Of a DNA stretch of 64,000 nucleotides, positions 1 to 64,000 are shown piece after piece. This DNA is from Roseimicrobium sp. ORNL1. GTDB lineage: Bacteria > Verrucomicrobiota > Verrucomicrobiia > Verrucomicrobiales > Verrucomicrobiaceae. The notes below the pieces were generated by a model. The model had not been told where the DNA came from, did not search any database, and saw only the letters and a program-made list of their open reading frames with translations. Both the position numbers and the translations under genes were made by a program. The stretch spans positions 558,001 to 622,000 of the forward strand of contig NZ_CP049143.1 of assembly GCF_011044495.1 (NCBI RefSeq), written 5' to 3'. The stretch's first letter is position 1. Each line of letters starts with the position of its first letter.

Positions 1-9
1 GATGCCACC

Positions 10-660
10 ATGAAATCCGGCAGTGCTCCGAAGGATGCAGCCTCCCTCATGGAGTGGCTCATGGACAAGTCCGTGAATGGCACCGCGCCGCTCTCCTCTG
101 CGGAGGACCTGGCGCAGGAGTATCTCATTGATGAATCCTATGCGGATGACGGCGAGCGCATCGATGCGCTCATCCAGTGGGAGACGACGAAGAACTTCAC
201 TGCGGGATTCATCACCGGACTGGGTGGCATTCTTACGATGCCCGTGAGTGTGCCGGCGGACATGCTGGCTTCCTGGCTCATCCAGGCACGCATGTCAGCG
301 GCGATTGCTCGTATCTGTGGTTTTGATTTGAGCTCGGATCGTGTGCAGACTTTCATCCTCGCCTGCCTTGCAGGAGATGCAGTGAAGGACGTGGGCAAAG
401 CCGCCGGGATCGACCTCACCCAGGGAGTGACCAAGACCATGATGAAGAAGGTCTCCGCCGAAGTCGTGGAGGAACTGCACGAGCAAGTGGGCAAGCGTCT
501 CATGACTGCCGCTGCGAAGAAAGGTGCCACCAGCCTTGCACGTGGCATCCCGTTGTTGGGTGGAGTCGTGGGTGGGGTATTTGATGCGACGGCTTGCAAC
601 GTCGTGGGCCGCACGGCGAAGGCGTTGTTTTATCCACGCAGGAAGAGCAGGGCGGCTTGA
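10..660 (+). CDS. EcsC family protein
   Basis: This 216-residue protein resembles the EcsC family, which is widespread and mostly of unknown function; it is named after a gene of the Bacillus ecs ABC-transporter operon. The family signature is a glycine-rich amphipathic stretch at about residues 65-85 (GFITGLGGILTMPVSVPADM), followed by a tryptophan- and arginine-containing segment and a second glycine-rich helix near residues 178-192. No signal peptide is visible. The two hydrophobic stretches could touch the membrane. The ATG at position 10 is the first usable start, and whatever lies upstream is outside the window. The family assignment is fairly secure; no specific role can be given. Confidence 0.8.
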   Translation: MKSGSAPKDAASLMEWLMDKSVNGTAPLSSAEDLAQEYLIDESYADDGERIDALIQWETTKNFTAGFITGLGGILTMPVSVPADMLASWLIQARMSAAIARICGFDLSSDRVQTFILACLAGDAVKDVGKAAGIDLTQGVTKTMMKKVSAEVVEELHEQVGKRLMTAAAKKGATSLARGIPLLGGVVGGVFDATACNVVGRTAKALFYPRRKSRAA

Positions 661-666
661 TCACCG

Positions 667-740
667 AGGAACGGCGACTTTAGTCGCTGACTCACTCGCG
701 CTTCGAGCGCGAGTGCAACGGCAGCTAAAGCAGCCGCTCC
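667..740. repeat. Palindromic intergenic element with three stem-loops
   Basis: Directly after the EcsC stop codon lie three short inverted repeats in a row. The first has arms at 674-679 and 682-687, the second a perfect 10-bp stem at 693-702 and 706-715 around a 3-base loop, and the third is imperfect at 719-736. The outer edges read GGAACGGC and GCCGCTCC, so the whole block is roughly palindromic. The edges resemble the GGAGCGGC units seen near 20.24 kb and 23.13 kb. It may also slow or end transcription, but no T-tract follows. Confidence 0.5.
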
Positions 741-788
741 TTGAAGGCTTCTTGACACCCGTGCACCGCCCATCGCAACATCACTGTC

Positions 789-2042
789 ATGACGATGACG
801 CGCTCCCATTTCTCCACCTCGCTGTGCGCCGCGCTCCTGGCGGCCACATGCTGTAGCAGCTTCACCACCTCCTCGTGGGCGCGAGACGATCGCAAGCCCA
901 CCGTGCTCGCGCCGGCGCTGCAGAAGTTTGTGGATGACAACACCATCTCCGGTGCCGTGCTCATGGTCACGTCTCCGGACAAGGTGCTCGCGCTGGAAAC
1001 CGTGGGCTCTGCCAATCTGGAGAGCAAGGCGCCGATGAAGGATGATGCGATGTTCTGGATTGCCTCCATGACCAAGCCCATGACGGCGATGGGACTCATG
1101 ATGCTGGTGGAGGAGGGCAAGCTGAGCATTGATGACCCGGTGGAAAAACATCTGCCTGAGTTCAAGGGGCAGATGCTCATCGAGGAGAAGACTCCCGAGC
1201 GCGTGGTGCTGAAGAAGCCCCAGCGTCCCATTACAGTGAAGGACCTGCTCACGCACACGAGCGGCCTCATCAGCGACCTCCCCGGTGGCGGTTCGGCGTT
1301 GGACATGCTCACCCTCCAGGGTGCCGTGGTGGGCTATGCCGTCTCGCCCCTGCAGTTCGAACCGGGCAGCAAGTGGCAGTACTGCAACCCCGGCATCAAT
1401 ACCCTCGGTCGTCTCATTGAGGTGAAGAGTGGCCAGCCCTTCGCGCAATTCATGCAGGAACGTTTCTTTGAGCCGCTTGGCATGAAGGACACCACCTTCT
1501 GGCCCACGGAAGAACAGCTCAAGCGCATCGCCACCTCCTACAAGCCGGGACCTGAAGGCAAGGGTCTGGAAGCCACCACGGTGAAATACCTGAGCCCGAA
1601 TCTGAAGGACCGTCAGCGCATGCCGCTTGCTGCAGGTGGTCTCTTCTCCACCGCGTCCGACCTGGCCAGGATGTACCAGATGGTGCTGAACGGCGGCAAG
1701 CTCGGCAAGAAGCGTTACCTCAAGGAGGACACGCTCAAGCTGATGACCACCAACCAGACCGGTGACCTGAAGGTGAGCTTCAGCGACGGCATGCACATGG
1801 GCCTGGGTTTCCACATCGTGAATACTCCCATGGGTGTGACGGAAGCGCTCAGCCCGGGCAGCTTCGGCCATGGTGGCGCTTATGGCACCCAGGCCTGGAT
1901 CGATCCTACGAAGAAGCTCGCCATCGTGCTGCTCATTCAGCGCGCCGGCCTGCCGAACTCCGACAAGAGCGACATGCGCGCCGCCCTGCAGCGCGCCGCG
2001 GTGGATGCGTTTGGGAAAGAAGCTGCAGCGGCGGCGCAGTGA
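789..2042 (+). CDS. Secreted serine hydrolase, beta-lactamase class C / esterase family
   Basis: This 417-residue protein belongs to the serine beta-lactamase-like superfamily (class C beta-lactamases, DD-peptidases and EstB-type esterases). An N-terminal hydrophobic segment at residues 8-30 ending near W30-A31 looks like a signal peptide, so it should act outside the inner membrane. The catalytic SxxK motif is S93-M-T-K96. The Y198-C-N200 triad stands where these enzymes have YxN. The third motif is H361-G-G363. The motif set supports a working hydrolase, but the substrate (ester, peptidoglycan peptide or beta-lactam) cannot be read from sequence. A second member of the superfamily lies at 16107-17372. 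Confidence 0.85.
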   Translation: MTMTRSHFSTSLCAALLAATCCSSFTTSSWARDDRKPTVLAPALQKFVDDNTISGAVLMVTSPDKVLALETVGSANLESKAPMKDDAMFWIASMTKPMTAMGLMMLVEEGKLSIDDPVEKHLPEFKGQMLIEEKTPERVVLKKPQRPITVKDLLTHTSGLISDLPGGGSALDMLTLQGAVVGYAVSPLQFEPGSKWQYCNPGINTLGRLIEVKSGQPFAQFMQERFFEPLGMKDTTFWPTEEQLKRIATSYKPGPEGKGLEATTVKYLSPNLKDRQRMPLAAGGLFSTASDLARMYQMVLNGGKLGKKRYLKEDTLKLMTTNQTGDLKVSFSDGMHMGLGFHIVNTPMGVTEALSPGSFGHGGAYGTQAWIDPTKKLAIVLLIQRAGLPNSDKSDMRAALQRAAVDAFGKEAAAAAQ

Positions 2043-2065
2043 GTGAGTGGCGCCGGGCTTGTGCC

Positions 2066-2662
2066 TTACTTTTTGAAGTTTGTGTCGAACTGAGCCCCGC
2101 CTTTGTATCCCAGGCTCTTGTCGCGAGTCTCCGGGTTTGAAGAAGCAAACTTCTCCAGTGCGGGGCAGTTCGTCTCGAAATGCAGCAGTTGCTTGGTATC
2201 CGCATCGCGCAGGCCGAAGATGTACCATTTGTAAACCAGCCCGCCTACATTGGAGGCGTCCTTGTAGGCGTCGAACCTGGTCTTCGACGGCTTGAATTCA
2301 AATTCCCGTTTGGTGGCCTTGTCCACCGCGGGGATGGGAAGGGTTTCCGAACTCAGCACCTTGTAGACTTCACGGCGCTCCTTGTATTTCGCTTCGGTAT
2401 CCATGGCGATGACGATCATGGTCGCCTCCATGGCTCCTTGGGCCTGGGTGGCTGCGCCTTCCACCACCACGGACGGAGAAATGTGCATGGTCTGCTCGTA
2501 GTAGGAACCCTTCACCGTGTCACGTTTGGTGCCCACCTTGGGCTGCACGCGCAGCGCCGGAAACTTCTGCTGCAGGGAGGCGGGCACACTTGTTTGAGCG
2601 GAGGCCACGCCGGTGAGCAGCAGGGCAGCCGTGGCCATGAGGAGAACGGAAAGGCGTTTCAT
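2066..2662 (-). CDS. Secreted protein of unknown function
   Basis: This is a 198-residue protein starting at the ATG at 2662. That start gives a textbook signal peptide (basic MKR, a hydrophobic core, then GVASAQ with cleavage after the second A of ASA). An upstream in-frame start would put 19 unlikely residues before it, so it was not used. The mature part is rich in charged residues and beta-like stretches, with no cysteine motif or catalytic signature recognised. It is convergent with the serine hydrolase, 23 bases beyond that gene's stop codon. The function is not recognised. Confidence 0.65.
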   Translation of the reverse strand: MKRLSVLLMATAALLLTGVASAQTSVPASLQQKFPALRVQPKVGTKRDTVKGSYYEQTMHISPSVVVEGAATQAQGAMEATMIVIAMDTEAKYKERREVYKVLSSETLPIPAVDKATKREFEFKPSKTRFDAYKDASNVGGLVYKWYIFGLRDADTKQLLHFETNCPALEKFASSNPETRDKSLGYKGGAQFDTNFKK

Positions 2663-2849
2663 AAGGTAGGGATGTTGAAGCATGTGGGCGGGCGGGCATG
2701 CATTCTGCCACAGACCCAACGCAACAATAAGGAAATGTTGTCAGTTGTTTGTGAAAATTCTCATGCCGTGTCAGGTGGGTCCTCATGTCGCCCGCCGTCT
2801 TCATGCATCACCACTTGTGCCTCAGGCAACTCCGTGACAGCATGCGGCC

Positions 2850-3191
2850 ATGAGTATTGCCTTCTACCATATTGCTCACCTGGTTGGATTGATTCTCCTC
2901 TTCGCCGGCTTCGGCGCGCTTGCCTCTGGCAACCGGAAGGGAATGATGTATCACGGCATCGGTCTGCTGATCCTGCTGGTCGCGGGATTCGGACTGATTG
3001 CGAAGCTGCAAGTTTCGTACGCGTCCCATTTTGTCATTGGGAAGGGTCTGATCTTCCTCATTCTCGGCTTCCTGCCGGTGTTGGTGAAAAAGAACGTCCT
3101 GTCCGCCACTGCCGTGCTTTGGATAGCCATCGCGCTGGGCGGATTGGCTGCCTATATGGGCTACCTGAAGAGGCTGCCGTTCGTATCTTGA
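2850..3191 (+). CDS. Small four-helix integral membrane protein
   Basis: This is a 113-residue, strongly hydrophobic protein with four predicted membrane segments at about residues 6-25, 33-51, 61-80 and 85-105. They are separated by short positively charged loops (GNRKG, KLQ, VKKN, LKRL). It has no signal peptide, cysteine motif or recognisable transporter signature. The prolyl oligopeptidase gene follows with its ATG 54 bases beyond this stop, so the two may be co-transcribed. Small membrane proteins of this kind are common in Verrucomicrobia and remain uncharacterised. Confidence 0.65.
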   Translation: MSIAFYHIAHLVGLILLFAGFGALASGNRKGMMYHGIGLLILLVAGFGLIAKLQVSYASHFVIGKGLIFLILGFLPVLVKKNVLSATAVLWIAIALGGLAAYMGYLKRLPFVS

Positions 3192-3245
3192 ACTGTGTCT
3201 TCAGTTTCAATCGTTAACACCCTCAGAACGGGGAAGTCTGTGCTG

Positions 3246-5384
<2,139 letters not shown>

Positions 5385-5411
5385 CGGCCAGCCAGCGATG
5401 CGCCAGAAGGG

Positions 5412-6056
5412 TTAGCTGTTTCCTGAATCCAGGGTCTCCGATTCTCTTTTTGGAGGTTCAATCACTGGGATCATACCTCCGTTTGCATCAAGTCGGACTC
5501 CTGCTTCGTTCAACCACCTCAGGCAATCGCAGCTTACTCCCGACCAGATGAAGACGGAAAAAAGCCCGACGGATTGTCCATTGTCGATTTTTATTCTCCC
5601 CACCTTTGAGAATCCCAATTTCTTGTAAAATGCCGCTGAAGTTGGGAGGGCTGTGATCCCGAGGATTGCATTTCTGTTTTCCCCGGAAAGCATGGCGATA
5701 GTCGCGAAGATCATCGTGGTGCCAACGCCACTGCGATGATGGACAGGATCCACCAGCACGTAGGCTAGCGAGATTTGGTTGCCCCGGGCATAGCGTGCGA
5801 GGGTGAATGTGGCCAGGAGCTTGTCCCCATCCTCCACGAGCAGGACAAGCTGCTTTCCGCCGTAAATCACATCAGCGTATTCCTCCAAGTGATCGGCAGG
5901 AAGTCCGTGAGGGATGTTCCGCTCGTAAAGTCCCAGGCACTCTGGTAACCGCTCCGCTGGACAAACTGAAATCTTGAGGGCCCGGAGTTTCCTCAGGGCG
6001 GACTTGGGCCAGGGGTATCCAAGATACCACCAAAGGTCTTTGAAGAATTGGAGCAT
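5412..6056 (-). CDS. GNAT family N-acetyltransferase
   Basis: This protein of about 214 residues carries the acetyl-CoA pyrophosphate-binding motif A of the GNAT superfamily (VLVDPVHHRSGVGTTM, with RSGVGT in place of the RxxGxG/A loop, residues 108-113). Motif B follows (ALPTSAAFYKKLGF). The N-terminal half is divergent and the acceptor substrate cannot be predicted. A TTG 21 bases further upstream would give 221 residues, but the ATG at 6056 is the conservative choice. The gene is convergent with the prolyl oligopeptidase, with only 27 bases between the stop codons and no clear terminator. Confidence 0.8.
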   Translation of the reverse strand: MLQFFKDLWWYLGYPWPKSALRKLRALKISVCPAERLPECLGLYERNIPHGLPADHLEEYADVIYGGKQLVLLVEDGDKLLATFTLARYARGNQISLAYVLVDPVHHRSGVGTTMIFATIAMLSGENRNAILGITALPTSAAFYKKLGFSKVGRIKIDNGQSVGLFSVFIWSGVSCDCLRWLNEAGVRLDANGGMIPVIEPPKRESETLDSGNS

Positions 6057-6100
6057 GGGAGGGTCAAGCCAAGGCAATCAACCCGTGAAGCGCTGGGAAA

Positions 6101-7240
6101 TCACCTCACCTCAAACGGCCTGCTGTCGATCACCTTGCCATTCTGCAACAGGTCCACACGATACCTCCCCACAGGCGCAGGCTCGTCCAGCTTCAGGCTC
6201 GTCCGCAGTCTCCGGTAGATGCCGTCCGGCAGATCGGCACGGCCGATGGGCACATCCTTAACCTTGCCGGCATCCACCTGTGTCCATTTGTATTGCACGC
6301 CGGTTCCTTTCACGGGTGTCTTCAGGCTCCATTCCGCAGTCAGCACGGTATCGGTATTGTCAAAGGCGGATACTTCGGTGTTTTTTTCGCCCTTGGCATC
6401 TGTCCGGAGCAATGCAAATCCTGCCAGCTCGATCGGCATCACTGGAACTACCGTCCGTGGAGGTAAAACACTTTTTACGGTGAACGGCTGGCGGGTCACC
6501 TCCTTGCCATTGATCACCAGACTCACCTCATGCTTGCCTGCCGGCCAGCCATTGTCCGGCCGGAAGGTGAAGGAGAAACCGCAGTCCTGCTTGTTCTCTT
6601 CCATCGTGTGGCTGTTCGTGCCCTTGGGGTCGGCCTTGCCATTGACCAGCCAGGTGATGCGCAGCCAGGTGCTCACGCCAACGTCCGCCATGCCTTTGAA
6701 GATGACACTGTCCTCCGGAGCGAGCTCCACCTCGGGCTCCAGGGGCTGCCGCTGACCCATGACCTCCTTCTCAAAGGCGGTGGACTTCAGCTTGGTCTCG
6801 ATGGCGCCCTTGGGTGGAGAGATGTGAAAGGGGAATGAGCCCTGCACTTTTTCATCCAGCGTGAGTTCGGCCCGGTACATGCTGCCGATGGGCAGCGGAT
6901 TGCCGGGCGCCAGGTGGAAGCCTGCAAAGGTGCTCTGACCTACGACGGCAAGTGCTCCCTTGCTCGTGGACGCCAGGTCCACCTTGGCTTCGCCGATAGC
7001 CGTGCTCTCCATCAGAAAGCGACAACTGAGCACGCCGCTCTTTGGCCGGCTTTTCAATTCCACCGAGAGGTACACCGGTTCATCAGGCAGGAAGGTGTCC
7101 GTCTTCTCTCCAGGCGTTTGATTGTCCGCCAGACTACGGCTGAAGACGGCCTGCTTCACGATGCTCTCCTTTTCCTGTCCAGGGGCGGGCAGCGAAAATG
7201 CGATAGCAAGCGTAAGCAAGCTTAGGGAGGCAAATCTCAT
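6101..7240 (-). CDS. Secreted protein of unknown function with Ig-like/beta-sandwich character
   Basis: This is a 379-residue protein starting at the ATG at 7240. That start places a signal peptide (MRFASLSLLTLAIAFSLPAPGQ) at the very N-terminus; the longer frame upstream lacks any such feature. The mature chain is made of repeating beta-rich segments of 90-100 residues with phrases such as GMYRAELTLDEK, GKHEVSLVINGKEV and GRYRVDLLQNGKVIDSRPFEV. These read like repeated Ig-fold or sandwich modules, each ending in a similar strand. No catalytic residues are recognised. It is transcribed away from the NADH dehydrogenase gene across a gap of about 130 bases that should hold both promoters. Confidence 0.65.
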   Translation of the reverse strand: MRFASLSLLTLAIAFSLPAPGQEKESIVKQAVFSRSLADNQTPGEKTDTFLPDEPVYLSVELKSRPKSGVLSCRFLMESTAIGEAKVDLASTSKGALAVVGQSTFAGFHLAPGNPLPIGSMYRAELTLDEKVQGSFPFHISPPKGAIETKLKSTAFEKEVMGQRQPLEPEVELAPEDSVIFKGMADVGVSTWLRITWLVNGKADPKGTNSHTMEENKQDCGFSFTFRPDNGWPAGKHEVSLVINGKEVTRQPFTVKSVLPPRTVVPVMPIELAGFALLRTDAKGEKNTEVSAFDNTDTVLTAEWSLKTPVKGTGVQYKWTQVDAGKVKDVPIGRADLPDGIYRRLRTSLKLDEPAPVGRYRVDLLQNGKVIDSRPFEVR

Positions 7241-7372
7241 CACGCCATAGCAAAGCAGAATGGAAGCGGCACGCAAATGGCTGTTGATTCGCGTTTGGAG
7301 TGCTGGGGCAACCGTGCTTCCTTCATTCACGCTGGATATGGGATTGGTTTCACCCCTCTTCTGAAACAACGC

Positions 7373-8653
7373 ATGAACGCAAACGCAGAGAATTCAGAAT
7401 CGCGTCCCCGGGTGGTGATTGTTGGGGCAGGTTTCGGCGGACTGTCCGCCGCCAAGGCTCTGGGAAACAAGGACGTGCAGGTCACCGTGCTCGACCGTGA
7501 GAATCACCACCTCTTCCAGCCGCTGCTCTACCAGGTGGCCACAGCCGGACTCTCCCCGGCAAATATCGCCCAGCCCGTGCGAGCCATCTTGAGGAGCAAG
7601 GAGAACATCGAGATCCTCATGGCGGATGTCACCGGTTTCGATGTGGAGAAGAAACTCGTGCTGGCTGGTGATCGCAGCATCCCCTACGACCATCTTATCG
7701 TAGCGACCGGAGCGCGGCATTCTTATTTTGGCCATCCGGAGTGGGAAGCCTACGCGCCCGGGTTGAAGACACTGGACGATGCCCTCGGCATCCGTCGCCG
7801 GCTGCTGCTGGCCTTTGAGAAAGCAGAAGCGGAGAAGGACCCCGTGGAGCGCGAGCACTTGATGACCTTTGTTATCGTGGGCGCAGGTCCCACGGGCGTG
7901 GAGATGGCGGGCGCCATTTCGGAGATTGCTCGTGAGACGATGTTGCGTGACTTCCACCACATCGACCCCTCGGAGGCGAGGGTGATCCTCTTGGATGCGT
8001 CAGATCGCGTGCTGCAGGCCTTTGACCCGAAGCTCTCGGAGCAGGCACAAGGACAGCTCCGCAATCTGAAGGTGGATGTGCGGCTGAAGGTCGCTGTGCA
8101 GGATGTGAATGAGTCGGGCGTGAGCACCGCCAGTGGATTCATTTATGCGCGCACCGTCATCTGGGCGGCGGGCAATGCTGCTTCACCGCTGATGAAGGCA
8201 CTTCCCGGCACACTGGATCGCGCCGGGCGCATCCAGGTCACGCCAGAGCTGAATCTTCCGGATCATCCTGAGATCTACGTGATCGGTGATACCGCCCTCT
8301 GCTTGGGGAAAGATGGTAAACCGCTGCCCGGCGTTTCACCCGTGGCCATGCAGCAGGGAAAGTGCGCCGCGAAGAACATCCTGGCGCGCATCAAAGGGAA
8401 CGTGACAAAGCCTTTCTCCTATTGGGACCGCGGCAGCATGGCCACCATCGGGCGGAATCGCGCCGTGGCGGATTTGCATTTCGTGAAGTTCAGCGGCCTG
8501 CCCGCCTGGCTCACGTGGGTCTTCGTGCACCTCATCTTCCTCATGAACATGAGCAGCCGTGTGTCCGTGTTCCTCATCTGGGTGTGGTCCTACTTTACCC
8601 GGGCGCAGGGAGCGAGGTTGATCACGAGTGTCGGGCAGGTGAAGAAGGATTGA
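7373..8653 (+). CDS. ndh: Type II NADH:quinone oxidoreductase (NDH-2)
   Basis: This 426-residue flavoprotein should oxidise NADH and pass electrons to the quinone pool without pumping protons. The FAD-binding fold starts at once with VGAGFGG (residues 17-23). The NAD(P)H Rossmann motif is VGAGPTGVEMAG (169-180). The second FAD contact, YVIGDTA, comes near residue 307. A C-terminal amphipathic and hydrophobic stretch (about 385-411, with FVHLIFLMN and FLIWVWSYF) is the usual NDH-2 membrane anchor. The start at 7373 places the dinucleotide-binding motif close to the N-terminus as in the family; the longer frame adds 32 unlikely residues. It stands alone, with the divergent secreted-protein gene upstream. 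Confidence 0.93.
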   Translation: MNANAENSESRPRVVIVGAGFGGLSAAKALGNKDVQVTVLDRENHHLFQPLLYQVATAGLSPANIAQPVRAILRSKENIEILMADVTGFDVEKKLVLAGDRSIPYDHLIVATGARHSYFGHPEWEAYAPGLKTLDDALGIRRRLLLAFEKAEAEKDPVEREHLMTFVIVGAGPTGVEMAGAISEIARETMLRDFHHIDPSEARVILLDASDRVLQAFDPKLSEQAQGQLRNLKVDVRLKVAVQDVNESGVSTASGFIYARTVIWAAGNAASPLMKALPGTLDRAGRIQVTPELNLPDHPEIYVIGDTALCLGKDGKPLPGVSPVAMQQGKCAAKNILARIKGNVTKPFSYWDRGSMATIGRNRAVADLHFVKFSGLPAWLTWVFVHLIFLMNMSSRVSVFLIWVWSYFTRAQGARLITSVGQVKKD

Positions 8654-8703
8654 ACTGCCGGATTCCTGATGCAGTGGCGTGACTTTGGAGTAACATCCCA
8701 TTC

Positions 8704-9588
8704 ATGCTGCTGCTGAGACTGGCACTTTTATCCACGTGCACGCTGCTGGTGGTCAGCGGATCGGTGGCGCAGGACGCATCCCTGGTAAAAGTCCCCAACT
8801 ACACCTCCGCTTCTCCGACGGGGCGATTCCTCATCGAGCAGTATCACACCACCACGGGAGATATCTGGGATTGGGAGTTTTGGATTTCACGCAAGGGTGG
8901 CGGATCCGCAGTGAAGCTGCAGACAGGAAAGCGCGATCCCGCCATGTACGGCGCTTTATTTTCGTTTCATCCGTCAGAGAAATGGCTCATCCGTGTACAA
9001 AAGACCGGCAGTGGAGACAGCGTTGCCGTGCTGTATCGCATCACCAAGGAGGGCGCTGTGGTGAAGGATGGGCCCGGGGAAGCCTTCGACGAGTTGGCTT
9101 GGACAGAGTTTGATCGCGTGTACTCGCTCTCGGGTGATGGTACGCAGCGTTACCACACTGGGTGTCACTTTCTTGGATGGGAGGCTGACGGCGAAACACT
9201 GCGACTACAACTCACCGCGGCGCATTGCTATGGGGACTACTGGGCAGACTGGACCGTGCACTACCACTTGGGCACAAGGAGGTTCTTTTTTGCCAGTGAC
9301 GACCGTGAACACAACAAGAGGAACGGGTTGGTGTGGAAGAAGAAGCGAGACAATCTCTCCGTTCGTAACCGTGCCAGGCCCGAGCATGATGAACTTCGTG
9401 TCCTCCGTGCCGGAGACGTGATCTCCGTCCAAATTCCTGCAGCAGGCCGCGACAAGCATATGCTGACGGTGATGCAGGACGGTTTTGTGGAAGTGCCATA
9501 CATCGGAGAAGTCAGAGCCGCAGGGCGGACGTGCAGGCAACTGGCTCTCTTCATCCAATGCGAAATTGAGAAGCAGTATTTTGGCTGA
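8704..9588 (+). CDS. Secreted protein with C-terminal polysaccharide-export (Poly_export)-like domain
   Basis: This is a 294-residue protein with a signal peptide (MLLLRLALLSTCTLLVVSGS, cleaved near VAQ). Residues 30-225 form an unrecognised beta-rich domain with many tryptophans. The last 65 residues match the pattern of the periplasmic Poly_export domain of Wza-type outer-membrane polysaccharide exporters: a GDVISVQIP strand, a GFVEVPYIGEV strand, then RTCRQLALFIQCEIEKQYF, equivalent to the TxxELxxxI helix. The protein stops where Wza-type proteins continue into SLBB domains. No exporter, Wzc or glycosyltransferase genes are nearby. The domain call is from pattern recognition and the role is unknown. 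Confidence 0.65.
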   Translation: MLLLRLALLSTCTLLVVSGSVAQDASLVKVPNYTSASPTGRFLIEQYHTTTGDIWDWEFWISRKGGGSAVKLQTGKRDPAMYGALFSFHPSEKWLIRVQKTGSGDSVAVLYRITKEGAVVKDGPGEAFDELAWTEFDRVYSLSGDGTQRYHTGCHFLGWEADGETLRLQLTAAHCYGDYWADWTVHYHLGTRRFFFASDDREHNKRNGLVWKKKRDNLSVRNRARPEHDELRVLRAGDVISVQIPAAGRDKHMLTVMQDGFVEVPYIGEVRAAGRTCRQLALFIQCEIEKQYFG

Positions 9589-9718
9589 CTTACGCGGGGA
9601 TGGGCATCCATGCATCATTCCGTCTCAGTATGCGGTGCCAGGAAGGTCAGCCCCAACGCAGAAGCGCGAAGATGGAGAGCCATCTTCGCGCGTTGCTCGG
9701 TCTTTAGGTCAGCACGGA

Positions 9719-10399
9719 TTATTCCACCTCCTGGGTGATGATAAGGGGCTCGCTCACATTATTGAGTTCACTGGACTCCACGATGGCTCCGTGTTCCGGA
9801 GTGCCTCCGAGATACTTGAAGTATTTGTCTGCAATGAAGACGACTTCAGCCTTGGTGACGCAACGTGGAAGGTAGAAGCCGTTCCATCCGCAGTAGGTGG
9901 CGAAGACCGTGTCGAGGGCGTCGATGCCACTCAGGAAGGCGGCATTCCCGCAGTAGGCCGAGGACCCGACTCCCCAGTTCACCGGGTCTGCGGTCTCAAG
10001 GACCTTGAACTTGAAGTAACCGTAGAACCAGGGTGCGTCAGCTTCGCCAAGGTTGGTTACGGCCACGTCAGTCTCGTAGTAATTGACGGGTCCATCCCAG
10101 TGCAGTTCTTCATCGCTATAGTCAGAGCGCCAACCGGTGAAGTACACGGGCACCAGATCGGGAAGTTTCTCAGGGAGTCCGCGCGGATTTTCTTGATCTG
10201 TCACCCTGGGCGTGTCGGCACCGGTGGGGCGGACGGTCAGGATGCTCTCGGCGCCGGTGCGCGGCAGCCTGGTTTCGGTGGCAGGAGTGGATTCACCGGC
10301 CAGGGCACTACCTCCGGAAAGGAGGGCTGCAATGCAGAGGTTCAGGAGGGTGTTCTTCTTTGATGATATCGATGTGATGTTCATGGAGGTTCTAAGCAT
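9719..10399 (-). CDS. Secreted protein with a CARDB-like domain
   Basis: This is a 226-residue exported protein; the hydrophobic run LLNLCIAALLSGGSALA ends in a plausible cleavage site before GE. The mature part opens with LPDLVPVYF, has VAVTNLGEADAPWF in the middle and ends with aspartate-rich IVESSELNNVSEPLII. That order (DL...TNxG...ExxExNN) is typical of CARDB-type adhesion modules, which usually occur as repeats in large surface proteins. Here there is one copy, with two extra cysteines. The start could be either the ATG at 10399 or the one at 10384, and neither has a clear ribosome site. Function beyond possible surface binding is unknown. Confidence 0.6.
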   Translation of the reverse strand: MLRTSMNITSISSKKNTLLNLCIAALLSGGSALAGESTPATETRLPRTGAESILTVRPTGADTPRVTDQENPRGLPEKLPDLVPVYFTGWRSDYSDEELHWDGPVNYYETDVAVTNLGEADAPWFYGYFKFKVLETADPVNWGVGSSAYCGNAAFLSGIDALDTVFATYCGWNGFYLPRCVTKAEVVFIADKYFKYLGGTPEHGAIVESSELNNVSEPLIITQEVE

Positions 10400-10533
10400 G
10401 GAATAGATGCTTGCATCGATTGTATGTATGGACGGTTAACCGGGTGACGTGTGCGCAGACAGCTTTGCTTTGTAAAATGTAGAGAAACATTGTCACAAAC
10501 CCCACTCGAGTGATTTGGGCTGGAAACGAAAAA

Positions 10534-10565
10534 CCGGATGACCTCCAGTGAAGGAAGTCATCCGG
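10534..10565 (-). terminator. Intrinsic terminator of the EF-G gene
   Basis: Arms at 10534-10546 and 10553-10565 form a 13-bp stem with one mismatch around a 6-base loop. Read on the minus strand, the stem is followed by TTTTTCGTTT. It lies 20 bases beyond the EF-G stop codon, which is the expected place for a rho-independent terminator. Confidence 0.9.
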
Positions 10566-10585
10566 CAACGGGATAGCTTGGTGTA

Positions 10586-12706
10586 TCAGGTAATGATGGC
10601 GCTAAGCGGCGCCCGCTCATAGCGCGCAGGCTTCATGGTGTAGCTCGCACGGCCCTTGCTCAGGCTGCGAATGGCATCCGCATACCCGAACAGTTCCGCG
10701 AGGGGCACCTCAGCACGCACGACGGTGACGCCGTTCTGGGCAGGCATGCCCAGACCCAGCACCTGACCGCGTCGACGACTGAGGTCACCAAGGATGTCTC
10801 CTTGGTGCGCTTCCGGCACGGTGCATTCCACCGCCATGAGCGGCTCCAACAGCACCGGACGTGCCGCACGCAACGCCTCGCGTGTGGCCTCAATGGCGGC
10901 CAGGCGGAAGGCCAGGTCGTTCGAGTCTTTCGCATGCGAGTGACCATCGAGGATGGTGACCAGCACGTCCACCACAGGGCTGTCACGCAGTACACCGGCT
11001 TCGAGTGCGGACTCAATGCCCGCATGCACCGGGCGCATGAACTGTGAGGGGATGGCGCCGCCTTGAACACGGTTCTCCACACGGTTGCCACTGCCCGCAG
11101 GCAGGGGCTCTACGCGCAAAGACACGCGGGCATAGCTGCCCTGTCCACCGTTCTGCTTTTTCAGAAGGTGGTCAGCCTCGGCACTGCGCTCGATGGTTTC
11201 ACGCCAGGCCACTTGCGGAGCGCCGGAGTTCAACTCCACGCGATGGTCGCGTGCCAGTTTGGTAAGCAGCACCTCAAGATGCAACTCACCCATGCCGGCC
11301 ATGATGGTCTGGCCGGTCTCGGCATCGGTGTAGGTGCGGAAAGTCGGGTCCTCCTCGGCAAGGCGTTGCAGTGCCACGCTCATGCGTTCGCGGTCAGCGC
11401 TGGTGCGCGGTTCCACAGCGAAGGAGACGACCGGTTGCGGGAACTGCGGGGGCTCCAGAGACACGATGGCATCGAGATCGGACAACGTGTCTCCGGTGAG
11501 GAAGCCACGCAGACCGACTACGGCGCAGATGTCACCCGCCTCAGCACGCGACAGCTCTTCGCGACGATCCGCCACGACACGAACCATGCGGCCGATGCGT
11601 TCGCGTTGACCTGTACGGGGATTGATCACCGTCATGCCGCGCTCCAGTACGCCACGATAGACGCGCACGTACACGAGACGTCCTGACTGGCCATCGTGCA
11701 CCAGCTTGAAGGCAAGCGCGGCCAGCGGCGCGTCCACACCGTTGTCCACGGAGATGGATTCACCTTCGTCATTGAGGGCTTCCGTTGTTCCGCGATCGAG
11801 TGGGGAGGGGAGAAAATCCACCACGGCATCCAACAGGGGCTCGATGCCGACATAGCGGTACGCGCTTCCGCCAATCACTGGCACGAACTTGCCGGCGAGG
11901 GTCTGGCGTCGCACCGCAGCTCGAAGCACCTCGTCGGGCACGGTCTGATCACTCAGCCACAGCTCCGCCACCACATCGTCGAGCTCCGCGATGCGATTCA
12001 CGAGTTCTGAGCGCAGTGCGGCAGCAGGGCCATCATCATCGGATGGTCCTTCCTCCACCGTGCAGCTCTGCTGGGATTCCCTGGAGAAGATGTAGCGACG
12101 CTGGCTGATGACATCGACCTGACCACGCAGCTCGTCTTCCGCACCGATGGGTGCGAGTACGGGCCACGCATTCGTGCCGAGTTGGGTTTGCAGTTGCTTC
12201 ACCACGCGCATGAAGTCCGCGCCAGTGCGGTCCATCTTGTTGACGAACGCAAGGCGTGGCACGCCATAGCGGTCGGCCTGGCGCCACACAGTCTCAGACT
12301 GTGGCTGCACGCCATCCACGCCGCTGAAGACAGCGATGGCGCCATCCAGCACGCGCATGGAGCGCTCCACCTCGGCCGTGAAATCCACGTGGCCGGGTGT
12401 GTCGATGATGTTGAGGGCATGACGCTGCCCCGCGAAGAGCTTGGCGACGCCAGTCTCTTCACGTGGTGTCCACGCACACGGAATCGCCGCCGCCGAAATG
12501 GTAATGCCTTTGGCACGTTCCAGCGGATCGAAGTCAGTGGTGGTGTTGCCCTCATGCACGTCTCCCGCGTGGTGGATCGCGCCGGACGCGAGCAGGATGC
12601 GCTCGGTAAGCGTGGTCTTGCCCGCATCGATGTGGGCGGCAATGCCGATGTTGCGGATGCGTTCACGCTGGGTCGCAGGGGTGGTGTTTGTCGTTGTCGT
12701 TCTCAT
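10586..12706 (-). CDS. fusA: Translation elongation factor G
   Basis: This is the ribosomal translocase GTPase, 706 residues long, as usual for EF-G. G1 is AHIDAGKTT (residues 24-32), and the other GTPase motifs DTPGH and NKMD follow in order. Domains II to V are all present, ending in the usual basic tail. An insertion of about 14 residues lies between the switch II-side strand and DTPGH (around TPREETGVAKLFAGQ), in the place where proteobacterial EF-G also carries extra residues. The gene stands alone: rpsL, rpsG and tuf are not next to it, and the only tuf in the window is 48 kb away. It may be the housekeeping factor or a second EF-G; no rescue-type signature was recognised. Confidence 0.95.
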   Translation of the reverse strand: MRTTTTNTTPATQRERIRNIGIAAHIDAGKTTLTERILLASGAIHHAGDVHEGNTTTDFDPLERAKGITISAAAIPCAWTPREETGVAKLFAGQRHALNIIDTPGHVDFTAEVERSMRVLDGAIAVFSGVDGVQPQSETVWRQADRYGVPRLAFVNKMDRTGADFMRVVKQLQTQLGTNAWPVLAPIGAEDELRGQVDVISQRRYIFSRESQQSCTVEEGPSDDDGPAAALRSELVNRIAELDDVVAELWLSDQTVPDEVLRAAVRRQTLAGKFVPVIGGSAYRYVGIEPLLDAVVDFLPSPLDRGTTEALNDEGESISVDNGVDAPLAALAFKLVHDGQSGRLVYVRVYRGVLERGMTVINPRTGQRERIGRMVRVVADRREELSRAEAGDICAVVGLRGFLTGDTLSDLDAIVSLEPPQFPQPVVSFAVEPRTSADRERMSVALQRLAEEDPTFRTYTDAETGQTIMAGMGELHLEVLLTKLARDHRVELNSGAPQVAWRETIERSAEADHLLKKQNGGQGSYARVSLRVEPLPAGSGNRVENRVQGGAIPSQFMRPVHAGIESALEAGVLRDSPVVDVLVTILDGHSHAKDSNDLAFRLAAIEATREALRAARPVLLEPLMAVECTVPEAHQGDILGDLSRRRGQVLGLGMPAQNGVTVVRAEVPLAELFGYADAIRSLSKGRASYTMKPARYERAPLSAIIT

Positions 12707-12794
12707 AGCAATGCTCTGTTTCTTGTTCTGGGTCCTGCCACGTGTGCGTCCTCACGTTGGCGGTGGTCTTCGGCACATCCCCGGAACGCAAAAA

Positions 12795-12819
12795 AGCCCT
12801 GGAGAAGGTCTCCAGGGCT
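12795..12819 (-). terminator. Intrinsic terminator with no clear gene before it
   Basis: A perfect 11-bp stem (12795-12805 with 12809-12819) and a 3-base loop are followed on the minus strand by six T residues. The nearest minus-strand coding sequence upstream ends at 13083, about 260 bases away, which is unusually far. The intervening stretch may be a long 3' UTR or a small RNA. Confidence 0.85.
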
Positions 12820-13082
12820 CTCGGGGAAAGTGGCAGTGAATCAGGCGGCCGGGTTGCGGCACATCAAGTCATGTCTTTTCACGGGACATGACGAAGCCCC
12901 ATCAAAGGGCCTCGGCCTGACTGCACGCAAAAGCATCCCTGCCCTGGCGACAGCCAGAGTGGTGAATGCAGTTACGTGCAACGGGGAACATATGGTGAAA
13001 AGAAGATGCGGGTATTCCCGCAAAAGTCAATTACGTGCGTCGGGCGAGCTGGGATGAGGTGTCGGGTTTTCAGGTGGCCTCC
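12820..13082 (-). other. Structured non-coding stretch, possible small RNA or 3' UTR
   Basis: No convincing protein is encoded here. The stretch contains a perfect 8-bp inverted repeat (GTCATGTC with GACATGAC, 12868-12892) and a 6-bp hairpin (TGCGGG/CCCGCA, about 13007-13022). It ends on the minus strand in the strong terminator at 12795-12819. A TTGACT box lies just before the second hairpin on the minus strand. Together these could mark an independently transcribed small RNA of about 200 nt, but this is inference. A 60-codon frame inside it starts with TTG and looks like chance. Confidence 0.35.
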
Positions 13083-13792
13083 TCAGCTCTGAACAACCGA
13101 CGCCACTACCACGTCAGAAGGAATCTGCGGCTGACCGTGCACCATGTTCTGCAGCCGCTCATACTTGCTGCCGGTCGGCTCCAAAGTGATGACATCAATG
13201 GCATGCGTCACGCCAGCTCGGGTGCGGATGAAGTTCTTCGGCACGGCGTCGCTGGCAGCGAGGTCCCGTGTCTTGTGCAGGTAGGCGCCGTCGTACGCCT
13301 TGTGAAAGCCCTTGGCACGCATGTAGACGTCGATTTCGTCCTGCGTGGGGTGAGGTCGCTCATGGTCGGCGTCGTACCATGGCTGGGTGATGACCAAGCG
13401 CTCAGCCTGTTCTCCCGCTAACGTCACGAGGCCCTCCACGAAGAAGGCTTCCTCAAAGAGTTCGTTGCACCAGACGAGGCGCTGCAGGTATTTTTCAAGA
13501 CCACCCTCCCAGCCATATTCTCCGGGACCAGTGAGCTTGATGGCCAGATTGGAGTCGATATCAAAGCGGACATCATGCTCTGCCCCATGAAGACGGGGCA
13601 GTTCCAGCAGGCCTAGCTCGAGGGTTTCTGCATGGAGGCACGGTAGGCCACGGCGGCCGCGATGGGATCCGGTGCCGTTGGCTGACCGTGCTGCACCGCG
13701 AGAGCCGCGAGCTTCTGTTCCTTGGGCACTTGCACGGACGCACGCCAGCGCGCGTCCAGGCTCACGATCTTGATCACGGGAGGAGTCTTCAT
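13083..13792 (-). pseudogene. Frame-disrupted gene for a Kinase-PolyVal-like protein
   Basis: Two frames together read as one protein. The first runs from the ATG at 13792 for 59 codons (MKTPPVIKIVSLDARWRASV... to ...AYRASMQKP) and hits a stop at 13613-13615. The rest continues, in the frame one base back, from about 13620 to 13083. The C-terminal part has EHDVRFD, KLTGPGEYGW, YLQRLVWCNELF, ITQPWY, PTQDEIDVYM and ASDAVPKNFI followed by AIDVITLEP. This is the order of motifs in the serine/threonine/tyrosine kinase-like domain of polyvalent proteins. Adding one base near CCC at about 13620-13625 restores a single frame. It is therefore a recent frameshift or a sequencing error; the slippery-site geometry does not fit programmed -1 shifting. 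The family call is by pattern only. Confidence 0.6.
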
Positions 13793-14114
13793 GGAGGGAG
13801 GCAGGGGAGATCAACTCGTCAGGACGATCCGGAGAGCAGAATCGGACGCAGGCGGGACGGGGGTGTTGCTGTGGAGACAGATTTGCTGCTTCACTGACTG
13901 GGGCGCAGCATGCGTCACGCCTTTCGGCTGGTTCTTGTGAAGCATCCTTCTCGCGCCGCTTGGTGAGGCGCTGCCAGAGAGATTGAAGGATACGCTTCAT
14001 CGCAAAGCACCGTCACATAACGACGATGGCGGGAGACAGGCACATGATAGCGCCTTGTCTCCCGCATGCAATGGGATCACCTCCTTTCCGAAATCTGGTC
14101 TGCTCTCAGCTAGC

Positions 14115-14792
14115 TCACGCGCCCAGGTGCAGGTACTCGCGCAACGTGTAGTTCATGGCGCGGCGCACGGGTGGGAAGGCCTCGGAGAGCTTCATGAGCA
14201 CGTCATGCAGCGCGAACTCTGAGGCCAGGATGTGGCGTCCCGCGGCGGAGAGGTGGTTCATCACCACGCCGTCGTAGAATTTCACATCCGGAGCGCCCTT
14301 TCTCTCCGCACGATGGTGCAGGAAGGAGGGGTAAAGGCAGGTGAGCACCAGGAACTGGTTTGCACATTGCACATGAATGAAGAAGCGCTCGTGGCTTCCT
14401 GCACTCTCCAGAGCCTGGAGATAGTCCACGCTGTACAGGCTGGCCTTCTCCTGCTCGCGGTCGGCGGCCGGATTCGTGGGTACGCCGAAGTCCGCGCAGA
14501 CCACGGCCATGTAGTCCGCCACCTCGAGATCCTGCACGCCAATGCGTTTCAGTGTCTGTCGCACCACCACGAAAAAGAAGAGCTCGGGAGAGACCAGCGC
14601 CGCTCGCTGGCTCATGAGCAGTGCCTCGAACAATCGCGGTTCGTCCGCGATGGATCGCACCGCGTCCGGGTCGTCGCCAAGCTTGGCGAGGCTTTCACGA
14701 TTGCGCTCGGAGAGCGCGAGAATATCGCCGATAAACTGCCAGTCGGCAGGAGTGAAGCGATACCAGCAGCCGGGTTGAGGGACTCGCATCAT
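14115..14792 (-). CDS. Conserved-looking hypothetical protein
   Basis: This is a 225-residue, mostly helical soluble protein with no signal peptide or membrane segment. The coding character is good, with a sensible amino-acid mix and two adjacent ATG codons at the start. No catalytic motif or known domain was recognised; phrases such as [13 protein letters not shown] and [12 protein letters not shown] suggest a buried hydrophobic core. The gene sits between the disrupted kinase-like gene (same strand) and the SEC-C protein (opposite strand). Function unknown. Confidence 0.6.
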
Positions 14793-14996
14793 AGGGATGA
14801 AACGATCTCTAGCATTGGGTATGCCAGATGGTTTTACAGGATTCGACGTTGGATGGGAAGTCTTTGTTCGAAGTCCTGTGAATATCTTTCCAGCACCCTT
14901 ATTCGAGATAGATTCTTCGACCCGGCACGGGGTTTGTCTGCCTCCATTTGTTCGTCCTGCTTGCGCACAGGTGCGTGGGGTCTACGATGCCCCAGC

Positions 14997-16010
14997 ATGA
15001 GTTCAGAAATCGAGAAGCCCCCGCAGACCACCGGCTCACAGTTGCAGCCTTTGAGCACCACCCTCCAGGCAAGCCTGGATGCGCTGCGTGCCTGGAGTGA
15101 GGGTGAATTGCCCAAGGAAGCCTTTGCCGCCTGTGCCAGTGCATGGCCCGAGGTACGCGAATACTTCCTGGAAGAATGGCGGTTGGAGCTTTCGAATCCA
15201 GACCGGGGGGTCATTACTGGTGCGATTCCTGTGGTCGGACTTCATCTTGCCGCGGCGAATTCAGACGTTGCGTTTGTGGATGTTCTGCTTCTGGGCATGC
15301 ACCTGGAGACGATGGACCAGGATGTGTTGTTTGGGGAATTGCTCTTTGATTTCGGACCAGCGCTCATGGCCATGATGGCCCGCAACAGTCCGGATGCGAT
15401 TGCCAAGCTGGAGAAGGCCTCCATGCCTACTCCCGAAGTAGAACCGGAATGCAACGCTCTCCCGCTGGATGCACTTGCCCTTCTTGTGGATAAGGGCTCG
15501 TATGAACGAGCGCGGCTGGATGACCTGATTCGCAGCATCGACGTTGCGCTACGAGATGAGCAATTCTTGCCTCAGCTGACCGTGCGCCGCGAATGGATCG
15601 CTACCGTACTGGCCAATTGTGGACCCGGCGATCTCATTGAATTGCTGAGAGGTTGGTTTGCTGAGATGCCCGAATCCGAGGCGCCTTTCGTAAGAATGAT
15701 CTCCTTGGAGGATATTGAAGAGTCCGCCAGCGAAGAACGCGAGGAGCGCGTCAGGATGTGGTACAATTTGCAGACATGGGATGATGTAGAGAAAGACGCC
15801 TACGAATCCCTGCGCTGGATGATGGAGGAGTCGGAGGGCGAGTTTGAGGAGGACTTCGTCGACGAACCCATGCTCGCCGCGGATCCGATTTTAGGAGACG
15901 ATGACGGGCCCACCATGCCCTTGGTGCGGATTGAGCCGAAAGTCGGCCGCAATGATCCCTGCCCCTGCGGCTCGGGAAAGAAGTACAAGAAGTGCTGCGG
16001 AGCGAACTGA
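14997..16010 (+). CDS. SEC-C motif protein, DUF1186-like
   Basis: This is a 337-residue acidic protein ending in a SEC-C zinc-binding motif ([15 protein letters not shown] at about residues 321-335), like the C-terminal tail of SecA. The N-terminal two thirds are helical, in the manner of DUF1186 repeat-like proteins, which often carry this tail. The ATG at 14997 was chosen because the much longer open frame upstream overlaps the opposite-strand gene and reads as low-quality sequence. The tail probably binds zinc and may mediate contact with a partner protein or nucleic acid. No specific function can be assigned. Confidence 0.8.
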
Positions 16011-16106
16011 GCTCCTGGCTTCCATCTTCCAGGCTGCCCTACGATTTCTGTCCAGATTTCAGGGAAGAAGCAGTCTGCTTCGCCTGTTGATCACCATTCT
16101 CCCGCC

Positions 16107-17372
16107 ATGTCCTCCTCGCTGTTCATTCCACTTCGTCCGTTCCTTGCCGTCCTCTCTTCCGTCGCCTTGTGCATCGCTCCGGTGATAGCGGCGGCGGACA
16201 ATTATTTCCCCCCGCCGGACAGTGAAGGCGGATGGCGCACGCCCAAGGATGCGAAGGAAGCCCGCGACCTGGCGGGCGTCGATCTCTCCAAGCTCGAACC
16301 CGCCTATGAAGTGACGCAGCGCTCTACTGCACACGGCGGCCTGCTCGTGGTGCACAAGGGTTATCTCTGCTTTGAGCGCTATTTCGGACGCGCCAGCCGC
16401 AATGCGAATCCGGACATGGCCTCCACCGGCAAGGCCTTTACCAGCATCGCCTGCGGGATCATGCTGGAGGAGTTCAAGGACAAGATTCCGGATGGGCTGG
16501 ACACGAAGGTCTTCACGGAAAAGTACCTGCCGGAGGCCTTTCCCCTCAATGACCCACGCAAGGCTGACATCACGCTTGGCCAACTCCTGTGCATGACCGG
16601 TGGCTACTGGGGAGAGGGACAAGCGCCCACGGGTTACAAGAAAGGTGTTGCAAAGCCTGAGCCTCTGAAGCCGGTGAAGGGACAGGACATCCGCGACCTG
16701 GACAAGTCCTCGCTCAATGTCCCTCTGTGGTGTGACCCCGGCGCGAGCTATTCCTATTCCTCGCCCTCACCTCACATCGCCAGCATCGTGCTGCGCCATG
16801 TGACCGGCATGGAGCTTCCCGACTATTTGCAAGCCAAGCTGGGCAAACCGCAAGGCTGGGGCCCGTGGGGCTATTGCCTGCATCGCGGTGACTTCCTCAT
16901 GCCCCATGCCAATGGCGCTGGCAGCACCGCGCTGCATGCCACGGATGCCGTGCGCTTCGGCTACTGCCTTGCCCAAGGCGGCAAGTGGAAAGGTGAGCAG
17001 CTCGTGCCGGCGGACTACATCAAGAAGTGCCAGACTTGGAGCCCGTACAATCCGCACACGCCTTTCAGCCTCCAGTGGGAGCACAATGCGGATGGCCACG
17101 TGGCTGGCGCGCCGAAGGATGCCTTCTGGAAATCCGGCGCGGGTGGCTTCTGCCTTTTTGTAGTGCCGTCACTCGACCTGGTCATCTACAAGCTGGGTGG
17201 CAAGGATGGCCAGTACGACCCCGCCCTCACTGGCTTGCCCCAGCCTCCGCTCAACCTCGACCGCGACAACTGGCAACCCATCCCCGCCACCGGATTCCAT
17301 GAAGGAACCCTCGGCGGGCAGGCCCTATGGCGTGTGTTGGAGATGGTGTGTGCGGCGGTGCGCATCGACTAG
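16107..17372 (+). CDS. Secreted serine hydrolase, beta-lactamase family
   Basis: This 421-residue protein has a signal peptide (hydrophobic residues 10-28, cleaved near AAADN). It carries the SxxK motif S106-T-G-K109 of the beta-lactamase/penicillin-binding-protein-like superfamily. The second motif is probably the tyrosine in SYSYSS (215-218). The third, GAGGF near the C-terminus, stands where KTG or HxG would be. The central part contains many tryptophans and glycines. It is related at superfamily level to the protein at 789-2042 but clearly differs in motifs. The substrate is unknown. It is convergent with the HD-Pnk gene, 18 bases between stops. Confidence 0.82.
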   Translation: MSSSLFIPLRPFLAVLSSVALCIAPVIAAADNYFPPPDSEGGWRTPKDAKEARDLAGVDLSKLEPAYEVTQRSTAHGGLLVVHKGYLCFERYFGRASRNANPDMASTGKAFTSIACGIMLEEFKDKIPDGLDTKVFTEKYLPEAFPLNDPRKADITLGQLLCMTGGYWGEGQAPTGYKKGVAKPEPLKPVKGQDIRDLDKSSLNVPLWCDPGASYSYSSPSPHIASIVLRHVTGMELPDYLQAKLGKPQGWGPWGYCLHRGDFLMPHANGAGSTALHATDAVRFGYCLAQGGKWKGEQLVPADYIKKCQTWSPYNPHTPFSLQWEHNADGHVAGAPKDAFWKSGAGGFCLFVVPSLDLVIYKLGGKDGQYDPALTGLPQPPLNLDRDNWQPIPATGFHEGTLGGQALWRVLEMVCAAVRID

Positions 17373-17390
17373 GCCGCAGCTCCTGTGTAT

Positions 17391-18509
17391 CTAGTCGCCC
17401 TCCTCGAAGGTGATGCCGTGGCATTCGGTGATGTCCGGCACCTCCATCTTCGCGGCCAGCTTGTGAATCACGCTTGAAGGCACCGGGTCTGGCCGCTTGG
17501 CATTCTGTCGCAAGACGGTGGCGAGCGGCGGCTCGATGTGGACAAGCTCGATGCGCGCGCTGTAGTCAGCGAACAGATCGATCCAGCGCTTTCGCAGGCT
17601 CATGGTGACATTGGTCGCGTTGAAGGCGAAGTCCTCGCCCGCGCGCAGGTGCTGGCGGCAGCGTTCGCGGGCTTCCTGGATCACCGTTCCCTGATTGTCC
17701 GTGGCATCGACATCCAGGTCTTCGCGAATGGCATCGAGAGAGACCACGGGAAGACGCGGTTGATGTTTTGCCAGCCATGTATCTTTCCCTGCGCCGGGCA
17801 GGCCACACATCATCGTGACCGTGCAGCGGTATTGCTCATGCGGTGTGTAGTGGAGATTGCCTTCCGCCTGGCGGTAGAAGAGAAACCGCGCCTGATCATT
17901 GGCGAAGAAGTAGGGCACATTCAGACAATGGTGTTCCCTGGCCAGGTCCTGCCATAGGTGCAGGGTTTCCTCCGGGCGGCTCATCTCACGCGTATCGCGT
18001 CCTCGGGTATCCGCCAGGGCGAAGAGGTACAGCAGACGGTTTTGCAGCAGCCAGGAGAGGCGAATCACCTCGTGCTCGGGCGCGGATCGCTCCAGCAGAT
18101 ACGGAGGCCTGCCGTGGTAGCGGACGAGGTGGACAATCTCCTCCCGCAGGGGAAGGGGACAGCCAAGCTCACGCAAGACCTGCCGCGCCAGCGCCGCTCC
18201 TACGATGGAGTGCCTCGGAGAGCGCAGCCGGCCTGACTCTGGATCTCGTGCCGTGGTAGCGGGTTTCCCCGCATCATGCAGGAGCGCGGTGAAGAGAAGC
18301 TTGAGCTGCTCGATGCGGCCGAGACTTGCGTAGTCGTCCAGCAACTCCACCTGATGCCACACCATGGTGGTGTGTGTCCACACATCCCCCTCGGCGTGCC
18401 ATTCCGCATCCTGCTGGCATTCACGCATGGCTCCTGCCCACGAGGTCTGCCCGGCCCAGGCCAGCAGCTCGGCATTGGTTGATTTCAAGATGTCCTGCCA
18501 GTTCCTCAT
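17391..18509 (-). CDS. HD-Pnk type end-healing enzyme (HD phosphoesterase plus 5'-OH polynucleotide kinase)
   Basis: This 372-residue protein has two catalytic modules. Residues 1-200 form an HD phosphohydrolase domain with H46, the H78-D79 pair (LLHDAGK) and further histidines at H100 and H132. Residues 230-372 form a P-loop kinase with GLPGAGKDT (236-244), a SLDAIRED segment with D259, and arginine-rich lid sequence. This architecture matches the Runella HD-Pnk enzyme studied by Shuman and colleagues, in which the HD part removes 2',3'-phosphate groups and the kinase part phosphorylates 5'-OH ends. The gene starts 14 bases after the RNA ligase stop codon, so healing and sealing activities are made from one transcript. 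Substrates here are inferred, not shown. Confidence 0.88.
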   Translation of the reverse strand: MRNWQDILKSTNAELLAWAGQTSWAGAMRECQQDAEWHAEGDVWTHTTMVWHQVELLDDYASLGRIEQLKLLFTALLHDAGKPATTARDPESGRLRSPRHSIVGAALARQVLRELGCPLPLREEIVHLVRYHGRPPYLLERSAPEHEVIRLSWLLQNRLLYLFALADTRGRDTREMSRPEETLHLWQDLAREHHCLNVPYFFANDQARFLFYRQAEGNLHYTPHEQYRCTVTMMCGLPGAGKDTWLAKHQPRLPVVSLDAIREDLDVDATDNQGTVIQEARERCRQHLRAGEDFAFNATNVTMSLRKRWIDLFADYSARIELVHIEPPLATVLRQNAKRPDPVPSSVIHKLAAKMEVPDITECHGITFEEGD

Positions 18510-18523
18510 GATGTGATGGTGTA

Positions 18524-19267
18524 TCAGCTCCAGATATCCGAGCCTGGCGCGAGTTCATTCGGCACCATCTGCTGGTGCTGCCAGTGGGTGCTCTCCTTGA
18601 TCTTTTCCACAAATTCCGGACGCACGATCTTGGCGCGTCCCGTGACGACGCCATCCGCTTCGGTGCGCAGGTAGAGACCCTCCATGCGGCTGTCTGTGCC
18701 GCCACCGTCGCCAGGATGTACGAACTCGGCATCGTAGGCAGAGGTGCCAATCAGCGCCTGCAGTTGCTTCTCCGTCGCAGGTCCCTGATGCACCACCGGC
18801 ACGGTGTGGATCCCGGTGCCCTCCAGCATGGCCAGCCGCTGTTCCAGCGAGAGGAATACCTCAGCCTCCTTGTCATAGATGTCGAACTCGAAGAAGTAGT
18901 GCGGCAGCGCGTGGTAGTGCACGCTGTGCCGGGCATAAAGCCACTCACCGAAAAGGATGAATCGGTCCTGCAGCAGATCCTCCAGCAGGGGTTGCTTCAC
19001 AGCAGTCCATTGCTTGAAGAGGTCATACTGCGGATGCATACCCTCCGTGACCTCGTGGCCGCGACATTGCAGGAAGAGACGGCCACTGGTCAGGAAGTGG
19101 ATGCCCACATTTGTACCATCGAGCTTTTCCTCCACGATGAGCGAAGCGTCCTTCACGAACGTAGCAGATTCCTTGGGGCCCAGATGACGATCGTCGTCCG
19201 TCCCCTTCGAGCCGAAGAGATGCGGGGTGCGTGGATACTTGGTGAAATGGTCACGGGAAGCGCCCAT
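18524..19267 (-). CDS. RNA ligase family protein (nucleotidyltransferase)
   Basis: This 247-residue ATP-dependent ligase carries the covalent nucleotidyltransferase motifs in order. Motif I is K48-L-D-G51 ([10 protein letters not shown]), motif [14 protein letters not shown] with E108, motif IIIa FEFDIYD (126-132), motif IV MEGLYLR with E196, and motif V RAKIVR (211-216). The lysine would be adenylylated. The small size fits RNA ligases rather than replicative DNA ligases. The ATG at 19267 is preferred over a TTG 9 bases upstream. It is the first gene of a two-gene unit with HD-Pnk, which would supply the 3'-OH and 5'-phosphate ends this enzyme needs. The natural substrate, possibly cleaved tRNA, cannot be read from sequence. 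Confidence 0.87.
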
Positions 19268-19522
19268 GGCGTGCAAAGGGTTGGGGGATTTCGGAATGGA
19301 TGTGTAATCCAGCCGGAATGTGAAACAGGTGCAGCCTGCTTGAAGATTTGTGCAGGCGGTGAAAGCGGCTTTCTCTGAAGCGCGCGACTAGGACAGTTAC
19401 CTGTTCATGATAGGGACAAGTATGCCACAGAAGTTTTGTCACGCAAGCGTGTCGTTCGGCGATGCAGGTTGATAGCGAAGTCCTGCTCCGGCAGAATAGA
19501 ATTGCTCCATCCCGTATATCCC

Positions 19523-20191
19523 ATGAGCCTGAAGTTTCTCCCTCATCTCCTGCTGGCCTTGCTCGTTTGCACTTCGCCCGCTCAAACTGCGGAACCTTCC
19601 CGCAAACTGATGCCTGTGGATGAAGCGGTGAAGAATCCATCGTTCTTCCTTTTCCGCGCCAAGCTGCAGGAAGCCGTGGCGAAGAAGGATGCGGCGTATG
19701 TGCTGGGCGTGATCGCGCCGGACATCCAGACAGGATTCGATGGCGAAAATGGCAGCGCTGCCTTCAAGAAGAAGTGGAACCTGGAAAAGCCAGATGAAGC
19801 TTCCGAACTCTGGCCGCTGCTGGCACGCACGCTGGCCATGGGTGGGAAGTTCGACAAGGACGGTTCCTTCCAAGCGCCTTACACCAGCGCGGCATGGCCG
19901 GAGGAGTTTGACTCCTTTGAACACACTGCCGTCGTCGGTGAGAATGTGCGTGTCCGCGAGAAGGCTGACGCTCAAAGCGCGGTGGTGGCCACACTCTCGT
20001 TCGAAGTAGTGGCACTTGCCCAGAGCGACGCCCCTCAAGAGGAAAGGCAGCCGTGGGTAAAGGTGAAGCTTCCCAATGGCCGCGAAGGCTACATCCGTCA
20101 AGAGTACGTCAGCATGGCCATCGGCTTCCGCGCCTACTTTGAGAAGAAGAATGGAAGCTGGGTGATGACGGCGTTCTTGGCGGGCGACTAA
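19523..20191 (+). CDS. Secreted SH3-domain protein
   Basis: This 222-residue protein has a signal peptide (MSLKFLPHLLLALLVCTSPAQTA). Residues about 140-200 form a bacterial SH3 module: VRVREKADAQSAVVATLSFEVVAL, then PWVKVKLPNGREGYIRQEYVS, the usual GYI-xx-EYV ending. The N-terminal half is helical and unrecognised. Such domains commonly bind peptidoglycan or proteins in the periplasm. The ATG at 19523 was chosen because it gives the leader directly. The gene is divergent from the RNA ligase gene, with about 255 bases between their starts. Confidence 0.75.
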   Translation: MSLKFLPHLLLALLVCTSPAQTAEPSRKLMPVDEAVKNPSFFLFRAKLQEAVAKKDAAYVLGVIAPDIQTGFDGENGSAAFKKKWNLEKPDEASELWPLLARTLAMGGKFDKDGSFQAPYTSAAWPEEFDSFEHTAVVGENVRVREKADAQSAVVATLSFEVVALAQSDAPQEERQPWVKVKLPNGREGYIRQEYVSMAIGFRAYFEKKNGSWVMTAFLAGD

Positions 20192-20232
20192 AGAGCATTC
20201 CATCCTCACACCATGTGACGTAACGGCAGCGG

Positions 20233-20311
20233 CCAAGGAGCGGCACTAGCCTTAGTGCCGGTGGTGAGCCAGGTGGGCGCGGAGCCTCTCCCTTCGTTCC
20301 CGCTCCCTGCG
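20233..20311. repeat. Copy 1 of a palindromic dispersed repeat (GGAGCGGCACTA family)
   Basis: It begins with CCAAGGAG and a palindrome with 8-bp arms (CGGCACTA/TAGTGCCG, 20241-20260). A GGTGG tail and a GCGGAGCCTC segment follow, and it ends in CCGCTCCCTGCG. The same ordered pieces occur at 23122-23262, so this is one family. Here the inverted second unit is reduced to its outer edge. It fills the gap between the convergent SH3 and RecQ genes. Confidence 0.7.
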
Positions 20312-20315
20312 CATA

Positions 20316-22310
20316 TCAAAACATCGTCTCCGCCTGCGTCAGCACATCCGCAAAAGGCACCTTGTCCAGCATGCCAAAGGCATCATGCTTGGTCATCTTC
20401 TCCCGCGTCGTGGCCGGGCTGGTGATGCCACACAGGAAACGCGTGAGCTGCCGTGGTGTGCGCAACGAGACAGGACGCTCCTTCAACAGACCACGGATGA
20501 TGGCCACATGCTCCGTGGTGATGGAGGGCTTGGTCGACAGCGGAATTTCACGAGGCTCAATCTCCGAGACTCCTCCGGCCTTCTCCTTGCAGCTCGTGCA
20601 CGTTCCGCAGTCTGCGTCCAGCTCCTCGCCAAAGTACTTCAACAACCACCGCACGAGGCATCCACGATGCCCGGCAAGTTCCAGCACCTGCCGCAGACGC
20701 GCAATGTCGCGCGTTTCACGATTGGCAAAGAGCTCCTGCATCTGCTGGGCGATGACATTCGGGTCGCGCTGGGTGGCATCGGCACACAGGCGGTAGCGCT
20801 GCCTTGAACCGCTTGGCTTCAGCGTGATGTCGCCGGACTCCTGCAGCCATGTCAGCGCCTTCAGGATGCGCTCGCGTGGCTCACCCATGTCCACCGCTGC
20901 TTCATCCGGATTCACCGTCGTCCACGTACGGCCACGCTTGCCGAAGGAGAAGAACCGACGCAAGAACTCCTGCCGGTCTGGCTTGTGACCTGCGAGGATG
21001 CGCGACTCTGGCTGCACGAACTGGTATTGATACGTGGAGTAGAAGGAACCCAGCGGTCGCATGATGCCTCGCAGTTCCAGATTCGTGAGCACCGTCTCGA
21101 TTACGAGCGGGCGGATGTCGGTGGAGCCGGAAAGCTCGTACAGGGAGAAGTCGAATTCCTCGCCCTGCCGCAGCAGGTGGTCGATGAGCTGTCGCAGTGC
21201 CTGCGGTGTGGGTGTATCGCCAAAGGTGAAGTTCTCCAGCACGATGCAGTCATCGCCACACGCCAGCAGCTCGCACACGGAGACCTTGCCGTCGCGTCCT
21301 GCACGACCGGTCTCCTGCATGTAGTTCTCCAGTGTCTTCGGCAGGTTGTAGTGGTACACCGCGCGGATGTCCGCCTTGTCGATGCCCATGCCGAAAGCGA
21401 TGGTTGCCACAATCACATCCACCTCGCCGGACATGAACCGATCCTGCGCTTCATGCCGTTGCTCGTCCGGCAGGCCTGCGTGGTAGGCGAGTGCGTTCAC
21501 GCCACTCTTCTGCAGATGCGTCGCCACCTCTTCAGCGGTGTTCTGCAGCGTGACGTACACGATAGAGGGCACCTTGCGCTTTAGCAATACCTTCGTGAGA
21601 TACGCCTTCCGCTTGTCCGCCGCACACGGTGTGATGCGGTAGTGCAGGTTCGCGCGATGAAACGAGGTCTGCACATGATCACGCTGCTCGATACCAAACG
21701 CGTTGCGGATGTCCTTCGCCACGGAAGGTGTCGCGGTGGCCGTAAGTGCCAGCACCGGGTGGATGTTCAGCTCCTTCGCGACATGCGCCAGTCGCAGGTA
21801 CTCCGGGCGGAAGTTGTGCCCCCACTCCGAGATGCAGTGTGCCTCATCCACCGCCATCATGGCGATGCGCAGGCGCTTGAGCCGCTCCACGAAGGCCTCG
21901 TTCATGAGCCGCTCCGGCGCGATGTAGAGCAGCTTCAGTGTACCGGTGCGCAGGTCGTCATATACCTGCCGTGCCTCATCCGCGCTCAGAGAGGAGTCCA
22001 GCCGCGCCGCGGCAATGCCACGCGCCTGCAGGGCTTGCACTTGGTCCTTCATCAACGCGATGAGTGGCGAGATCACCAGTGTCACCCCCTCCATGAGCAC
22101 AGCGGGAAGCTGGTAGCACAGCGATTTCCCCGCGCTCGTGGGGAAGAGCGCCAGCGCGCTCCGCCCCTCCAGCAGCGTTTGCATCACCTGCTCCTGCCCG
22201 GCGCGGAACGCCGGGTGACCGAACTGGGTGCGTAGGGTGTCGTGCAGGGATTCCGTCGTGGCAGGCATGGCGTACTGACTCATGCCGGTATCCGGTTCCC
22301 ATGCAAGCAT
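20316..22310 (-). CDS. recQ: ATP-dependent DNA helicase RecQ
   Basis: This is a 3'-5' helicase of superfamily 2, 664 residues long. Walker A is TSAGKSLCYQLP, motif II is VDEAHCISEWGH, motif III is TATATPSVAKDI and motif VI is QETGRAGRDG. The RecQ zinc-binding region has its four cysteines in GCLVRWLLKYFGE...DCGTCTSC. A winged-helix region comes before the zinc part's end; a separate HRDC domain is not obvious. The start is the ATG at 22310, or less likely the one at 22283. It is transcribed away from the membrane protein/XRE pair, so their promoters share a gap of about 120 bases. It would act in repair of stalled forks and recombination. Confidence 0.93.
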   Translation of the reverse strand: MLAWEPDTGMSQYAMPATTESLHDTLRTQFGHPAFRAGQEQVMQTLLEGRSALALFPTSAGKSLCYQLPAVLMEGVTLVISPLIALMKDQVQALQARGIAAARLDSSLSADEARQVYDDLRTGTLKLLYIAPERLMNEAFVERLKRLRIAMMAVDEAHCISEWGHNFRPEYLRLAHVAKELNIHPVLALTATATPSVAKDIRNAFGIEQRDHVQTSFHRANLHYRITPCAADKRKAYLTKVLLKRKVPSIVYVTLQNTAEEVATHLQKSGVNALAYHAGLPDEQRHEAQDRFMSGEVDVIVATIAFGMGIDKADIRAVYHYNLPKTLENYMQETGRAGRDGKVSVCELLACGDDCIVLENFTFGDTPTPQALRQLIDHLLRQGEEFDFSLYELSGSTDIRPLVIETVLTNLELRGIMRPLGSFYSTYQYQFVQPESRILAGHKPDRQEFLRRFFSFGKRGRTWTTVNPDEAAVDMGEPRERILKALTWLQESGDITLKPSGSRQRYRLCADATQRDPNVIAQQMQELFANRETRDIARLRQVLELAGHRGCLVRWLLKYFGEELDADCGTCTSCKEKAGGVSEIEPREIPLSTKPSITTEHVAIIRGLLKERPVSLRTPRQLTRFLCGITSPATTREKMTKHDAFGMLDKVPFADVLTQAETMF

Positions 22311-22368
22311 TTTGTGTTCATGCGAACATTAAACGTGGAATGTATACCTAACAAAATGTCATGCTGTC

Positions 22369-22402
22369 TTGACATGAATTTCGTGTCAGGTTAACCTGAC
22401 AC
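22369..22402 (+). promoter_or_regulatory. Promoter with two overlapping operator-like palindromes
   Basis: A TTGACA box (22369-22374) starts the block. GTGTCAGGTTAACCTGACAC (22383-22402) is a perfect 20-bp palindrome. It overlaps a 19-bp imperfect palindrome, TGACATGAATTTCGTGTCA (22370-22388, one mismatched pair), so the two share GTGTCA. The second would cover the spacer and the first a -10 region at about 22392. The block lies 27 bases before the membrane protein gene whose operon encodes an XRE regulator, so autoregulation is the simplest reading. Confidence 0.6.
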
Positions 22403-22428
22403 CGTTAACAGCTATCACTGCCGCCACC

Positions 22429-22833
22429 ATGAATGCCGTCGCCCTCTCATCTCCCCAGCGTGTGAATCGCCAGTACATCATCCGCACCCTCCTGTTCATG
22501 GGAGGCTACGTGGCGGTGAATCTCGCTGCCATTTTCGGTGCGTTTGATGATGTTCGCGGAGGTGGAGCAGCGGCGCTGGCGCTGGTGGTGACGGCTCCCT
22601 TGATCGGGCACACTTGGGCGGCGCTCGTCTATTGGCGCGACTCGGATGAGTTCGTGCGCGGCCTCATGGCCAAGCGTTTCATCCTCGCTGCCGGCATCGC
22701 CTTCTGCTTCGCCTCCGCTTGGGGATTCATGGAGACCTACGCTGGCGCGTGGCATGCTCCGGGCTTCCTCATCTTCCCACTCTTCTGGTTCACCTACGGC
22801 GTCATCAGCCCCTTCATCCGCACCTCGCACTAG
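22429..22833 (+). CDS. Four-helix membrane protein linked to an XRE regulator
   Basis: This is a 134-residue protein with four membrane segments at about residues 18-38, 45-64, 83-101 and 110-128. It has charged loops (DDVRGGG, YWRDSDEFVRGLMAKR). The segment DEFVRGLMAKRF recalls small membrane proteins that are commonly encoded next to a short XRE repressor in many bacteria. The regulator gene follows after 21 bases in the same direction. The palindromic promoter lies just upstream. No transport or enzyme signature is present, so function is unknown. Confidence 0.75.
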   Translation: MNAVALSSPQRVNRQYIIRTLLFMGGYVAVNLAAIFGAFDDVRGGGAAALALVVTAPLIGHTWAALVYWRDSDEFVRGLMAKRFILAAGIAFCFASAWGFMETYAGAWHAPGFLIFPLFWFTYGVISPFIRTSH

Positions 22834-22854
22834 GCAAACGCAACTCTGACCCGG

Positions 22855-23091
22855 ATGAAGAACCGCCTCAAAGTACTCCGCGCCGAACGCGGCTGGACCC
22901 AGGAAGACCTCAGCAAGCAACTCGGCGTCTCCCGCCAGGCCGTGAATGCCCTGGAGACAGAGAAACACTCCCCCTCCTTGGATCTCGCCTACCGCATCTC
23001 CGCTCTCTTTGACCTGAGCACCGAGCAAATCTTCGAGAACGAGCATCGCTCCCAAGACTCCTCCAAAGATATAGCCCAACCTATCGGCTAG
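22855..23091 (+). CDS. Small XRE-family transcriptional regulator
   Basis: This 78-residue protein is essentially a single helix-turn-helix domain. Residues 1-60 read KNRLKVLRAERGWTQEDLSK, then LGVSRQAVNALE and SPSLDLAYRISALFDLSTEQIF, the full XRE/Cro pattern with the recognition helix at SRQAVNALE. A short polar tail follows. Very small proteins of this type usually repress their own operon, here the membrane protein gene 21 bases upstream. The perfect palindrome at 22383-22402 is the most likely binding site. The start is an ATG in good context. Confidence 0.9.
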   Translation: MKNRLKVLRAERGWTQEDLSKQLGVSRQAVNALETEKHSPSLDLAYRISALFDLSTEQIFENEHRSQDSSKDIAQPIG

Positions 23092-23121
23092 CCATCTCCC
23101 AGCATGCGAATGGACCCACGT

Positions 23122-23262
23122 CCAAGGAGCGACACTAGCCTAGTGCCGGTGGTAGGCAAACTTGGGTGCGGAGCCTCCTCTTCCGAAGCTTCTCGGACGC
23201 CTCCAAACCCCTCGCGCGGCCCCGCTGCAGATGACGGCACTAAGCTAGTGCCGCTCCCTGCG
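23122..23262. repeat. Copy 2 of the palindromic dispersed repeat, with two inverted units
   Basis: The left unit (core 23130-23148) and the right unit (core 23235-23253, CGGCACTAAGCTAGTGCCG) are each palindromic and face opposite ways. They are separated by about 85 bases containing the GCGGAGCCTC piece also found in copy 1. This paired arrangement is like REP pairs (BIMEs) or a very small non-autonomous element. No open reading frame is inside. Confidence 0.7.
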
Positions 23263-23271
23263 AAGAGAGCC

Positions 23272-23709
23272 TCACGCCGCCTGCCGCAGCTCGCTGACCG
23301 TATTGTACCGCGGCCTCCAAGCCAGTGCGGTCGTGGCCTCGACCTGTTCGGCAGCACGACCACCAGCACTAGACACGCTCTCCAACGGCACTCCCGGCTC
23401 GAACACCATCACCGGCGCACCGCGATACACTTCCTTCGCCGTGCGTGCCAGTTCCCGGTCCCGCGCCACCAACACGCCAGACACCTCACCAAAGCTCGGC
23501 ATCCGGTCGGTATGCAGCGGCATGAAGCGGATGTTGTCCCGGTCCTCCATTGTCTTCACATGCGCACTGGCGAGATACACATATCCTTCTTCAGCAAGCT
23601 TGCTGGCGGCCTGCACCACTTCATGTTGCTCATCCAGCGTGATCGCCGCAGACAGGATGAAGAGGTAGTGCTTGGGGAAGGTGGAGAAGGAGGGGGTGGA
23701 AGTATTCAT
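23272..23709 (-). CDS. Hypothetical soluble protein
   Basis: This is a 145-residue protein with the start at the ATG at 23709; the longer frame upstream reads as non-coding. It opens with a hydrophobic beta strand (KHYLFILSAAITL) and a helix (DEQHEVVQAASKLAEEGYVYLASAHVK). A RFMPLHTDRMPSFGEVSGVLVARDRELARTAKEVYRGAPVMVFEPG segment follows in several beta-alpha steps, suggesting a Rossmann-like or nucleotide-handling fold. No motif is diagnostic. It sits alone beside a dispersed repeat. Function not recognised. Confidence 0.6.
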   Translation of the reverse strand: MNTSTPSFSTFPKHYLFILSAAITLDEQHEVVQAASKLAEEGYVYLASAHVKTMEDRDNIRFMPLHTDRMPSFGEVSGVLVARDRELARTAKEVYRGAPVMVFEPGVPLESVSSAGGRAAEQVEATTALAWRPRYNTVSELRQAA

Positions 23710-23957
23710 GGCAGTTGGGGGTGAAGGATGCGTTCCTTGTGCAGACCCTGTGCCAGCAGTGGAATTTGTGAGTTCACTGGGAGAACGGCGGTATCGGGCG
23801 GGAATCCGCAGCATCAAGGCTGTGCGTTTTGCACTGAAGAACAAATCATTTGGGGCAAGATGCAAAGGCGGTGACCGCCTCTGTATCAAGCCATGATATA
23901 CCAACGCTGGGCGAGCTTCGAGTTCAAGCCACGCGGTCCGGCCTGGAAGCGGTACTC

Positions 23958-25052
23958 CTATTTCTTTTTCGTACCCGGCGAGCCAGGGCTTGGAATGTAC
24001 ATCTCGGTGGCAACCATCTCCGCGCCGGCGAGCTTCTTCAGGGTGGATTCCGTTTCCTTTCCAGGGGCGAGGCGGCGGAGACTTGTGGTGATGAAAGGAT
24101 GATCCTCCGGTATATATCGTCCCCGTTTGTGGATGAGTATCTGTCGGGCGGCGAGCGCCAGATCATCGATTTCTGCCTCCTGCAGTGCGTTTGCAAAGGC
24201 TTCCAGTTCAGCATCGGTCATCTGGTAGTCCAATGACTTGAGGGATTTCTCCCACGGCCCCATGATGTGCTCGTAATAACCTTCGAAGCCTGGTATTTCG
24301 CTCTTCTTTCCCTGCCAGGCAGCCATCTGCATCGGTTGGAAGCGGCGAGCGCGGGCAAATGCTTGCGCCACGCTGGCTTCATTTTGTGTCACCGTCTTGT
24401 TTTTCGTCCGGAGGGTGTGGCCTACCTCATAGTGTGCCCAGCCGTTGCGAGGCCAGAGATCCAGCGCCTGCCGATAAGAGGCCAATGCGGCATCATATTC
24501 ACCCGCATCGTGTTGTTTGACACCCTTTTGCACCAGCGCGTGGGAAGGCTCCTGGAACTGTTGCGAATACTGGTAGATGGATATGAGGTAGCGGCGAGTT
24601 TGCTCATCCACATTGCCGGAGTGGAAAAACAGGCGGAGCACGTAACCGCACCGGTTGGCATCACCTGCCGCGAGCAATGCCCCGGCATGCAACATGAAGA
24701 GACCCGGATCTGCAGGGACGACTTCATAATACATCTGCCAGAATTCCGGGTTCCCTGTGACAAGGTTGTCGGCATCAAGCCGCCGCCAGTCATTCGATGG
24801 GTGTTCCCTGTTGAGGTCGTTGTAGGTCTTGCCGGCACCCTTCAACCAAGCAGCGATTCCAGGAAAGTTCGCCGGGTCACGTCCGCTGACGTTGTCATTC
24901 ATCAACTGTACGATGGTCACCCCCATCTTTCGTCCCTCTGCCATGCTGGGTGAGTCGGCCACGAAGGGCTCGGCAGACCAAGCGGCACTCGCAAAAAGCG
25001 AAGCGAGCAAGCAAATGACAACCTTCTGTCGGAATATTTGCGTGGGCTCCAT
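23958..25052 (-). CDS. Exported TPR-containing protein
   Basis: This is a 364-residue protein with a signal peptide (KVVICLLASLFASAAWSA, cleaved before EPF). The ATG at 25052 is the start that places this leader correctly. Residues about 175-245 contain at least one clear TPR unit (HDAGEYDAALASYRQALDLW, then RNGWAHYEVGHTLR), and helical pairs before it may be degenerate units. The C-terminus is basic (GSPGTKKK). It probably serves as a periplasmic protein-binding scaffold. Partners are unknown and the neighbours give no hint. Confidence 0.7.
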   Translation of the reverse strand: MEPTQIFRQKVVICLLASLFASAAWSAEPFVADSPSMAEGRKMGVTIVQLMNDNVSGRDPANFPGIAAWLKGAGKTYNDLNREHPSNDWRRLDADNLVTGNPEFWQMYYEVVPADPGLFMLHAGALLAAGDANRCGYVLRLFFHSGNVDEQTRRYLISIYQYSQQFQEPSHALVQKGVKQHDAGEYDAALASYRQALDLWPRNGWAHYEVGHTLRTKNKTVTQNEASVAQAFARARRFQPMQMAAWQGKKSEIPGFEGYYEHIMGPWEKSLKSLDYQMTDAELEAFANALQEAEIDDLALAARQILIHKRGRYIPEDHPFITTSLRRLAPGKETESTLKKLAGAEMVATEMYIPSPGSPGTKKK

Positions 25053-25153
25053 GAGAGCGAAGATATTGCCAAGCGGGATCCTGGGAAGAGAAATATGATT
25101 CAGTGGCGGAGCGGAAGCGTGGAGCTCAGGCTGGGCTCTAGGCACCCAGAAAA

Positions 25154-25181
25154 AAAGCGACCCGGTTTCCCGGGCCGCTTT
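25154..25181 (-). terminator. Intrinsic terminator of gnd
   Basis: A 12-bp stem with one G-T pair (25154-25165 with 25170-25181) and a 4-base loop is followed on the minus strand by seven T residues. It lies 24 bases after the gnd stop codon. Confidence 0.9.
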
Positions 25182-25205
25182 CGAAGCGTTGTGTGAGGGT
25201 TTGGC

Positions 25206-26645
25206 TTACCCAATCACCTCAGGCCACTCGGTGTGGAAGAACTTGCCTTCTTCCTTGTCGAGGCGCTCATACGTGTGGGCACCGAAGAAGTCGCGCTGGG
25301 CCTGCAGGAGGTTGGCGGGGAGACGTTCGGCGCGGTAGCTGTCGTAGTAGCCAAGGGAGGCGGAGAAGGCGGGGACGGGGATGCCGTTCAGGGTGGCGAG
25401 GGACACGACTTCGCGCCAGTTCTGCTGGGTCTGGCTGAGCAGATCCTTGAAGAACGGGTCGAGCATGAGGTTGCTCAGGCTCGCGTTGTTGCGGTACGCA
25501 TCGGTGATGCGGTTGAGGAAGCGGGCGCGGATGATGCAACCGCCACGCCAGATGGCGGCGATGCGGCCGAGGTCGAGGCCCCAGTTCTTCTTCTCGCCCA
25601 TGGTCTTGATGAGGTCGAGACCCTGAGCGTAGGAGATGATCTTGGAGGCGTAGAGGGCGTCGTGCACCTTCTTGACGAGGGCGGCCTTGTCGAGGGTGAT
25701 GTTCGCCGTGGGGCCGGTGAGCTCCTTGCTGGCGGCGACGCGGGCCTTCTTCTGGCTGGAGAGGATGCGGGCCTCAACAGCGGCGTTGATGGTGGAGATC
25801 ACGACCGCGTTCTCAGCGGCGTTCAGGAGCGTCCACTGGCCGGTGCCCTTCTGGCCTGCCTTGTCGACGATGAGCTCGACGATGGGCTTGCCGGTTTCGG
25901 GGTCTTTCTGTTCAAGAGCCTTGCCGGTGATCTGGATGAGGTAGCTCTGCATCGCACCGTCATTCCACTCGTTGAAGATGGCGGCCATCTCGTCGGTGGT
26001 GAAGCCGGCGTGCTTGAAGATGTTGTAGGCTTCGCAGATGAGCTGCATGTCGCCGTACTCGATGCCGTTGTGAATCATCTTCACATAGTGGCCGGCGCCG
26101 CCGGGTCCGATGTGAATCACGCAGGGCTCGCCGTCCACCTTGGCGGAAATGCTTTCGAAGATGGGCTTCATCACTTCCCAGGTGCTGGCAGGGCCGCCAG
26201 GCATGATGGAGGGACCCTTGCGGGCGCCTTCTTCACCACCGGAAACACCAGCGCCGATGAAGCGCAGGCCTTTTTCCGCGAGGTAGGCGTCGCGACGCTC
26301 GGTGGTCTGGTAGAAGCTGTTGCCGCCGTCGATGACGATGTCGCCCTTGTCGAGGAGGGGGATGAGCTGCTCGATCACGGCGTCCACGGCGTCGCGGTCG
26401 GTGTCCTTGACCGCGGTGGATTTCACCATGATCTGGATCTTGCGGGGAGTGGCCAGGCTCTGGACGAACTCTTCCAGCGTGTGGCTGCCCACGAGCTTCT
26501 TGCCGGGGTGCTTGGCGATGAACTCATCTGTGGTCGCAGTGGTGCGGTTGAACACAGAAACCTGGAAGCCGCGGCTCTCCACGTTCAGCACGAGGTTCTG
26601 GCCCATCACGGCGAGGCCAATCAATCCGAAGTCGCTCTTTGACAT
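25206..26645 (-). CDS. gnd: 6-phosphogluconate dehydrogenase, decarboxylating
   Basis: This enzyme oxidises 6-phosphogluconate to ribulose 5-phosphate and CO2 while reducing NADP, in the oxidative pentose phosphate pathway. The 479-residue length fits the family once the ATG at 26645 is used (SKSDFGLIGLAVMGQNLVLN, the N-terminal dinucleotide-binding motif). The conserved DGGNSFYQTTERR, the catalytic KMIHNGIEYGDMQLICEAY and the C-terminal ALGYYDSYR with the HTYERLD stretch are all present. It is a single gene with its own terminator. A perfect hairpin lies in the leader (26677-26702). Confidence 0.97.
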   Translation of the reverse strand: MSKSDFGLIGLAVMGQNLVLNVESRGFQVSVFNRTTATTDEFIAKHPGKKLVGSHTLEEFVQSLATPRKIQIMVKSTAVKDTDRDAVDAVIEQLIPLLDKGDIVIDGGNSFYQTTERRDAYLAEKGLRFIGAGVSGGEEGARKGPSIMPGGPASTWEVMKPIFESISAKVDGEPCVIHIGPGGAGHYVKMIHNGIEYGDMQLICEAYNIFKHAGFTTDEMAAIFNEWNDGAMQSYLIQITGKALEQKDPETGKPIVELIVDKAGQKGTGQWTLLNAAENAVVISTINAAVEARILSSQKKARVAASKELTGPTANITLDKAALVKKVHDALYASKIISYAQGLDLIKTMGEKKNWGLDLGRIAAIWRGGCIIRARFLNRITDAYRNNASLSNLMLDPFFKDLLSQTQQNWREVVSLATLNGIPVPAFSASLGYYDSYRAERLPANLLQAQRDFFGAHTYERLDKEEGKFFHTEWPEVIG

Positions 26646-27163
26646 AGTATCAGCAGGGTGTTTGCAGTGGAACAAAGCCCGCCAAAATTGGGATTGGCGG
26701 GCAGGGAGTTAACCGCAGGAGGGCAGATCGCAACCGGGAATTCGTTCATGGAAACCATGACGAGAATTGGGGTGCAGGGCCGCGCACCGTGGGCCGCAAG
26801 GCGAGGTGACGTCAGCACCGGGTCGGGCCAATTGCAAGAGACCGGGAAGAAGCCGAACTAAGTGAGCGCTTTAGTGTGAAGTAGGGGGATTAGCTGCGAG
26901 TGGAATGAAAGATTCTTTGGGGTACGGGGTTAGGTTTTCGCCCCCCATGAAAGCTTCCTCACCTCGCTTCCTTTCCTTCCTGGCAGCCCCACCAGCGGCT
27001 GCCCCGGCGCACCTGCGGCACACGATGCCACGACGCTGATTCGCTGAACGCGAAACTCCTTCGAACTGAGTTGACGGCGCATCCCGCCAGAGGGCGGAAA
27101 CCGGCATTCTTCCGTCGTCGATTCTCTTCCTCCTTGATCCTGCTTTTCTCTCGCTGTCCATCC
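26646..27163. other. 518-base intergenic region between gnd and the PEP-CTERM gene
   Basis: This gap holds the promoters of two divergent genes. Near gnd is a perfect 9-bp hairpin (arms 26677-26685 and 26694-26702, loop 8), followed on the minus strand by TTTGTT 30-odd bases before the gnd start. It could act as a leader attenuator, though the T-tract is weak. Towards the PEP-CTERM gene are pyrimidine-rich tracts and several short frames. One begins at the ATG at 26947 and stops after about 30 codons; none looks like a real gene. No clear -35/-10 pair was picked out. Confidence 0.4.
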
Positions 27164-30100
27164 ATGGTCCATTCGTTCTCTCGTCACATCCTCGTTCGCA
27201 CCGCCGTTTTGACGGGGCTGTTTTCGCTCCTGTCGTTGGGGAGCCTGCCGGCTGCGGATGTCACCTGGCAAGGTGTCGACAATGCTTGGGCGACAACTAC
27301 CAACTGGTCTTCCGGGGCTTTGCCCACTGCGGCTGACCGGGCAGTCTTTGGCGCGGCAGGGTCCACCCTGACCATCAACAACGGCAGCGACAGGAACGTC
27401 GGCGGCATTCTTTTCAGCGGCAACGCCAACTACACCATCAACATCAACGTCGGTGTGGTTTATGTGGCGAATCAGGGCATCACGGTGAACAGCGGCATCC
27501 AGACGTTCCAATCAGGGAACCTGCGGCTCAATGAAGGTGGGAACACCACGATTCTGAACAATGGAACCCTGAACATCAACAGCGGCCTCATGTACCACCG
27601 CACGGTGGGCACTGGAAACAAGGTGCTGACCTTCGACGGTACTGGCACGACCACCGTCGCCAATCTCCAGCGCCGGAACAACACCTTTGACATGAGCATC
27701 GTGAAGACCGGCACGGGTACGCTCACGATTACTGCCGCGTCAGGAGCGGCCACGGGATCGGTAGCGGGTTCCATTACCGGCACCACGACCATCAACGGCG
27801 GAAAAATCCGCATCAACAGCGAAGGCAGCCTCGGCGGCGATGCGGCACTGTTCAATGCAGCGCAGTTGACGCTGAATGGCGGTATCCTTGGCATCTTTGG
27901 GACGACCACCATTGATGACACCAATCGCGGCATCACCCTGGGCAGCAGTGGCGGGACCTTTGATGTGGAGACGGGTTTCTCGCTGACCGTAGCCAATGTG
28001 ATCACCGGCACCGGCAGTCTGACGAAGACTGGTGCGGGTACGCTCGTCCTTTCAGCGGTGAATACCTACACCGGACTCACCACGGTGAGCGCGGGCATTT
28101 TGAATGTGCAGAGCAACAACGCGCTCGGCACCGCAGACGCGGGCACGGTGGTGGCCAGTGGCACGACCTTGCAGGTGCAGGGGAACATCGACCTCGGCGC
28201 GGAGGCATTGACGCTCAGCGGCACCGGCGTGGCAGGACAGGCGGGAGCTCTGGTGAATGTCAGCGGGACGAATACCATCAGCGGTCAGCTCACGCTGGGC
28301 GCGAACGCGACCATCGCCTCGTTGAGCGGTGAGCTGAATCTCACGAGCACGGCGGCCGTGGTGGGCGGCAGTAGAACCCTCACCCTGACCGGTGCTGGAA
28401 ATGGCAGTCTGTCGGGCGGCATGGATGCAAGTGTCACCAGCCTCACCAAATCCGGTACGGGCACCTGGACGTTGAACGGAGCGAATACCTACACGGGCGC
28501 CACCACGATCAGCGGCGGCACCCTGACGGTCGGCAGCGCCGGCAGCTTGGGGAATACGGCGGTGACTGTGCAGAATACTGGCACGTACAATGTGCTCGGC
28601 ACCACAGGCACGGGTGCCGTGTCGGTACAGACCGGTGGCACGCTCTCAGGGACGGGTACGGTGGGGGGCGCCGTGACTATGGCCAATGCGTCCACACTTT
28701 CGGCCGGCGACTCTTCAGTGGTGGGCAGTACCGGTGTACTCAGCATCGGAGGCGGACTGACCTTGGCCAACGACACGGTGCTGAACTTCAATCTCGGCAC
28801 GGCCAGCGATCAAATCGCCGTGACGGGAAACCTGATGCTGAATGGTGTGCTGCGCATCACCCCTGACGCTGGCTTTGGCTCTTCTTCCACCTACACCCTG
28901 CTCACGTACACGGGCACGCTCACGGATGTGAATCTCGTGATTGGTGGCACCCTCTCCGGGTACAACTACGCCATCAACACCGCTGCCGCTGGCCAGGTGT
29001 ATTTGCAGACGAATCAGCTTGGCCTGATGTTCTGGGATGGTGGAAACATGAGCGCGAATGGCTCTGTGGATGGCGGTTCAGGCATCTGGACCAACGCCCC
29101 TGCGTCTACCAACTGGACCAGCAGCACGGGAGATCTGAACAAGCAGTGGATCACCGGAGAGACCGCTGTCTTCGTGGGGGCGGCGGGAGAAGTGCAACTG
29201 GCAGGTACCATCACCCCGGGCGCGTTGCAGTTCGGCAGTGGTTACAGCCTGGTGGATCTCGGTGGCAATGTAGGAAAGCTCAACTTCGTGAACGCAGCGA
29301 CTGAAGTGCGCGTGGATCCGTCCGTCACGGCCACGATTGGCGTTGCCATCACGGGCAATGGTGGCCTCAGCAAGACGAGCAATGGCACCCTCGTGCTCAC
29401 GGCGAACAGCACCTACACCGGTGCCACCGTTGTCAAAGAAGGGACCCTGAAGATCGGCGTGGATAATGCCCTGCCCATGGGCACGGCATTGACGGTCGGC
29501 TCGGATGGACTTGCGGCGAATCTGGATGCGAGCGCCGCCAGCCTCACGGTGGGGAGTATGCATGTGGCTTCGAACACAACGACCACCAGCACGGTGACCA
29601 TCGGTGCGGGAGAAACGCTTTCAGTGACCGGCACAGGGGGATTCCGCGTGGGCGTGGTAAATGGTGTCAAGGCGCGCACAAATGCCACCTTCACTGGGGG
29701 TGGTTCCCTGGTGGTGGATAACACCGCGGCCATCTTCGAGGCGGGCCTCCAGACCGCCACGACACTGGTGCCGGGTTCGGAGGGCGCGGCGGACGGGGCG
29801 GCGAATGCCAACACCACCGTGGTGGACATGACCGGACTCTCCTCTGTGTCTGCGAACGTGAACTTCTTCCGAGTGGGCTACGGGTTGAACAACGGGACCA
29901 CCTTGAGCCTGTCCAATACGGCGAATACGATCACCGCCAATACCATCCAGATCTCGCACAGTAATGGGTGGAATGCCCAGGCGAGCACCATGATCCTGGG
30001 CTCCGGCACCAACGTGCTGGTGACGGACAGCCTTGAGATCGGGATTTCGAAGGGAGCGGGCACGGTGAAGTTCCTGTCCCAGACGGCAGGCAGCGCTGGC

Positions 30101-31486
30101 ACCGTGGAGATTCGCGGTAAGACTGGCCTCGCGACGAATGTCACCGTGGGCAGCACGGCAGGTACCGTCACGGGAGCATCTCCCGGCGGGACCCTGGATC
30201 TGCGCGGTCATGTGGCCAATGTGACGGCGAACAACCTCGTGGTCGGCCGGCGTGACACCACGAGTGGCGGCGTGACTGGCATCGTCTATTTCGGAGGAGG
30301 CAACTTCACGGTGAACAACGTGGACCTGGGCATCATGGTCGGAGACAGCACGGGCACCGCAAACGCCACGCTGAGCATCTCCGGGGGGCTCTTCACGGTC
30401 AATGCAGGCGGCGCCTTCCGAATGGGGACCTTCTCCAACACCCTCACGACGGGCAAGGTCAATGCCGTGCTGGAGATCCTTGGTGGCACGTTGATTTCCA
30501 ATGCGGACATCCAGGAAGTGGGCGGGGGGAGTTCCAATACCACCAACACCACGACCAGCATCAAGCTCGCCGGCGGTACACTCGACATGACCGGGCACAA
30601 CATCGGCTCCGCCGCGAACACGATCAATACCTTCACCCTCGAGTCCGGCACACTGAAGGATACCGGTGAAATCAACGGCGGTGCAGCCCTCACCAAGACA
30701 ACCACCGGAACCCTGGTCATGCAGGGGAACAATGCCTACAGCGGCGCCACCACCGTGAGTGCGGGCACCCTGCTGGTGAACAACACCTATGCCGGCAGCA
30801 GTTCCGCGACTGGCAGCAACACCGTGACCGTGAACAGCGGCACCACCTTCGGCGGCAATGGCCACGTGGCAGGACCGGTGACACTCAACACGGGCGCCAC
30901 ACTCGCCCCTGGTGGCAATGCCACCACCATCGCGAACGCCGTGAGCGGGCTGAGTACCGACATCGGCACGTTGAAGATCGACGGCACGCTTACGGTCAGC
31001 AGCGGAGCCAATCTTGCCCTGCAGCTCAAGACGAGCGGCACCCACGGGCTGAATGCCACCTTCAATCCCTCCACAGGCATGCTCACCACGGTGTCGGGTG
31101 TCTCTGAAGATGGCGGAAACGACCGCATCCTCATCGCGGGCAACCTCTCGCTGGATTCGAATTCGAAGATCACCGTCACGCTGGGGTCGGGCTTCGGTCT
31201 TACGTCGGGCAGTGTGTTTGATTTGTTGGACTGGCTGACCGTCAATGGTGGTGCCACGATCAATTCGTCGTTCTACGACTTCGCAGGAACCGGCAAGCGC
31301 ACCGGAGCGGATAACCTGACCGTTGGCCTCATCCTCCCGGACATCACGTACTTGGGGAGCGACCACTTCTGGGATGTGAGCAAGTTCGGCAGCACCGGGG
31401 TGATCTCCATTGTGCCCGAGCCGGGGAGGGCGCTGCTGCTCATGCTGGGCATGGGTGCGCTGGTGCTGCGCCGCCGCCGTCGTTGA
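27164..31486 (+). CDS. Large PEP-CTERM protein with autotransporter-associated beta-strand repeats
   Basis: This is a 1440-residue secreted or surface protein. The ATG at 27164 gives a signal peptide (HILVRTAVLTGLFSLLSLGS, cleaved after PAA). The body is very rich in G, T, N, S and A with almost no cysteine. At least four PATR-type units show the pattern GxxxLTKxGxGTLVLxxxNTYTGxTTVxxGTLxV, for example near residues 285, 425, 735 and 1165. Between them lie less regular beta-helix-like stretches. The C-terminus is a PEP-CTERM sorting signal (VPEP, a hydrophobic LLLMLGMGALVL helix, then RRRRR), which should be processed by an exosortase. It probably forms an extracellular beta-helix involved in adhesion or polymer handling. 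Confidence 0.9.
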   Translation: MVHSFSRHILVRTAVLTGLFSLLSLGSLPAADVTWQGVDNAWATTTNWSSGALPTAADRAVFGAAGSTLTINNGSDRNVGGILFSGNANYTININVGVVYVANQGITVNSGIQTFQSGNLRLNEGGNTTILNNGTLNINSGLMYHRTVGTGNKVLTFDGTGTTTVANLQRRNNTFDMSIVKTGTGTLTITAASGAATGSVAGSITGTTTINGGKIRINSEGSLGGDAALFNAAQLTLNGGILGIFGTTTIDDTNRGITLGSSGGTFDVETGFSLTVANVITGTGSLTKTGAGTLVLSAVNTYTGLTTVSAGILNVQSNNALGTADAGTVVASGTTLQVQGNIDLGAEALTLSGTGVAGQAGALVNVSGTNTISGQLTLGANATIASLSGELNLTSTAAVVGGSRTLTLTGAGNGSLSGGMDASVTSLTKSGTGTWTLNGANTYTGATTISGGTLTVGSAGSLGNTAVTVQNTGTYNVLGTTGTGAVSVQTGGTLSGTGTVGGAVTMANASTLSAGDSSVVGSTGVLSIGGGLTLANDTVLNFNLGTASDQIAVTGNLMLNGVLRITPDAGFGSSSTYTLLTYTGTLTDVNLVIGGTLSGYNYAINTAAAGQVYLQTNQLGLMFWDGGNMSANGSVDGGSGIWTNAPASTNWTSSTGDLNKQWITGETAVFVGAAGEVQLAGTITPGALQFGSGYSLVDLGGNVGKLNFVNAATEVRVDPSVTATIGVAITGNGGLSKTSNGTLVLTANSTYTGATVVKEGTLKIGVDNALPMGTALTVGSDGLAANLDASAASLTVGSMHVASNTTTTSTVTIGAGETLSVTGTGGFRVGVVNGVKARTNATFTGGGSLVVDNTAAIFEAGLQTATTLVPGSEGAADGAANANTTVVDMTGLSSVSANVNFFRVGYGLNNGTTLSLSNTANTITANTIQISHSNGWNAQASTMILGSGTNVLVTDSLEIGISKGAGTVKFLSQTAGSAGTVEIRGKTGLATNVTVGSTAGTVTGASPGGTLDLRGHVANVTANNLVVGRRDTTSGGVTGIVYFGGGNFTVNNVDLGIMVGDSTGTANATLSISGGLFTVNAGGAFRMGTFSNTLTTGKVNAVLEILGGTLISNADIQEVGGGSSNTTNTTTSIKLAGGTLDMTGHNIGSAANTINTFTLESGTLKDTGEINGGAALTKTTTGTLVMQGNNAYSGATTVSAGTLLVNNTYAGSSSATGSNTVTVNSGTTFGGNGHVAGPVTLNTGATLAPGGNATTIANAVSGLSTDIGTLKIDGTLTVSSGANLALQLKTSGTHGLNATFNPSTGMLTTVSGVSEDGGNDRILIAGNLSLDSNSKITVTLGSGFGLTSGSVFDLLDWLTVNGGATINSSFYDFAGTGKRTGADNLTVGLILPDITYLGSDHFWDVSKFGSTGVISIVPEPGRALLLMLGMGALVLRRRRR

Positions 31487-31542
31487 GATCGAGCAGTTCA
31501 GACCGGGGCTTGCCGAAGGGGAATGCGTGTCTACGTTTCCCC

Positions 31543-31965
31543 GTGCCCACGTTCGCCATCATCCTTTCGGAAAATCCCATCGCCTGTACCTCCACGACGT
31601 TTGCCGATGGCGAGGGGGCCGAGGTGCAGTTTTTGGGGACCGTACGTGGTGAGGAGGACGGACGTGCCATCTCGGGAATCGAGTACAGCGCGTACCGGCC
31701 CATGGCGGACCGTGAGCTGGACCGCCTCTGCCATCGCGCACAGGCGGAGCTTCCCCCTCATCGGGTGGAAATTCAGCACAGGCTGGGTTTCGTGCCGGCC
31801 CGGGAGCCGAGCATTGTGATCCGCGTGAAGACAAGACACAGCGCGGAAGGCTTCGATCTCTGCCGCTGGTACCTGCGGGAGATCAAGACCAGCGTGCCCA
31901 TCTGGAAGAAGCCGGTGTGGGTGGAATCCGAAGGGAAAAGCGAGGACGTGAAACCAAAGGCGTAG
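31543..31965 (+). CDS. moaE: Molybdopterin synthase catalytic subunit MoaE-like
   Basis: MoaE, with the thiocarboxylated MoaD, converts precursor Z to molybdopterin. This protein has AEVQFLGTVRGEEDG, the IEYSAYRPMADREL strand-helix, a variant of HRxG in IQHRLGFVP, and the closing SAEGFDLCRWYLREIKTSVPIWKK with the conserved lysines. The GTG at 31543 gives 140 residues, close to the usual 140-150. A TTG at 31483 would overlap the preceding gene's stop codon and add 20 odd residues. No other molybdenum cofactor gene is in the window. It follows the PEP-CTERM gene by only 56 bases. Confidence 0.85.
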   Translation: MPTFAIILSENPIACTSTTFADGEGAEVQFLGTVRGEEDGRAISGIEYSAYRPMADRELDRLCHRAQAELPPHRVEIQHRLGFVPAREPSIVIRVKTRHSAEGFDLCRWYLREIKTSVPIWKKPVWVESEGKSEDVKPKA

Positions 31966-32228
31966 GAAAGGCGGAGAGCACCAAGCCATCTTCACGTGGC
32001 AGGAATGTTGCATGGCGAGTGGGGGAAGCGTTTTGCACGAGGCGTTACACGAAGGACGATTTTCCCCCCAACGGCCCCCGAAGATTGGGATGGCCATATA
32101 TTCCGAAGAGTGAAACGACCATCCCGAGGAGTAAAAGCAGGTGCAGACGGAATGAATGTTGCTTCGGTTTTTTTATGGTTGCATGTTTCGCGTCCGGGCG
32201 GATAGCTGCCGCAACAAGGAGGCCCATC

Positions 32229-32648
32229 ATGACAACCGTGGAATGCTCACCGAAAGAAATCGGAAAGCGCTGGTTTGAAGAAGTGTGGAATCAGCGGAAC
32301 GTCGGTGTCATCACCGAGTTGCTTGACCCCGACGCTCGTGGACACATGGAAGGTGGTCAGGAAGTGGTGGGGGCGAAGGACTTCATTGTCTTTCACCAGA
32401 ACCTCCTGAAGGCCATGCCCGATCTCCGCATCTCGGTGCGCAATCTGCTCTCAGACGGCGATGACGTCTGTGTGCACTGGGAGGCGAGCGCCACGCACAC
32501 GGGCATGGCCTTTGGTATTCCCTCATCCGGCAGGAAGCTTTACTTCAATGGGATGACATGGTTCCGAGTGGACAATGGGCGGATTGTGGAAGGTTGGGAC
32601 TGCTGGAATCAAGGCGGCTTGTTTGCGCAGATGTCGCAGTCTGTCTGA
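32229..32648 (+). CDS. SnoaL-like / ester cyclase family protein
   Basis: This 139-residue protein has the NTF2-like SnoaL fold pattern: an N-terminal helix (IGKRWFEEVWNQRNVGVITELLDPDA), a middle FIVFHQNLLKAMPDLRISVRNLLSDGDDVCVHWEASATHTG, and the C-terminal MTWFRVDNGRIVEGWDCWNQGGLF. The ATG at 32229 is backed by one of the few strong ribosome sites in the window (AAGGAGG, spaced 7 bases). Proteins of this family include polyketide cyclases, but most bacterial ones have no known substrate. A T7 tract about 55 bases upstream may mark the end of the previous transcript. Confidence 0.85.
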   Translation: MTTVECSPKEIGKRWFEEVWNQRNVGVITELLDPDARGHMEGGQEVVGAKDFIVFHQNLLKAMPDLRISVRNLLSDGDDVCVHWEASATHTGMAFGIPSSGRKLYFNGMTWFRVDNGRIVEGWDCWNQGGLFAQMSQSV

Positions 32649-32753
32649 ACTCTTGAGGTTCACGGAATCGTACATTGACAGGGACCTCGTGATGTTCCTA
32701 TTCAGGAATGAAGACGGCATCACTGTGCAGTCTTCGCATTCCGCACCTCCTGC

Positions 32754-33341
32754 ATGAACCTTCCCAACAAACTCACCGTTGCGCGCTTTATTCTGACGGT
32801 GGTGTTTGTGATTCTGTTCTACATCCCGATTGAGAATCGGGTCGGCATTGCGCTTCTCGTATTCATCGCGGCGGCGCTGACCGATCTGGCGGACGGCAAG
32901 ATCGCCCGGGCTCGTGGCCTGGTGACAAACTTTGGCAAGCTCATGGATCCGCTGGCGGACAAGGTCCTGATGACCGCCGCGCTGGTGTTCCTCACCGTGT
33001 CTCCGGTGCATCCGGTGCCGACCTGGATTGTTATTGCCGTCCTGGCGCGCGAGTTTTTTGTCACGGGCATTCGCGTCGTGGCAGCAAACAACGGCGTCAT
33101 CCTCGCCGCGGAAAAGCTGGGCAAGCACAAGATGGTCTGGCAGGTCATCACCACGATCTATTTCCTCATGGTGCAGGCGAGTCTGGAGCCGGCGTGCCGC
33201 TGGCTGGGCCCGGTGTTTGCCTGGAAGCCTCTCTCTCCAGAAATCTTTGGGACGTTCTGCCTCATCATGATGACTGGCCTCACTCTGGTATCGGGATTCA
33301 GCTACTTCTGGAAGAATCGGAAGCTGTTTGGGGACGCCTGA
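32754..33341 (+). CDS. pgsA: CDP-diacylglycerol--glycerol-3-phosphate 3-phosphatidyltransferase
   Basis: This integral membrane enzyme makes phosphatidylglycerol phosphate, the precursor of phosphatidylglycerol. The CDP-alcohol phosphotransferase signature DGxxARx8GxxxDxxxD is complete in DGKIARARGLVTNFGKLMDP with the final D in LADK. The protein is 195 residues long with about five membrane segments, which fits PgsA. The N-terminal MNLPNKLTVARF is also typical. It starts about 100 bases after the SnoaL-like gene. The C-terminal extension of some family members is absent. Confidence 0.93.
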   Translation: MNLPNKLTVARFILTVVFVILFYIPIENRVGIALLVFIAAALTDLADGKIARARGLVTNFGKLMDPLADKVLMTAALVFLTVSPVHPVPTWIVIAVLAREFFVTGIRVVAANNGVILAAEKLGKHKMVWQVITTIYFLMVQASLEPACRWLGPVFAWKPLSPEIFGTFCLIMMTGLTLVSGFSYFWKNRKLFGDA

Positions 33342-33506
33342 GTGGCACCGTCAGGTGGCACCTTCATGCGGCAGGTTCGCCACGATTGGGTGAAAGTGGG
33401 GGAAGGGGATGGGAAAAGGTTCGCCTTGGACCCGCCTGCCGGGGTTTATTTGCGAGATGCGCGAGTGCTGCAAGCTGCATGCCCCGCTCATCGTACCCAT
33501 CCGACC

Positions 33507-34814
33507 ATGAAGCCCACCAACTTCACCACCTGCTCCACCCTGCTCGCGCTCGCTCTGGCGCTTCCCTCCTTGTCGCACGCGCAGTCGCGCTCCAGTCTCC
33601 CGCCACGCGGCGCCGCCACGGTTGCCTCGGCGGCGGCTGTGGGTGACTGGCCCACGTTCCGCGGGGCGGACCGCACGGACATTTCCAAGGAAACCGGCCT
33701 GCTGAAGCAGTGGCCCGATGCTGGACCCAAGAAGCTGTGGACCTATGAAAACGCGGGCTTTGGCTACTCTGGCTTCGCGTCCGCTGGTGGTACGCTCTAC
33801 ACGCTCGGCGCGCGTGATGCGGTGGAGTACCTGATTGCTATCGATGCGAATACTGGAAAAGAGAAGTGGGTCGCGGAAGTCGGACCTTTCTTGACCAATG
33901 GCTGGGGTGACGGCCCACGTGCTACGCCTACGGTGGATGGCGACCGCGTCTACGCCATGGGCGGGAAGGGCGAACTCGTGTGCATCAGCGCCAAGGACGG
34001 TAAGAAGCTGTGGAACGCCAGCATGACCGAAGCCGGTGGCAAGGTCCCGGGCTGGGGCTATTGCGAATCTCCGCTCGTGGATGGCAAGCTCGTCATCTGC
34101 ACCCCTGGTGGTCCGAAGGGCACGCTGATGGCTCTCGACAAGATGACCGGGAAGAAGGTCTGGCAGAGCGAGGAGTGGACGGACGGGGCGCAGTACGCCA
34201 GCCCGATCGTCATCGAACATGGTGGCAAACGCCAGTACGTCCAGCTCACCATGCAGAACGTCGCCGGCGTGAATGCGGCGGATGGCAAGCTGGTGTGGAA
34301 GTCTGCCTTCCCCGGCAAGACCGCCGTGATCCCAACCCCCATCTACAGCGATGGTCAGGTCTATGTGGCGGCTGGCTACGGCGTGGGCTGCAAGGCAGTG
34401 AAACTCACCGGCAGTGCTGAGCCGGACGTGGTGTATGAAAACACCAACATGGTGAATCACCACGGTGGAGTGATCCTCGTGGGTGGCTATCTCTACGGCT
34501 ACTCGGACAAGGGCGGCTGGACCTGCCAGGACTTCAAGACCGGCGAGGTGAAGTGGGCGGAGCGAGGCAAGCTGGGCAAGGGCGCCGTCCATTGCGCGGA
34601 TGGCATGCTTTACCTCCTGGACGAGAGCAAGGGCACGGTGGTGCTCATCGAAGCCTCGCCGAACGGTTGGAACGAGCATGGGCGATTCACCTTGGAACCG
34701 CAGACCACGAACCGCAATCCGAAGGGGAAAATCTGGGTCCACCCCGTGGTCAGCAACGGCAAGCTGTACCTTCGGGACCAGGAGCTTGTTTCCTGCTATG
34801 ATCTGAAAAAGTAA
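33507..34814 (+). CDS. Secreted PQQ-like beta-propeller protein
   Basis: This is a 435-residue exported protein (signal peptide LLALALALPSLSHA cleaved before QSR). The body consists of repeated tryptophan-docking blades of the PQQ-type eight-bladed propeller, for example AIDANTGKEKWVAEV, CISAKDGKKLWNASM, ALDKMTGKKVWQSE and NAADGKLVWKSAF. The opening DWPTFRGADRTDISKETGLL is the standard start of this family in Planctomycetes and Verrucomicrobia. The enzyme-type PQQ ligands were not identified, so it is probably a binding or structural propeller. A second member follows 151 bases downstream. The long frame upstream of the ATG is not coding-like. Confidence 0.87.
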   Translation: MKPTNFTTCSTLLALALALPSLSHAQSRSSLPPRGAATVASAAAVGDWPTFRGADRTDISKETGLLKQWPDAGPKKLWTYENAGFGYSGFASAGGTLYTLGARDAVEYLIAIDANTGKEKWVAEVGPFLTNGWGDGPRATPTVDGDRVYAMGGKGELVCISAKDGKKLWNASMTEAGGKVPGWGYCESPLVDGKLVICTPGGPKGTLMALDKMTGKKVWQSEEWTDGAQYASPIVIEHGGKRQYVQLTMQNVAGVNAADGKLVWKSAFPGKTAVIPTPIYSDGQVYVAAGYGVGCKAVKLTGSAEPDVVYENTNMVNHHGGVILVGGYLYGYSDKGGWTCQDFKTGEVKWAERGKLGKGAVHCADGMLYLLDESKGTVVLIEASPNGWNEHGRFTLEPQTTNRNPKGKIWVHPVVSNGKLYLRDQELVSCYDLKK

Positions 34815-34965
34815 GCGCTTCGCCTGTCTGTTTCTCATGCCATCCGGCCACTGTGCGGTTGTTCCGTGCTAGGGCCGGGGAGGCTGATGCGTTTTGCAAT
34901 TGTGGGCAATGTTTGTGTCCCGCTGGTCCATTCACTTGCCATCCGGCTCCTCACCTGTCTCTGCC

Positions 34966-36240
34966 ATGAAACGTTTTAAGCATCTTTGGACGGCCTGTCT
35001 GCTGACGGCCGCGCTTTGCTCCATCGCCTCGCCGCAAGTCTTCGGGGCGAATTGGCCCATGTGGAGAGGCCCCACGAACGACGGTACCACCGAGGAGACG
35101 GACCTGCCCGTGAAGTGGAGCACCACGGAGAATGTGAAGTGGAAGGTCTCGCTGCCAGATCGCGGGAATTCCACGCCGGTGGTCTGGGGAGACAAGGTGT
35201 TCCTCACCCAGCCCATCGAGCGCGAAGGGAAGCGGCTCTTGATTTGCTTCGACAAGAAGACGGGTAACAAGCTGTGGGAATCCGGCACCACTTACAAGGA
35301 GGCGGAACTTACCCACCCCACGAATCCCTACTGCTCCGCATCTCCCGCCACGGATGGAGAGCGCGTGGTGGCCTTCTTCGGCTCTGCGGGCGTGTTTTGC
35401 TATGACATGCAGGGCAAGGAACTCTGGAAGCGCACCGACCTCGGCAGGCAGCATCACATCTGGGGGAATGGTACCTCGCCCGTGATCGCCGGGGATCGCA
35501 TTTTCCTGAACTTCGGTCCCGGAGAGAAGACGGTGTTGTACGCCTTTGACAAGAAGACCGGCAAGACCCTGTGGGAACACAATGAGCCCGGTGGCGCCTC
35601 GGGTGAAGGTGCCGGCAAGAAGTGGCTCGGCTCCTGGAGTGATCCCCTTCTGCGTAAGGTGGACAACCGCTATGAACTTTTCATGACTTATCCCGGCCGC
35701 GCCTGTGCCTTTGACCCCATGAGCGGCAAGGAACTCTGGACCTGTGATGGGATGACGCAATTGGTTTACAACTCCCCCGTGTATGCGGATGGCCTAATGG
35801 TCGCCGTCTCCAGCTATGGCGGGTCCGGCATGGTCGTGAAGGCGGGTGGTGATGGGAACGTGACCAGCACTCATCGCGTGTGGCACCTGCCGAAGGTGCA
35901 GCAGCGCATCGGTTCCGGCGTGGTTCACGAAGGTCTTTACTACATCCTCACCGATGGCGGCATCGCGGAGTGCCGTGACTTGAAGACGGGTGAGATGGTG
36001 TGGAATGAGCGGCTCAAAGGACCCGGACTCACGGGCCAAAACTGGTCCTCCCTCGTGCGCTCCGGTGACAAGCTGTATGCCGCGAATCAGGGTGGTGATT
36101 GCTTCGTCTTCAAGGCGAGTCCGAAGTTCGAACTGCTGGAGACCAACTCCCTGGGCGAGAAAATCATCGGCAGCATCGCTGTGTCTGACGGTTTGCTCTT
36201 CATCCGCAGTTACCAGAATCTGTGGTGCATCGGGAAATGA
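34966..36240 (+). CDS. Secreted PQQ-like beta-propeller protein, second copy
   Basis: This is a 424-residue paralogue of the preceding gene. It has a signal peptide (LWTACLLTAALCSIASPQVFG) and then ANWPMWRGPTNDGTTEETDLPVKW, the family's opening. The blades include ICFDKKTGNKLWESG, YDMQGKELWKRTD, AFDKKTGKTLWEHN and CRDLKTGEMVWNERL. The two genes share orientation and are separated by 151 bases, suggesting local duplication, although the sequences have diverged a lot. The DUF1080 gene follows 71 bases downstream. Such genes are typically found in clusters for breakdown of sugars or polymers; a role here is inferred from neighbours only. Confidence 0.87.
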   Translation: MKRFKHLWTACLLTAALCSIASPQVFGANWPMWRGPTNDGTTEETDLPVKWSTTENVKWKVSLPDRGNSTPVVWGDKVFLTQPIEREGKRLLICFDKKTGNKLWESGTTYKEAELTHPTNPYCSASPATDGERVVAFFGSAGVFCYDMQGKELWKRTDLGRQHHIWGNGTSPVIAGDRIFLNFGPGEKTVLYAFDKKTGKTLWEHNEPGGASGEGAGKKWLGSWSDPLLRKVDNRYELFMTYPGRACAFDPMSGKELWTCDGMTQLVYNSPVYADGLMVAVSSYGGSGMVVKAGGDGNVTSTHRVWHLPKVQQRIGSGVVHEGLYYILTDGGIAECRDLKTGEMVWNERLKGPGLTGQNWSSLVRSGDKLYAANQGGDCFVFKASPKFELLETNSLGEKIIGSIAVSDGLLFIRSYQNLWCIGK

Positions 36241-36311
36241 ATGAGTGGGGTGGAGTGACCCTGCGGCATTGTTTACGAAACAGTGCCGGGCCCGGTCGCG
36301 TAGGTGAGGAG

Positions 36312-37019
36312 ATGAAGCCTCTTTCTCTGTTCATTCTCCTCGCCACTTCCACGCTCGCTTTCGCGGCTGAGCCCGTCTCCCTCTTCAACGGGAAGAACCT
36401 CGAAAATTGGAGCTTCAAGGCGGGCAAGGGAACGCCCAAGTGGCAGGTTGGCGAAGTCCAACTCAACCCCGACAACCCGAAAGAGTTTGTCGGAGTGGGG
36501 GCCGGCTTTGGGTCCAGTTCGAAAGATTGTCTGTTCAACTTCGCCACCAAGCATGGCGACAGTGTGGACATCTATTCCAAGCAAAAGTTCGGCTCCTGCT
36601 TGATCGAGCTCGAAGTCATGGTGCCGAAGGGCTCGAACTCCGGTGTCTACGTGATGGGCGAGTATGAAGTGCAGGTCTTCGATTCCTCCGGCAAAGCGGA
36701 CGACAAGATGGGCCCTGGCGACATGGGCGCGATCTATGGCGCAGCGGTGCCGAAGGTGAATGCCAGCAAGGCACCCGGCGAGTGGCAGAAGTATGTCATC
36801 GATTGGCAGGCGCCGAAGTTCGACGCGAGTGGCAAGAAGATTACCAATGCGAAGTTCATCAAGGTGGAGCTGAATGGGAAGGTGATGCACGAGAACCTTG
36901 AGATGCCCGGGCCCACGCCCTCAGGTGTCACCGGCAAGGAGGCTCCGGAAGGCCCCATCATGTTTCAGGGAGACCACGGCCCCGTGGCTTACCGGAATAT
37001 CAAGATCACACCCCGGTAG
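36312..37019 (+). CDS. DUF1080 (3-keto-disaccharide hydrolase-like) secreted protein
   Basis: This 235-residue protein has a signal peptide (MKPLSLFILLATSTLAFA). Directly after it comes the DUF1080 hallmark (VSLFNGKNLENWSF). The concanavalin-like sandwich continues with SCLIELEVMVPKGSNSGVYVMGEYEVQVFDS, a GDMGAIYG loop and WQKYVIDWQAPKFD, ending in GPVAYRNIKI. Members of this family hydrolyse 3-keto-glycosides in characterised cases. GAGGAG lies immediately before the ATG. The neighbours (two propellers upstream, a Gfo/Idh/MocA oxidoreductase downstream) fit a 3-keto-sugar route in which an oxidoreductase makes the keto-sugar, but the link is by analogy. Confidence 0.88.
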   Translation: MKPLSLFILLATSTLAFAAEPVSLFNGKNLENWSFKAGKGTPKWQVGEVQLNPDNPKEFVGVGAGFGSSSKDCLFNFATKHGDSVDIYSKQKFGSCLIELEVMVPKGSNSGVYVMGEYEVQVFDSSGKADDKMGPGDMGAIYGAAVPKVNASKAPGEWQKYVIDWQAPKFDASGKKITNAKFIKVELNGKVMHENLEMPGPTPSGVTGKEAPEGPIMFQGDHGPVAYRNIKITPR

Positions 37020-37020
37020 G

Positions 37021-37176
37021 AAAGTAGTCCGCCGAGCCTCGGCGGTCAGGGGAGGGGAGAACCGGGCTTTCACTTCTCGTAAGAAGGAGTGCGATTCCTG
37101 CTCTCACCTCCCCATTTTCTTGGAAGCCCTGAGCGCGAAATGACAAACTGACCGCCGAAGCTCGGCGGACTACTTT
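37021..37176. repeat. Paired palindromic repeat with 29-bp inverted arms
   Basis: The first arm at 37021-37049 and the second at 37148-37176 are reverse complements with one mismatch in 29 bases. Each arm is itself a palindrome (CCGCCGAG...CTCGGCGG type). A 98-base spacer without a reading frame separates them. The element begins one base after the DUF1080 stop codon, so it may also end that transcript. Confidence 0.85.
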
Positions 37177-37291
37177 CCCGCTCGCAGCAAATGCCCAGAA
37201 CCGGGCACAAGCTGCGAAGAATAAGCGGTGCTGTACTGGCTTGTTGGCTTGCGGTAAAACCGCAGCTAGTCAGCCTTCCCACTTTCTCCTC

Positions 37292-38575
37292 ATGTCCCAA
37301 ACCATTCAGATCGCCCTCGTCGGCGCCGGCATGTTCGGCGGTGATGTCCACGCCCGCGCGTATGCGGATTTGCAGCGCTTCGGCATCGCCGGCCAGCTTG
37401 CCCGTGTGGGGCTGGACATGTGGAACCGCGACTTTGCGGACATCCGTTTCGATCTCGTGGCAGTGGCGACCCGCTCAGAGGCTTCCGCGAGGAAGGCTGC
37501 GGCGAATTTCAAGGAACTCACCGGCCACGAGCCGCGTGGGTACCACGGCGATGAACCCTGGAACGACATCCTGCGCGACTTCCCGGATCTGGATGTGCTC
37601 GCCGTGGCCACGCCGGACCACCTGCATACCCAGCCCATTCTTGCGGCGCTGGAGCGCGGCGTGCATGTCACCACGGAAAAGCCCATGTGCCTGAGCATTC
37701 ACGAGGCGGATGAAATCATCGACCTCGCGAAGCGAAAGAACCGTGTGGTCGCGGTGGACATGCACAAGCGCTACGACCCGGATCACCTGCGCATCAAGAA
37801 TGACATCCAGAACCGCATCGGCGCGCCCCTGTATGGCACGGCCTATCTTGAGGAGCCGCTCGAGGTGAGCACCAGCACCTTCAAGTGGGTGGAGAGCAGC
37901 GACCCCTTCAGCTATGTGGGCCCGCACTGGACGGATCTGATTCACAGCTATTACCGGAGCAAGCCCGCTTCGCTCACCGCGATCGGCCAGAAGAAGCGCC
38001 TCGTACGGGATGGCATCAATGCCTACGACGCCGTCCAGGTCCGCGTGGACTACGAAAACGGCATGAGCATCAACTACCACAACAACTGGATCACCCCGGC
38101 GGATTTCGAAGGGCCGGTGAACCAGGGGCATGAGATTGTGGGTGCCGATGGCAAGGTGGAGAGCGACCAGCAGTATCGCGGTTTCCGTTTCTGGAACAAC
38201 GGCGGCGGCTCACGAACGAGCAACAACCACTTCACCCGTGACGTGGCGCGTCCCGATGGCACCCGCGGTTATCTTGGTTATGGGGTGGACAGCCTCACTG
38301 TGGGCCTGGCAGCCATCTGCCGCATGAAATATCACGGTGCATCACGAGATGATGTGGCCGAGATCTATCCCACCGCGGAGGAGGCACGCATCACCACCGC
38401 GATTGTCGATGCCGCGGCTCAAGTGCGTGATTTGAACTTCAAGTACACCCAGGAAGGCAAAGGCGCCCCGGTGACCGCGAGATTCGGCGAGGATGGCATC
38501 ACCATCGTGGATCCCATGCGTGCGAGCGAAGGTGAGGCGGGTGTGTTCAGGAAGATTTACGAGCGGCCGCTCTAG
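37292..38575 (+). CDS. Gfo/Idh/MocA family oxidoreductase
   Basis: This is a 427-residue NAD(P)-dependent sugar or inositol-type dehydrogenase. The Rossmann motif is IALVGAGMFGGDVHARAY at the N-terminus. The conserved VATPDHLHTQPILAALERG and the EKP motif (HVTTEKPMCLS) follow, then VDMHKRYDPDHL and a WTDLIHSYYRS catalytic-side histidine. The protein is somewhat long for the family. No twin-arginine leader is visible, so it should be cytoplasmic. Together with DUF1080 and the propellers it suggests keto-sugar metabolism. The ATG at 37292 is the start; the frame upstream is the repeat's edge. The substrate is unknown. Confidence 0.9.
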   Translation: MSQTIQIALVGAGMFGGDVHARAYADLQRFGIAGQLARVGLDMWNRDFADIRFDLVAVATRSEASARKAAANFKELTGHEPRGYHGDEPWNDILRDFPDLDVLAVATPDHLHTQPILAALERGVHVTTEKPMCLSIHEADEIIDLAKRKNRVVAVDMHKRYDPDHLRIKNDIQNRIGAPLYGTAYLEEPLEVSTSTFKWVESSDPFSYVGPHWTDLIHSYYRSKPASLTAIGQKKRLVRDGINAYDAVQVRVDYENGMSINYHNNWITPADFEGPVNQGHEIVGADGKVESDQQYRGFRFWNNGGGSRTSNNHFTRDVARPDGTRGYLGYGVDSLTVGLAAICRMKYHGASRDDVAEIYPTAEEARITTAIVDAAAQVRDLNFKYTQEGKGAPVTARFGEDGITIVDPMRASEGEAGVFRKIYERPL

Positions 38576-38592
38576 TGCAACGCAGGTCACTT

Positions 38593-38628
38593 TGCAGCCG
38601 CTGTTCTCCTCAGAGTATAGCGGCTGCA
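38593..38628. other. Stem-loop after the Gfo/Idh gene
   Basis: Arms TGCAGCCGCT (38593-38602) and AGCGGCTGCA (38619-38628) form a perfect 10-bp stem with a 16-base loop, 17 bases after the stop codon. No T-tract follows, so it may be a transcript-stabilising or weak terminating structure. Confidence 0.6.
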
Positions 38629-38659
38629 GCGATTATGCATGAAGGTTGCATGTGACGGA

Positions 38660-38883
38660 GCGCTTTGCGTCTTGGAGTGCGGTGGCAAGCGCTCAAGCGC
38701 GACACCGCTTTGAACGAAGGAATATGCGGTCCTATTGCTCTGTTGCCATTCAATCATCCAGGACTTCATGAATGCTCAAAGCTGGGTGTTGGTGCGTTTC
38801 TAACCTTTCTTCGTGACTTGGGCTCCGCTCAAAAGCGGTGTCGCGCCTTAGCGCTTGCCACTGCACTCCAAGACGCAAAGCGC
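38660..38883. repeat. Long imperfect inverted repeat element with 52-base arms
   Basis: The arm at 38660-38711 and the arm at 38832-38883 are reverse complements with only a few mismatches over 52 bases. Each contains its own hairpin, with GCGGTG and CACCGC bracketing an inner GCGCT-AGCGC stem. The 120-base spacer has no credible gene. Frames on both strands give near-identical short peptides (LGVRWQALKRDTAL-like), as expected from a palindrome, so no protein is called. It occupies most of the 375-base gap before the AraC gene. It could be a REP pair or a miniature transposable element. Confidence 0.8.
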
Positions 38884-38950
38884 AGATCCTCGCCGAAGGA
38901 GTGTGGCTATGTCGAATGGAATGACCACGCACCCAAGTCTCTCACTCCGC

Positions 38951-39826
38951 TCACGTCAACCTCGACACCTTCTCCCGATACTCCGTCGGCGTCATGCCCA
39001 TGCGTGCTTGGAAGCGCTTGTTGAAGTTGGAGAGGCTTCCATACCCACAGGCGAAAGCCACTTGGGACACACCCATCTCCACCTCTTCCAGCAGCAGGCG
39101 GCAGGCGCGGCCCACGCGCAATTCATTGATGTAATCCGGCAGCGTGCGTCCCGTGCGCACGTGGAAATAACGGCTGAAGGCCGCAGGGCTTAGGTGCGCC
39201 AGCTTCGCCAGCTTTTGCCGGCTGAGAGGCTCGGCAAGATGGTCGTCAATATGCTGACAGACTCGACCGAGTCGTTCCTTGTCCGTGAGGTCGAGTTGTG
39301 GGGCGAATCCGGCGCTGGCCACAGGCTCCAGCTCTTCGGACTTCGCCAGTTCACCAAGGATGGAAAGCAGCTCCATCAAGCGTGCATAGCCGCTGGTATC
39401 CGCGAGCTTCTGCATCTTCTTCGCAATGGAGTCACGCGTGCGTCCTTTCACCTGCAGGCCCCGGCCGGCGAGTTGGAAGACGCGGCGGATATCGGAGAGT
39501 TCCGGCGCCTGGAGGAAGTTGTTGCCGAGAAAGCCATCCAGAAACTGGACGACCACCGCGTGCACGTTTTCATCAGAGGAGCCGTTGCGCTGCTGCTGAT
39601 CCTGGTGCCACACATGCGGGAGATTGGAGCCGACGAAGACGAGATCGCCCGGCGTGAGCACGGTGATGTTATCCCCCACCATGCGATAGCCGCTGCTCTT
39701 TAGTACGAGGGTCAGCTCATATTCCGGATGAAAGTGCCAGGGAGTGCCGAAGTCATGTGCACGAATGATCTCGCAGTGGAAGGATTCCTGCGCGGTGACC
39801 GGTATCTTTTCCAGCAAGGCTTTCAT
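38951..39826 (-). CDS. AraC family transcriptional regulator with cupin sensor domain
   Basis: This is a 291-residue protein. Residues 15-90 are a cupin-type ligand domain (HDFGTPWHFHPEYELTLVL, then GDNITVLTPGDLVFVGSNLPHVW with two metal-style histidines). The last 100 residues carry two helix-turn-helix units (LSRQKLAKLAHLSPAAFSRYF, and VSQVAFACGYGSLSNFNKRFQ followed by MGMTPTEYRE), the AraC signature. The ATG at 39826 was taken because the long extension upstream has no domain features. Regulators of this architecture usually control sugar utilisation genes. The target could be the divergent or nearby carbohydrate genes, but no operator was identified. Confidence 0.9.
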   Translation of the reverse strand: MKALLEKIPVTAQESFHCEIIRAHDFGTPWHFHPEYELTLVLKSSGYRMVGDNITVLTPGDLVFVGSNLPHVWHQDQQQRNGSSDENVHAVVVQFLDGFLGNNFLQAPELSDIRRVFQLAGRGLQVKGRTRDSIAKKMQKLADTSGYARLMELLSILGELAKSEELEPVASAGFAPQLDLTDKERLGRVCQHIDDHLAEPLSRQKLAKLAHLSPAAFSRYFHVRTGRTLPDYINELRVGRACRLLLEEVEMGVSQVAFACGYGSLSNFNKRFQARMGMTPTEYREKVSRLT

Positions 39827-40017
39827 GAGGGGGGAGATCCCTGATTGAGGGATGAGGGGATATGTGAATAAACCCCCGCGAATCGGGATGACAAGGACTC
39901 TCGTGCATCCCTCCGGCCACAAAATGGCCAGCCGGGGTGATAAATCGCACAGTTCACCCTCGGAAAGAAGCCTTTGCCGTGAACGGATATGCGATACCAG
40001 CTGTGCGGCCACCTTTT

Positions 40018-40743
40018 TTAACTGGTCCGGGAGCGCTTCGGTTTCTTGCGCGTGATGCGCCAGGACGCCCCATAGGGCTCCGCCAGCATATCCGCGCCAG
40101 ACCACAGCCGCACGGCTCCACGGAAGGCTGCCCTGTTATCCTGCTGCTTGCAGTTGAGTGGGAGCGGCAGGATGGCGTCCGAGTTTCCTCCGCCCAAGAT
40201 GATCGTATCGGGATTGAATACCTCGCGCAGAAGTTCGATCGCGGTCAGGGCAGTGCGTCTCCACCGCTTCTTTCCGCGCTTTTGATATTCCTTGTCGGAC
40301 AGGTGCTTTCCGAAACGCTTCCCATGCGGCAGATGCAGACTGCCCACTTCGAGAGGCACGATCACGTCATCGACAATCAGGGTGGCACCGGTGCTCGTGC
40401 CGAATCCGAGATAGAGCAGACGCCCTGACGTGTGTGCCGCCAGTGCCTGCAGGCTGGCGTCGTTGATGAAGCGCACCGGCATGTCGAATGCCTTCTGAAA
40501 GTTCACCCGCAGCCAGCCTCCGCCCACATTGGGTGGTTCGCTTGTGGGCTGGCCATTCACCACCACGCCGGGATAACCGATGGTGACGGCTTCATAATCC
40601 CAATCCGCGGTGACTTTGATGACTTCCTTGATCATCCGGGAGGCCGTCAGCTTTCTCCCCGATGGGATTTTGACGACACTCCTGCGGCCAGAGGCCATGA
40701 GCTTCACATTGGTGCCGCCCACATCAATCATCAGGATCTTCAT
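40018..40743 (-). CDS. ppgK: Polyphosphate glucokinase (ROK family)
   Basis: This is a 241-residue sugar kinase. The phosphate-binding motif IDVGGTNVK starts at residue 6, and GYPGVVVNGQ with PPNVGGGW and INDASLQALAAH follows. LYLGFGTSTGATLIVDD is the second phosphate loop. This layout is the ROK/PPGK type that uses polyphosphate (and often ATP) to phosphorylate glucose. The gene overlaps the HAD phosphatase gene by the 4 bases ATGA, so the two are translated together. The C-terminus is basic (RKKPKRSR). Confidence 0.87.
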   Translation of the reverse strand: MKILMIDVGGTNVKLMASGRRSVVKIPSGRKLTASRMIKEVIKVTADWDYEAVTIGYPGVVVNGQPTSEPPNVGGGWLRVNFQKAFDMPVRFINDASLQALAAHTSGRLLYLGFGTSTGATLIVDDVIVPLEVGSLHLPHGKRFGKHLSDKEYQKRGKKRWRRTALTAIELLREVFNPDTIILGGGNSDAILPLPLNCKQQDNRAAFRGAVRLWSGADMLAEPYGASWRITRKKPKRSRTS

Positions 40744-41450
40744 GACACCACTTGCGCCAGCACGGCGGGGGAGAGTTCACCTTGGATCATCAGATTCAAC
40801 AATTGCACCACGCCTTCTCCTGCCTGCCCCTGGGTCACGAAGTGCGCCTTCTCCTTGAGCGATGGCAGGGCATTGTCTACTGCGACAGCGCAGCCGCACA
40901 GCGTAAGAAAGGCATGGTCATTCTCGGCGTCGCCCACGGCAACCACCTCTCCGGGATTCAGGCCCAGCAGCTTGAGGGCAGCTTTCAATCCAGAGGCTTT
41001 GTTGACGCCGGGAGGGAGAATCATCACCGCGCCTTTGTTGAAGGTGATGGTGAGTTCCAATCCCAACACCTTGATGCATTCCACAGCGGTGATCTCATGA
41101 GGCACGCAGGTGGCGATGATCGTCTGGCCGACGGAAAGGGAGGTCACGCCGTGTTCTTGAAGCATCTTGACCAAAGGTTCTGAGGGAGCCGGGGCCAGCA
41201 GTGTCTGCACGTTGGTTGCGGGATCGAGCAGCACGGCGCCATTCTCCGCCACCACATGATCGAAGACACGCAGATCGACCTTGAGCGCCTCAAAATCCCG
41301 CAGCTCACGACCGGTGACGAGAATCACCTTGATGCCACTGTCGCGAGCACGTGATACAGCATCATACACTTCCGGTAGAACCACGCCATCCTCGGCCAGG
41401 GTTCCATCGAAGTCGGTGGCGAGAGCTTTCCATGCAGAGGCGGTGTCCAT
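40740..41450 (-). CDS. HAD-IIB type phosphatase
   Basis: This is a 236-residue hydrolase of the Cof / sucrose- and trehalose-phosphatase group. Motif I is ATDFDGTLAEDG, with both aspartates. Motif II is VILVTGRE, the lysine lies in KASGLKAALK, and motif IV is VAVGDAENDHAFL. The cap is the IIB type between residues about 85 and 155. It is the first gene of a pair with polyphosphate glucokinase (4-base overlap). A sugar phosphate is the natural guess for its substrate, for instance trehalose or sucrose phosphate, since TreZ and a debranching enzyme are encoded nearby, but that is not shown. Confidence 0.87.
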   Translation of the reverse strand: MDTASAWKALATDFDGTLAEDGVVLPEVYDAVSRARDSGIKVILVTGRELRDFEALKVDLRVFDHVVAENGAVLLDPATNVQTLLAPAPSEPLVKMLQEHGVTSLSVGQTIIATCVPHEITAVECIKVLGLELTITFNKGAVMILPPGVNKASGLKAALKLLGLNPGEVVAVGDAENDHAFLTLCGCAVAVDNALPSLKEKAHFVTQGQAGEGVVQLLNLMIQGELSPAVLAQVVS

Positions 41451-41591
41451 GGGGGCGGGGTCAGGGGTTGCGTTTGTCGGGATGCGACCCGTAGTCGTCT
41501 TGCAGCAGTTCGCATGAGCCTATTCCTACGGTTGTTGGAACAGGCGCAAAAGCCATCCGGCATCCGTGGGGTGGATTGCGCGCGATGATCC

Positions 41592-41867
41592 ATGAACCCA
41601 TTCACGATCATGTCACAACCAACAGCAGAGCTTGATGTTGCCATTGCCAACATGGAAACGGAGGCGGCGGAGGAACGGGCAGGTGAGGTGGTGCGGCGCA
41701 TTCCCGGAGTGGAAGCGGCCAGGTTGATTCCCGGCGGTATCTGGATGCGCTATCGTCCGAAAGACATCGATGAGAAGAGAATCATGCGAACGCTGTCCGA
41801 TGAGGGATTCCGGGCCACGTTGTTCCAGGACTCAGCGACTGGGAAGACGGGTCATGTGTCGTACTAA
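41592..41867 (+). CDS. Small HMA-like protein without metal-binding cysteines
   Basis: This is a 91-residue protein. Its order of strands and helices (LDVAIANMETEAAEERAGEVVRRIPGVEAARLIPGGIWMRYRP, then DEKRIMRTLSDEGFRATLF) follows the beta-alpha-beta-beta-alpha-beta plan of heavy-metal-associated domains, including a helix where HMA proteins carry CxxC. Here no cysteine is present, so metal binding in the usual way is unlikely. The ATG at 41592 was used; a second in-frame ATG at 41610 is possible. It lies 24 bases before the next small gene on the same strand. Function unknown. Confidence 0.55.
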   Translation: MNPFTIMSQPTAELDVAIANMETEAAEERAGEVVRRIPGVEAARLIPGGIWMRYRPKDIDEKRIMRTLSDEGFRATLFQDSATGKTGHVSY

Positions 41868-41891
41868 CTAAACCTCAAACCTCGCAAAGCC

Positions 41892-42179
41892 ATGCCCAGA
41901 GGCGACAAATCCAGCTACACGTCGAAACAGAAGCGCCAGGCGGAGCACATTGAGGAGGGCTACGAAAAGAAGGGCGTTTCCAAAAAGACGGCAGAAGCCC
42001 GGGCCTGGGCCACCGTCAACAAATCCACCAAGGGTGGGAAGAAGAGCGGCTCTGGACGCGGCAAGAAGATCGACGCGAGTCCAGCCAAGAAAGGCGGGAA
42101 GAAAGCCGGTGCCGCGACGAAGAAGAAATCCACCGCCAAAAAGAAGACTGCTTCCAAGAAGCGGCCTTCAAAGAAGTAA
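41892..42179 (+). CDS. Plasmid-stabilisation-protein-like domain fused to a lysine-rich histone-H1-like tail
   Basis: This is a 95-residue very basic protein. Residues 1-45 (RGDKSSYTSKQKRQAEHIEE, then GVSKKTAEARAWATVNK) match small proteins annotated as plasmid stabilisation or DUF-type in many Gram-negative bacteria. Residues 47-95 are an alanine-lysine tail with repeated AKKK/KKKT units, the same composition as histone H1-like bacterial proteins. The tail should bind DNA or RNA electrostatically. It sits downstream of the HMA-like gene and is convergent with the debranching enzyme gene. The name is by similarity of wording only; the real role is unknown. Confidence 0.75.
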   Translation: MPRGDKSSYTSKQKRQAEHIEEGYEKKGVSKKTAEARAWATVNKSTKGGKKSGSGRGKKIDASPAKKGGKKAGAATKKKSTAKKKTASKKRPSKK

Positions 42180-42211
42180 GAGCACAACGCTGAAGCTGAA
42201 GCCCAGCGATG

Positions 42212-44248
42212 TCAGGCGGTCTTCGCCCAGCATCGCAATGCTTCCGCCACGCTCCATGCCTGGGCGATGCAGCCACGCGCGGTGAACGGTTCCTCCGCAT
42301 CAAAGATCTCGCTGAGCGTGCCGACACCGGCTTCGTTCATGTGCGCCACAAGGCCGCTGAGGCATTCGCGTGCGCCCGCCACATCATTGGGCCGGAGTTT
42401 TAGCCAGGCATCAATGAAGGGACCGATCAACCAGCCCCAGACCGTGCCCTGATGGTAGGCGGCATCGCGCGCCCGCAGATCCCCGAAGTAGCGTGCCTTG
42501 AAGTCGCGATGATGCGCATCCAGTGAGCGAAGACCCACCGGGGTGAGAAGCTCCTTTTCCACCTTGTTGAACACGGCTTCCCAGTGACTGGCTTCCAGAA
42601 CCTCGTGGCGTAGCGAGATGGTGAGGATCTGATTTGGCCGGCACGCGGGATCATTGCCTCCTTCGCCATCGACGACGTCGTACAGATAACCGAGTTCGTC
42701 CGACCAGAATCGTTGGTTGAAGGAACGATGTACTCGATTGGCTTCGGCTTCATAGCGCCTTGCTTCCTCTTCCTGGTGCTCGCCACGCAGCCAGCCTTCC
42801 AACAGACGGAGGGCGTTGTACCAGAGAGCATTGATCTCCACGGCCTTGCCACGGCGCGGTGTCACCACCCAGCCATCCACCTTCGCATCCATCCAGGTGA
42901 GCTGGTATCCCTCTTTGCCTTGTCTTAGAAGGCCGTCTTCAGTATCCACGCCAATGCCGAAGTTCGTGCCGCGCAGATGATGCTGTGCGACTTCGACCAG
43001 CTTCGGGAGCAAATGGCGGAGCGTGAGCTGGTCGTCCGTCACTTGCACATAACGATCCAGCGCATGGAAGAACCACAGCGTGGCATCTGCCGTGTGGTAG
43101 AGGCCTTCGCTTTCCCCTTCGGGAAAGAGGTTTGGAATGAGACCATCCCGGATGTAGTGGCCAAAGGTGCGCAGGATCCATCCGGCCTCGGCATGCCGAC
43201 CCGTGGTGAGTGTGAGCCCTTCCAGGCTGATCATGGTGTCGCGACCCCAGTCAGTAAACCAGTGGTAGCCCGCAATGATCGTGCGTACTTCATCCCCGGC
43301 AGCGCGGGCTCGCGTCATGTCCTCCACACGCCCCGCGGGACGGATGATGAACTGATCCGCCGCGAGCACCAGTTCGGCAGCAGCACCCTCCCGCACACGA
43401 GGATCTGCCATGGCGATCAGACGCTGCCTACGTTCGAGTTCGGTGGAGAGCACTTCGTCTGGATTTAGCGCGAGCACACGGCTCCATTCCTCGGTGGAAG
43501 CAATGAGGATGGCCGAGGCGCCTGGCGTGGCTGTGAGATGGAAAGCGCCAGGACTCCAGAGTGTGCCAGTCGATTGATAGCCGCGATCAGCCTCTGTCTT
43601 GTAGAAGTGTTCCCATATCTTTCCTCCGTCATGAACAAAGGACATCTCAGGTGCCTGGGCGGTCAGCCGCAACGGAACGAACGGTGCGCCCGTGGCAACC
43701 TCATAGCGCCGTCCCTGAATCGAGATGGAGTAGGCGTCTTCCAGTGCCCCGGCCACATCGTCTTCATGCCGGCGGAAATGTACCGAGGGGCGCAATTCAA
43801 TGCGCAGAGCATCCTGGCCGGATTCCAGATGGTAGCCGATGTACACGGTGTTCTGGCCGTTCGCGAGGATCAGGGTTTTGGTGAACTGATATCCCTGCAC
43901 ATCGTAGCGCCACCACGGCATGCCATCGCGCAGGCCGAACTCGAAGGCATGATGCTGGCGTTCGCCGTTGGAATCCTCAGCAGGTTCATCGCCACCGAAG
44001 TGTATCTTCCTTCCGTCCGGAAGGCACAGGTGCTCCTCCAGGTGATTGAGCATGACCACGCGTCCCAGCGGCGCCGGCAATGCAGCCACGAGAAGACCAT
44101 GGTAACGCCGGGTTGCTTTTCCCGAGATAGTGCCTGAGGCATAACCTCCAAGACCATTCGTGACAAGCCACTCCCGCCGGAGCATCTCCCGTGTGTGCAG
44201 GCGCTCTACATTGGCCAGACTGATCTGCCGGGTGAGAGAAGAGGTCAT
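42212..44248 (-). CDS. Glycogen debranching enzyme (amylo-alpha-1,6-glucosidase family)
   Basis: This is a 678-residue protein of the bacterial/archaeal GDE type. The N-terminal domain has REWLVTNGLGGYASGTISGK followed by TRRYHGLLVAALPAP. The C-terminal (alpha/alpha)6 barrel contains IIAGYHWFTDWGRDTMISLEGLTL, EINALWYNALRL and the YHQGTVWGWLIGPFIDAW block, which carry the GH133-like acidic residues. It should remove alpha-1,6 branches from glycogen or similar glucans. Its ATG overlaps the stop codon of treZ by 4 bases, so treZ and this gene form one unit. Confidence 0.92.
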   Translation of the reverse strand: MTSSLTRQISLANVERLHTREMLRREWLVTNGLGGYASGTISGKATRRYHGLLVAALPAPLGRVVMLNHLEEHLCLPDGRKIHFGGDEPAEDSNGERQHHAFEFGLRDGMPWWRYDVQGYQFTKTLILANGQNTVYIGYHLESGQDALRIELRPSVHFRRHEDDVAGALEDAYSISIQGRRYEVATGAPFVPLRLTAQAPEMSFVHDGGKIWEHFYKTEADRGYQSTGTLWSPGAFHLTATPGASAILIASTEEWSRVLALNPDEVLSTELERRQRLIAMADPRVREGAAAELVLAADQFIIRPAGRVEDMTRARAAGDEVRTIIAGYHWFTDWGRDTMISLEGLTLTTGRHAEAGWILRTFGHYIRDGLIPNLFPEGESEGLYHTADATLWFFHALDRYVQVTDDQLTLRHLLPKLVEVAQHHLRGTNFGIGVDTEDGLLRQGKEGYQLTWMDAKVDGWVVTPRRGKAVEINALWYNALRLLEGWLRGEHQEEEARRYEAEANRVHRSFNQRFWSDELGYLYDVVDGEGGNDPACRPNQILTISLRHEVLEASHWEAVFNKVEKELLTPVGLRSLDAHHRDFKARYFGDLRARDAAYHQGTVWGWLIGPFIDAWLKLRPNDVAGARECLSGLVAHMNEAGVGTLSEIFDAEEPFTARGCIAQAWSVAEALRCWAKTA

Positions 44249-46164
44249 GATTTCGAGGGGATGAGGACCACGGCAGACATCGCCGGCACGATCCAGTTTT
44301 CTTCAGACTCAAATGCAGGTGTTCCGCCGCCGCCGTAGCTGGGATCTTCGCTGGACCAGTGAAGGTGCCAGGAGCCGCCAGCGACGGGCGCGAGCAAGGG
44401 TTCCGGCGCCGGATCGAAATCCATGGCAGGGCCGTAGTTCACAATCAGGAGCCGGTCATTTTGCTCCTTGCCAAAGCATCGTAGCACCAGCGCAGATCGT
44501 CCCAGCGGGGCGCCGTCATACTCTCCGCGCCGCACCTTGCCAAAGAGAGGATCGTTCTTGCGCAAGTGGATGAGATCCTGGTGCAGCCGGTACATCTCTT
44601 CGTTCTTTTGCCGCTCGCTGAAATCAAGGTGGCACTTTTTGAAGGTGTCATCGCTCTGCGGATCGGACAATACCGCGCGGGCCTTCTCCGTGGCGATGCC
44701 GGGGAATTGCTCCAGAAACTTCACCCTACCCTCCCCAATGCAGGCCGCGAGATCGGCGTCATGATCCGTGAAGTAGAGGAAGCGGGATGAGGAGGCAAAC
44801 TCCTGTCCTTGGAAGAGCATGGGTGTGTTTGGTCCCAGCAGGAGCAGCGCTGTCAGTGCTCGCAAGGCGCCCCGGTTTGCCATGTTGTGAATGCGCTGGC
44901 CCCAGAGAGAGTTGGCGACTTGATCGTGGTTCTGCAGGAAGGTCACAAAGTTCCACGGCTCAAGATCCAGGCAGGGAGTGCCCCGCCGTTTCTTTTGCCA
45001 CTGGTAGTACTGCCCCTGGTAGAGGAATCCCCATTTTGCGGAAGCGATGAACTCCTGTGCCCATCCTCGGTAGTCGGTGAAGTAGGCCTCCCTGCGCCCG
45101 GTCAGTGCCACGACGGCGCTATGGTGGAAGTCATCATTCCAGATGGAGTCCAGGCCATATCCATCCTTCGAGGGCGACCGTGCCAGCTTTGAGCTCTGCG
45201 TTTCATCTTCTGCCACCAGATAGATGGTGCGCGAGCCCGCTGCTTCACGCGCTCGACGCGCCAGCTCTCTGAGAATGTGCTCCTCAGAGTCGTCGAAAAT
45301 CTGCTGCGTGGCATCGAGGCGCAGGCCGTCCAGATGAAACTCCCGAATCCAGTACTCGGCGTTTGAGCAGAAAAACTCCCGCACCGGTCCGCAATGTTCT
45401 CCATCGAAGTTCAGCGCATCGCCCCACTCAGACACGCGCTTGTGGTGGAAGTAGTACTTTGAGTATTGGCCGAGATAGTTGCCATTTGGGCCAAGGTGAT
45501 TGTAGACCACATCCAGCATCACTCCGATGCCGAGACGATGGGCCTCATTGACGAAGGCTCGCATGTCATCAGGCTTTCCGTAGAGGCGCGTCGGTGCGAA
45601 GAGATCCACTCCATCGTATCCCCAGCCGCGTCTCCCGGGAAAGTCCGCCACCGGCATGATCTCCAAGAGCGTGATGCCCAGGCGCGCAAGCTCTGGCAAC
45701 TGCGCCGCCGCAGCGGCCCAAGTGCCTTCTGGGGTGAAGGTGCCCAGATGCATTTCATAGATGATCTGGCCTTCTTTGGACACTCCCTTCCAGTCGTGGT
45801 CCGTCCATGGGAATGCGAGATTGTCGACCAATTGAGAGGGGCCGTGGGGTCCCTCAGGCTGGAAGCGTGACGCAGGATCAGGGAACGCACCGGTTCCCAG
45901 CTCAAATCGATAGGTCATGCCTGCGGCGGCCGCAGGAACGAAGGCGGAGAAATACCCATCTTCCTCTGGGTCCAGAGCATGCCGGATGGAATGGGACGCC
46001 TGCGTTGCTTCTTGACCCAGGACCACCGCGACTGCCTTGCATGCCGGAGCCCATACGCGGAAGTGCGCTCCGCCATTGCTGTGGAGTTCTGGCCCCACTG
46101 CATAGACGCGTGGCGATGCTGCCGAATGATCCTGAGGGTGACTTTCCTTCGGAAAAGTGGACAT
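44245..46164 (-). CDS. treZ: Malto-oligosyltrehalose trehalohydrolase
   Basis: This 639-residue GH13 enzyme releases trehalose from malto-oligosyltrehalose. The N-terminal CBM48-like domain starts with HFRVWAPACKAVAVVLG. The barrel has DVVYNHLGPNGNYL, the nucleophile aspartate in GLRLDATQQI, the acid/base glutamate in LVAEDE and the third aspartate in FLQNHDQVAN. YFTDH and GQEFASSSRFLYF are TreZ-like. TreY, which makes the substrate, is not in the window, so it must be encoded elsewhere or the pathway is partial. A small zinc-ribbon-like gene lies 8 bases upstream, and the debranching enzyme overlaps by 4 bases downstream. Confidence 0.94.
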   Translation of the reverse strand: MSTFPKESHPQDHSAASPRVYAVGPELHSNGGAHFRVWAPACKAVAVVLGQEATQASHSIRHALDPEEDGYFSAFVPAAAAGMTYRFELGTGAFPDPASRFQPEGPHGPSQLVDNLAFPWTDHDWKGVSKEGQIIYEMHLGTFTPEGTWAAAAAQLPELARLGITLLEIMPVADFPGRRGWGYDGVDLFAPTRLYGKPDDMRAFVNEAHRLGIGVMLDVVYNHLGPNGNYLGQYSKYYFHHKRVSEWGDALNFDGEHCGPVREFFCSNAEYWIREFHLDGLRLDATQQIFDDSEEHILRELARRAREAAGSRTIYLVAEDETQSSKLARSPSKDGYGLDSIWNDDFHHSAVVALTGRREAYFTDYRGWAQEFIASAKWGFLYQGQYYQWQKKRRGTPCLDLEPWNFVTFLQNHDQVANSLWGQRIHNMANRGALRALTALLLLGPNTPMLFQGQEFASSSRFLYFTDHDADLAACIGEGRVKFLEQFPGIATEKARAVLSDPQSDDTFKKCHLDFSERQKNEEMYRLHQDLIHLRKNDPLFGKVRRGEYDGAPLGRSALVLRCFGKEQNDRLLIVNYGPAMDFDPAPEPLLAPVAGGSWHLHWSSEDPSYGGGGTPAFESEENWIVPAMSAVVLIPSKS

Positions 46165-46172
46165 GGGTTTAT

Positions 46173-46406
46173 TTACTTCCGGTCACGCAAGCCACTTTCT
46201 CCCGCATGTGAGGCGCAGTGAGCACAGCAGTACATGGTGCCGTCCGCCTCCATTCCGTGTCCGATGATGCGGCATCCGCAATGCGCACACTTCGGAGCCA
46301 GCGCCGAGATGGCGCATTCAAAGCTATCAAAGGTGTGGCTTTCTCCCGCCATCATCACCTCGAAGGATTTGTCGTAGGTATTGCCACAGGTTTCACAGGT
46401 AGCCAT
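46173..46406 (-). CDS. Small cysteine-rich, probably zinc-binding protein
   Basis: This is a 77-residue protein with three CxxC-type pairs: CETCGNTYD near the N-terminus, CAHCGCRIIGHG in the middle and YCCAHCASHAG near the end. It also has a FDSFECAI cysteine and two histidines. The spacing suggests two small zinc knuckles. Such proteins are frequent next to housekeeping or stress genes in Proteobacteria and Verrucomicrobia and have no settled function. The gap to treZ is only 8 bases, so it probably heads the treZ-debranching enzyme transcript. Confidence 0.8.
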   Translation of the reverse strand: MATCETCGNTYDKSFEVMMAGESHTFDSFECAISALAPKCAHCGCRIIGHGMEADGTMYCCAHCASHAGESGLRDRK

Positions 46407-47079
46407 GGTTGTTGTTCTCCTTCCTCCCCTTCATCGCACGCAAGGCGCGTTGCGGCTGGAAGGATCCGTGGCGCGGAAGAATGTCCTCGTCCGCAGGCGC
46501 GTGTGGGCGCAAGTGTCTTTGTGTGGACAGGCGTGGGAAACAACACCCTGGTAGGGCGCGGAGCCTGCTCGCAATTGCCGCATGCGCTGCTGCAATGCGG
46601 CACTCATGGCTTCGCGTGTCTCTGAAGCGACCCAATCGCGCGCCGGACTCTCAGAGCCTCCACGTCCGGCTATCTAGTATCCGCCGTAGACTTCGCGACC
46701 ATCGTAAAAAATTTCCGATGGCGATACGGAATTCAGTGATGGCGGATCCCCTGCCTGATTCGGAGCAAGACCGGCAGGCCCGGCCGACTCAATAGGGTGT
46801 TGTGCGTGGTCGATATTTTCTGATTCCAACGAGTCCGTGTTTTTCATGGGGATGTCGCAAAAGAATGGACAGGCGAAACGAAGATCAGGTCAGGCTCTTA
46901 TCTGGCCTGATGGTGCTCTCAGGGGGCCTCCCGAGGACCTTCTCCTTTGGGGAGGGGGGAGCCCTCGGGAGCGGCCTTGCAATCCGCACTTCCACACTGG
47001 GACGGGGACCGAAAGGTGACGGGAAAGTGGTTGCAACGCCATGCTCCCGAGCTAATTGGCTTTTTGCAAGGCAACTACG
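46407..47079. other. 673-base intergenic region with a structured leader before the OTC gene
   Basis: No credible gene was found; the open frames here lack coding character. The last 200 bases, probably transcribed as the leader of the ornithine carbamoyltransferase gene, contain two strong hairpins in a row. One has a 10-bp stem with one G-T pair (46884-46893 with 46902-46911). The second has 12 bp with a 2-base bulge (46925-46936 with 46963-46976). They could be a regulatory leader, but no known riboswitch consensus was recognised. The left part should contain the promoter of the zinc-binding protein-treZ unit on the minus strand. Confidence 0.45.
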
Positions 47080-48060
47080 ATGAACATTGACCTAAAAGGG
47101 CGGAGCCTGATCGAGCTGTTTGAGTATACCGATGAAGAGGTTGCATACCTGGTGGACCGCGCGCTGCAGGTGAAGGATGAAAAGAAGAAGCGCATCTTCC
47201 CCAAGCGCTTGGCAAACAGGACCATCGGAATGATTTTCCTGAAGCCCTCCTGCCGCACCCGACTGGCCTTTGTCGTTGCCGCCAATGATGAAGGCGCCCA
47301 TGTGGAAAACCTTCCTAGTGAGGACATCCGTTTTGGCATCAAGGAGTCAGTGAAGGACATCTCCCGCGTTTTCGGTCGCATGCTCGATGGCATTGCCTTC
47401 CGCGGCTTTGAGCAGAGTCATGTGGAGATGCTTGCCGAGTACTCCGGCGTGCCGGTGTGGAACGCTCTCTCGAACAAGTTTCACCCCACGCAGACCCTGG
47501 CTGACAGCATGACTCTGCGGGAGGAATTCGGAGATTTGTCCAAGGTCACCATGGCTTTCGTGGGAGACGGACGGAACAACATGGTGAACTCCCTGATGAT
47601 TGCGGCCGTGAAGCAGGGCTTCAAAATCCGCGTCGTCGCTCCGCCGGAGCTGCATCCCACACCGGAGACCATGAGCGAGATCCAATCCCTCGTGGGCAAG
47701 GATCTGCGGGCCAATGTCGAGATGTTCACTGATGTGCGCAAAGGCGTGGCCGGCTGCGATGCCGTTTACGGTGACGTCTGGATCTCCATGGGCGAGGAAC
47801 ACCTGATCGAAGAGCGCATCAATCTCCTGAAGCCCTATCGCATTACCAAGGATGTCATGGACATGACTGGCAATTCCCGGGCCATCTACCTGCATTGCCT
47901 CCCGGCCCTCCACGACCAGAACACCGAAGTCACCCGCACCTATCCGGAGATTCTGGACGTGACGGACGACGTCTTCGAAGCCAGCTACAGCCGTGTCTTC
48001 AATCAGGCAGAAAACCGCATGCACACCATCAAGGCGTTGATGATCGAGACGGTGGGGTGA
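47080..48060 (+). CDS. argF: Ornithine carbamoyltransferase
   Basis: This 326-residue enzyme condenses ornithine and carbamoyl phosphate to citrulline. The carbamoyl-phosphate site is S57-C-R-T-R61, where most family members have STRTR, so threonine is replaced by cysteine. HPTQTLAD (135-142), FVGDGRNNMVNSLM, DVWISMGE, the catalytic HCLPALHD and the closing ENRMHTIKA are all typical. Motif wording (KESVKDISRVFGRMLDG) is closest to the catabolic/ArcB-like branch, so argF is a functional label. The ATG at 47080 was preferred over one 24 bases upstream because the family N-terminus (DLKGRSLIEL) follows it directly. AAGG lies about 10 bases before. Confidence 0.92.
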   Translation: MNIDLKGRSLIELFEYTDEEVAYLVDRALQVKDEKKKRIFPKRLANRTIGMIFLKPSCRTRLAFVVAANDEGAHVENLPSEDIRFGIKESVKDISRVFGRMLDGIAFRGFEQSHVEMLAEYSGVPVWNALSNKFHPTQTLADSMTLREEFGDLSKVTMAFVGDGRNNMVNSLMIAAVKQGFKIRVVAPPELHPTPETMSEIQSLVGKDLRANVEMFTDVRKGVAGCDAVYGDVWISMGEEHLIEERINLLKPYRITKDVMDMTGNSRAIYLHCLPALHDQNTEVTRTYPEILDVTDDVFEASYSRVFNQAENRMHTIKALMIETVG

Positions 48061-48163
48061 GGTGCTTTTGCGCACACTGTTGATTGCTGGACTCCCAGTC
48101 CATCAAAAGTAATTTGCCGGGTTCTCCTTCACGCCAGGAGAGCCTAGGTCAGTCGAGCTGAGG

Positions 48164-48249
48164 TGCCGACAGCGGGACTCGAACCCGCACGGTGGTCGCC
48201 CACCAACGGATTTTAAGTCCGTTGCGTCTACCGGTTCCGCCATGTCGGC
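48164..48249 (-). tRNA. tRNA-Leu (UAA)
   Basis: The minus strand folds into a complete class II tRNA: acceptor stem GCCGACA/TGTCGGC, anticodon loop CTTAAAA with anticodon TAA, a long variable arm (GGTGGGCGACCACC) and a T-arm GCGGG TTCGAGT CCCGC. The discriminator is A, as in all tRNA-Leu. CCA is not encoded (CCT follows), so it must be added after transcription. Confidence 0.97.
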
Positions 48250-48410
48250 ATTTGGCACTCAAATAACTGACGGTGGAGTGATTTGAAGAGACTGCGTGAT
48301 TGCGCAAGTTCAATTGCTCCACTGTGGCGGGAACATACTCAGTTGGAGATACAAGTCCGGGAATTTTGCATTCATTCTATTCCGGCTTGCTGTGGGGCTC
48401 GGCTTCAAGC

Positions 48411-49085
48411 TCAGGCTCTCCAACTGCGCATGCATTCCAGCCAGGATGTTAAGGCGCTCATTTCCTTGGGAAGCTCATTCCACCCTTTCCAGGTGTAGTT
48501 GGTGAGGATGCCGTACAGCAGGAAGTCGGCGTACACCGGGCGCTCACCGAGGAGGAATGTCTTGTGCTGAAGCATGGCGTTGAAGCGCGCGAAATGTTTC
48601 GTGGCTCCGGCGCGGAGATCGGCGAGTGATGCTCTCCATTGGTCGATGCAGCCACGGCCAAACTTTCGTTCCTTGTGGCGCAGCGTCATCACCCGGCCCA
48701 CGGGATCTTCGATGGAGGGCACGTAGAAAACATCCGTGCAGCGAAAGGTGGAGCCTTCGACCTCATCATCGAGGTAGGCGATGAGGATGTCGTGCAAACC
48801 CGCGAGGTTCTCAGGGAAAAGAGTCTCTCCGGCAAAGGTCTTGTCCACATAGCGTGCCACGTCATTGCTCTCGGCGGTGCTTTCGCAGATGACCTTGCCG
48901 TCATGCACGAGCATGGGCACCTGGTAGTAGGCACCACCGCTGGCTTCGATCACCGCGCGGCGGTCCCAGTTGGGCACGTCGACGATCTCAAGTGGCACCT
49001 CATACGCCTGCAGAAGACGCTTGATGGGCAGGCAGTAGGGGCTGTGGGGCAGGTCGTAGAGAGTCAGGCTCGTGCGCGTGCTCAT
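48411..49085 (-). CDS. Glutathione S-transferase family protein
   Basis: This is a 224-residue protein with a thioredoxin-like N-terminal domain (LTLYDLPHSPYCLPIKRLLQAYEVPLEIVDV, with the active-site region SPYC) and an all-helical C-terminal domain. The QVPMLVHDGKVICESTAESNDVARYVD stretch contains the cis-proline VPML and the ES glutathione-binding pair, as in the GST_N_3 group. Substrate unknown. It is transcribed in the same direction as lexA and begins 7 bases after the lexA stop codon, so it may be part of the SOS-controlled transcript. Confidence 0.85.
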   Translation of the reverse strand: MSTRTSLTLYDLPHSPYCLPIKRLLQAYEVPLEIVDVPNWDRRAVIEASGGAYYQVPMLVHDGKVICESTAESNDVARYVDKTFAGETLFPENLAGLHDILIAYLDDEVEGSTFRCTDVFYVPSIEDPVGRVMTLRHKERKFGRGCIDQWRASLADLRAGATKHFARFNAMLQHKTFLLGERPVYADFLLYGILTNYTWKGWNELPKEMSALTSWLECMRSWRA

Positions 49086-49092
49086 GTCTTGA

Positions 49093-49701
49093 TCAGACGT
49101 TCGGGTTGGGACGGAAGAGTCCCACCATTACGCCCTGAATGGACAATTCTCGAACGGGGATGAGGTCCGGATAGGCCGGATTCTCTGCGCGGAGAAACGG
49201 ACGGCCCTTGTCGATGAGGTAGCGCTTCAGGGTCGTCTCACCATCCATGAGTGCGGCGACGATGTCGCGGGGCTTGGGTTCCTTCTGTTCCAGGATGACG
49301 AAATCGCCATGGCAGATATGCGCGCCCACCATCGAGTCGCCACGCACTTTCAGAGCGAAGGGCCTGGCACTGGGGCGCAGGCCCAGAGTGCTCATGTCCA
49401 TGCTCAGCTTGCCGTCGGAGAATTGCGGATTGTCCGCTGTGAAGCCAGCGGGGATGAGCCCGTAGAAGGGGATGTCCACCGTGTCGCGCTCCATGTCTTC
49501 CGGGAAGACGACTGCCCGCGCCTTGCCGGCGAGGCGTCGAATGGCTCCCTTGCGTTCCAGAGCCTTCAGGTGGCTCATGGCTGCCGTCTGGCTGGCGAAT
49601 CCGAAGTGCTGCTGGATGTCCCGGGTGCTGGGCATCACACCGTGCGTACGCTGGTAAGTGCGCAAGAATCCGATGAGTTCCTGTTGACGTTCGGTAAGCA
49701 T
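49093..49701 (-). CDS. lexA: LexA repressor
   Basis: This is a 202-residue SOS repressor. The winged helix is MLTERQQELIGFLRTYQRTH, then PSTRDIQQHFGFASQTAAMSHLKALERKG. The self-cleavage site is A85-G86 (GLIPAGFTAD), the nucleophile S123 (VRGDSMVG) and the lysine K159 (ETTLKRYL), so RecA-stimulated autocleavage should work. The ATG at 49701 matches the LexA N-terminus; an ATG 9 bases upstream (49710) is possible. A perfect-arm palindrome TGAAC-ACT-GTTCA sits just before it. The GST gene follows 7 bases downstream, so repair and a detoxification function may share control. Confidence 0.93.
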   Translation of the reverse strand: MLTERQQELIGFLRTYQRTHGVMPSTRDIQQHFGFASQTAAMSHLKALERKGAIRRLAGKARAVVFPEDMERDTVDIPFYGLIPAGFTADNPQFSDGKLSMDMSTLGLRPSARPFALKVRGDSMVGAHICHGDFVILEQKEPKPRDIVAALMDGETTLKRYLIDKGRPFLRAENPAYPDLIPVRELSIQGVMVGLFRPNPNV

Positions 49702-49711
49702 GAGGCGCATT

Positions 49712-49724
49712 TGAACACTGTTCA
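49712..49724. promoter_or_regulatory. Candidate LexA box in front of lexA
   Basis: TGAACACTGTTCA is a palindrome with 5-bp arms and a 3-base centre. Its GAAC/GTTC halves resemble known LexA half-sites. It ends 10 bases before the chosen lexA start. The spacing differs from the TGTTC-N4-GAACA motif reported for Verrucomicrobia, so this is a suggestion only. Confidence 0.4.
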
Positions 49725-49729
49725 GGATG

Positions 49730-49757
49730 TCAGGCAAGAGAAATCTGTTTTGCCTGA
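49730..49757. promoter_or_regulatory. Inverted repeat between lexA and the divergent TPR gene
   Basis: TCAGGCAA (49730-49737) and TTGCCTGA (49750-49757) are perfect 8-bp arms around 12 bases. The repeat lies in the shared promoter region of lexA and the TPR gene and could be a binding site for a dimeric regulator. Confidence 0.45.
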
Positions 49758-49783
49758 GCGCTCACCCTGAGGATATTTGCGCC

Positions 49784-50581
49784 ATGCCCGCCCCTGCTCA
49801 GTGTCTGATTTTTGCTTTTACGCTCGCTATCTCGCCAGTTTTTTCCCAAGAAACGAAGCCTGCTCCCGCCGCGCCTGCGGCAACACCTGCTCCTGCACCT
49901 GAAACTGCCCCATCAAAGGACGCGCCAAAAAATGAGGCGGACAAAGAAAAGGCTCCAGTTCCACAGAAGACCGGTGACGCTGCTACGCTCGGTCTTCCCA
50001 ATCAGACCAAGACCGGCACCTTGCCAGCTAACAACACCACGATCTCTGAACTCGCTGCCCAGGCCTTTGGTCGCAAGGACTGGGACACGGCGCGGAAATA
50101 CTATGAGCAGATGCTGCGCGAGGATCCGCTCAATGCGCTCACCCACGCCAACCTCGGTGCGGTGGAGCAGCAGTCCGGCCGCTTGAAAGAAGCGCAGGCA
50201 CTCTTCAGCAGGGCAGTCGCCATCAATCCAGATCTGCAGCAGACCTGGGTGGCACTCGGTCTGGTGAGCTATGAGAAGGGCGACCTGTACTACGCCCTTC
50301 ATGCCATCGGACGCGCGATCCACGAGGATCCCACCGATGCCCGTGCGCACAACTACCTTGCGGCAGTATCGAAAAAACTTGGCTGGCTGGATGCAGCCGA
50401 AGCTGAGCTTCTCCGCGCCATCGAGCTCGATCCCAAATACGCCAACGCCCACTTCAATCTCTGCATCATGTACCTGGAGCGCAAGCCCCCGGCCTTGGAA
50501 TTGGCGAAGCGTCACTATGAGAAAGCCGTGGCCCTCGGCGCGGCGCGTGATGAGCTGGTGGAGGAGAAGCTGAAGGAATAG
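49784..50581 (+). CDS. Secreted TPR protein with Pro/Ala-rich linker
   Basis: This is a 265-residue protein with a signal peptide (QCLIFAFTLAISPVFS). A linker rich in proline, alanine and lysine occupies residues about 25-70. Residues 88-240 hold at least four tetratricopeptide units (AAQAFGRKDWDTARKYYEQM, HANLGAVEQQSGRLKEAQAL, YEKGDLYYALHAIGRAIHED, LGWLDAAEAELLRAIELDPK). The linker suggests crossing or attaching to the cell envelope, with the TPR part binding proteins. The gene is divergent from lexA across an 82-base gap holding two palindromes, so it may be under DNA-damage control. Partner unknown. Confidence 0.8.
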   Translation: MPAPAQCLIFAFTLAISPVFSQETKPAPAAPAATPAPAPETAPSKDAPKNEADKEKAPVPQKTGDAATLGLPNQTKTGTLPANNTTISELAAQAFGRKDWDTARKYYEQMLREDPLNALTHANLGAVEQQSGRLKEAQALFSRAVAINPDLQQTWVALGLVSYEKGDLYYALHAIGRAIHEDPTDARAHNYLAAVSKKLGWLDAAEAELLRAIELDPKYANAHFNLCIMYLERKPPALELAKRHYEKAVALGAARDELVEEKLKE

Positions 50582-50634
50582 CTCAGCTTCCTCATTCATC
50601 GGTAGGCAAATAATGTCTGCCCAAGCAGCTATCG

Positions 50635-51624
50635 TTAGTTCACTTTAGGCCTAGGGTGAACTACCAGAAGCTTCTTCGTGTCCATCAGGTCGTAGTAAGC
50701 CCAAATATGCTGTTCTTGTGCTTGTGCGATCCATCGGGATTCGTCGTCATCGCCTGTGATGTTCTCGTTGATTTGCCCACGCAATTTGAGATCCTCTACA
50801 GAATGGAGAAATTCGTAGCCTCCAGCCTTGATCGCTCGTGCCCGCATTCTTTTGATTGTCTTCGCGATCTTCTCGCTATAGTACTCTTGACCGAAGAGGG
50901 TAGGAATTTTTTCCATTCCATTCGCTGCGAAATTGTAAGTTGCGGGATCGAAAATATTACGGATCCGCGTGGTCCTTTTTGCGAGGCCAAGCCCGGCATA
51001 GTATTGAGTAAACGCGAGATTGCCGGGAGTAGAGGCTCCAGAGATTAGGCACGACACGTCGATCTGATCATTCCTGTCCCAGAATCGCATTTCCTCGTGC
51101 AGCCATGATGCAACTACGGGAGCCATGGTTCCACCAAAACTGTGTCCTACTACGGTTACTAGTGATCGGCGATAGATGGTCTTCAAAAACTCCAAAAGCG
51201 ATCGTCTTTTACTGCGGAGAGTTCTGATGTGGTCTAGTGCGATTTGGGTTCCGTCGGCAATCCGCGGATCGTCTTGCGAATACGGCCATCTTTTCTGTGG
51301 ATAAATATTGAAAGCAAGAATCAGCCAGTCATAAATGGATGATGGATTGACTGCCGAAAGGGCAACAACATAGTCTGCCCGGTCGCGCCTCCGAGCGACA
51401 TACACAGCTTGGTCCGCATATTTGGAGAATGGTCGTGCTTGGAAGACAGAAGGCCCCCAAACACGTTCCCATTCGCCAATCTCTTCTTTGAAGAAGAGTA
51501 GCCCTTCGTCTAAATTTTTAGACAGGCTCGCCTCCAATGAATTTTTGTCACCCTTTTCATTGATCTGAGCATTGGCAAGAATGCCCAAGGTGAATTTTGT
51601 CTGAATGTTGGTGTACATTCTCAA
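50635..51624 (-). CDS. Class 3 lipase-like alpha/beta hydrolase
   Basis: This 329-residue protein has the nucleophile elbow GHSFGG (VTVVGHSFGGTMAPVVASWL) at about residues 160-165, preceded by a long helix, as in family 3 lipases. The acid residue is probably the D in NIFDPAT and the histidine the H in EQHIWAYYD near the C-terminus. No signal peptide is visible. Codon usage and composition are visibly AT-richer than the flanking genes, suggesting recent acquisition. It lies downstream of the small unrecognised gene on the same strand, 90 bases apart. Substrate unknown; the lipase-plus-small-gene arrangement also resembles effector pairs, which is speculation. Confidence 0.7.
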   Translation of the reverse strand: MRMYTNIQTKFTLGILANAQINEKGDKNSLEASLSKNLDEGLLFFKEEIGEWERVWGPSVFQARPFSKYADQAVYVARRRDRADYVVALSAVNPSSIYDWLILAFNIYPQKRWPYSQDDPRIADGTQIALDHIRTLRSKRRSLLEFLKTIYRRSLVTVVGHSFGGTMAPVVASWLHEEMRFWDRNDQIDVSCLISGASTPGNLAFTQYYAGLGLAKRTTRIRNIFDPATYNFAANGMEKIPTLFGQEYYSEKIAKTIKRMRARAIKAGGYEFLHSVEDLKLRGQINENITGDDDESRWIAQAQEQHIWAYYDLMDTKKLLVVHPRPKVN

Positions 51625-51714
51625 GAGCGATCAGCGTTGTTGAACTTGGATATTCCTGAATTAGGCAGCAGCGAAACTACCAGGGAGGCTCAGCTCCGCG
51701 CACTGCCTGTGTGG

Positions 51715-52110
51715 TCAGGGGAACATTTTTTTCTTAAAAATGTACCCGTCGGCACTGAAGACACCTTGGGTCACAACAAAGTGCACTGTGAGTGTGCACT
51801 TTGTGTTTGAGAGAACTTTTTCGTCGTATTGCCAATCCGTCACTGAAACTGTCGTAATGAGCTTATGTCCTTGGGGGGAAAAATAGGTACATTTTCCCTC
51901 AGATGCCTTGGGATGAACGGAAAGAATTGCGCTGAACTTTGACGCAACGTCCTTGTTGTCTTCTCCCTTGGCGACAAGGGCTAGCTCGATTAAGAATTGC
52001 AGTTGCTGACCCTCATATTGGAATGTTGCGTAGGCATTGTTCACTAACAGTGCTCCGTTTGCCAAGTCGAGGTCATCGCCTTTTGTCTGATTTCCAATGT
52101 TTGTAGCCAT
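51715..52110 (-). CDS. Hypothetical protein in an AT-rich region
   Basis: This is a 131-residue protein starting at the ATG at 52110, with an AGAAGAAAG purine stretch in front. The longer frame upstream has poor coding character. The sequence is rich in beta-like stretches (NAYATFQYEGQQLQFLIELAL, CTLTVHFVVTQGVFSADGYIF) with two cysteines and no signal peptide. No family was recognised. It is the first gene of a pair with the lipase-like gene on the same strand, and both have the same AT-rich composition, unlike the surroundings. Confidence 0.55.
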   Translation of the reverse strand: MATNIGNQTKGDDLDLANGALLVNNAYATFQYEGQQLQFLIELALVAKGEDNKDVASKFSAILSVHPKASEGKCTYFSPQGHKLITTVSVTDWQYDEKVLSNTKCTLTVHFVVTQGVFSADGYIFKKKMFP

Positions 52111-52274
52111 AGCTTTCTTCTGGTTAGTATTGTTGAATTTAATTAATTGGATTTGTGATCCCTTGGGTGTGAAAGGGTGGAGGTTCTGTTGCCTTGAGTT
52201 GGCTAGATCGCTTTTGCGGTGTTTGAAACCGCAGCCACACACGGACAAGCATTCCAGATTTCGACTTGACTGCC

Positions 52275-52292
52275 ATACGCGGAACCGCGTAT
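52275..52292. promoter_or_regulatory. Operator-like palindrome before the DUF5069 gene
   Basis: ATACGCGGAACCGCGTAT has perfect 8-bp arms and a 2-base centre. It lies between a TTGACT (52266-52271) and a TATTGA (52290-52295) with 18 bases between them, so it fits a promoter with an operator in its spacer, 28 bases before the start codon. A second hairpin TGCGGT/ACCGCA lies at 52215-52233. Confidence 0.5.
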
Positions 52293-52319
52293 TGACTACA
52301 GATTCAGTTTCTCCGCGAG

Positions 52320-52787
52320 ATGGCTGTGCGTTTCCCAGAGTCTCTTGTCAGGCAAGCGCTTGATTTGCGTGCTGTTTTTCCGCGCAGTCCACGGGAAACG
52401 CTGGGGGGTTACGTGCTCGCGGCACGTATCGTGGACAAAGCCAGGGCGGCTTTGGTTGACCAGCTCGGCGAATACACTTTTGCGGGTCCGAATTCACTGG
52501 ATTGGCTCTTCTTCGAGTTCACGGGACTCGAACCCGAAGATTTGAAGGCTTTTGTTGCTACGGGCGCCACGGACTTAGAAGTTGCGGACTGGATTGCCGC
52601 ACATGCACAGCCCCGAGAACGACTGGAAATCATCAAGTGGAACAACCGTATCCGGGATCTTCGGTTGAGTGAGGCTCCCGACTTCGCGCAGGAGTACATG
52701 GAAGAGTACATTGCGCGACACGTGCCAAAGCACCGGCCTGTATATCACTACCTGGATATTTACGATTTGGAGGAGGGGCGTCTCTGA
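52320..52787 (+). CDS. DUF5069 domain protein
   Basis: This is a 155-residue cytoplasmic protein. It has the DUF5069 pattern FPRSPRETLGGYVLAARIVDKARA, the LDWLFFEFTG turn, and VATGATDLEVADWIAAHAQP, followed by a helical C-terminus ending in YHYLDIYDLEEGRL. The domain is common in Verrucomicrobia and Planctomycetes with unknown function. The LuxR regulator gene originally began 21 bases downstream (ATG at 52809), so these two were probably one operon before the IS5 insertion. An operator-like palindrome lies upstream. Confidence 0.85.
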   Translation: MAVRFPESLVRQALDLRAVFPRSPRETLGGYVLAARIVDKARAALVDQLGEYTFAGPNSLDWLFFEFTGLEPEDLKAFVATGATDLEVADWIAAHAQPRERLEIIKWNNRIRDLRLSEAPDFAQEYMEEYIARHVPKHRPVYHYLDIYDLEEGRL

Positions 52788-52808
52788 CAGTGTTCTACCC
52801 GAATGTAT

Positions 52809-52827
52809 ATGAGTGCCGGGGACCTAG
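52809..52827 (+). pseudogene. Severed first codons of the LuxR-type regulator gene
   Basis: ATG AGT GCC GGG GAC CTA G encodes MSAGDL plus one base of the next codon. Joining it to base 53685, after removing the IS and one CTAG copy, continues as ARFSKAVLALQECR in frame with the regulator downstream. The split falls inside codon 7. This is direct evidence of the insertion event. Confidence 0.85.
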
Positions 52828-53681
52828 GTCGTGTCTGAGAACCTCAAATGAGTCTTAAATAACGTGGCTCAGAGGGCATTTGGTGGCAGCATAGGAACGA
52901 CATGAAAGTTCGATTTCTCTGGTGGGAGCCGCTGAAAAAGCGGCTCACAAAAATGGTGGTGCCCAGGTAAATCAAGGCGGGCGGCCTCGCACCGACTTGG
53001 GCCTGTTATTGGACGCCCTGTTCTATCGCCTGCGCAACGCAGGGCCCTGGCGTGACCTTCCAGAGCGGTTCGGGCCGTACTCCACCATTCACGGCTGGCA
53101 CAGCCGCTGGGCCAAGGAGGGCCTTTGGTTCAAAATCCTGGAGGTCTTCACGCGCCGAGTCCGCGGTCCGGTGCGCTTGGTGGATGGCACTCACATCCTG
53201 GTGCACCAATGTGCGGCCAATCCCGCTGGCGGTGCTGCCGCACAAGCCATGGGAAAGACGCGTGGTGGACGCAACACCAAGCTCATGGCTCTGACCGATG
53301 CCCGAGGTCGCTTGGTCAACACAGCTCTCATTGAAGGACAGGCTTACGAAGGACGTCATGTGGTCAATCTAATCAGAGTGGGATGTAATCTGCGCATCGT
53401 GGGGGACAAGGGTTTTGATGATGACAAACTTCGCGACACACTACGCGCCTTGGGTCATCAACCGTGCTTCCCCACCAAGAAGAACCGCAAACACCAGGTG
53501 CGCATCCCCAAGAAACTCTACCGCACTCGATACCGGGTGGAGAACTTCTTCTGCCGCTTGAAGCGATGGGGCTGCACCGCCACCCGTCGTGACAAGCTCG
53601 CTCAGAACTTCCTGTCCCTTATTCACTTCGCCGCAGTGATTGACTGGCTAAGGTCCTAAATACAGGTTTTCAGACACGACC
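52827..53681 (+). mobile_element. IS5-family insertion sequence, 855 bp
   Basis: The ends are 18-bp inverted repeats with one mismatch: GGTCGTGTCTGAGAACCT at 52827-52844 against the reverse complement of 53664-53681. They are bracketed by CTAG at 52824-52827 and 53681-53684, which fits a short target duplication; the exact border is ambiguous by one base because CTAG overlaps the end. It encodes a DDE transposase. Its insertion has cut the LuxR-type gene after codon 6. The near-identical ends suggest a fairly recent event. Confidence 0.92.
52902..53659 (+). CDS. IS5-family transposase, likely made by a -1 frameshift
   Basis: The DDE residues are in LVDGTHILVHQ, IVGDKGFDDD and TRYRVENFFCRLKRW, the YxxEN/DDE layout of IS5 enzymes. 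A short frame starts at the ATG at 52902 (FLWWEPLKKRLTK, like the usual IS5 N-terminus) and stops after 22 codons. The main frame (from GTG at 52922 to 53659) lies one base back and continues with GGRPRTDLGLLLDALFYRLR. The switch falls on a run of five A at about 52949-52953, where an AAA lysine codon can slip back one base. A frameshift-fused product of about 252 residues is therefore plausible; otherwise the GTG start gives 245 residues. Confidence 0.85.
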
Positions 53682-53737
53682 TAGCTCGTTTCTCCAAGGC
53701 AGTACTGGCGCTCCAGGAGTGCCGTTACTCAGCGGAA

Positions 53738-54739
53738 TTGGGTTCGGGATTGCTGCGCGCCATGCAGACTCTTTTTAGGGTCGACATCCAAATGGTCAAC
53801 ACGGTGCATGGTGACCAGATGGGTGTCTACACTACAACTTGCCCTGTTCCGGCAGAGCAAATGGAAGTGTTCAACGCGCACATTCATCAGCACCCGCTCA
53901 TTGAGCTTATTATGCGAAGGCCTGGCGAGCCCATGCGGGCGGCGCGGTGGTCAGATTACACGACTTTGCGGAGATTCAAGCAGACTGGGCTGTACCACGA
54001 TTACTTCCGCAAGCTCGGGATGCGCCGTCAACTTGCCGCAACTCTCGATGTGAACGGTGAGAATACCATTGCGCTGGCCTTTAGCCGTTCTGGGAGTGAT
54101 TTCCGTCCTGACGACGCGAGCTTGCTGGAATTGTTTCTGCCGCACGTACAGTGCATGATTCAGAACATGATAGACCGGGAGGTGGTCTTGGCGCTATGTG
54201 ATGTCGCTATGAATAACGAGGCGGTCATGCTGGTAGATGACAGTGGGGCCTTGGTCTATGCCACCGAGCACGCACGGCGCCTCGCACGTGAGCACTTTTC
54301 CGTTCATACTGCTGATGGTCTCCCAGTGGAAATCCGGTCCTGGCTGCAGGGCTCTCCTGCGCTTGGGTTAGTTCGGATTTGGGACCTGCCTGGGTGCCGC
54401 CTGTCTTGCACCTGCAGCGGTCTCGTGCGCATCGAAGGCGCTTTGGATGAGATTTGCCAAGGCATGCGCAGCTCGACGCACGTGCGTCGTTTGAGCTTTG
54501 TCGAGTCCCGTATGGAGCAGACGGTGAAGGTGCTGCAAGTACTCGGACTGACACTGCGCGAAGCGGAGGTGCTTCACTGGATGGCTGAGGGGAAGCGCAA
54601 TGGTGAGATAGCAATCATCCTGGGGATGAAGGAGCGTACGGTAGACAAGCATCGTGAACACCTGTTTGCGAAGCTCGGTGTGGAGACCCGCACCGCAGCC
54701 GTTGCCGCTGCGCGAAACGCGGCCGTTTTGCAAAATTAG
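53738..54739 (+). CDS. LuxR-family regulator, 5' end displaced by an IS element
   Basis: The open frame downstream of the IS encodes up to 333 residues from a TTG at 53738. The reconstructed original is 357 residues starting at 52809, with no frame change. The N-terminal 170 residues resemble a sensor or GAF-like domain (TVHGDQMGVYTTT, HQHPLIELIMRRPGEP, FRPDDASLLELFLPHVQCMI). The C-terminal LuxR helix-turn-helix is LTLREAEVLHWMAEGKRNGEIAIILGMKERTVDKHREHLFAKLGV. The IS separates it from its own promoter, so it may be silent, or be expressed from inside the IS. The in-frame remnant ARFSKAVLALQECRYSAELG lies just after the insertion point. Confidence 0.88.
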   Translation: MGSGLLRAMQTLFRVDIQMVNTVHGDQMGVYTTTCPVPAEQMEVFNAHIHQHPLIELIMRRPGEPMRAARWSDYTTLRRFKQTGLYHDYFRKLGMRRQLAATLDVNGENTIALAFSRSGSDFRPDDASLLELFLPHVQCMIQNMIDREVVLALCDVAMNNEAVMLVDDSGALVYATEHARRLAREHFSVHTADGLPVEIRSWLQGSPALGLVRIWDLPGCRLSCTCSGLVRIEGALDEICQGMRSSTHVRRLSFVESRMEQTVKVLQVLGLTLREAEVLHWMAEGKRNGEIAIILGMKERTVDKHREHLFAKLGVETRTAAVAAARNAAVLQN

Positions 54740-54860
54740 CGTACATTGTGGACTGGATGCTGAAGAAGCCGCTTGTCTTTGAACTCACTGCCTCCGGGCG
54801 AGCTTGCAACCCCATCCACAATTCTTGTAACATGACCGCAGCTACCCCGTAACTCCTGCC

Positions 54861-55850
54861 ATGAACACGCCTACGCCTACCCGCCGCGATTTCATTCTCC
54901 AAGGACTCACCGCTGCCGGTGGCGCCCTGATTGGTGGTCACGCCTATGCTGAGGCGAGCACCGCCGCTGCTGCTCCGAAGCTGCCCGCTTCCGAAACACT
55001 CGTCACCACGCTGTACAAGTCGCTCGATGAGGCACAGCGCAAGGAGCTCTGCTTCCCCTACGAGCACAAGCTGCGCGGCAAGGTGGACAACAACTGGCAC
55101 ATCACACCGAAGCGCATCGATTCGGTGCTGAACAAGGATCAGCAGGCGATGGTGCGCGAGGCTTTCGACAAGCTTCACAGCGACGAATACAAGCAGAAGG
55201 TCTGGGAGCAGTTCGACGCGGATAACCAGGGCGACGGTGGCTTCGGCAGCGCGAGCATCGCGCTCTTCGGCGAGCCTGGCACTGGCAAGTTCCAGTTCGT
55301 GCTCACGGGCCGGCACTGCACGCGCCGCGCGGATGGCGATAGCTTGGAAGGCACGGCATTCGGCGGACCCATCTTCTACGGCCACGCGGCGAAGTCCTTC
55401 AACGAGGAGGCGGATCACGCTGGCAATGTCTATTGGTACCAAGCCAAGCGCGCGAACGAGGTCTTTGCCGCGCTCGATGGAAAGCAGCGGGAGCTCGCCC
55501 TGGTGGATAATCTCCGTGGTGAACAGGGGAATAACACGGTGAAACTCTCCGGCAAGAGCAGCGGGTTGGATGGGATCCCGGTCGGCGCTTTGTCCGCGGA
55601 CCAGAAGGATCTCGTGCGCAAGGTTCTCGCGGATCTCCTGCTGCCTTTCCGCAAGGAGGATGCGGCGGAATCCATGAAGCTCATCGAGAAGAATGGCTTC
55701 GATACGTTGCACATGGCCTTCAGCAAAAACCACGACATTGGAAATGACGGTGTGTGGGACATCTGGCAGATCGAGGGGCCTGCCATGATCTGGTACTTCC
55801 GGGGCGCACCGCACGTGCATTGCTGGGCACACATCAAGGAGACCGCGTAA
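54861..55850 (+). CDS. DUF3500 domain protein with twin-arginine-like leader
   Basis: This is a 329-residue protein whose leader TRRDFILQGLTAAGGALIGGHAYA has the RR-F pattern of the Tat pathway, so it is probably folded before export. The body has the DUF3500 features: a long helix TTLYKSLDEAQRKELCFPYEH, a FQFVLTGRHCTRRADGDSLEGTAFGGPIFYGH core and WDIWQIEGPAMIWYFRGAPHVHCWAH near the end, with conserved arginine and histidine residues that may bind metal. The family has no established reaction. The ATG at 54861 is the first start in frame. Confidence 0.85.
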   Translation: MNTPTPTRRDFILQGLTAAGGALIGGHAYAEASTAAAAPKLPASETLVTTLYKSLDEAQRKELCFPYEHKLRGKVDNNWHITPKRIDSVLNKDQQAMVREAFDKLHSDEYKQKVWEQFDADNQGDGGFGSASIALFGEPGTGKFQFVLTGRHCTRRADGDSLEGTAFGGPIFYGHAAKSFNEEADHAGNVYWYQAKRANEVFAALDGKQRELALVDNLRGEQGNNTVKLSGKSSGLDGIPVGALSADQKDLVRKVLADLLLPFRKEDAAESMKLIEKNGFDTLHMAFSKNHDIGNDGVWDIWQIEGPAMIWYFRGAPHVHCWAHIKETA

Positions 55851-55984
55851 AACCCACCAAAGCTTGCCTCGCATTGCGCGTCTGATTGCAATGCGGGGCT
55901 GATAAATTTACGTTCACATTTTCGCGACGCGGTTTACATTTCTTTATCTCCCGCGATGTACGCGGGCGGGTGAATCGCAGGCTT

Positions 55985-56509
55985 ATGGATTTCCCAGACG
56001 ACCTTTCCAGTTTTATTCTCCTCACCTCTGTTGCGGAGAACTATGTCACCATCGGCATCTTGCTCGCCGGTCTGTCCGCGGTTTGTTTTGTCTTTTGCTG
56101 GTACCTGCTCAGCACCTCAAAGGTGTTTGATGGCCTGAAGCGGTGGCAGGTCCAGGTCTGCGATTTCGGAAAGCTCCGGCCCATCAGAGAGCACTGCAAG
56201 GTAAACGAACTGACCGTGAAGGATAAGCTGTCCTGCTATCAGGATGGACAGCTGCTGTTCCTCTGCCATGAACCGCTTCCCTTCAGTATCGGGAAGCGCT
56301 GCTGGCGCATTCCGCTGGCGGAGTTGAAGCCCCGTGGAGATGCCGTGTATGACTTTGCCATCGCCACGCCCCAAGGTCCGCTGCTGTGCTTCTTCGGCCC
56401 GAAGTTCCGCAGCCAGTTCATGGTGGTGGATGGAACCCAGCCCAAGGAGAATGCCCCGCTCGGAGGAGTGCGGGCGGCTGTCTCAATCGGGCCGCGCAAC
56501 CATAAGTGA
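55985..56509 (+). CDS. Single-pass membrane protein of unknown function
   Basis: This is a 174-residue protein with one hydrophobic segment at about residues 22-45 (ILLAGLSAVCFVFCWYLL) and a cytoplasmic beta-rich part. Phrases such as LSCYQDGQLLFLCHEPLPFSI and LCFFGPKFRSQFMVVDG suggest a small sandwich or PH-like domain, but no motif is diagnostic. The ATG at 55985 was chosen; a frame extending 99 bases upstream has no supporting features. The gene is convergent with the lipoprotein gene and their last 27 bases overlap. Confidence 0.6.
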   Translation: MDFPDDLSSFILLTSVAENYVTIGILLAGLSAVCFVFCWYLLSTSKVFDGLKRWQVQVCDFGKLRPIREHCKVNELTVKDKLSCYQDGQLLFLCHEPLPFSIGKRCWRIPLAELKPRGDAVYDFAIATPQGPLLCFFGPKFRSQFMVVDGTQPKENAPLGGVRAAVSIGPRNHK

Positions 56510-57676
56510 AGTCGTGGCGGGATCCGTGAGGTAGCCAATGCCAAACTTGATGGGCATTCCAAAGTTTTGGTAGGCCGTGTAGAGATCCGGCTGCTCGTAC
56601 TTTTGGAAGATGTCGAGCGTGTGCACATAGTTGCCATAAAGGTTCACCTGCCATTGATGCTCGCCGAATGCGTGGTAAGGGATGCCGCTGGGATCCTGCA
56701 CGATGCCGCGGCAGTGCGTGAGCACATGATTGCGGACATTGCTGAAGTAGGGCTCATGCATCAGGTAGCTGGCGCTTTTTGCGAGCACGGCCGGCTTTCC
56801 GAGCGAGGTGGCGAAGCGCAGGAAGGGTCCGTCGGGCTTGCAGGCGCCGTCACCGAGGTCCTGGGAGAAGTAGTACAGGCGCTTCGAGCCGCCCCCGCCG
56901 TGATAGCGAATGAGCAGGCCGGGCGGGGTGCCGTTGGATTTGGAAATCACCACGGGATTGCCATCTCCATCGAGTTTCACGGCGTCGATGCTGTCCACCG
57001 CGTGACCGGTGCGGGCGAGGAAGACAAGGAAGACCGGTAGCACGCCGCGGAAGCGTGTGGATTGTAGGTCTGACTTCATCTCCTTCGTGATGAAGTAGGA
57101 GAACTGCAGGATGTTATCGAGAGAGTTGTAGAGGCCATCGCAACCGGAGGCGATGTCATCCGGCGTGAGCCAGCCCCAATCGGGCAGGGGATCGCAAGGC
57201 TCCAGGCCGCAAAGCAGGTAGGTGTCCGCATTGGGATAGAAGAGCTGGGCAAAGAGGAAGTCCGGTCCGCTGAAGGGGTAGAAGACCGCACTTGCGCGCC
57301 GCAGGTCGCTGATTTCCGTGCTGGCCCAGGTGCTCACCGGTTGTCCGTGGCGCAGTGTGAAGTCGTGCCACAGGCCATTCATGCGGGTGGCGTGGCTTTG
57401 CCATTGGGGCGAGGCCCGCAGTTCGCGGAAGGAATCCTGGCCACCGAGAGGCGGCATGCCTGCCAGAAAGCGTGCCGCATCGTTTAGTGCGACCGCGTCG
57501 GTGGGAACATTGAGATTTACCGGGGTGGGATCGGTCTCGGGCTCGCTGCCATCCACCGCCTCCGCCCTGGGCACCTCCACCGGTTCGGAAGTGGTGCTGC
57601 AGTGGGTCAGTAAGAGCATCGCGCTGACCGTGCACACCAGGGAAACAGACCGCAGGAGGAAGCGATGACGGCACAT
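56483..57676 (-). CDS. Lipoprotein of unknown function
   Basis: This is a 397-residue protein whose leader RSVSLVCTVSAMLLLTHC ends in a lipobox cysteine, so it should be lipid-anchored in the envelope. The body is rich in tryptophan, proline and aromatic residues, with segments such as SGPDFLFAQLFYPNADTYLLCGLEPCD and GTPPGLLIRYHGGGGSKRLYYFSQDL. No catalytic signature was recognised. The ATG at 57676 gives the lipobox at a sensible place; ATG codons further upstream are not needed. It is divergent from the permease gene. Confidence 0.7.
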   Translation of the reverse strand: MCRHRFLLRSVSLVCTVSAMLLLTHCSTTSEPVEVPRAEAVDGSEPETDPTPVNLNVPTDAVALNDAARFLAGMPPLGGQDSFRELRASPQWQSHATRMNGLWHDFTLRHGQPVSTWASTEISDLRRASAVFYPFSGPDFLFAQLFYPNADTYLLCGLEPCDPLPDWGWLTPDDIASGCDGLYNSLDNILQFSYFITKEMKSDLQSTRFRGVLPVFLVFLARTGHAVDSIDAVKLDGDGNPVVISKSNGTPPGLLIRYHGGGGSKRLYYFSQDLGDGACKPDGPFLRFATSLGKPAVLAKSASYLMHEPYFSNVRNHVLTHCRGIVQDPSGIPYHAFGEHQWQVNLYGNYVHTLDIFQKYEQPDLYTAYQNFGMPIKFGIGYLTDPATTSLMVARPD

Positions 57677-57776
57677 GTGACTGCAGGCTAGCAGGAATCC
57701 CGATCGCATAAAGCCCGTCTCAATAGGAAGGAGAAAATTCCGGATGCCATCGGCGGATTCTGTGAATTGATGCGCC

Positions 57777-59087
57777 GTGTCTGAAGCCCGCGCCCCGAGT
57801 CTATCTCTCTCAGCCGCCACCTCGATTGTCGTGGCCAGCATGGTGGGCACCGGGGTGTTCACCAGCTTGGGGTTTCAGCTTCCGGGCATCCCCTCCGGGT
57901 TTCCCATCCTGGTATTGTGGGCAGCCGGGGGCATCCTTTCGCTGTGCGGTGCGCTTTGTTATGCCGAGCTGGGTGCCATGCTTCCGCGGTCAGGAGGGGA
58001 GTACCATCTGCTGGCCACCGCATTTCATCCTCTGCTGGGTTTTCTGGCGGGGTGGGTGAGCATGACGGCGGGATTCGCCGCTCCCATTGCGGCTGCGGCG
58101 TTGTTGTTTGGCAGCTACATGCACGGCATCTGGCCCCAGTTGAATCCGCAGGCGCTGGGTGTGGGCTTGGTGCTGGGCATCATGCTGGTGCAGCTCTGCC
58201 ATCTGCAGCTCATCGAGCGCTTTCAGTTGGGGTTCACCGTCCTGAAATTCGGGCTAATCCTCGCGTTCATCGCCGGCGCTTTCTTCATGGCGGGCAAAGA
58301 CTGGTCCCTGCTTGCTCCCAAGGCGGGCGACGCCAGGCTGTACGTGAGCGAGTCGTACGCTGTCTCACTGGTGTATGTGATGTATGCCTATGCGGGTTGG
58401 AACGCGGCGGCGTATGTCGCCGGCGAAATTCGCGATCCGCATCGCAATGTGCCGCGTGCCTTGGTGTGGGGCACCGTCTCGGTGATGGTGTTGTATGTGC
58501 TGCTGAATGCAGTCTTCCTCATCACCACACCCTGGGAGGCGATGAATAATCAGGAGCAGGTGGGGCTCATCTCGGGTCGTGCCATTTTTGGCCAGAGTGG
58601 GGGAGACGCAGCAGGAGCGTTGATTGCTTTTGGACTCATCGCCCATGTGAATGCCATGCTCTTCTCCGGCACGCGGGTGCTGCGGGTGATTGGGCAGGAT
58701 GCGCACTCCCTGCGCGCATTGGATCGGCCCAACAGGCTCGGTGCTCCTTGGCTCGCGGTGGTGCTCATCACCGTGTTCGTCCTGGGGCTCATGCTCACGG
58801 GACGGTTTGAGCAGCTCCTCATCTACATCCAGGGGTTGCTGCTGTTGTCTTCCTTCCTCTGTGTGCTGGCCGTGCCCTGGCTGCGCCGACGGATGCCCAA
58901 GGCCGAGCGTCCCTTCAGGGTGCCGCTCTATCCGCTGCCCATCATTCTGTATTCTTTGGTCAGCGTGTGGATGCTGGTGGCGCTTGCCATCGACAAGCCG
59001 GTGGAGAGCGCGTGGGGGCTTGTGACTTTGCTGATTGGCGTGGTGTTGTACTATTTGACGCGAAACCGTCGGAAGCTGGTCCAGTGA
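57777..59087 (+). CDS. APC-superfamily amino acid permease
   Basis: This is a 436-residue, very hydrophobic transporter with about 12 membrane segments. The N-terminal VVASMVGTGVFTSLG is the conserved APC motif in helix 1 (substrate and sodium site). CYAELGAMLPRSGGEYHLL and the YAYAGWNAAAYVAGEIRDPHRNVPRAL segment in helix 6 are also diagnostic. The protein uses a GTG start. Its stop codon overlaps the next gene's GTG start (GTGA), so the lipoprotein downstream is translationally coupled. The amino acid transported cannot be predicted. Confidence 0.92.
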   Translation: MSEARAPSLSLSAATSIVVASMVGTGVFTSLGFQLPGIPSGFPILVLWAAGGILSLCGALCYAELGAMLPRSGGEYHLLATAFHPLLGFLAGWVSMTAGFAAPIAAAALLFGSYMHGIWPQLNPQALGVGLVLGIMLVQLCHLQLIERFQLGFTVLKFGLILAFIAGAFFMAGKDWSLLAPKAGDARLYVSESYAVSLVYVMYAYAGWNAAAYVAGEIRDPHRNVPRALVWGTVSVMVLYVLLNAVFLITTPWEAMNNQEQVGLISGRAIFGQSGGDAAGALIAFGLIAHVNAMLFSGTRVLRVIGQDAHSLRALDRPNRLGAPWLAVVLITVFVLGLMLTGRFEQLLIYIQGLLLLSSFLCVLAVPWLRRRMPKAERPFRVPLYPLPIILYSLVSVWMLVALAIDKPVESAWGLVTLLIGVVLYYLTRNRRKLVQ

Positions 59088-59938
59088 GTCCCAAATCTTC
59101 AAACCATTCGAGAAGAAGATACCAGCAGGCCGCGGCCTCTTGGGTCCGGTCAGTTGTGCTGCTGCTGACGGTCATGCTCGTGTCTTGCAAGCGCGAACAC
59201 CAAATAGCGACTGTATCGCCACCCCAAGTCCCAGGCACGGAAATGGTGGTGACGGTGTGGAAAGTGGAAGGTGATCTTGTCGTGTGGTTGAACGGTGAGC
59301 CGTTGGGTATTGTGCGAGGGCCGGTCTCCACGGTTAGAGTTTCGGATACACCCTTGAAAGAGGGGGTTAATGAAATCAGAATTACAGGCCCCTCGGCGCA
59401 AGACTTGTCCTTGGACGACCTGTCATGCGCATTGGTGATCAAGGGTCAATCGACTCCGGTGGAATTGAATTTCGAGGAGCCGCGGGAGCGGAGGGGTGGA
59501 TTCAGGCTTCTTCCTGAGGAATGGAAGGCCGCCATTGAACCGGGAGTATTGAAAAGCGGCTCGGCGGGCAAGTGGAAAGCATGGAGTCTGTCTTTAGTAG
59601 AGGCTCTGTGCCGCAAGGACAGTGACCGACTAAAGGCCATGGTGGAAGGTTTCGCAGACATGAGCGACACCGATGTCTCCCCTTTTCTGAGTGCCGCGGT
59701 ACAGGTAAGTACAAGGGTGACGTCCACGGACCAGCTGGAGGTGCGCGAGGGGCATTCTGTGGCACTTCTGACTGCACGACCCGAGTCGCAAACAGGCGCA
59801 GCACGTGCGCTTATCGAGGCGAAGGCCGGAGAGGTGGAGCTGACCATGAAGCAGATACTGGTGCTTCAGGGTAGAGATGGCAGTTTCTATCTTGATACCC
59901 CGAAGGGATGGAAGAAAGTCCTGAATCTCGAGCCATGA
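59084..59938 (+). CDS. Lipoprotein coupled to the permease
   Basis: This 284-residue protein starts at a GTG that overlaps the permease stop codon (GTGA at 59084-59087). A basic leader (SSNHSRRRYQQAAASW) precedes a hydrophobic run VRSVVLLLTVMLVSC with a lipobox cysteine. The mature part is acidic, with a beta-sandwich-like N-terminal half (VVTVWKVEGDLVVWLNGEPLG) and helices after it. No family was recognised. The next gene, diacylglycerol kinase, overlaps its stop codon by ATGA, so all three proteins are probably made in fixed ratio. Confidence 0.75.
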   Translation: MSPKSSNHSRRRYQQAAASWVRSVVLLLTVMLVSCKREHQIATVSPPQVPGTEMVVTVWKVEGDLVVWLNGEPLGIVRGPVSTVRVSDTPLKEGVNEIRITGPSAQDLSLDDLSCALVIKGQSTPVELNFEEPRERRGGFRLLPEEWKAAIEPGVLKSGSAGKWKAWSLSLVEALCRKDSDRLKAMVEGFADMSDTDVSPFLSAAVQVSTRVTSTDQLEVREGHSVALLTARPESQTGAARALIEAKAGEVELTMKQILVLQGRDGSFYLDTPKGWKKVLNLEP

Positions 59939-60291
59939 AGCTCACCCTCAAATGGTCCGCCTTCCGCTGCGCTTTTGTCGGTCTGGCGGACCTGCTGAAG
60001 TCCCAGCCGCATGCCCGTTGGCACCTACTGGCTTCGGTGGGGGTGGTGGGGCTGGGACTGGTGGTCGGCCTGGGCCGGGGGGATTGGCTGGCACTAATCT
60101 TGGCCATGGCCCTGGTCTGGGTGGCTGAGGCGGTGAATACCGCGATTGAGTTGGCGTGTGACGCGATCACGCTGGAGCGGCACCCCCTCATTGGCCGGGC
60201 AAAAGATATGGCTGCAGCGGCAGTTTTATTGGCGGCGGGATTTGCCATGGTGGTCGCCGCGATCGTGTTTTTGCCGAGGTTCGTCGCTTAA
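59935..60291 (+). CDS. dgkA: Diacylglycerol / undecaprenol kinase
   Basis: This is a 118-residue integral membrane kinase of the DgkA family. It has three membrane segments, the conserved EAVNTAIELACD motif with the catalytic glutamate and asparagine, and the KDMAAAAVLLA segment, which binds ATP and lipid. The ATG overlaps the lipoprotein stop codon (ATGA), so it is part of the permease-lipoprotein unit. In Gram-negative bacteria the enzyme recycles diacylglycerol; in others it phosphorylates undecaprenol, and the sequence does not settle which. Confidence 0.9.
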   Translation: MKLTLKWSAFRCAFVGLADLLKSQPHARWHLLASVGVVGLGLVVGLGRGDWLALILAMALVWVAEAVNTAIELACDAITLERHPLIGRAKDMAAAAVLLAAGFAMVVAAIVFLPRFVA

Positions 60292-60489
60292 TCAGGGCTG
60301 TATAGAATGATTACTGCCTGAAAATCAGCTGTTTAAGTGCGGTGCACCACCTCGTTTCTCGCGTGGTGAGGCGTTCCGGGCGCATGCCGGGGGTCGTGAA
60401 TCGTTCGAAATTGAGTCGAAATGGCTCAATTCACCCCTGTTCTGTTAAGATCCGTTAGGAAAAATGCTCAAAAAAATACCAAACTTTTT

Positions 60490-60517
60490 TTGACAGAGAT
60501 TGCCAGGCCAGTACCTT
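60490..60517 (+). promoter_or_regulatory. Promoter of the tRNA-Thr/tuf operon
   Basis: A consensus TTGACA (60490-60495) preceded by a run of T residues is followed after 16 bases by TACCTT, a weak -10 box. An A/T-rich stretch upstream could act as an UP element. It is the only good candidate in the gap, and the stable-RNA and tuf genes downstream would need strong transcription. Confidence 0.6.
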
Positions 60518-60546
60518 GCGGACCTCTTTTTCGGCAAGGACCGGGG

Positions 60547-60585
60547 GACCTTCCTCTCCACGCGTATGTGTGGAAGGGTCTTTTT
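60547..60585 (+). terminator. Terminator-like stem-loop in the tRNA-Thr/tuf leader
   Basis: A stem of GACC-TTCC with GGAAGGGTC (one bulge) plus an inner CCAC/GTGG closes a small loop (60547-60580) and is followed by TTTTT at 60581-60585. It lies about 30 bases downstream of the promoter and 42 bases before tRNA-Thr. It would cut short part of the transcripts, as an attenuator does. Confidence 0.55.
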
Positions 60586-60626
60586 GTCTTTGCGGGATAA
60601 GGGCGCGTCTCCACAGACGTTGGTGC

Positions 60627-60698
60627 GCTTGTGTAGCTCAGGGGTAGAGCACGTCCTTGGTAAGGACGAGGTCGTGGGTTCAATTCCCACCACAAGCT
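60627..60698 (+). tRNA. tRNA-Thr (GGU)
   Basis: The acceptor stem GCTTGTG/CACAAGC, D-arm, anticodon loop TTGGTAA with anticodon GGT, and T-arm GTGGG TTCAATT CCCAC are complete. The discriminator is T, as in tRNA-Thr, and CCA is encoded at 60699-60701. The gene precedes tuf, an arrangement also found in many other bacteria. Confidence 0.98.
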
Positions 60699-60763
60699 CC
60701 ATTGTCTCTCGGATTTCGCAACTTTTCCCCCAAACACCAAACGAGCACTACTAACCCAAGACA

Positions 60764-61948
<1,185 letters not shown>

Positions 61949-61974
61949 TGATCCTTTAGTGCCGTTTGGAACAG

Positions 61975-62004
61975 CCGTCGCGAGGCTGAAAAGTCTCGCG
62001 GCGG
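61975..62004 (+). terminator. Stem-loop after tuf
   Basis: Arms CCGTCGCGAG (61975-61984) and CTCGCGGCGG (61995-62004) form a 10-bp stem with one G-T pair around a 10-base loop. Only a short TCTTGT follows, so it may be a weak terminator or processing signal between tuf and tRNA-Trp. Confidence 0.55.
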
Positions 62005-62027
62005 TCTTGTCGCCTCAAGGCACTAGC

Positions 62028-62055
62028 TTGAAATTTTCTCAAACTGCACTAGAAA
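62028..62055 (+). promoter_or_regulatory. Candidate promoter for tRNA-Trp and secE-nusG
   Basis: TTGAAA (62028-62033) is followed after 16 bases by TAGAAA (62050-62055). The start point would lie near 62062, 18 bases before the tRNA, which fits a stable-RNA promoter placed after the tuf stem-loop. Confidence 0.45.
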
Positions 62056-62079
62056 TAACGACTGTCCGTCAAGACGCAT

Positions 62080-62152
62080 ACGCCAGTAGCTCAATTGGTA
62101 GAGTAGTGGTCTCCAAAACCATTGGTTGGGGGTTCGAGTCCCTCCTGGCGTG
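62080..62152 (+). tRNA. tRNA-Trp (CCA)
   Basis: The acceptor stem ACGCCAG/CTGGCGT, anticodon loop CTCCAAA with anticodon CCA, and T-arm with TTCGAGT are complete. The discriminator is G, as in tRNA-Trp, and CCA is encoded at 62153-62155. It immediately precedes secE, a conserved arrangement. Confidence 0.98.
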
Positions 62153-62191
62153 CCAATTTTCCCGGAAAGTCGAAGCCTCCTTGACGTTCAA

Positions 62192-62401
62192 ATGACCCGC
62201 CTGTCGCGCTATCTTTCCGAAGTTTGGGCTGAGCTCAAGAAGGCCACCTGGCCTTGGGATCCCAAGGAAAAGGGCTTCGCCAAGTACAAGGAGCTCACTG
62301 ATGCCACCATCGTGGTGTTTGTTGCCATGATCCTGCTTTCCGGTTTCGTGGGTTTCTTCGACTTCGTCCTGCGCATGTTCTTCCGCGCCTTCACGACCTA
62401 G
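62192..62401 (+). CDS. secE: Preprotein translocase subunit SecE
   Basis: This is a 69-residue SecE of the short one-helix type. The N-terminal amphipathic helix YLSEVWAELKKATWPWD is the family signature. A single membrane helix follows at about residues 39-62 (TIVVFVAMILLSGFVGFFDFVL). It clamps SecY in the translocon. It stands between tRNA-Trp and nusG, the standard place. The ATG at 62192 was chosen because the frame upstream only covers the tRNA. Confidence 0.96.
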   Translation: MTRLSRYLSEVWAELKKATWPWDPKEKGFAKYKELTDATIVVFVAMILLSGFVGFFDFVLRMFFRAFTT

Positions 62402-62460
62402 TCCCTGCTTAGTCGCCGGTCCTGCTGCCAGCTTCCAGATTTCCATTTTTCGTCTCTCTC

Positions 62461-63030
62461 ATGCCTATCATCCCCTCACCTCGTGATCAGTGGTACGTGC
62501 TTCACGTCCGCGCCGGACTGGAGCAGCGGGTGCGTGAGAACATGGAGCGCCGCATCCAGACTGAGGAGATGGGCGACTACATCTACAAAGTCATCGTGCC
62601 GACCGAGCGTGTGGCCGAGGTCAAGAAGGGTAAGAAGAGCGAGTCTACCCGCAAGGTGTTCCCTGGTTACATCCTGGCCAACATGTGGCTGCTGGATGAA
62701 AACAACAAACCTGTCGTCCAGGCCTGGCATTTCGTAAAGGAAACGGACGGCTTCCTCAATTTCGCCGGTACCAAGGATCATCCGATTCCGCTTCGCCCGA
62801 AGGAAGTGGAAACTCTCCTTGGCCAGATCAAGGAGCGCGAAGAAGGCGCCAAGCCCAAGTTCTCCTTCGCCGTTGGTGACAGTGTCCGCGTGGCGGACGG
62901 TCCCTTCGAAAGCCAGACTGGCATCATCGAAGAAGTGGATCCCGAGAAGGGCCTGCTTCGCGTCTCGGTCAACATCTTCGGTCGCGCTACGCCGGTGGAC
63001 CTCGAGTACTGGCAGGTCGAGAAAGCCTAG
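62461..63030 (+). CDS. nusG: Transcription termination/antitermination protein NusG
   Basis: This 189-residue protein has the NGN domain (QWYVLHVRAGLEQRVRENME, then VFPGYILANMWL) and a C-terminal KOW domain (FAVGDSVRVADGPFESQTGIIEEVD). NusG travels with RNA polymerase, speeds elongation and links transcription to Rho or to the ribosome. Length and order are canonical, and it sits between secE and rplK as expected. Confidence 0.98.
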   Translation: MPIIPSPRDQWYVLHVRAGLEQRVRENMERRIQTEEMGDYIYKVIVPTERVAEVKKGKKSESTRKVFPGYILANMWLLDENNKPVVQAWHFVKETDGFLNFAGTKDHPIPLRPKEVETLLGQIKEREEGAKPKFSFAVGDSVRVADGPFESQTGIIEEVDPEKGLLRVSVNIFGRATPVDLEYWQVEKA

Positions 63031-63101
63031 TGGCTCGTTTCAATGCGCCCCGCGCAATTCAATTTTCTAAACACCTAACGCACAACACGGAGTAATCAGC
63101 A

Positions 63102-63527
63102 ATGGCCAAAGAAGTCGTCAAAGTCATCAAGCTTCAGATCAAGGCTGGAGCCGCCAATCCTGCCCCCCCGATCGGACCTGCGCTGGGCCAGGCGGGCGTG
63201 AACATCATGGCGTTCTGCAAGGAGTTCAACGCAGCTACACAGAAGGTGGCCGGCGACATCCTGCCGACCGTCATCTCCGTGTACAAGGATAAGAGCTTTA
63301 CCTTCATCACGAAGCAGCCCCCGGCCTCCATTCTGCTCAAGAAGGCTGCCAACCTGGCTTCCGGCTCCAAGGAGCCGAACAAGACCAAGGTGGCCAAGCT
63401 GACCCGCAAGCAGCTTGAAGATGTGGCCAAGGCCAAGATTGCCGACCTCAACACCACTGACCTGGACGCCGCCTGCCGCATTATGGCCGGTACTGCCCGT
63501 CAGATGGGCATTGAGATCGCCGGCTAA
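63102..63527 (+). CDS. rplK: 50S ribosomal protein L11
   Basis: This 141-residue protein matches L11: the N-terminal [20 protein letters not shown] and [17 protein letters not shown] are typical. The C-terminal rRNA-binding domain includes [22 protein letters not shown] and ends in [13 protein letters not shown]. It forms the stalk base of the large subunit where elongation factors bind. GGAG lies about 9 bases before the ATG. Confidence 0.99.
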
Positions 63528-63595
63528 GTTTTCAGTCGTCATAACATCCAAATCCGCAGGAGAGCCTCGCGGCTCGCTACCACTGCACCCCATCC

Positions 63596-64000
63596 ATGAA
63601 ACAAAGAAGCAAGCGCTACAACAAGGCCGCCGAAATGGTGCCTGCCGACAAGCTCTTCTCCCTCGAAGAAGCTGCCGAGCTGATCAAGAAGCTCCCGACC
63701 GCCAAGTTCTCCGAAACGGTGAGCTTGTCCTTCAAGCTTACCGTCGACCCGAAGAAGTCTGACCAGATGGTCCGCGGCACCTGCCCGCTGCCCAACGGTT
63801 CCGGTAAGTCGGTAAAGGTGGCCGTGTTCGCCCAGGGCGACGCCGCTGCTGCCGCGAAGGCCGCTGGCGCTGAAATCGTCGGTTACGAAGACCTCATCGC
63901 CAAGGTGAAGGATGGATTCACGGATTTCGATGTCGCCATCGCCACTCCCGCTGCGATGACCGAAGTGCGTAAACTCGGTAAGCAGCTCGGTCCGCGTGGC
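63596..64000 (+). CDS. rplA: 50S ribosomal protein L1, partial at right edge
   Basis: The ATG at 63596 opens a frame that runs off the window after 135 codons. It reads RSKRYNKAAEMVPADKLFSL, then FSETVSLSFKLTVDPKKSDQ, MVRGTCPLPNGSGKSVKVAV and FDVAIATPAAMTEVRKLGKQ followed by LGPRG. This is the N-terminal two thirds of L1, including the rRNA-binding region. The gene should continue for about 95 codons outside the window. It follows rplK by 68 bases, as in the usual rplK-rplA order. Confidence 0.98.
   Translation, partial: MKQRSKRYNKAAEMVPADKLFSLEEAAELIKKLPTAKFSETVSLSFKLTVDPKKSDQMVRGTCPLPNGSGKSVKVAVFAQGDAAAAAKAAGAEIVGYEDLIAKVKDGFTDFDVAIATPAAMTEVRKLGKQLGPRG

Follow-up and report, generated by a model that had tools for sequence, protein, structure and literature searches.

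Apparent recent interruption of a LuxR-type regulator gene by an IS427-type insertion sequence in Roseimicrobium sp. ORNL1

We analysed a window of 64,000 nucleotides (G000:C1:558001-622000) from Roseimicrobium sp. ORNL1, the genome of which is a single contig of 7.96 Mb, and find a gene for a LuxR-type regulator that has very probably been broken by transposition. Taken as a whole, the locus is best explained by a recent jump of an IS427-type element into luxR, with duplication of the target, loss of the start of the gene, and silencing or reduction of its expression, an account in which we have high confidence. The element, 853 bp in length, entered a CTAG at codons 6–7 and duplicated this site; it probably came from one of the other copies on this chromosome. 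If the start is rebuilt correctly, the otherwise intact body of 351 codons was thereby cut off from its start codon and five codons and from the transcription and translation signals upstream. The features of the locus, in window coordinates, are as follows.

52320–52787, + strand: DUF5069 gene, 155 aa (PF16798, E 5.8e-35), directly 5' of the interrupted luxR
52803–52827, + strand: severed luxR 5' end, ATG 52803/52809, MSAGD plus CTAG (from the sequence, the joined frame and the start contexts)
52824–52827, no strand: left CTAG target copy (from the sequence)
52828–53680, + strand: IS5-family (IS427-type) insertion sequence, 853 bp, oriented as luxR (from the genome copies and the NF033580 match)
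52902–52970, + strand: leader frame MKVRFLWWEPLKKRLTKMVVPR, overlapping the transposase start and kept in related elements (from element comparison)
52922–53659, + strand: transposase frame, 245 aa from GTG, ending at TAA 53657–53659, in the same frame as luxR (PF13340, PF01609)
53681–53684, no strand: right CTAG target copy (from the sequence)
53681–54739, + strand: body of the LuxR/GerE-type regulator, ~351 codons, stop-free (PF00196, E 7e-16)

The inserted element matches the IS5 family, and its length, ends, duplication and transposase narrow it to the IS427 type. It encodes an IS5-type DDE transposase, which is matched by PF13340 and PF01609 in Pfam and reaches 188.7 bits with the IS5 model NF033580 of NCBIfam (cut-off 110 bits), and it has inverted ends with a target duplication. 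Between the CTAG at 52824–52827 and the CTAG at 53681–53684 lie 853 bp. Counting the terminal G and C as part of the element, with a duplication of TA alone, gives 855 bp, and the originally predicted size agrees with this reading; the two readings give the same empty site and are indistinguishable from the sequence. The ends had been described as 18-bp inverted repeats, and inverted repeats are present, but they are imperfect: GGTCGTGTCTGAGAACCT and GGTCGTGTCTGAAAACCT match at 17 of 18 positions with the flanking G/C counted. Both lengths lie within the range tabulated for the IS427 group (~830–865 bp, with a 2- or 4-bp duplication), whose members have imperfect ends of 15–18 bp and in some cases two overlapping frames (PMC3281130). 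In length, imperfect ends and 2- or 4-bp duplication, the element resembles the IS427-group elements ISPaes1, ISPak1 and ISPze1 of Paracoccus, which are 851–853 bp long (PMC3281130).

A leader frame of ~19–23 codons, reading MKTQRFAWWGPLKxRLKK or similar, is present in the related elements L083, L084, L086, L089, L096 and L097, where it overlaps the transposase start and stops just past an A-run (A_AAA_AAG in L084, A_AAA_AAA in L096). The transposase frame of L097 is closed 5' of the A-run. The leader frame, the A-run and the closed frame of L097 together suggest that these elements may shift frame by -1 very close to their 5' end, which would agree with the two-frame IS427 elements described previously (PMC3281130). 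In contrast to the IS427 group, the upstream frame here has only ~22 codons and the A-run of the window copy is short, with five A only (A5). A hairpin at 52926–52946 precedes the A-run (z −3.5 for the region).

The genome holds seven copies of the element, the window copy included. The copy at 4.19 Mb is 100% identical to that in the window over the full element and has other flanks, and two further copies are 98% identical; all three have CTAG on both sides, in unrelated flanks. Of the remaining copies, one is 96% identical and has mutated ends, another is truncated and a third has no left end. In a decaying copy, L005, the left end is swapped for unrelated sequence and the transposase carries two TGA stops. 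Because an identical copy sits elsewhere with different flanks, we regard the insertion event itself as beyond doubt, and the exact identity with this distant copy, together with the still-open luxR frame, points to a recent jump. The seven copies, the identical one among them, and the NF033580 score bear out the original prediction of an IS5-family insertion in a LuxR-type regulator. CTAG borders all four well-preserved copies of this genome and, in related genomes, the majority of copies, so CTAG is the target. The one same-genus relative, G061, carries a copy of 89% identity that contains a frameshift. From the left inverted repeat to the leader ATG (52846–52900 in the window), the G061 copy L062 diverges far more than over the rest of the element. 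We also ran an empty-site test of three other copies against G061; their flanks are absent from that genome, so the length of the duplication stays at either 2 or 4 bp.

Removal of the element with one CTAG joins ATG 52809 (or the in-frame ATG 52803) to 53685–54739 in an open frame of 357 aa with the start MSAGDLARFSKAVLALQECR, confirming the CTAG flanks and the uninterrupted frame that had been proposed. The insertion interrupts luxR after codon 5, and the CTAG site spans codons 6–7. Measured against this rebuilt gene, the present luxR body is detached from its start codon and five codons. With the start and the upstream signals lost, luxR is most likely silenced or strongly reduced, and its body would still be undecayed because the event is recent, as the identity with the sister copy and the still-open frame suggest.

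The original prediction was that control had been lost or rewired. The loss of the start codon is seen directly; rewiring we consider possible yet unlikely. It would have transcripts from the DUF5069 gene or the transposase promoter cross the element and the body translated as an N-terminally altered regulator. The transposase and luxR do lie in one frame, in which a single TAA separates them, the loss is limited to five codons, and transcription might run on since no terminator-like site lies between the two (the only one in the region is inside luxR). However, a simple consensus scan of the region gave no sigma-70-like promoter, and the luxR frame has no ATG, GTG or TTG over the 78 bases that lie between the transposase stop (53657–53659) and TTG 53738. 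Translation of luxR would need read-through or re-initiation past the transposase stop, a non-standard start, or one of the candidate later starts, TTG 53738, TTG 53750 or ATG 53762, from which a protein with a shortened N-terminus could be made. A precedent for activation exists in E. coli, where an IS5 at a CTAG site, in the same orientation as the downstream gene, activates fucAO via a fusion promoter (PMC11894529). The case here is alike in family, target and orientation, but the fucAO element is intergenic, upstream of the gene it activates, whereas the present one lies within the coding region at codons 6–7 and removes the start. It is very improbable that the LuxR body now forms a new unit with the transposase, being translated with or right after it, such that regulator output would track transposase expression.

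For the rebuilt start, the restored frame alone is weak to modest evidence, since an open ATG frame in a given phase occurs by chance within 36 nt of a junction at 16% of window positions. The homologues provide further support. In L076 (METIDSRQLRLFSQ), L075 (MPYIRQAQLNGLSQ) and L104 (MSTSIARVNILLEL) the distance from the start to the shared domain is about equal to that in the rebuilt protein, and their N-termini have the length and hydrophobic pattern of the rebuilt MSAGDLARFSKAV, with the Leu that is encoded across CTAG among the matching positions. The alignment of L077 begins at residue 1 of the rebuilt protein. This comparison rests on distant full-length homologues with 27–36% identity. 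Relatives with a mismatching N-terminus had been named as the finding that would tell against the joined gene, and these four instead fit it. Thus the rebuilt 357-codon gene appears well supported by the agreement of the N-termini. The further claim that it can be rebuilt exactly holds in that the homologues match the start; it is not proven, because the proposed search for the uninterrupted gene, which we carried out, found neither an orthologue nor an empty site in 68 family genomes, in samples of 388 genomes from the phylum and 384 from the class, or in GTDB contigs, plasmids or viral contigs. These searches returned only full-length homologues at 27–36% or matches to the C-terminal part.

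The regulator is of the LuxR/GerE type, with a C-terminal GerE helix-turn-helix. The full-length relatives are scattered among genomes of the same phylum, and homologues in named GTDB records come in part from Verrucomicrobiaceae. The same genome has paralogues at 1.88 and 0.69 Mb that share the GerE DNA-binding end and a related N-terminal part; in contrast to them, the interrupted regulator is ~100 residues longer and has an extra middle part. We also considered a quorum-sensing LuxR with an autoinducer-binding domain and rejected it: the Pfam scan of the regulator gave GerE only, and none of the NCBIfam autoinducer-regulator models reached its cut-off. A structure of the body predicted without an alignment had a mean pLDDT of 36 and was set aside.

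The DUF5069 frame stops at 52787, leaving the 21 bases to ATG 52809 that had been noted. Its protein matches the solved structure 3omd, a relative of unassigned function, and our literature search on DUF5069 found no paper mentioning the domain. The window and G061 correspond up to position 50577 and from 54820 onwards, in two blocks that lie inverted relative to each other. The 4.2 kb between them (50578–54820), which hold a class-3 lipase-like gene, an unknown gene, DUF5069 and luxR, thus sit at a rearrangement junction between G000 and G061 and have no G061 counterpart at this place except the element itself. Since G061, the closest genome, lacks luxR there and has nothing closely matching the DUF5069 gene, the pair is strain-specific in the present sampling. 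It is highly unlikely that the body never had the MSAGDL start, its true start lying elsewhere and the left flank stemming from some other rearrangement: the strain-specific segment at the junction and the 16% chance of the restored frame would allow this, but the CTAG on both sides, as in other intact copies, and the fit of the rebuilt start to the homologues speak against it.

A DUF5069–LuxR control circuit had also been proposed from the adjacency of the two genes. No clear DUF5069 neighbour was seen beside any LuxR homologue checked, apart from one marginal match near L106 (52 residues, E 0.07), and when DUF5069 loci in ten genomes of the family were inspected, the sole nearby LuxR-type helix-turn-helix to turn up belonged to a response regulator, at L021. 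With no checked homologue adjoining DUF5069, and the pair absent from G061, the circuit is unsupported and amounts to a guess from gene order.

The insertion in luxR is a new but ordinary instance of the well-known disruption of genes by insertion sequences. It carries a caution for annotation, as the downstream LuxR frame is a body without a start and not necessarily a working gene. It is also an example, from a little-studied phylum, of a gene cleanly and recently interrupted by an insertion sequence that appears to be active.
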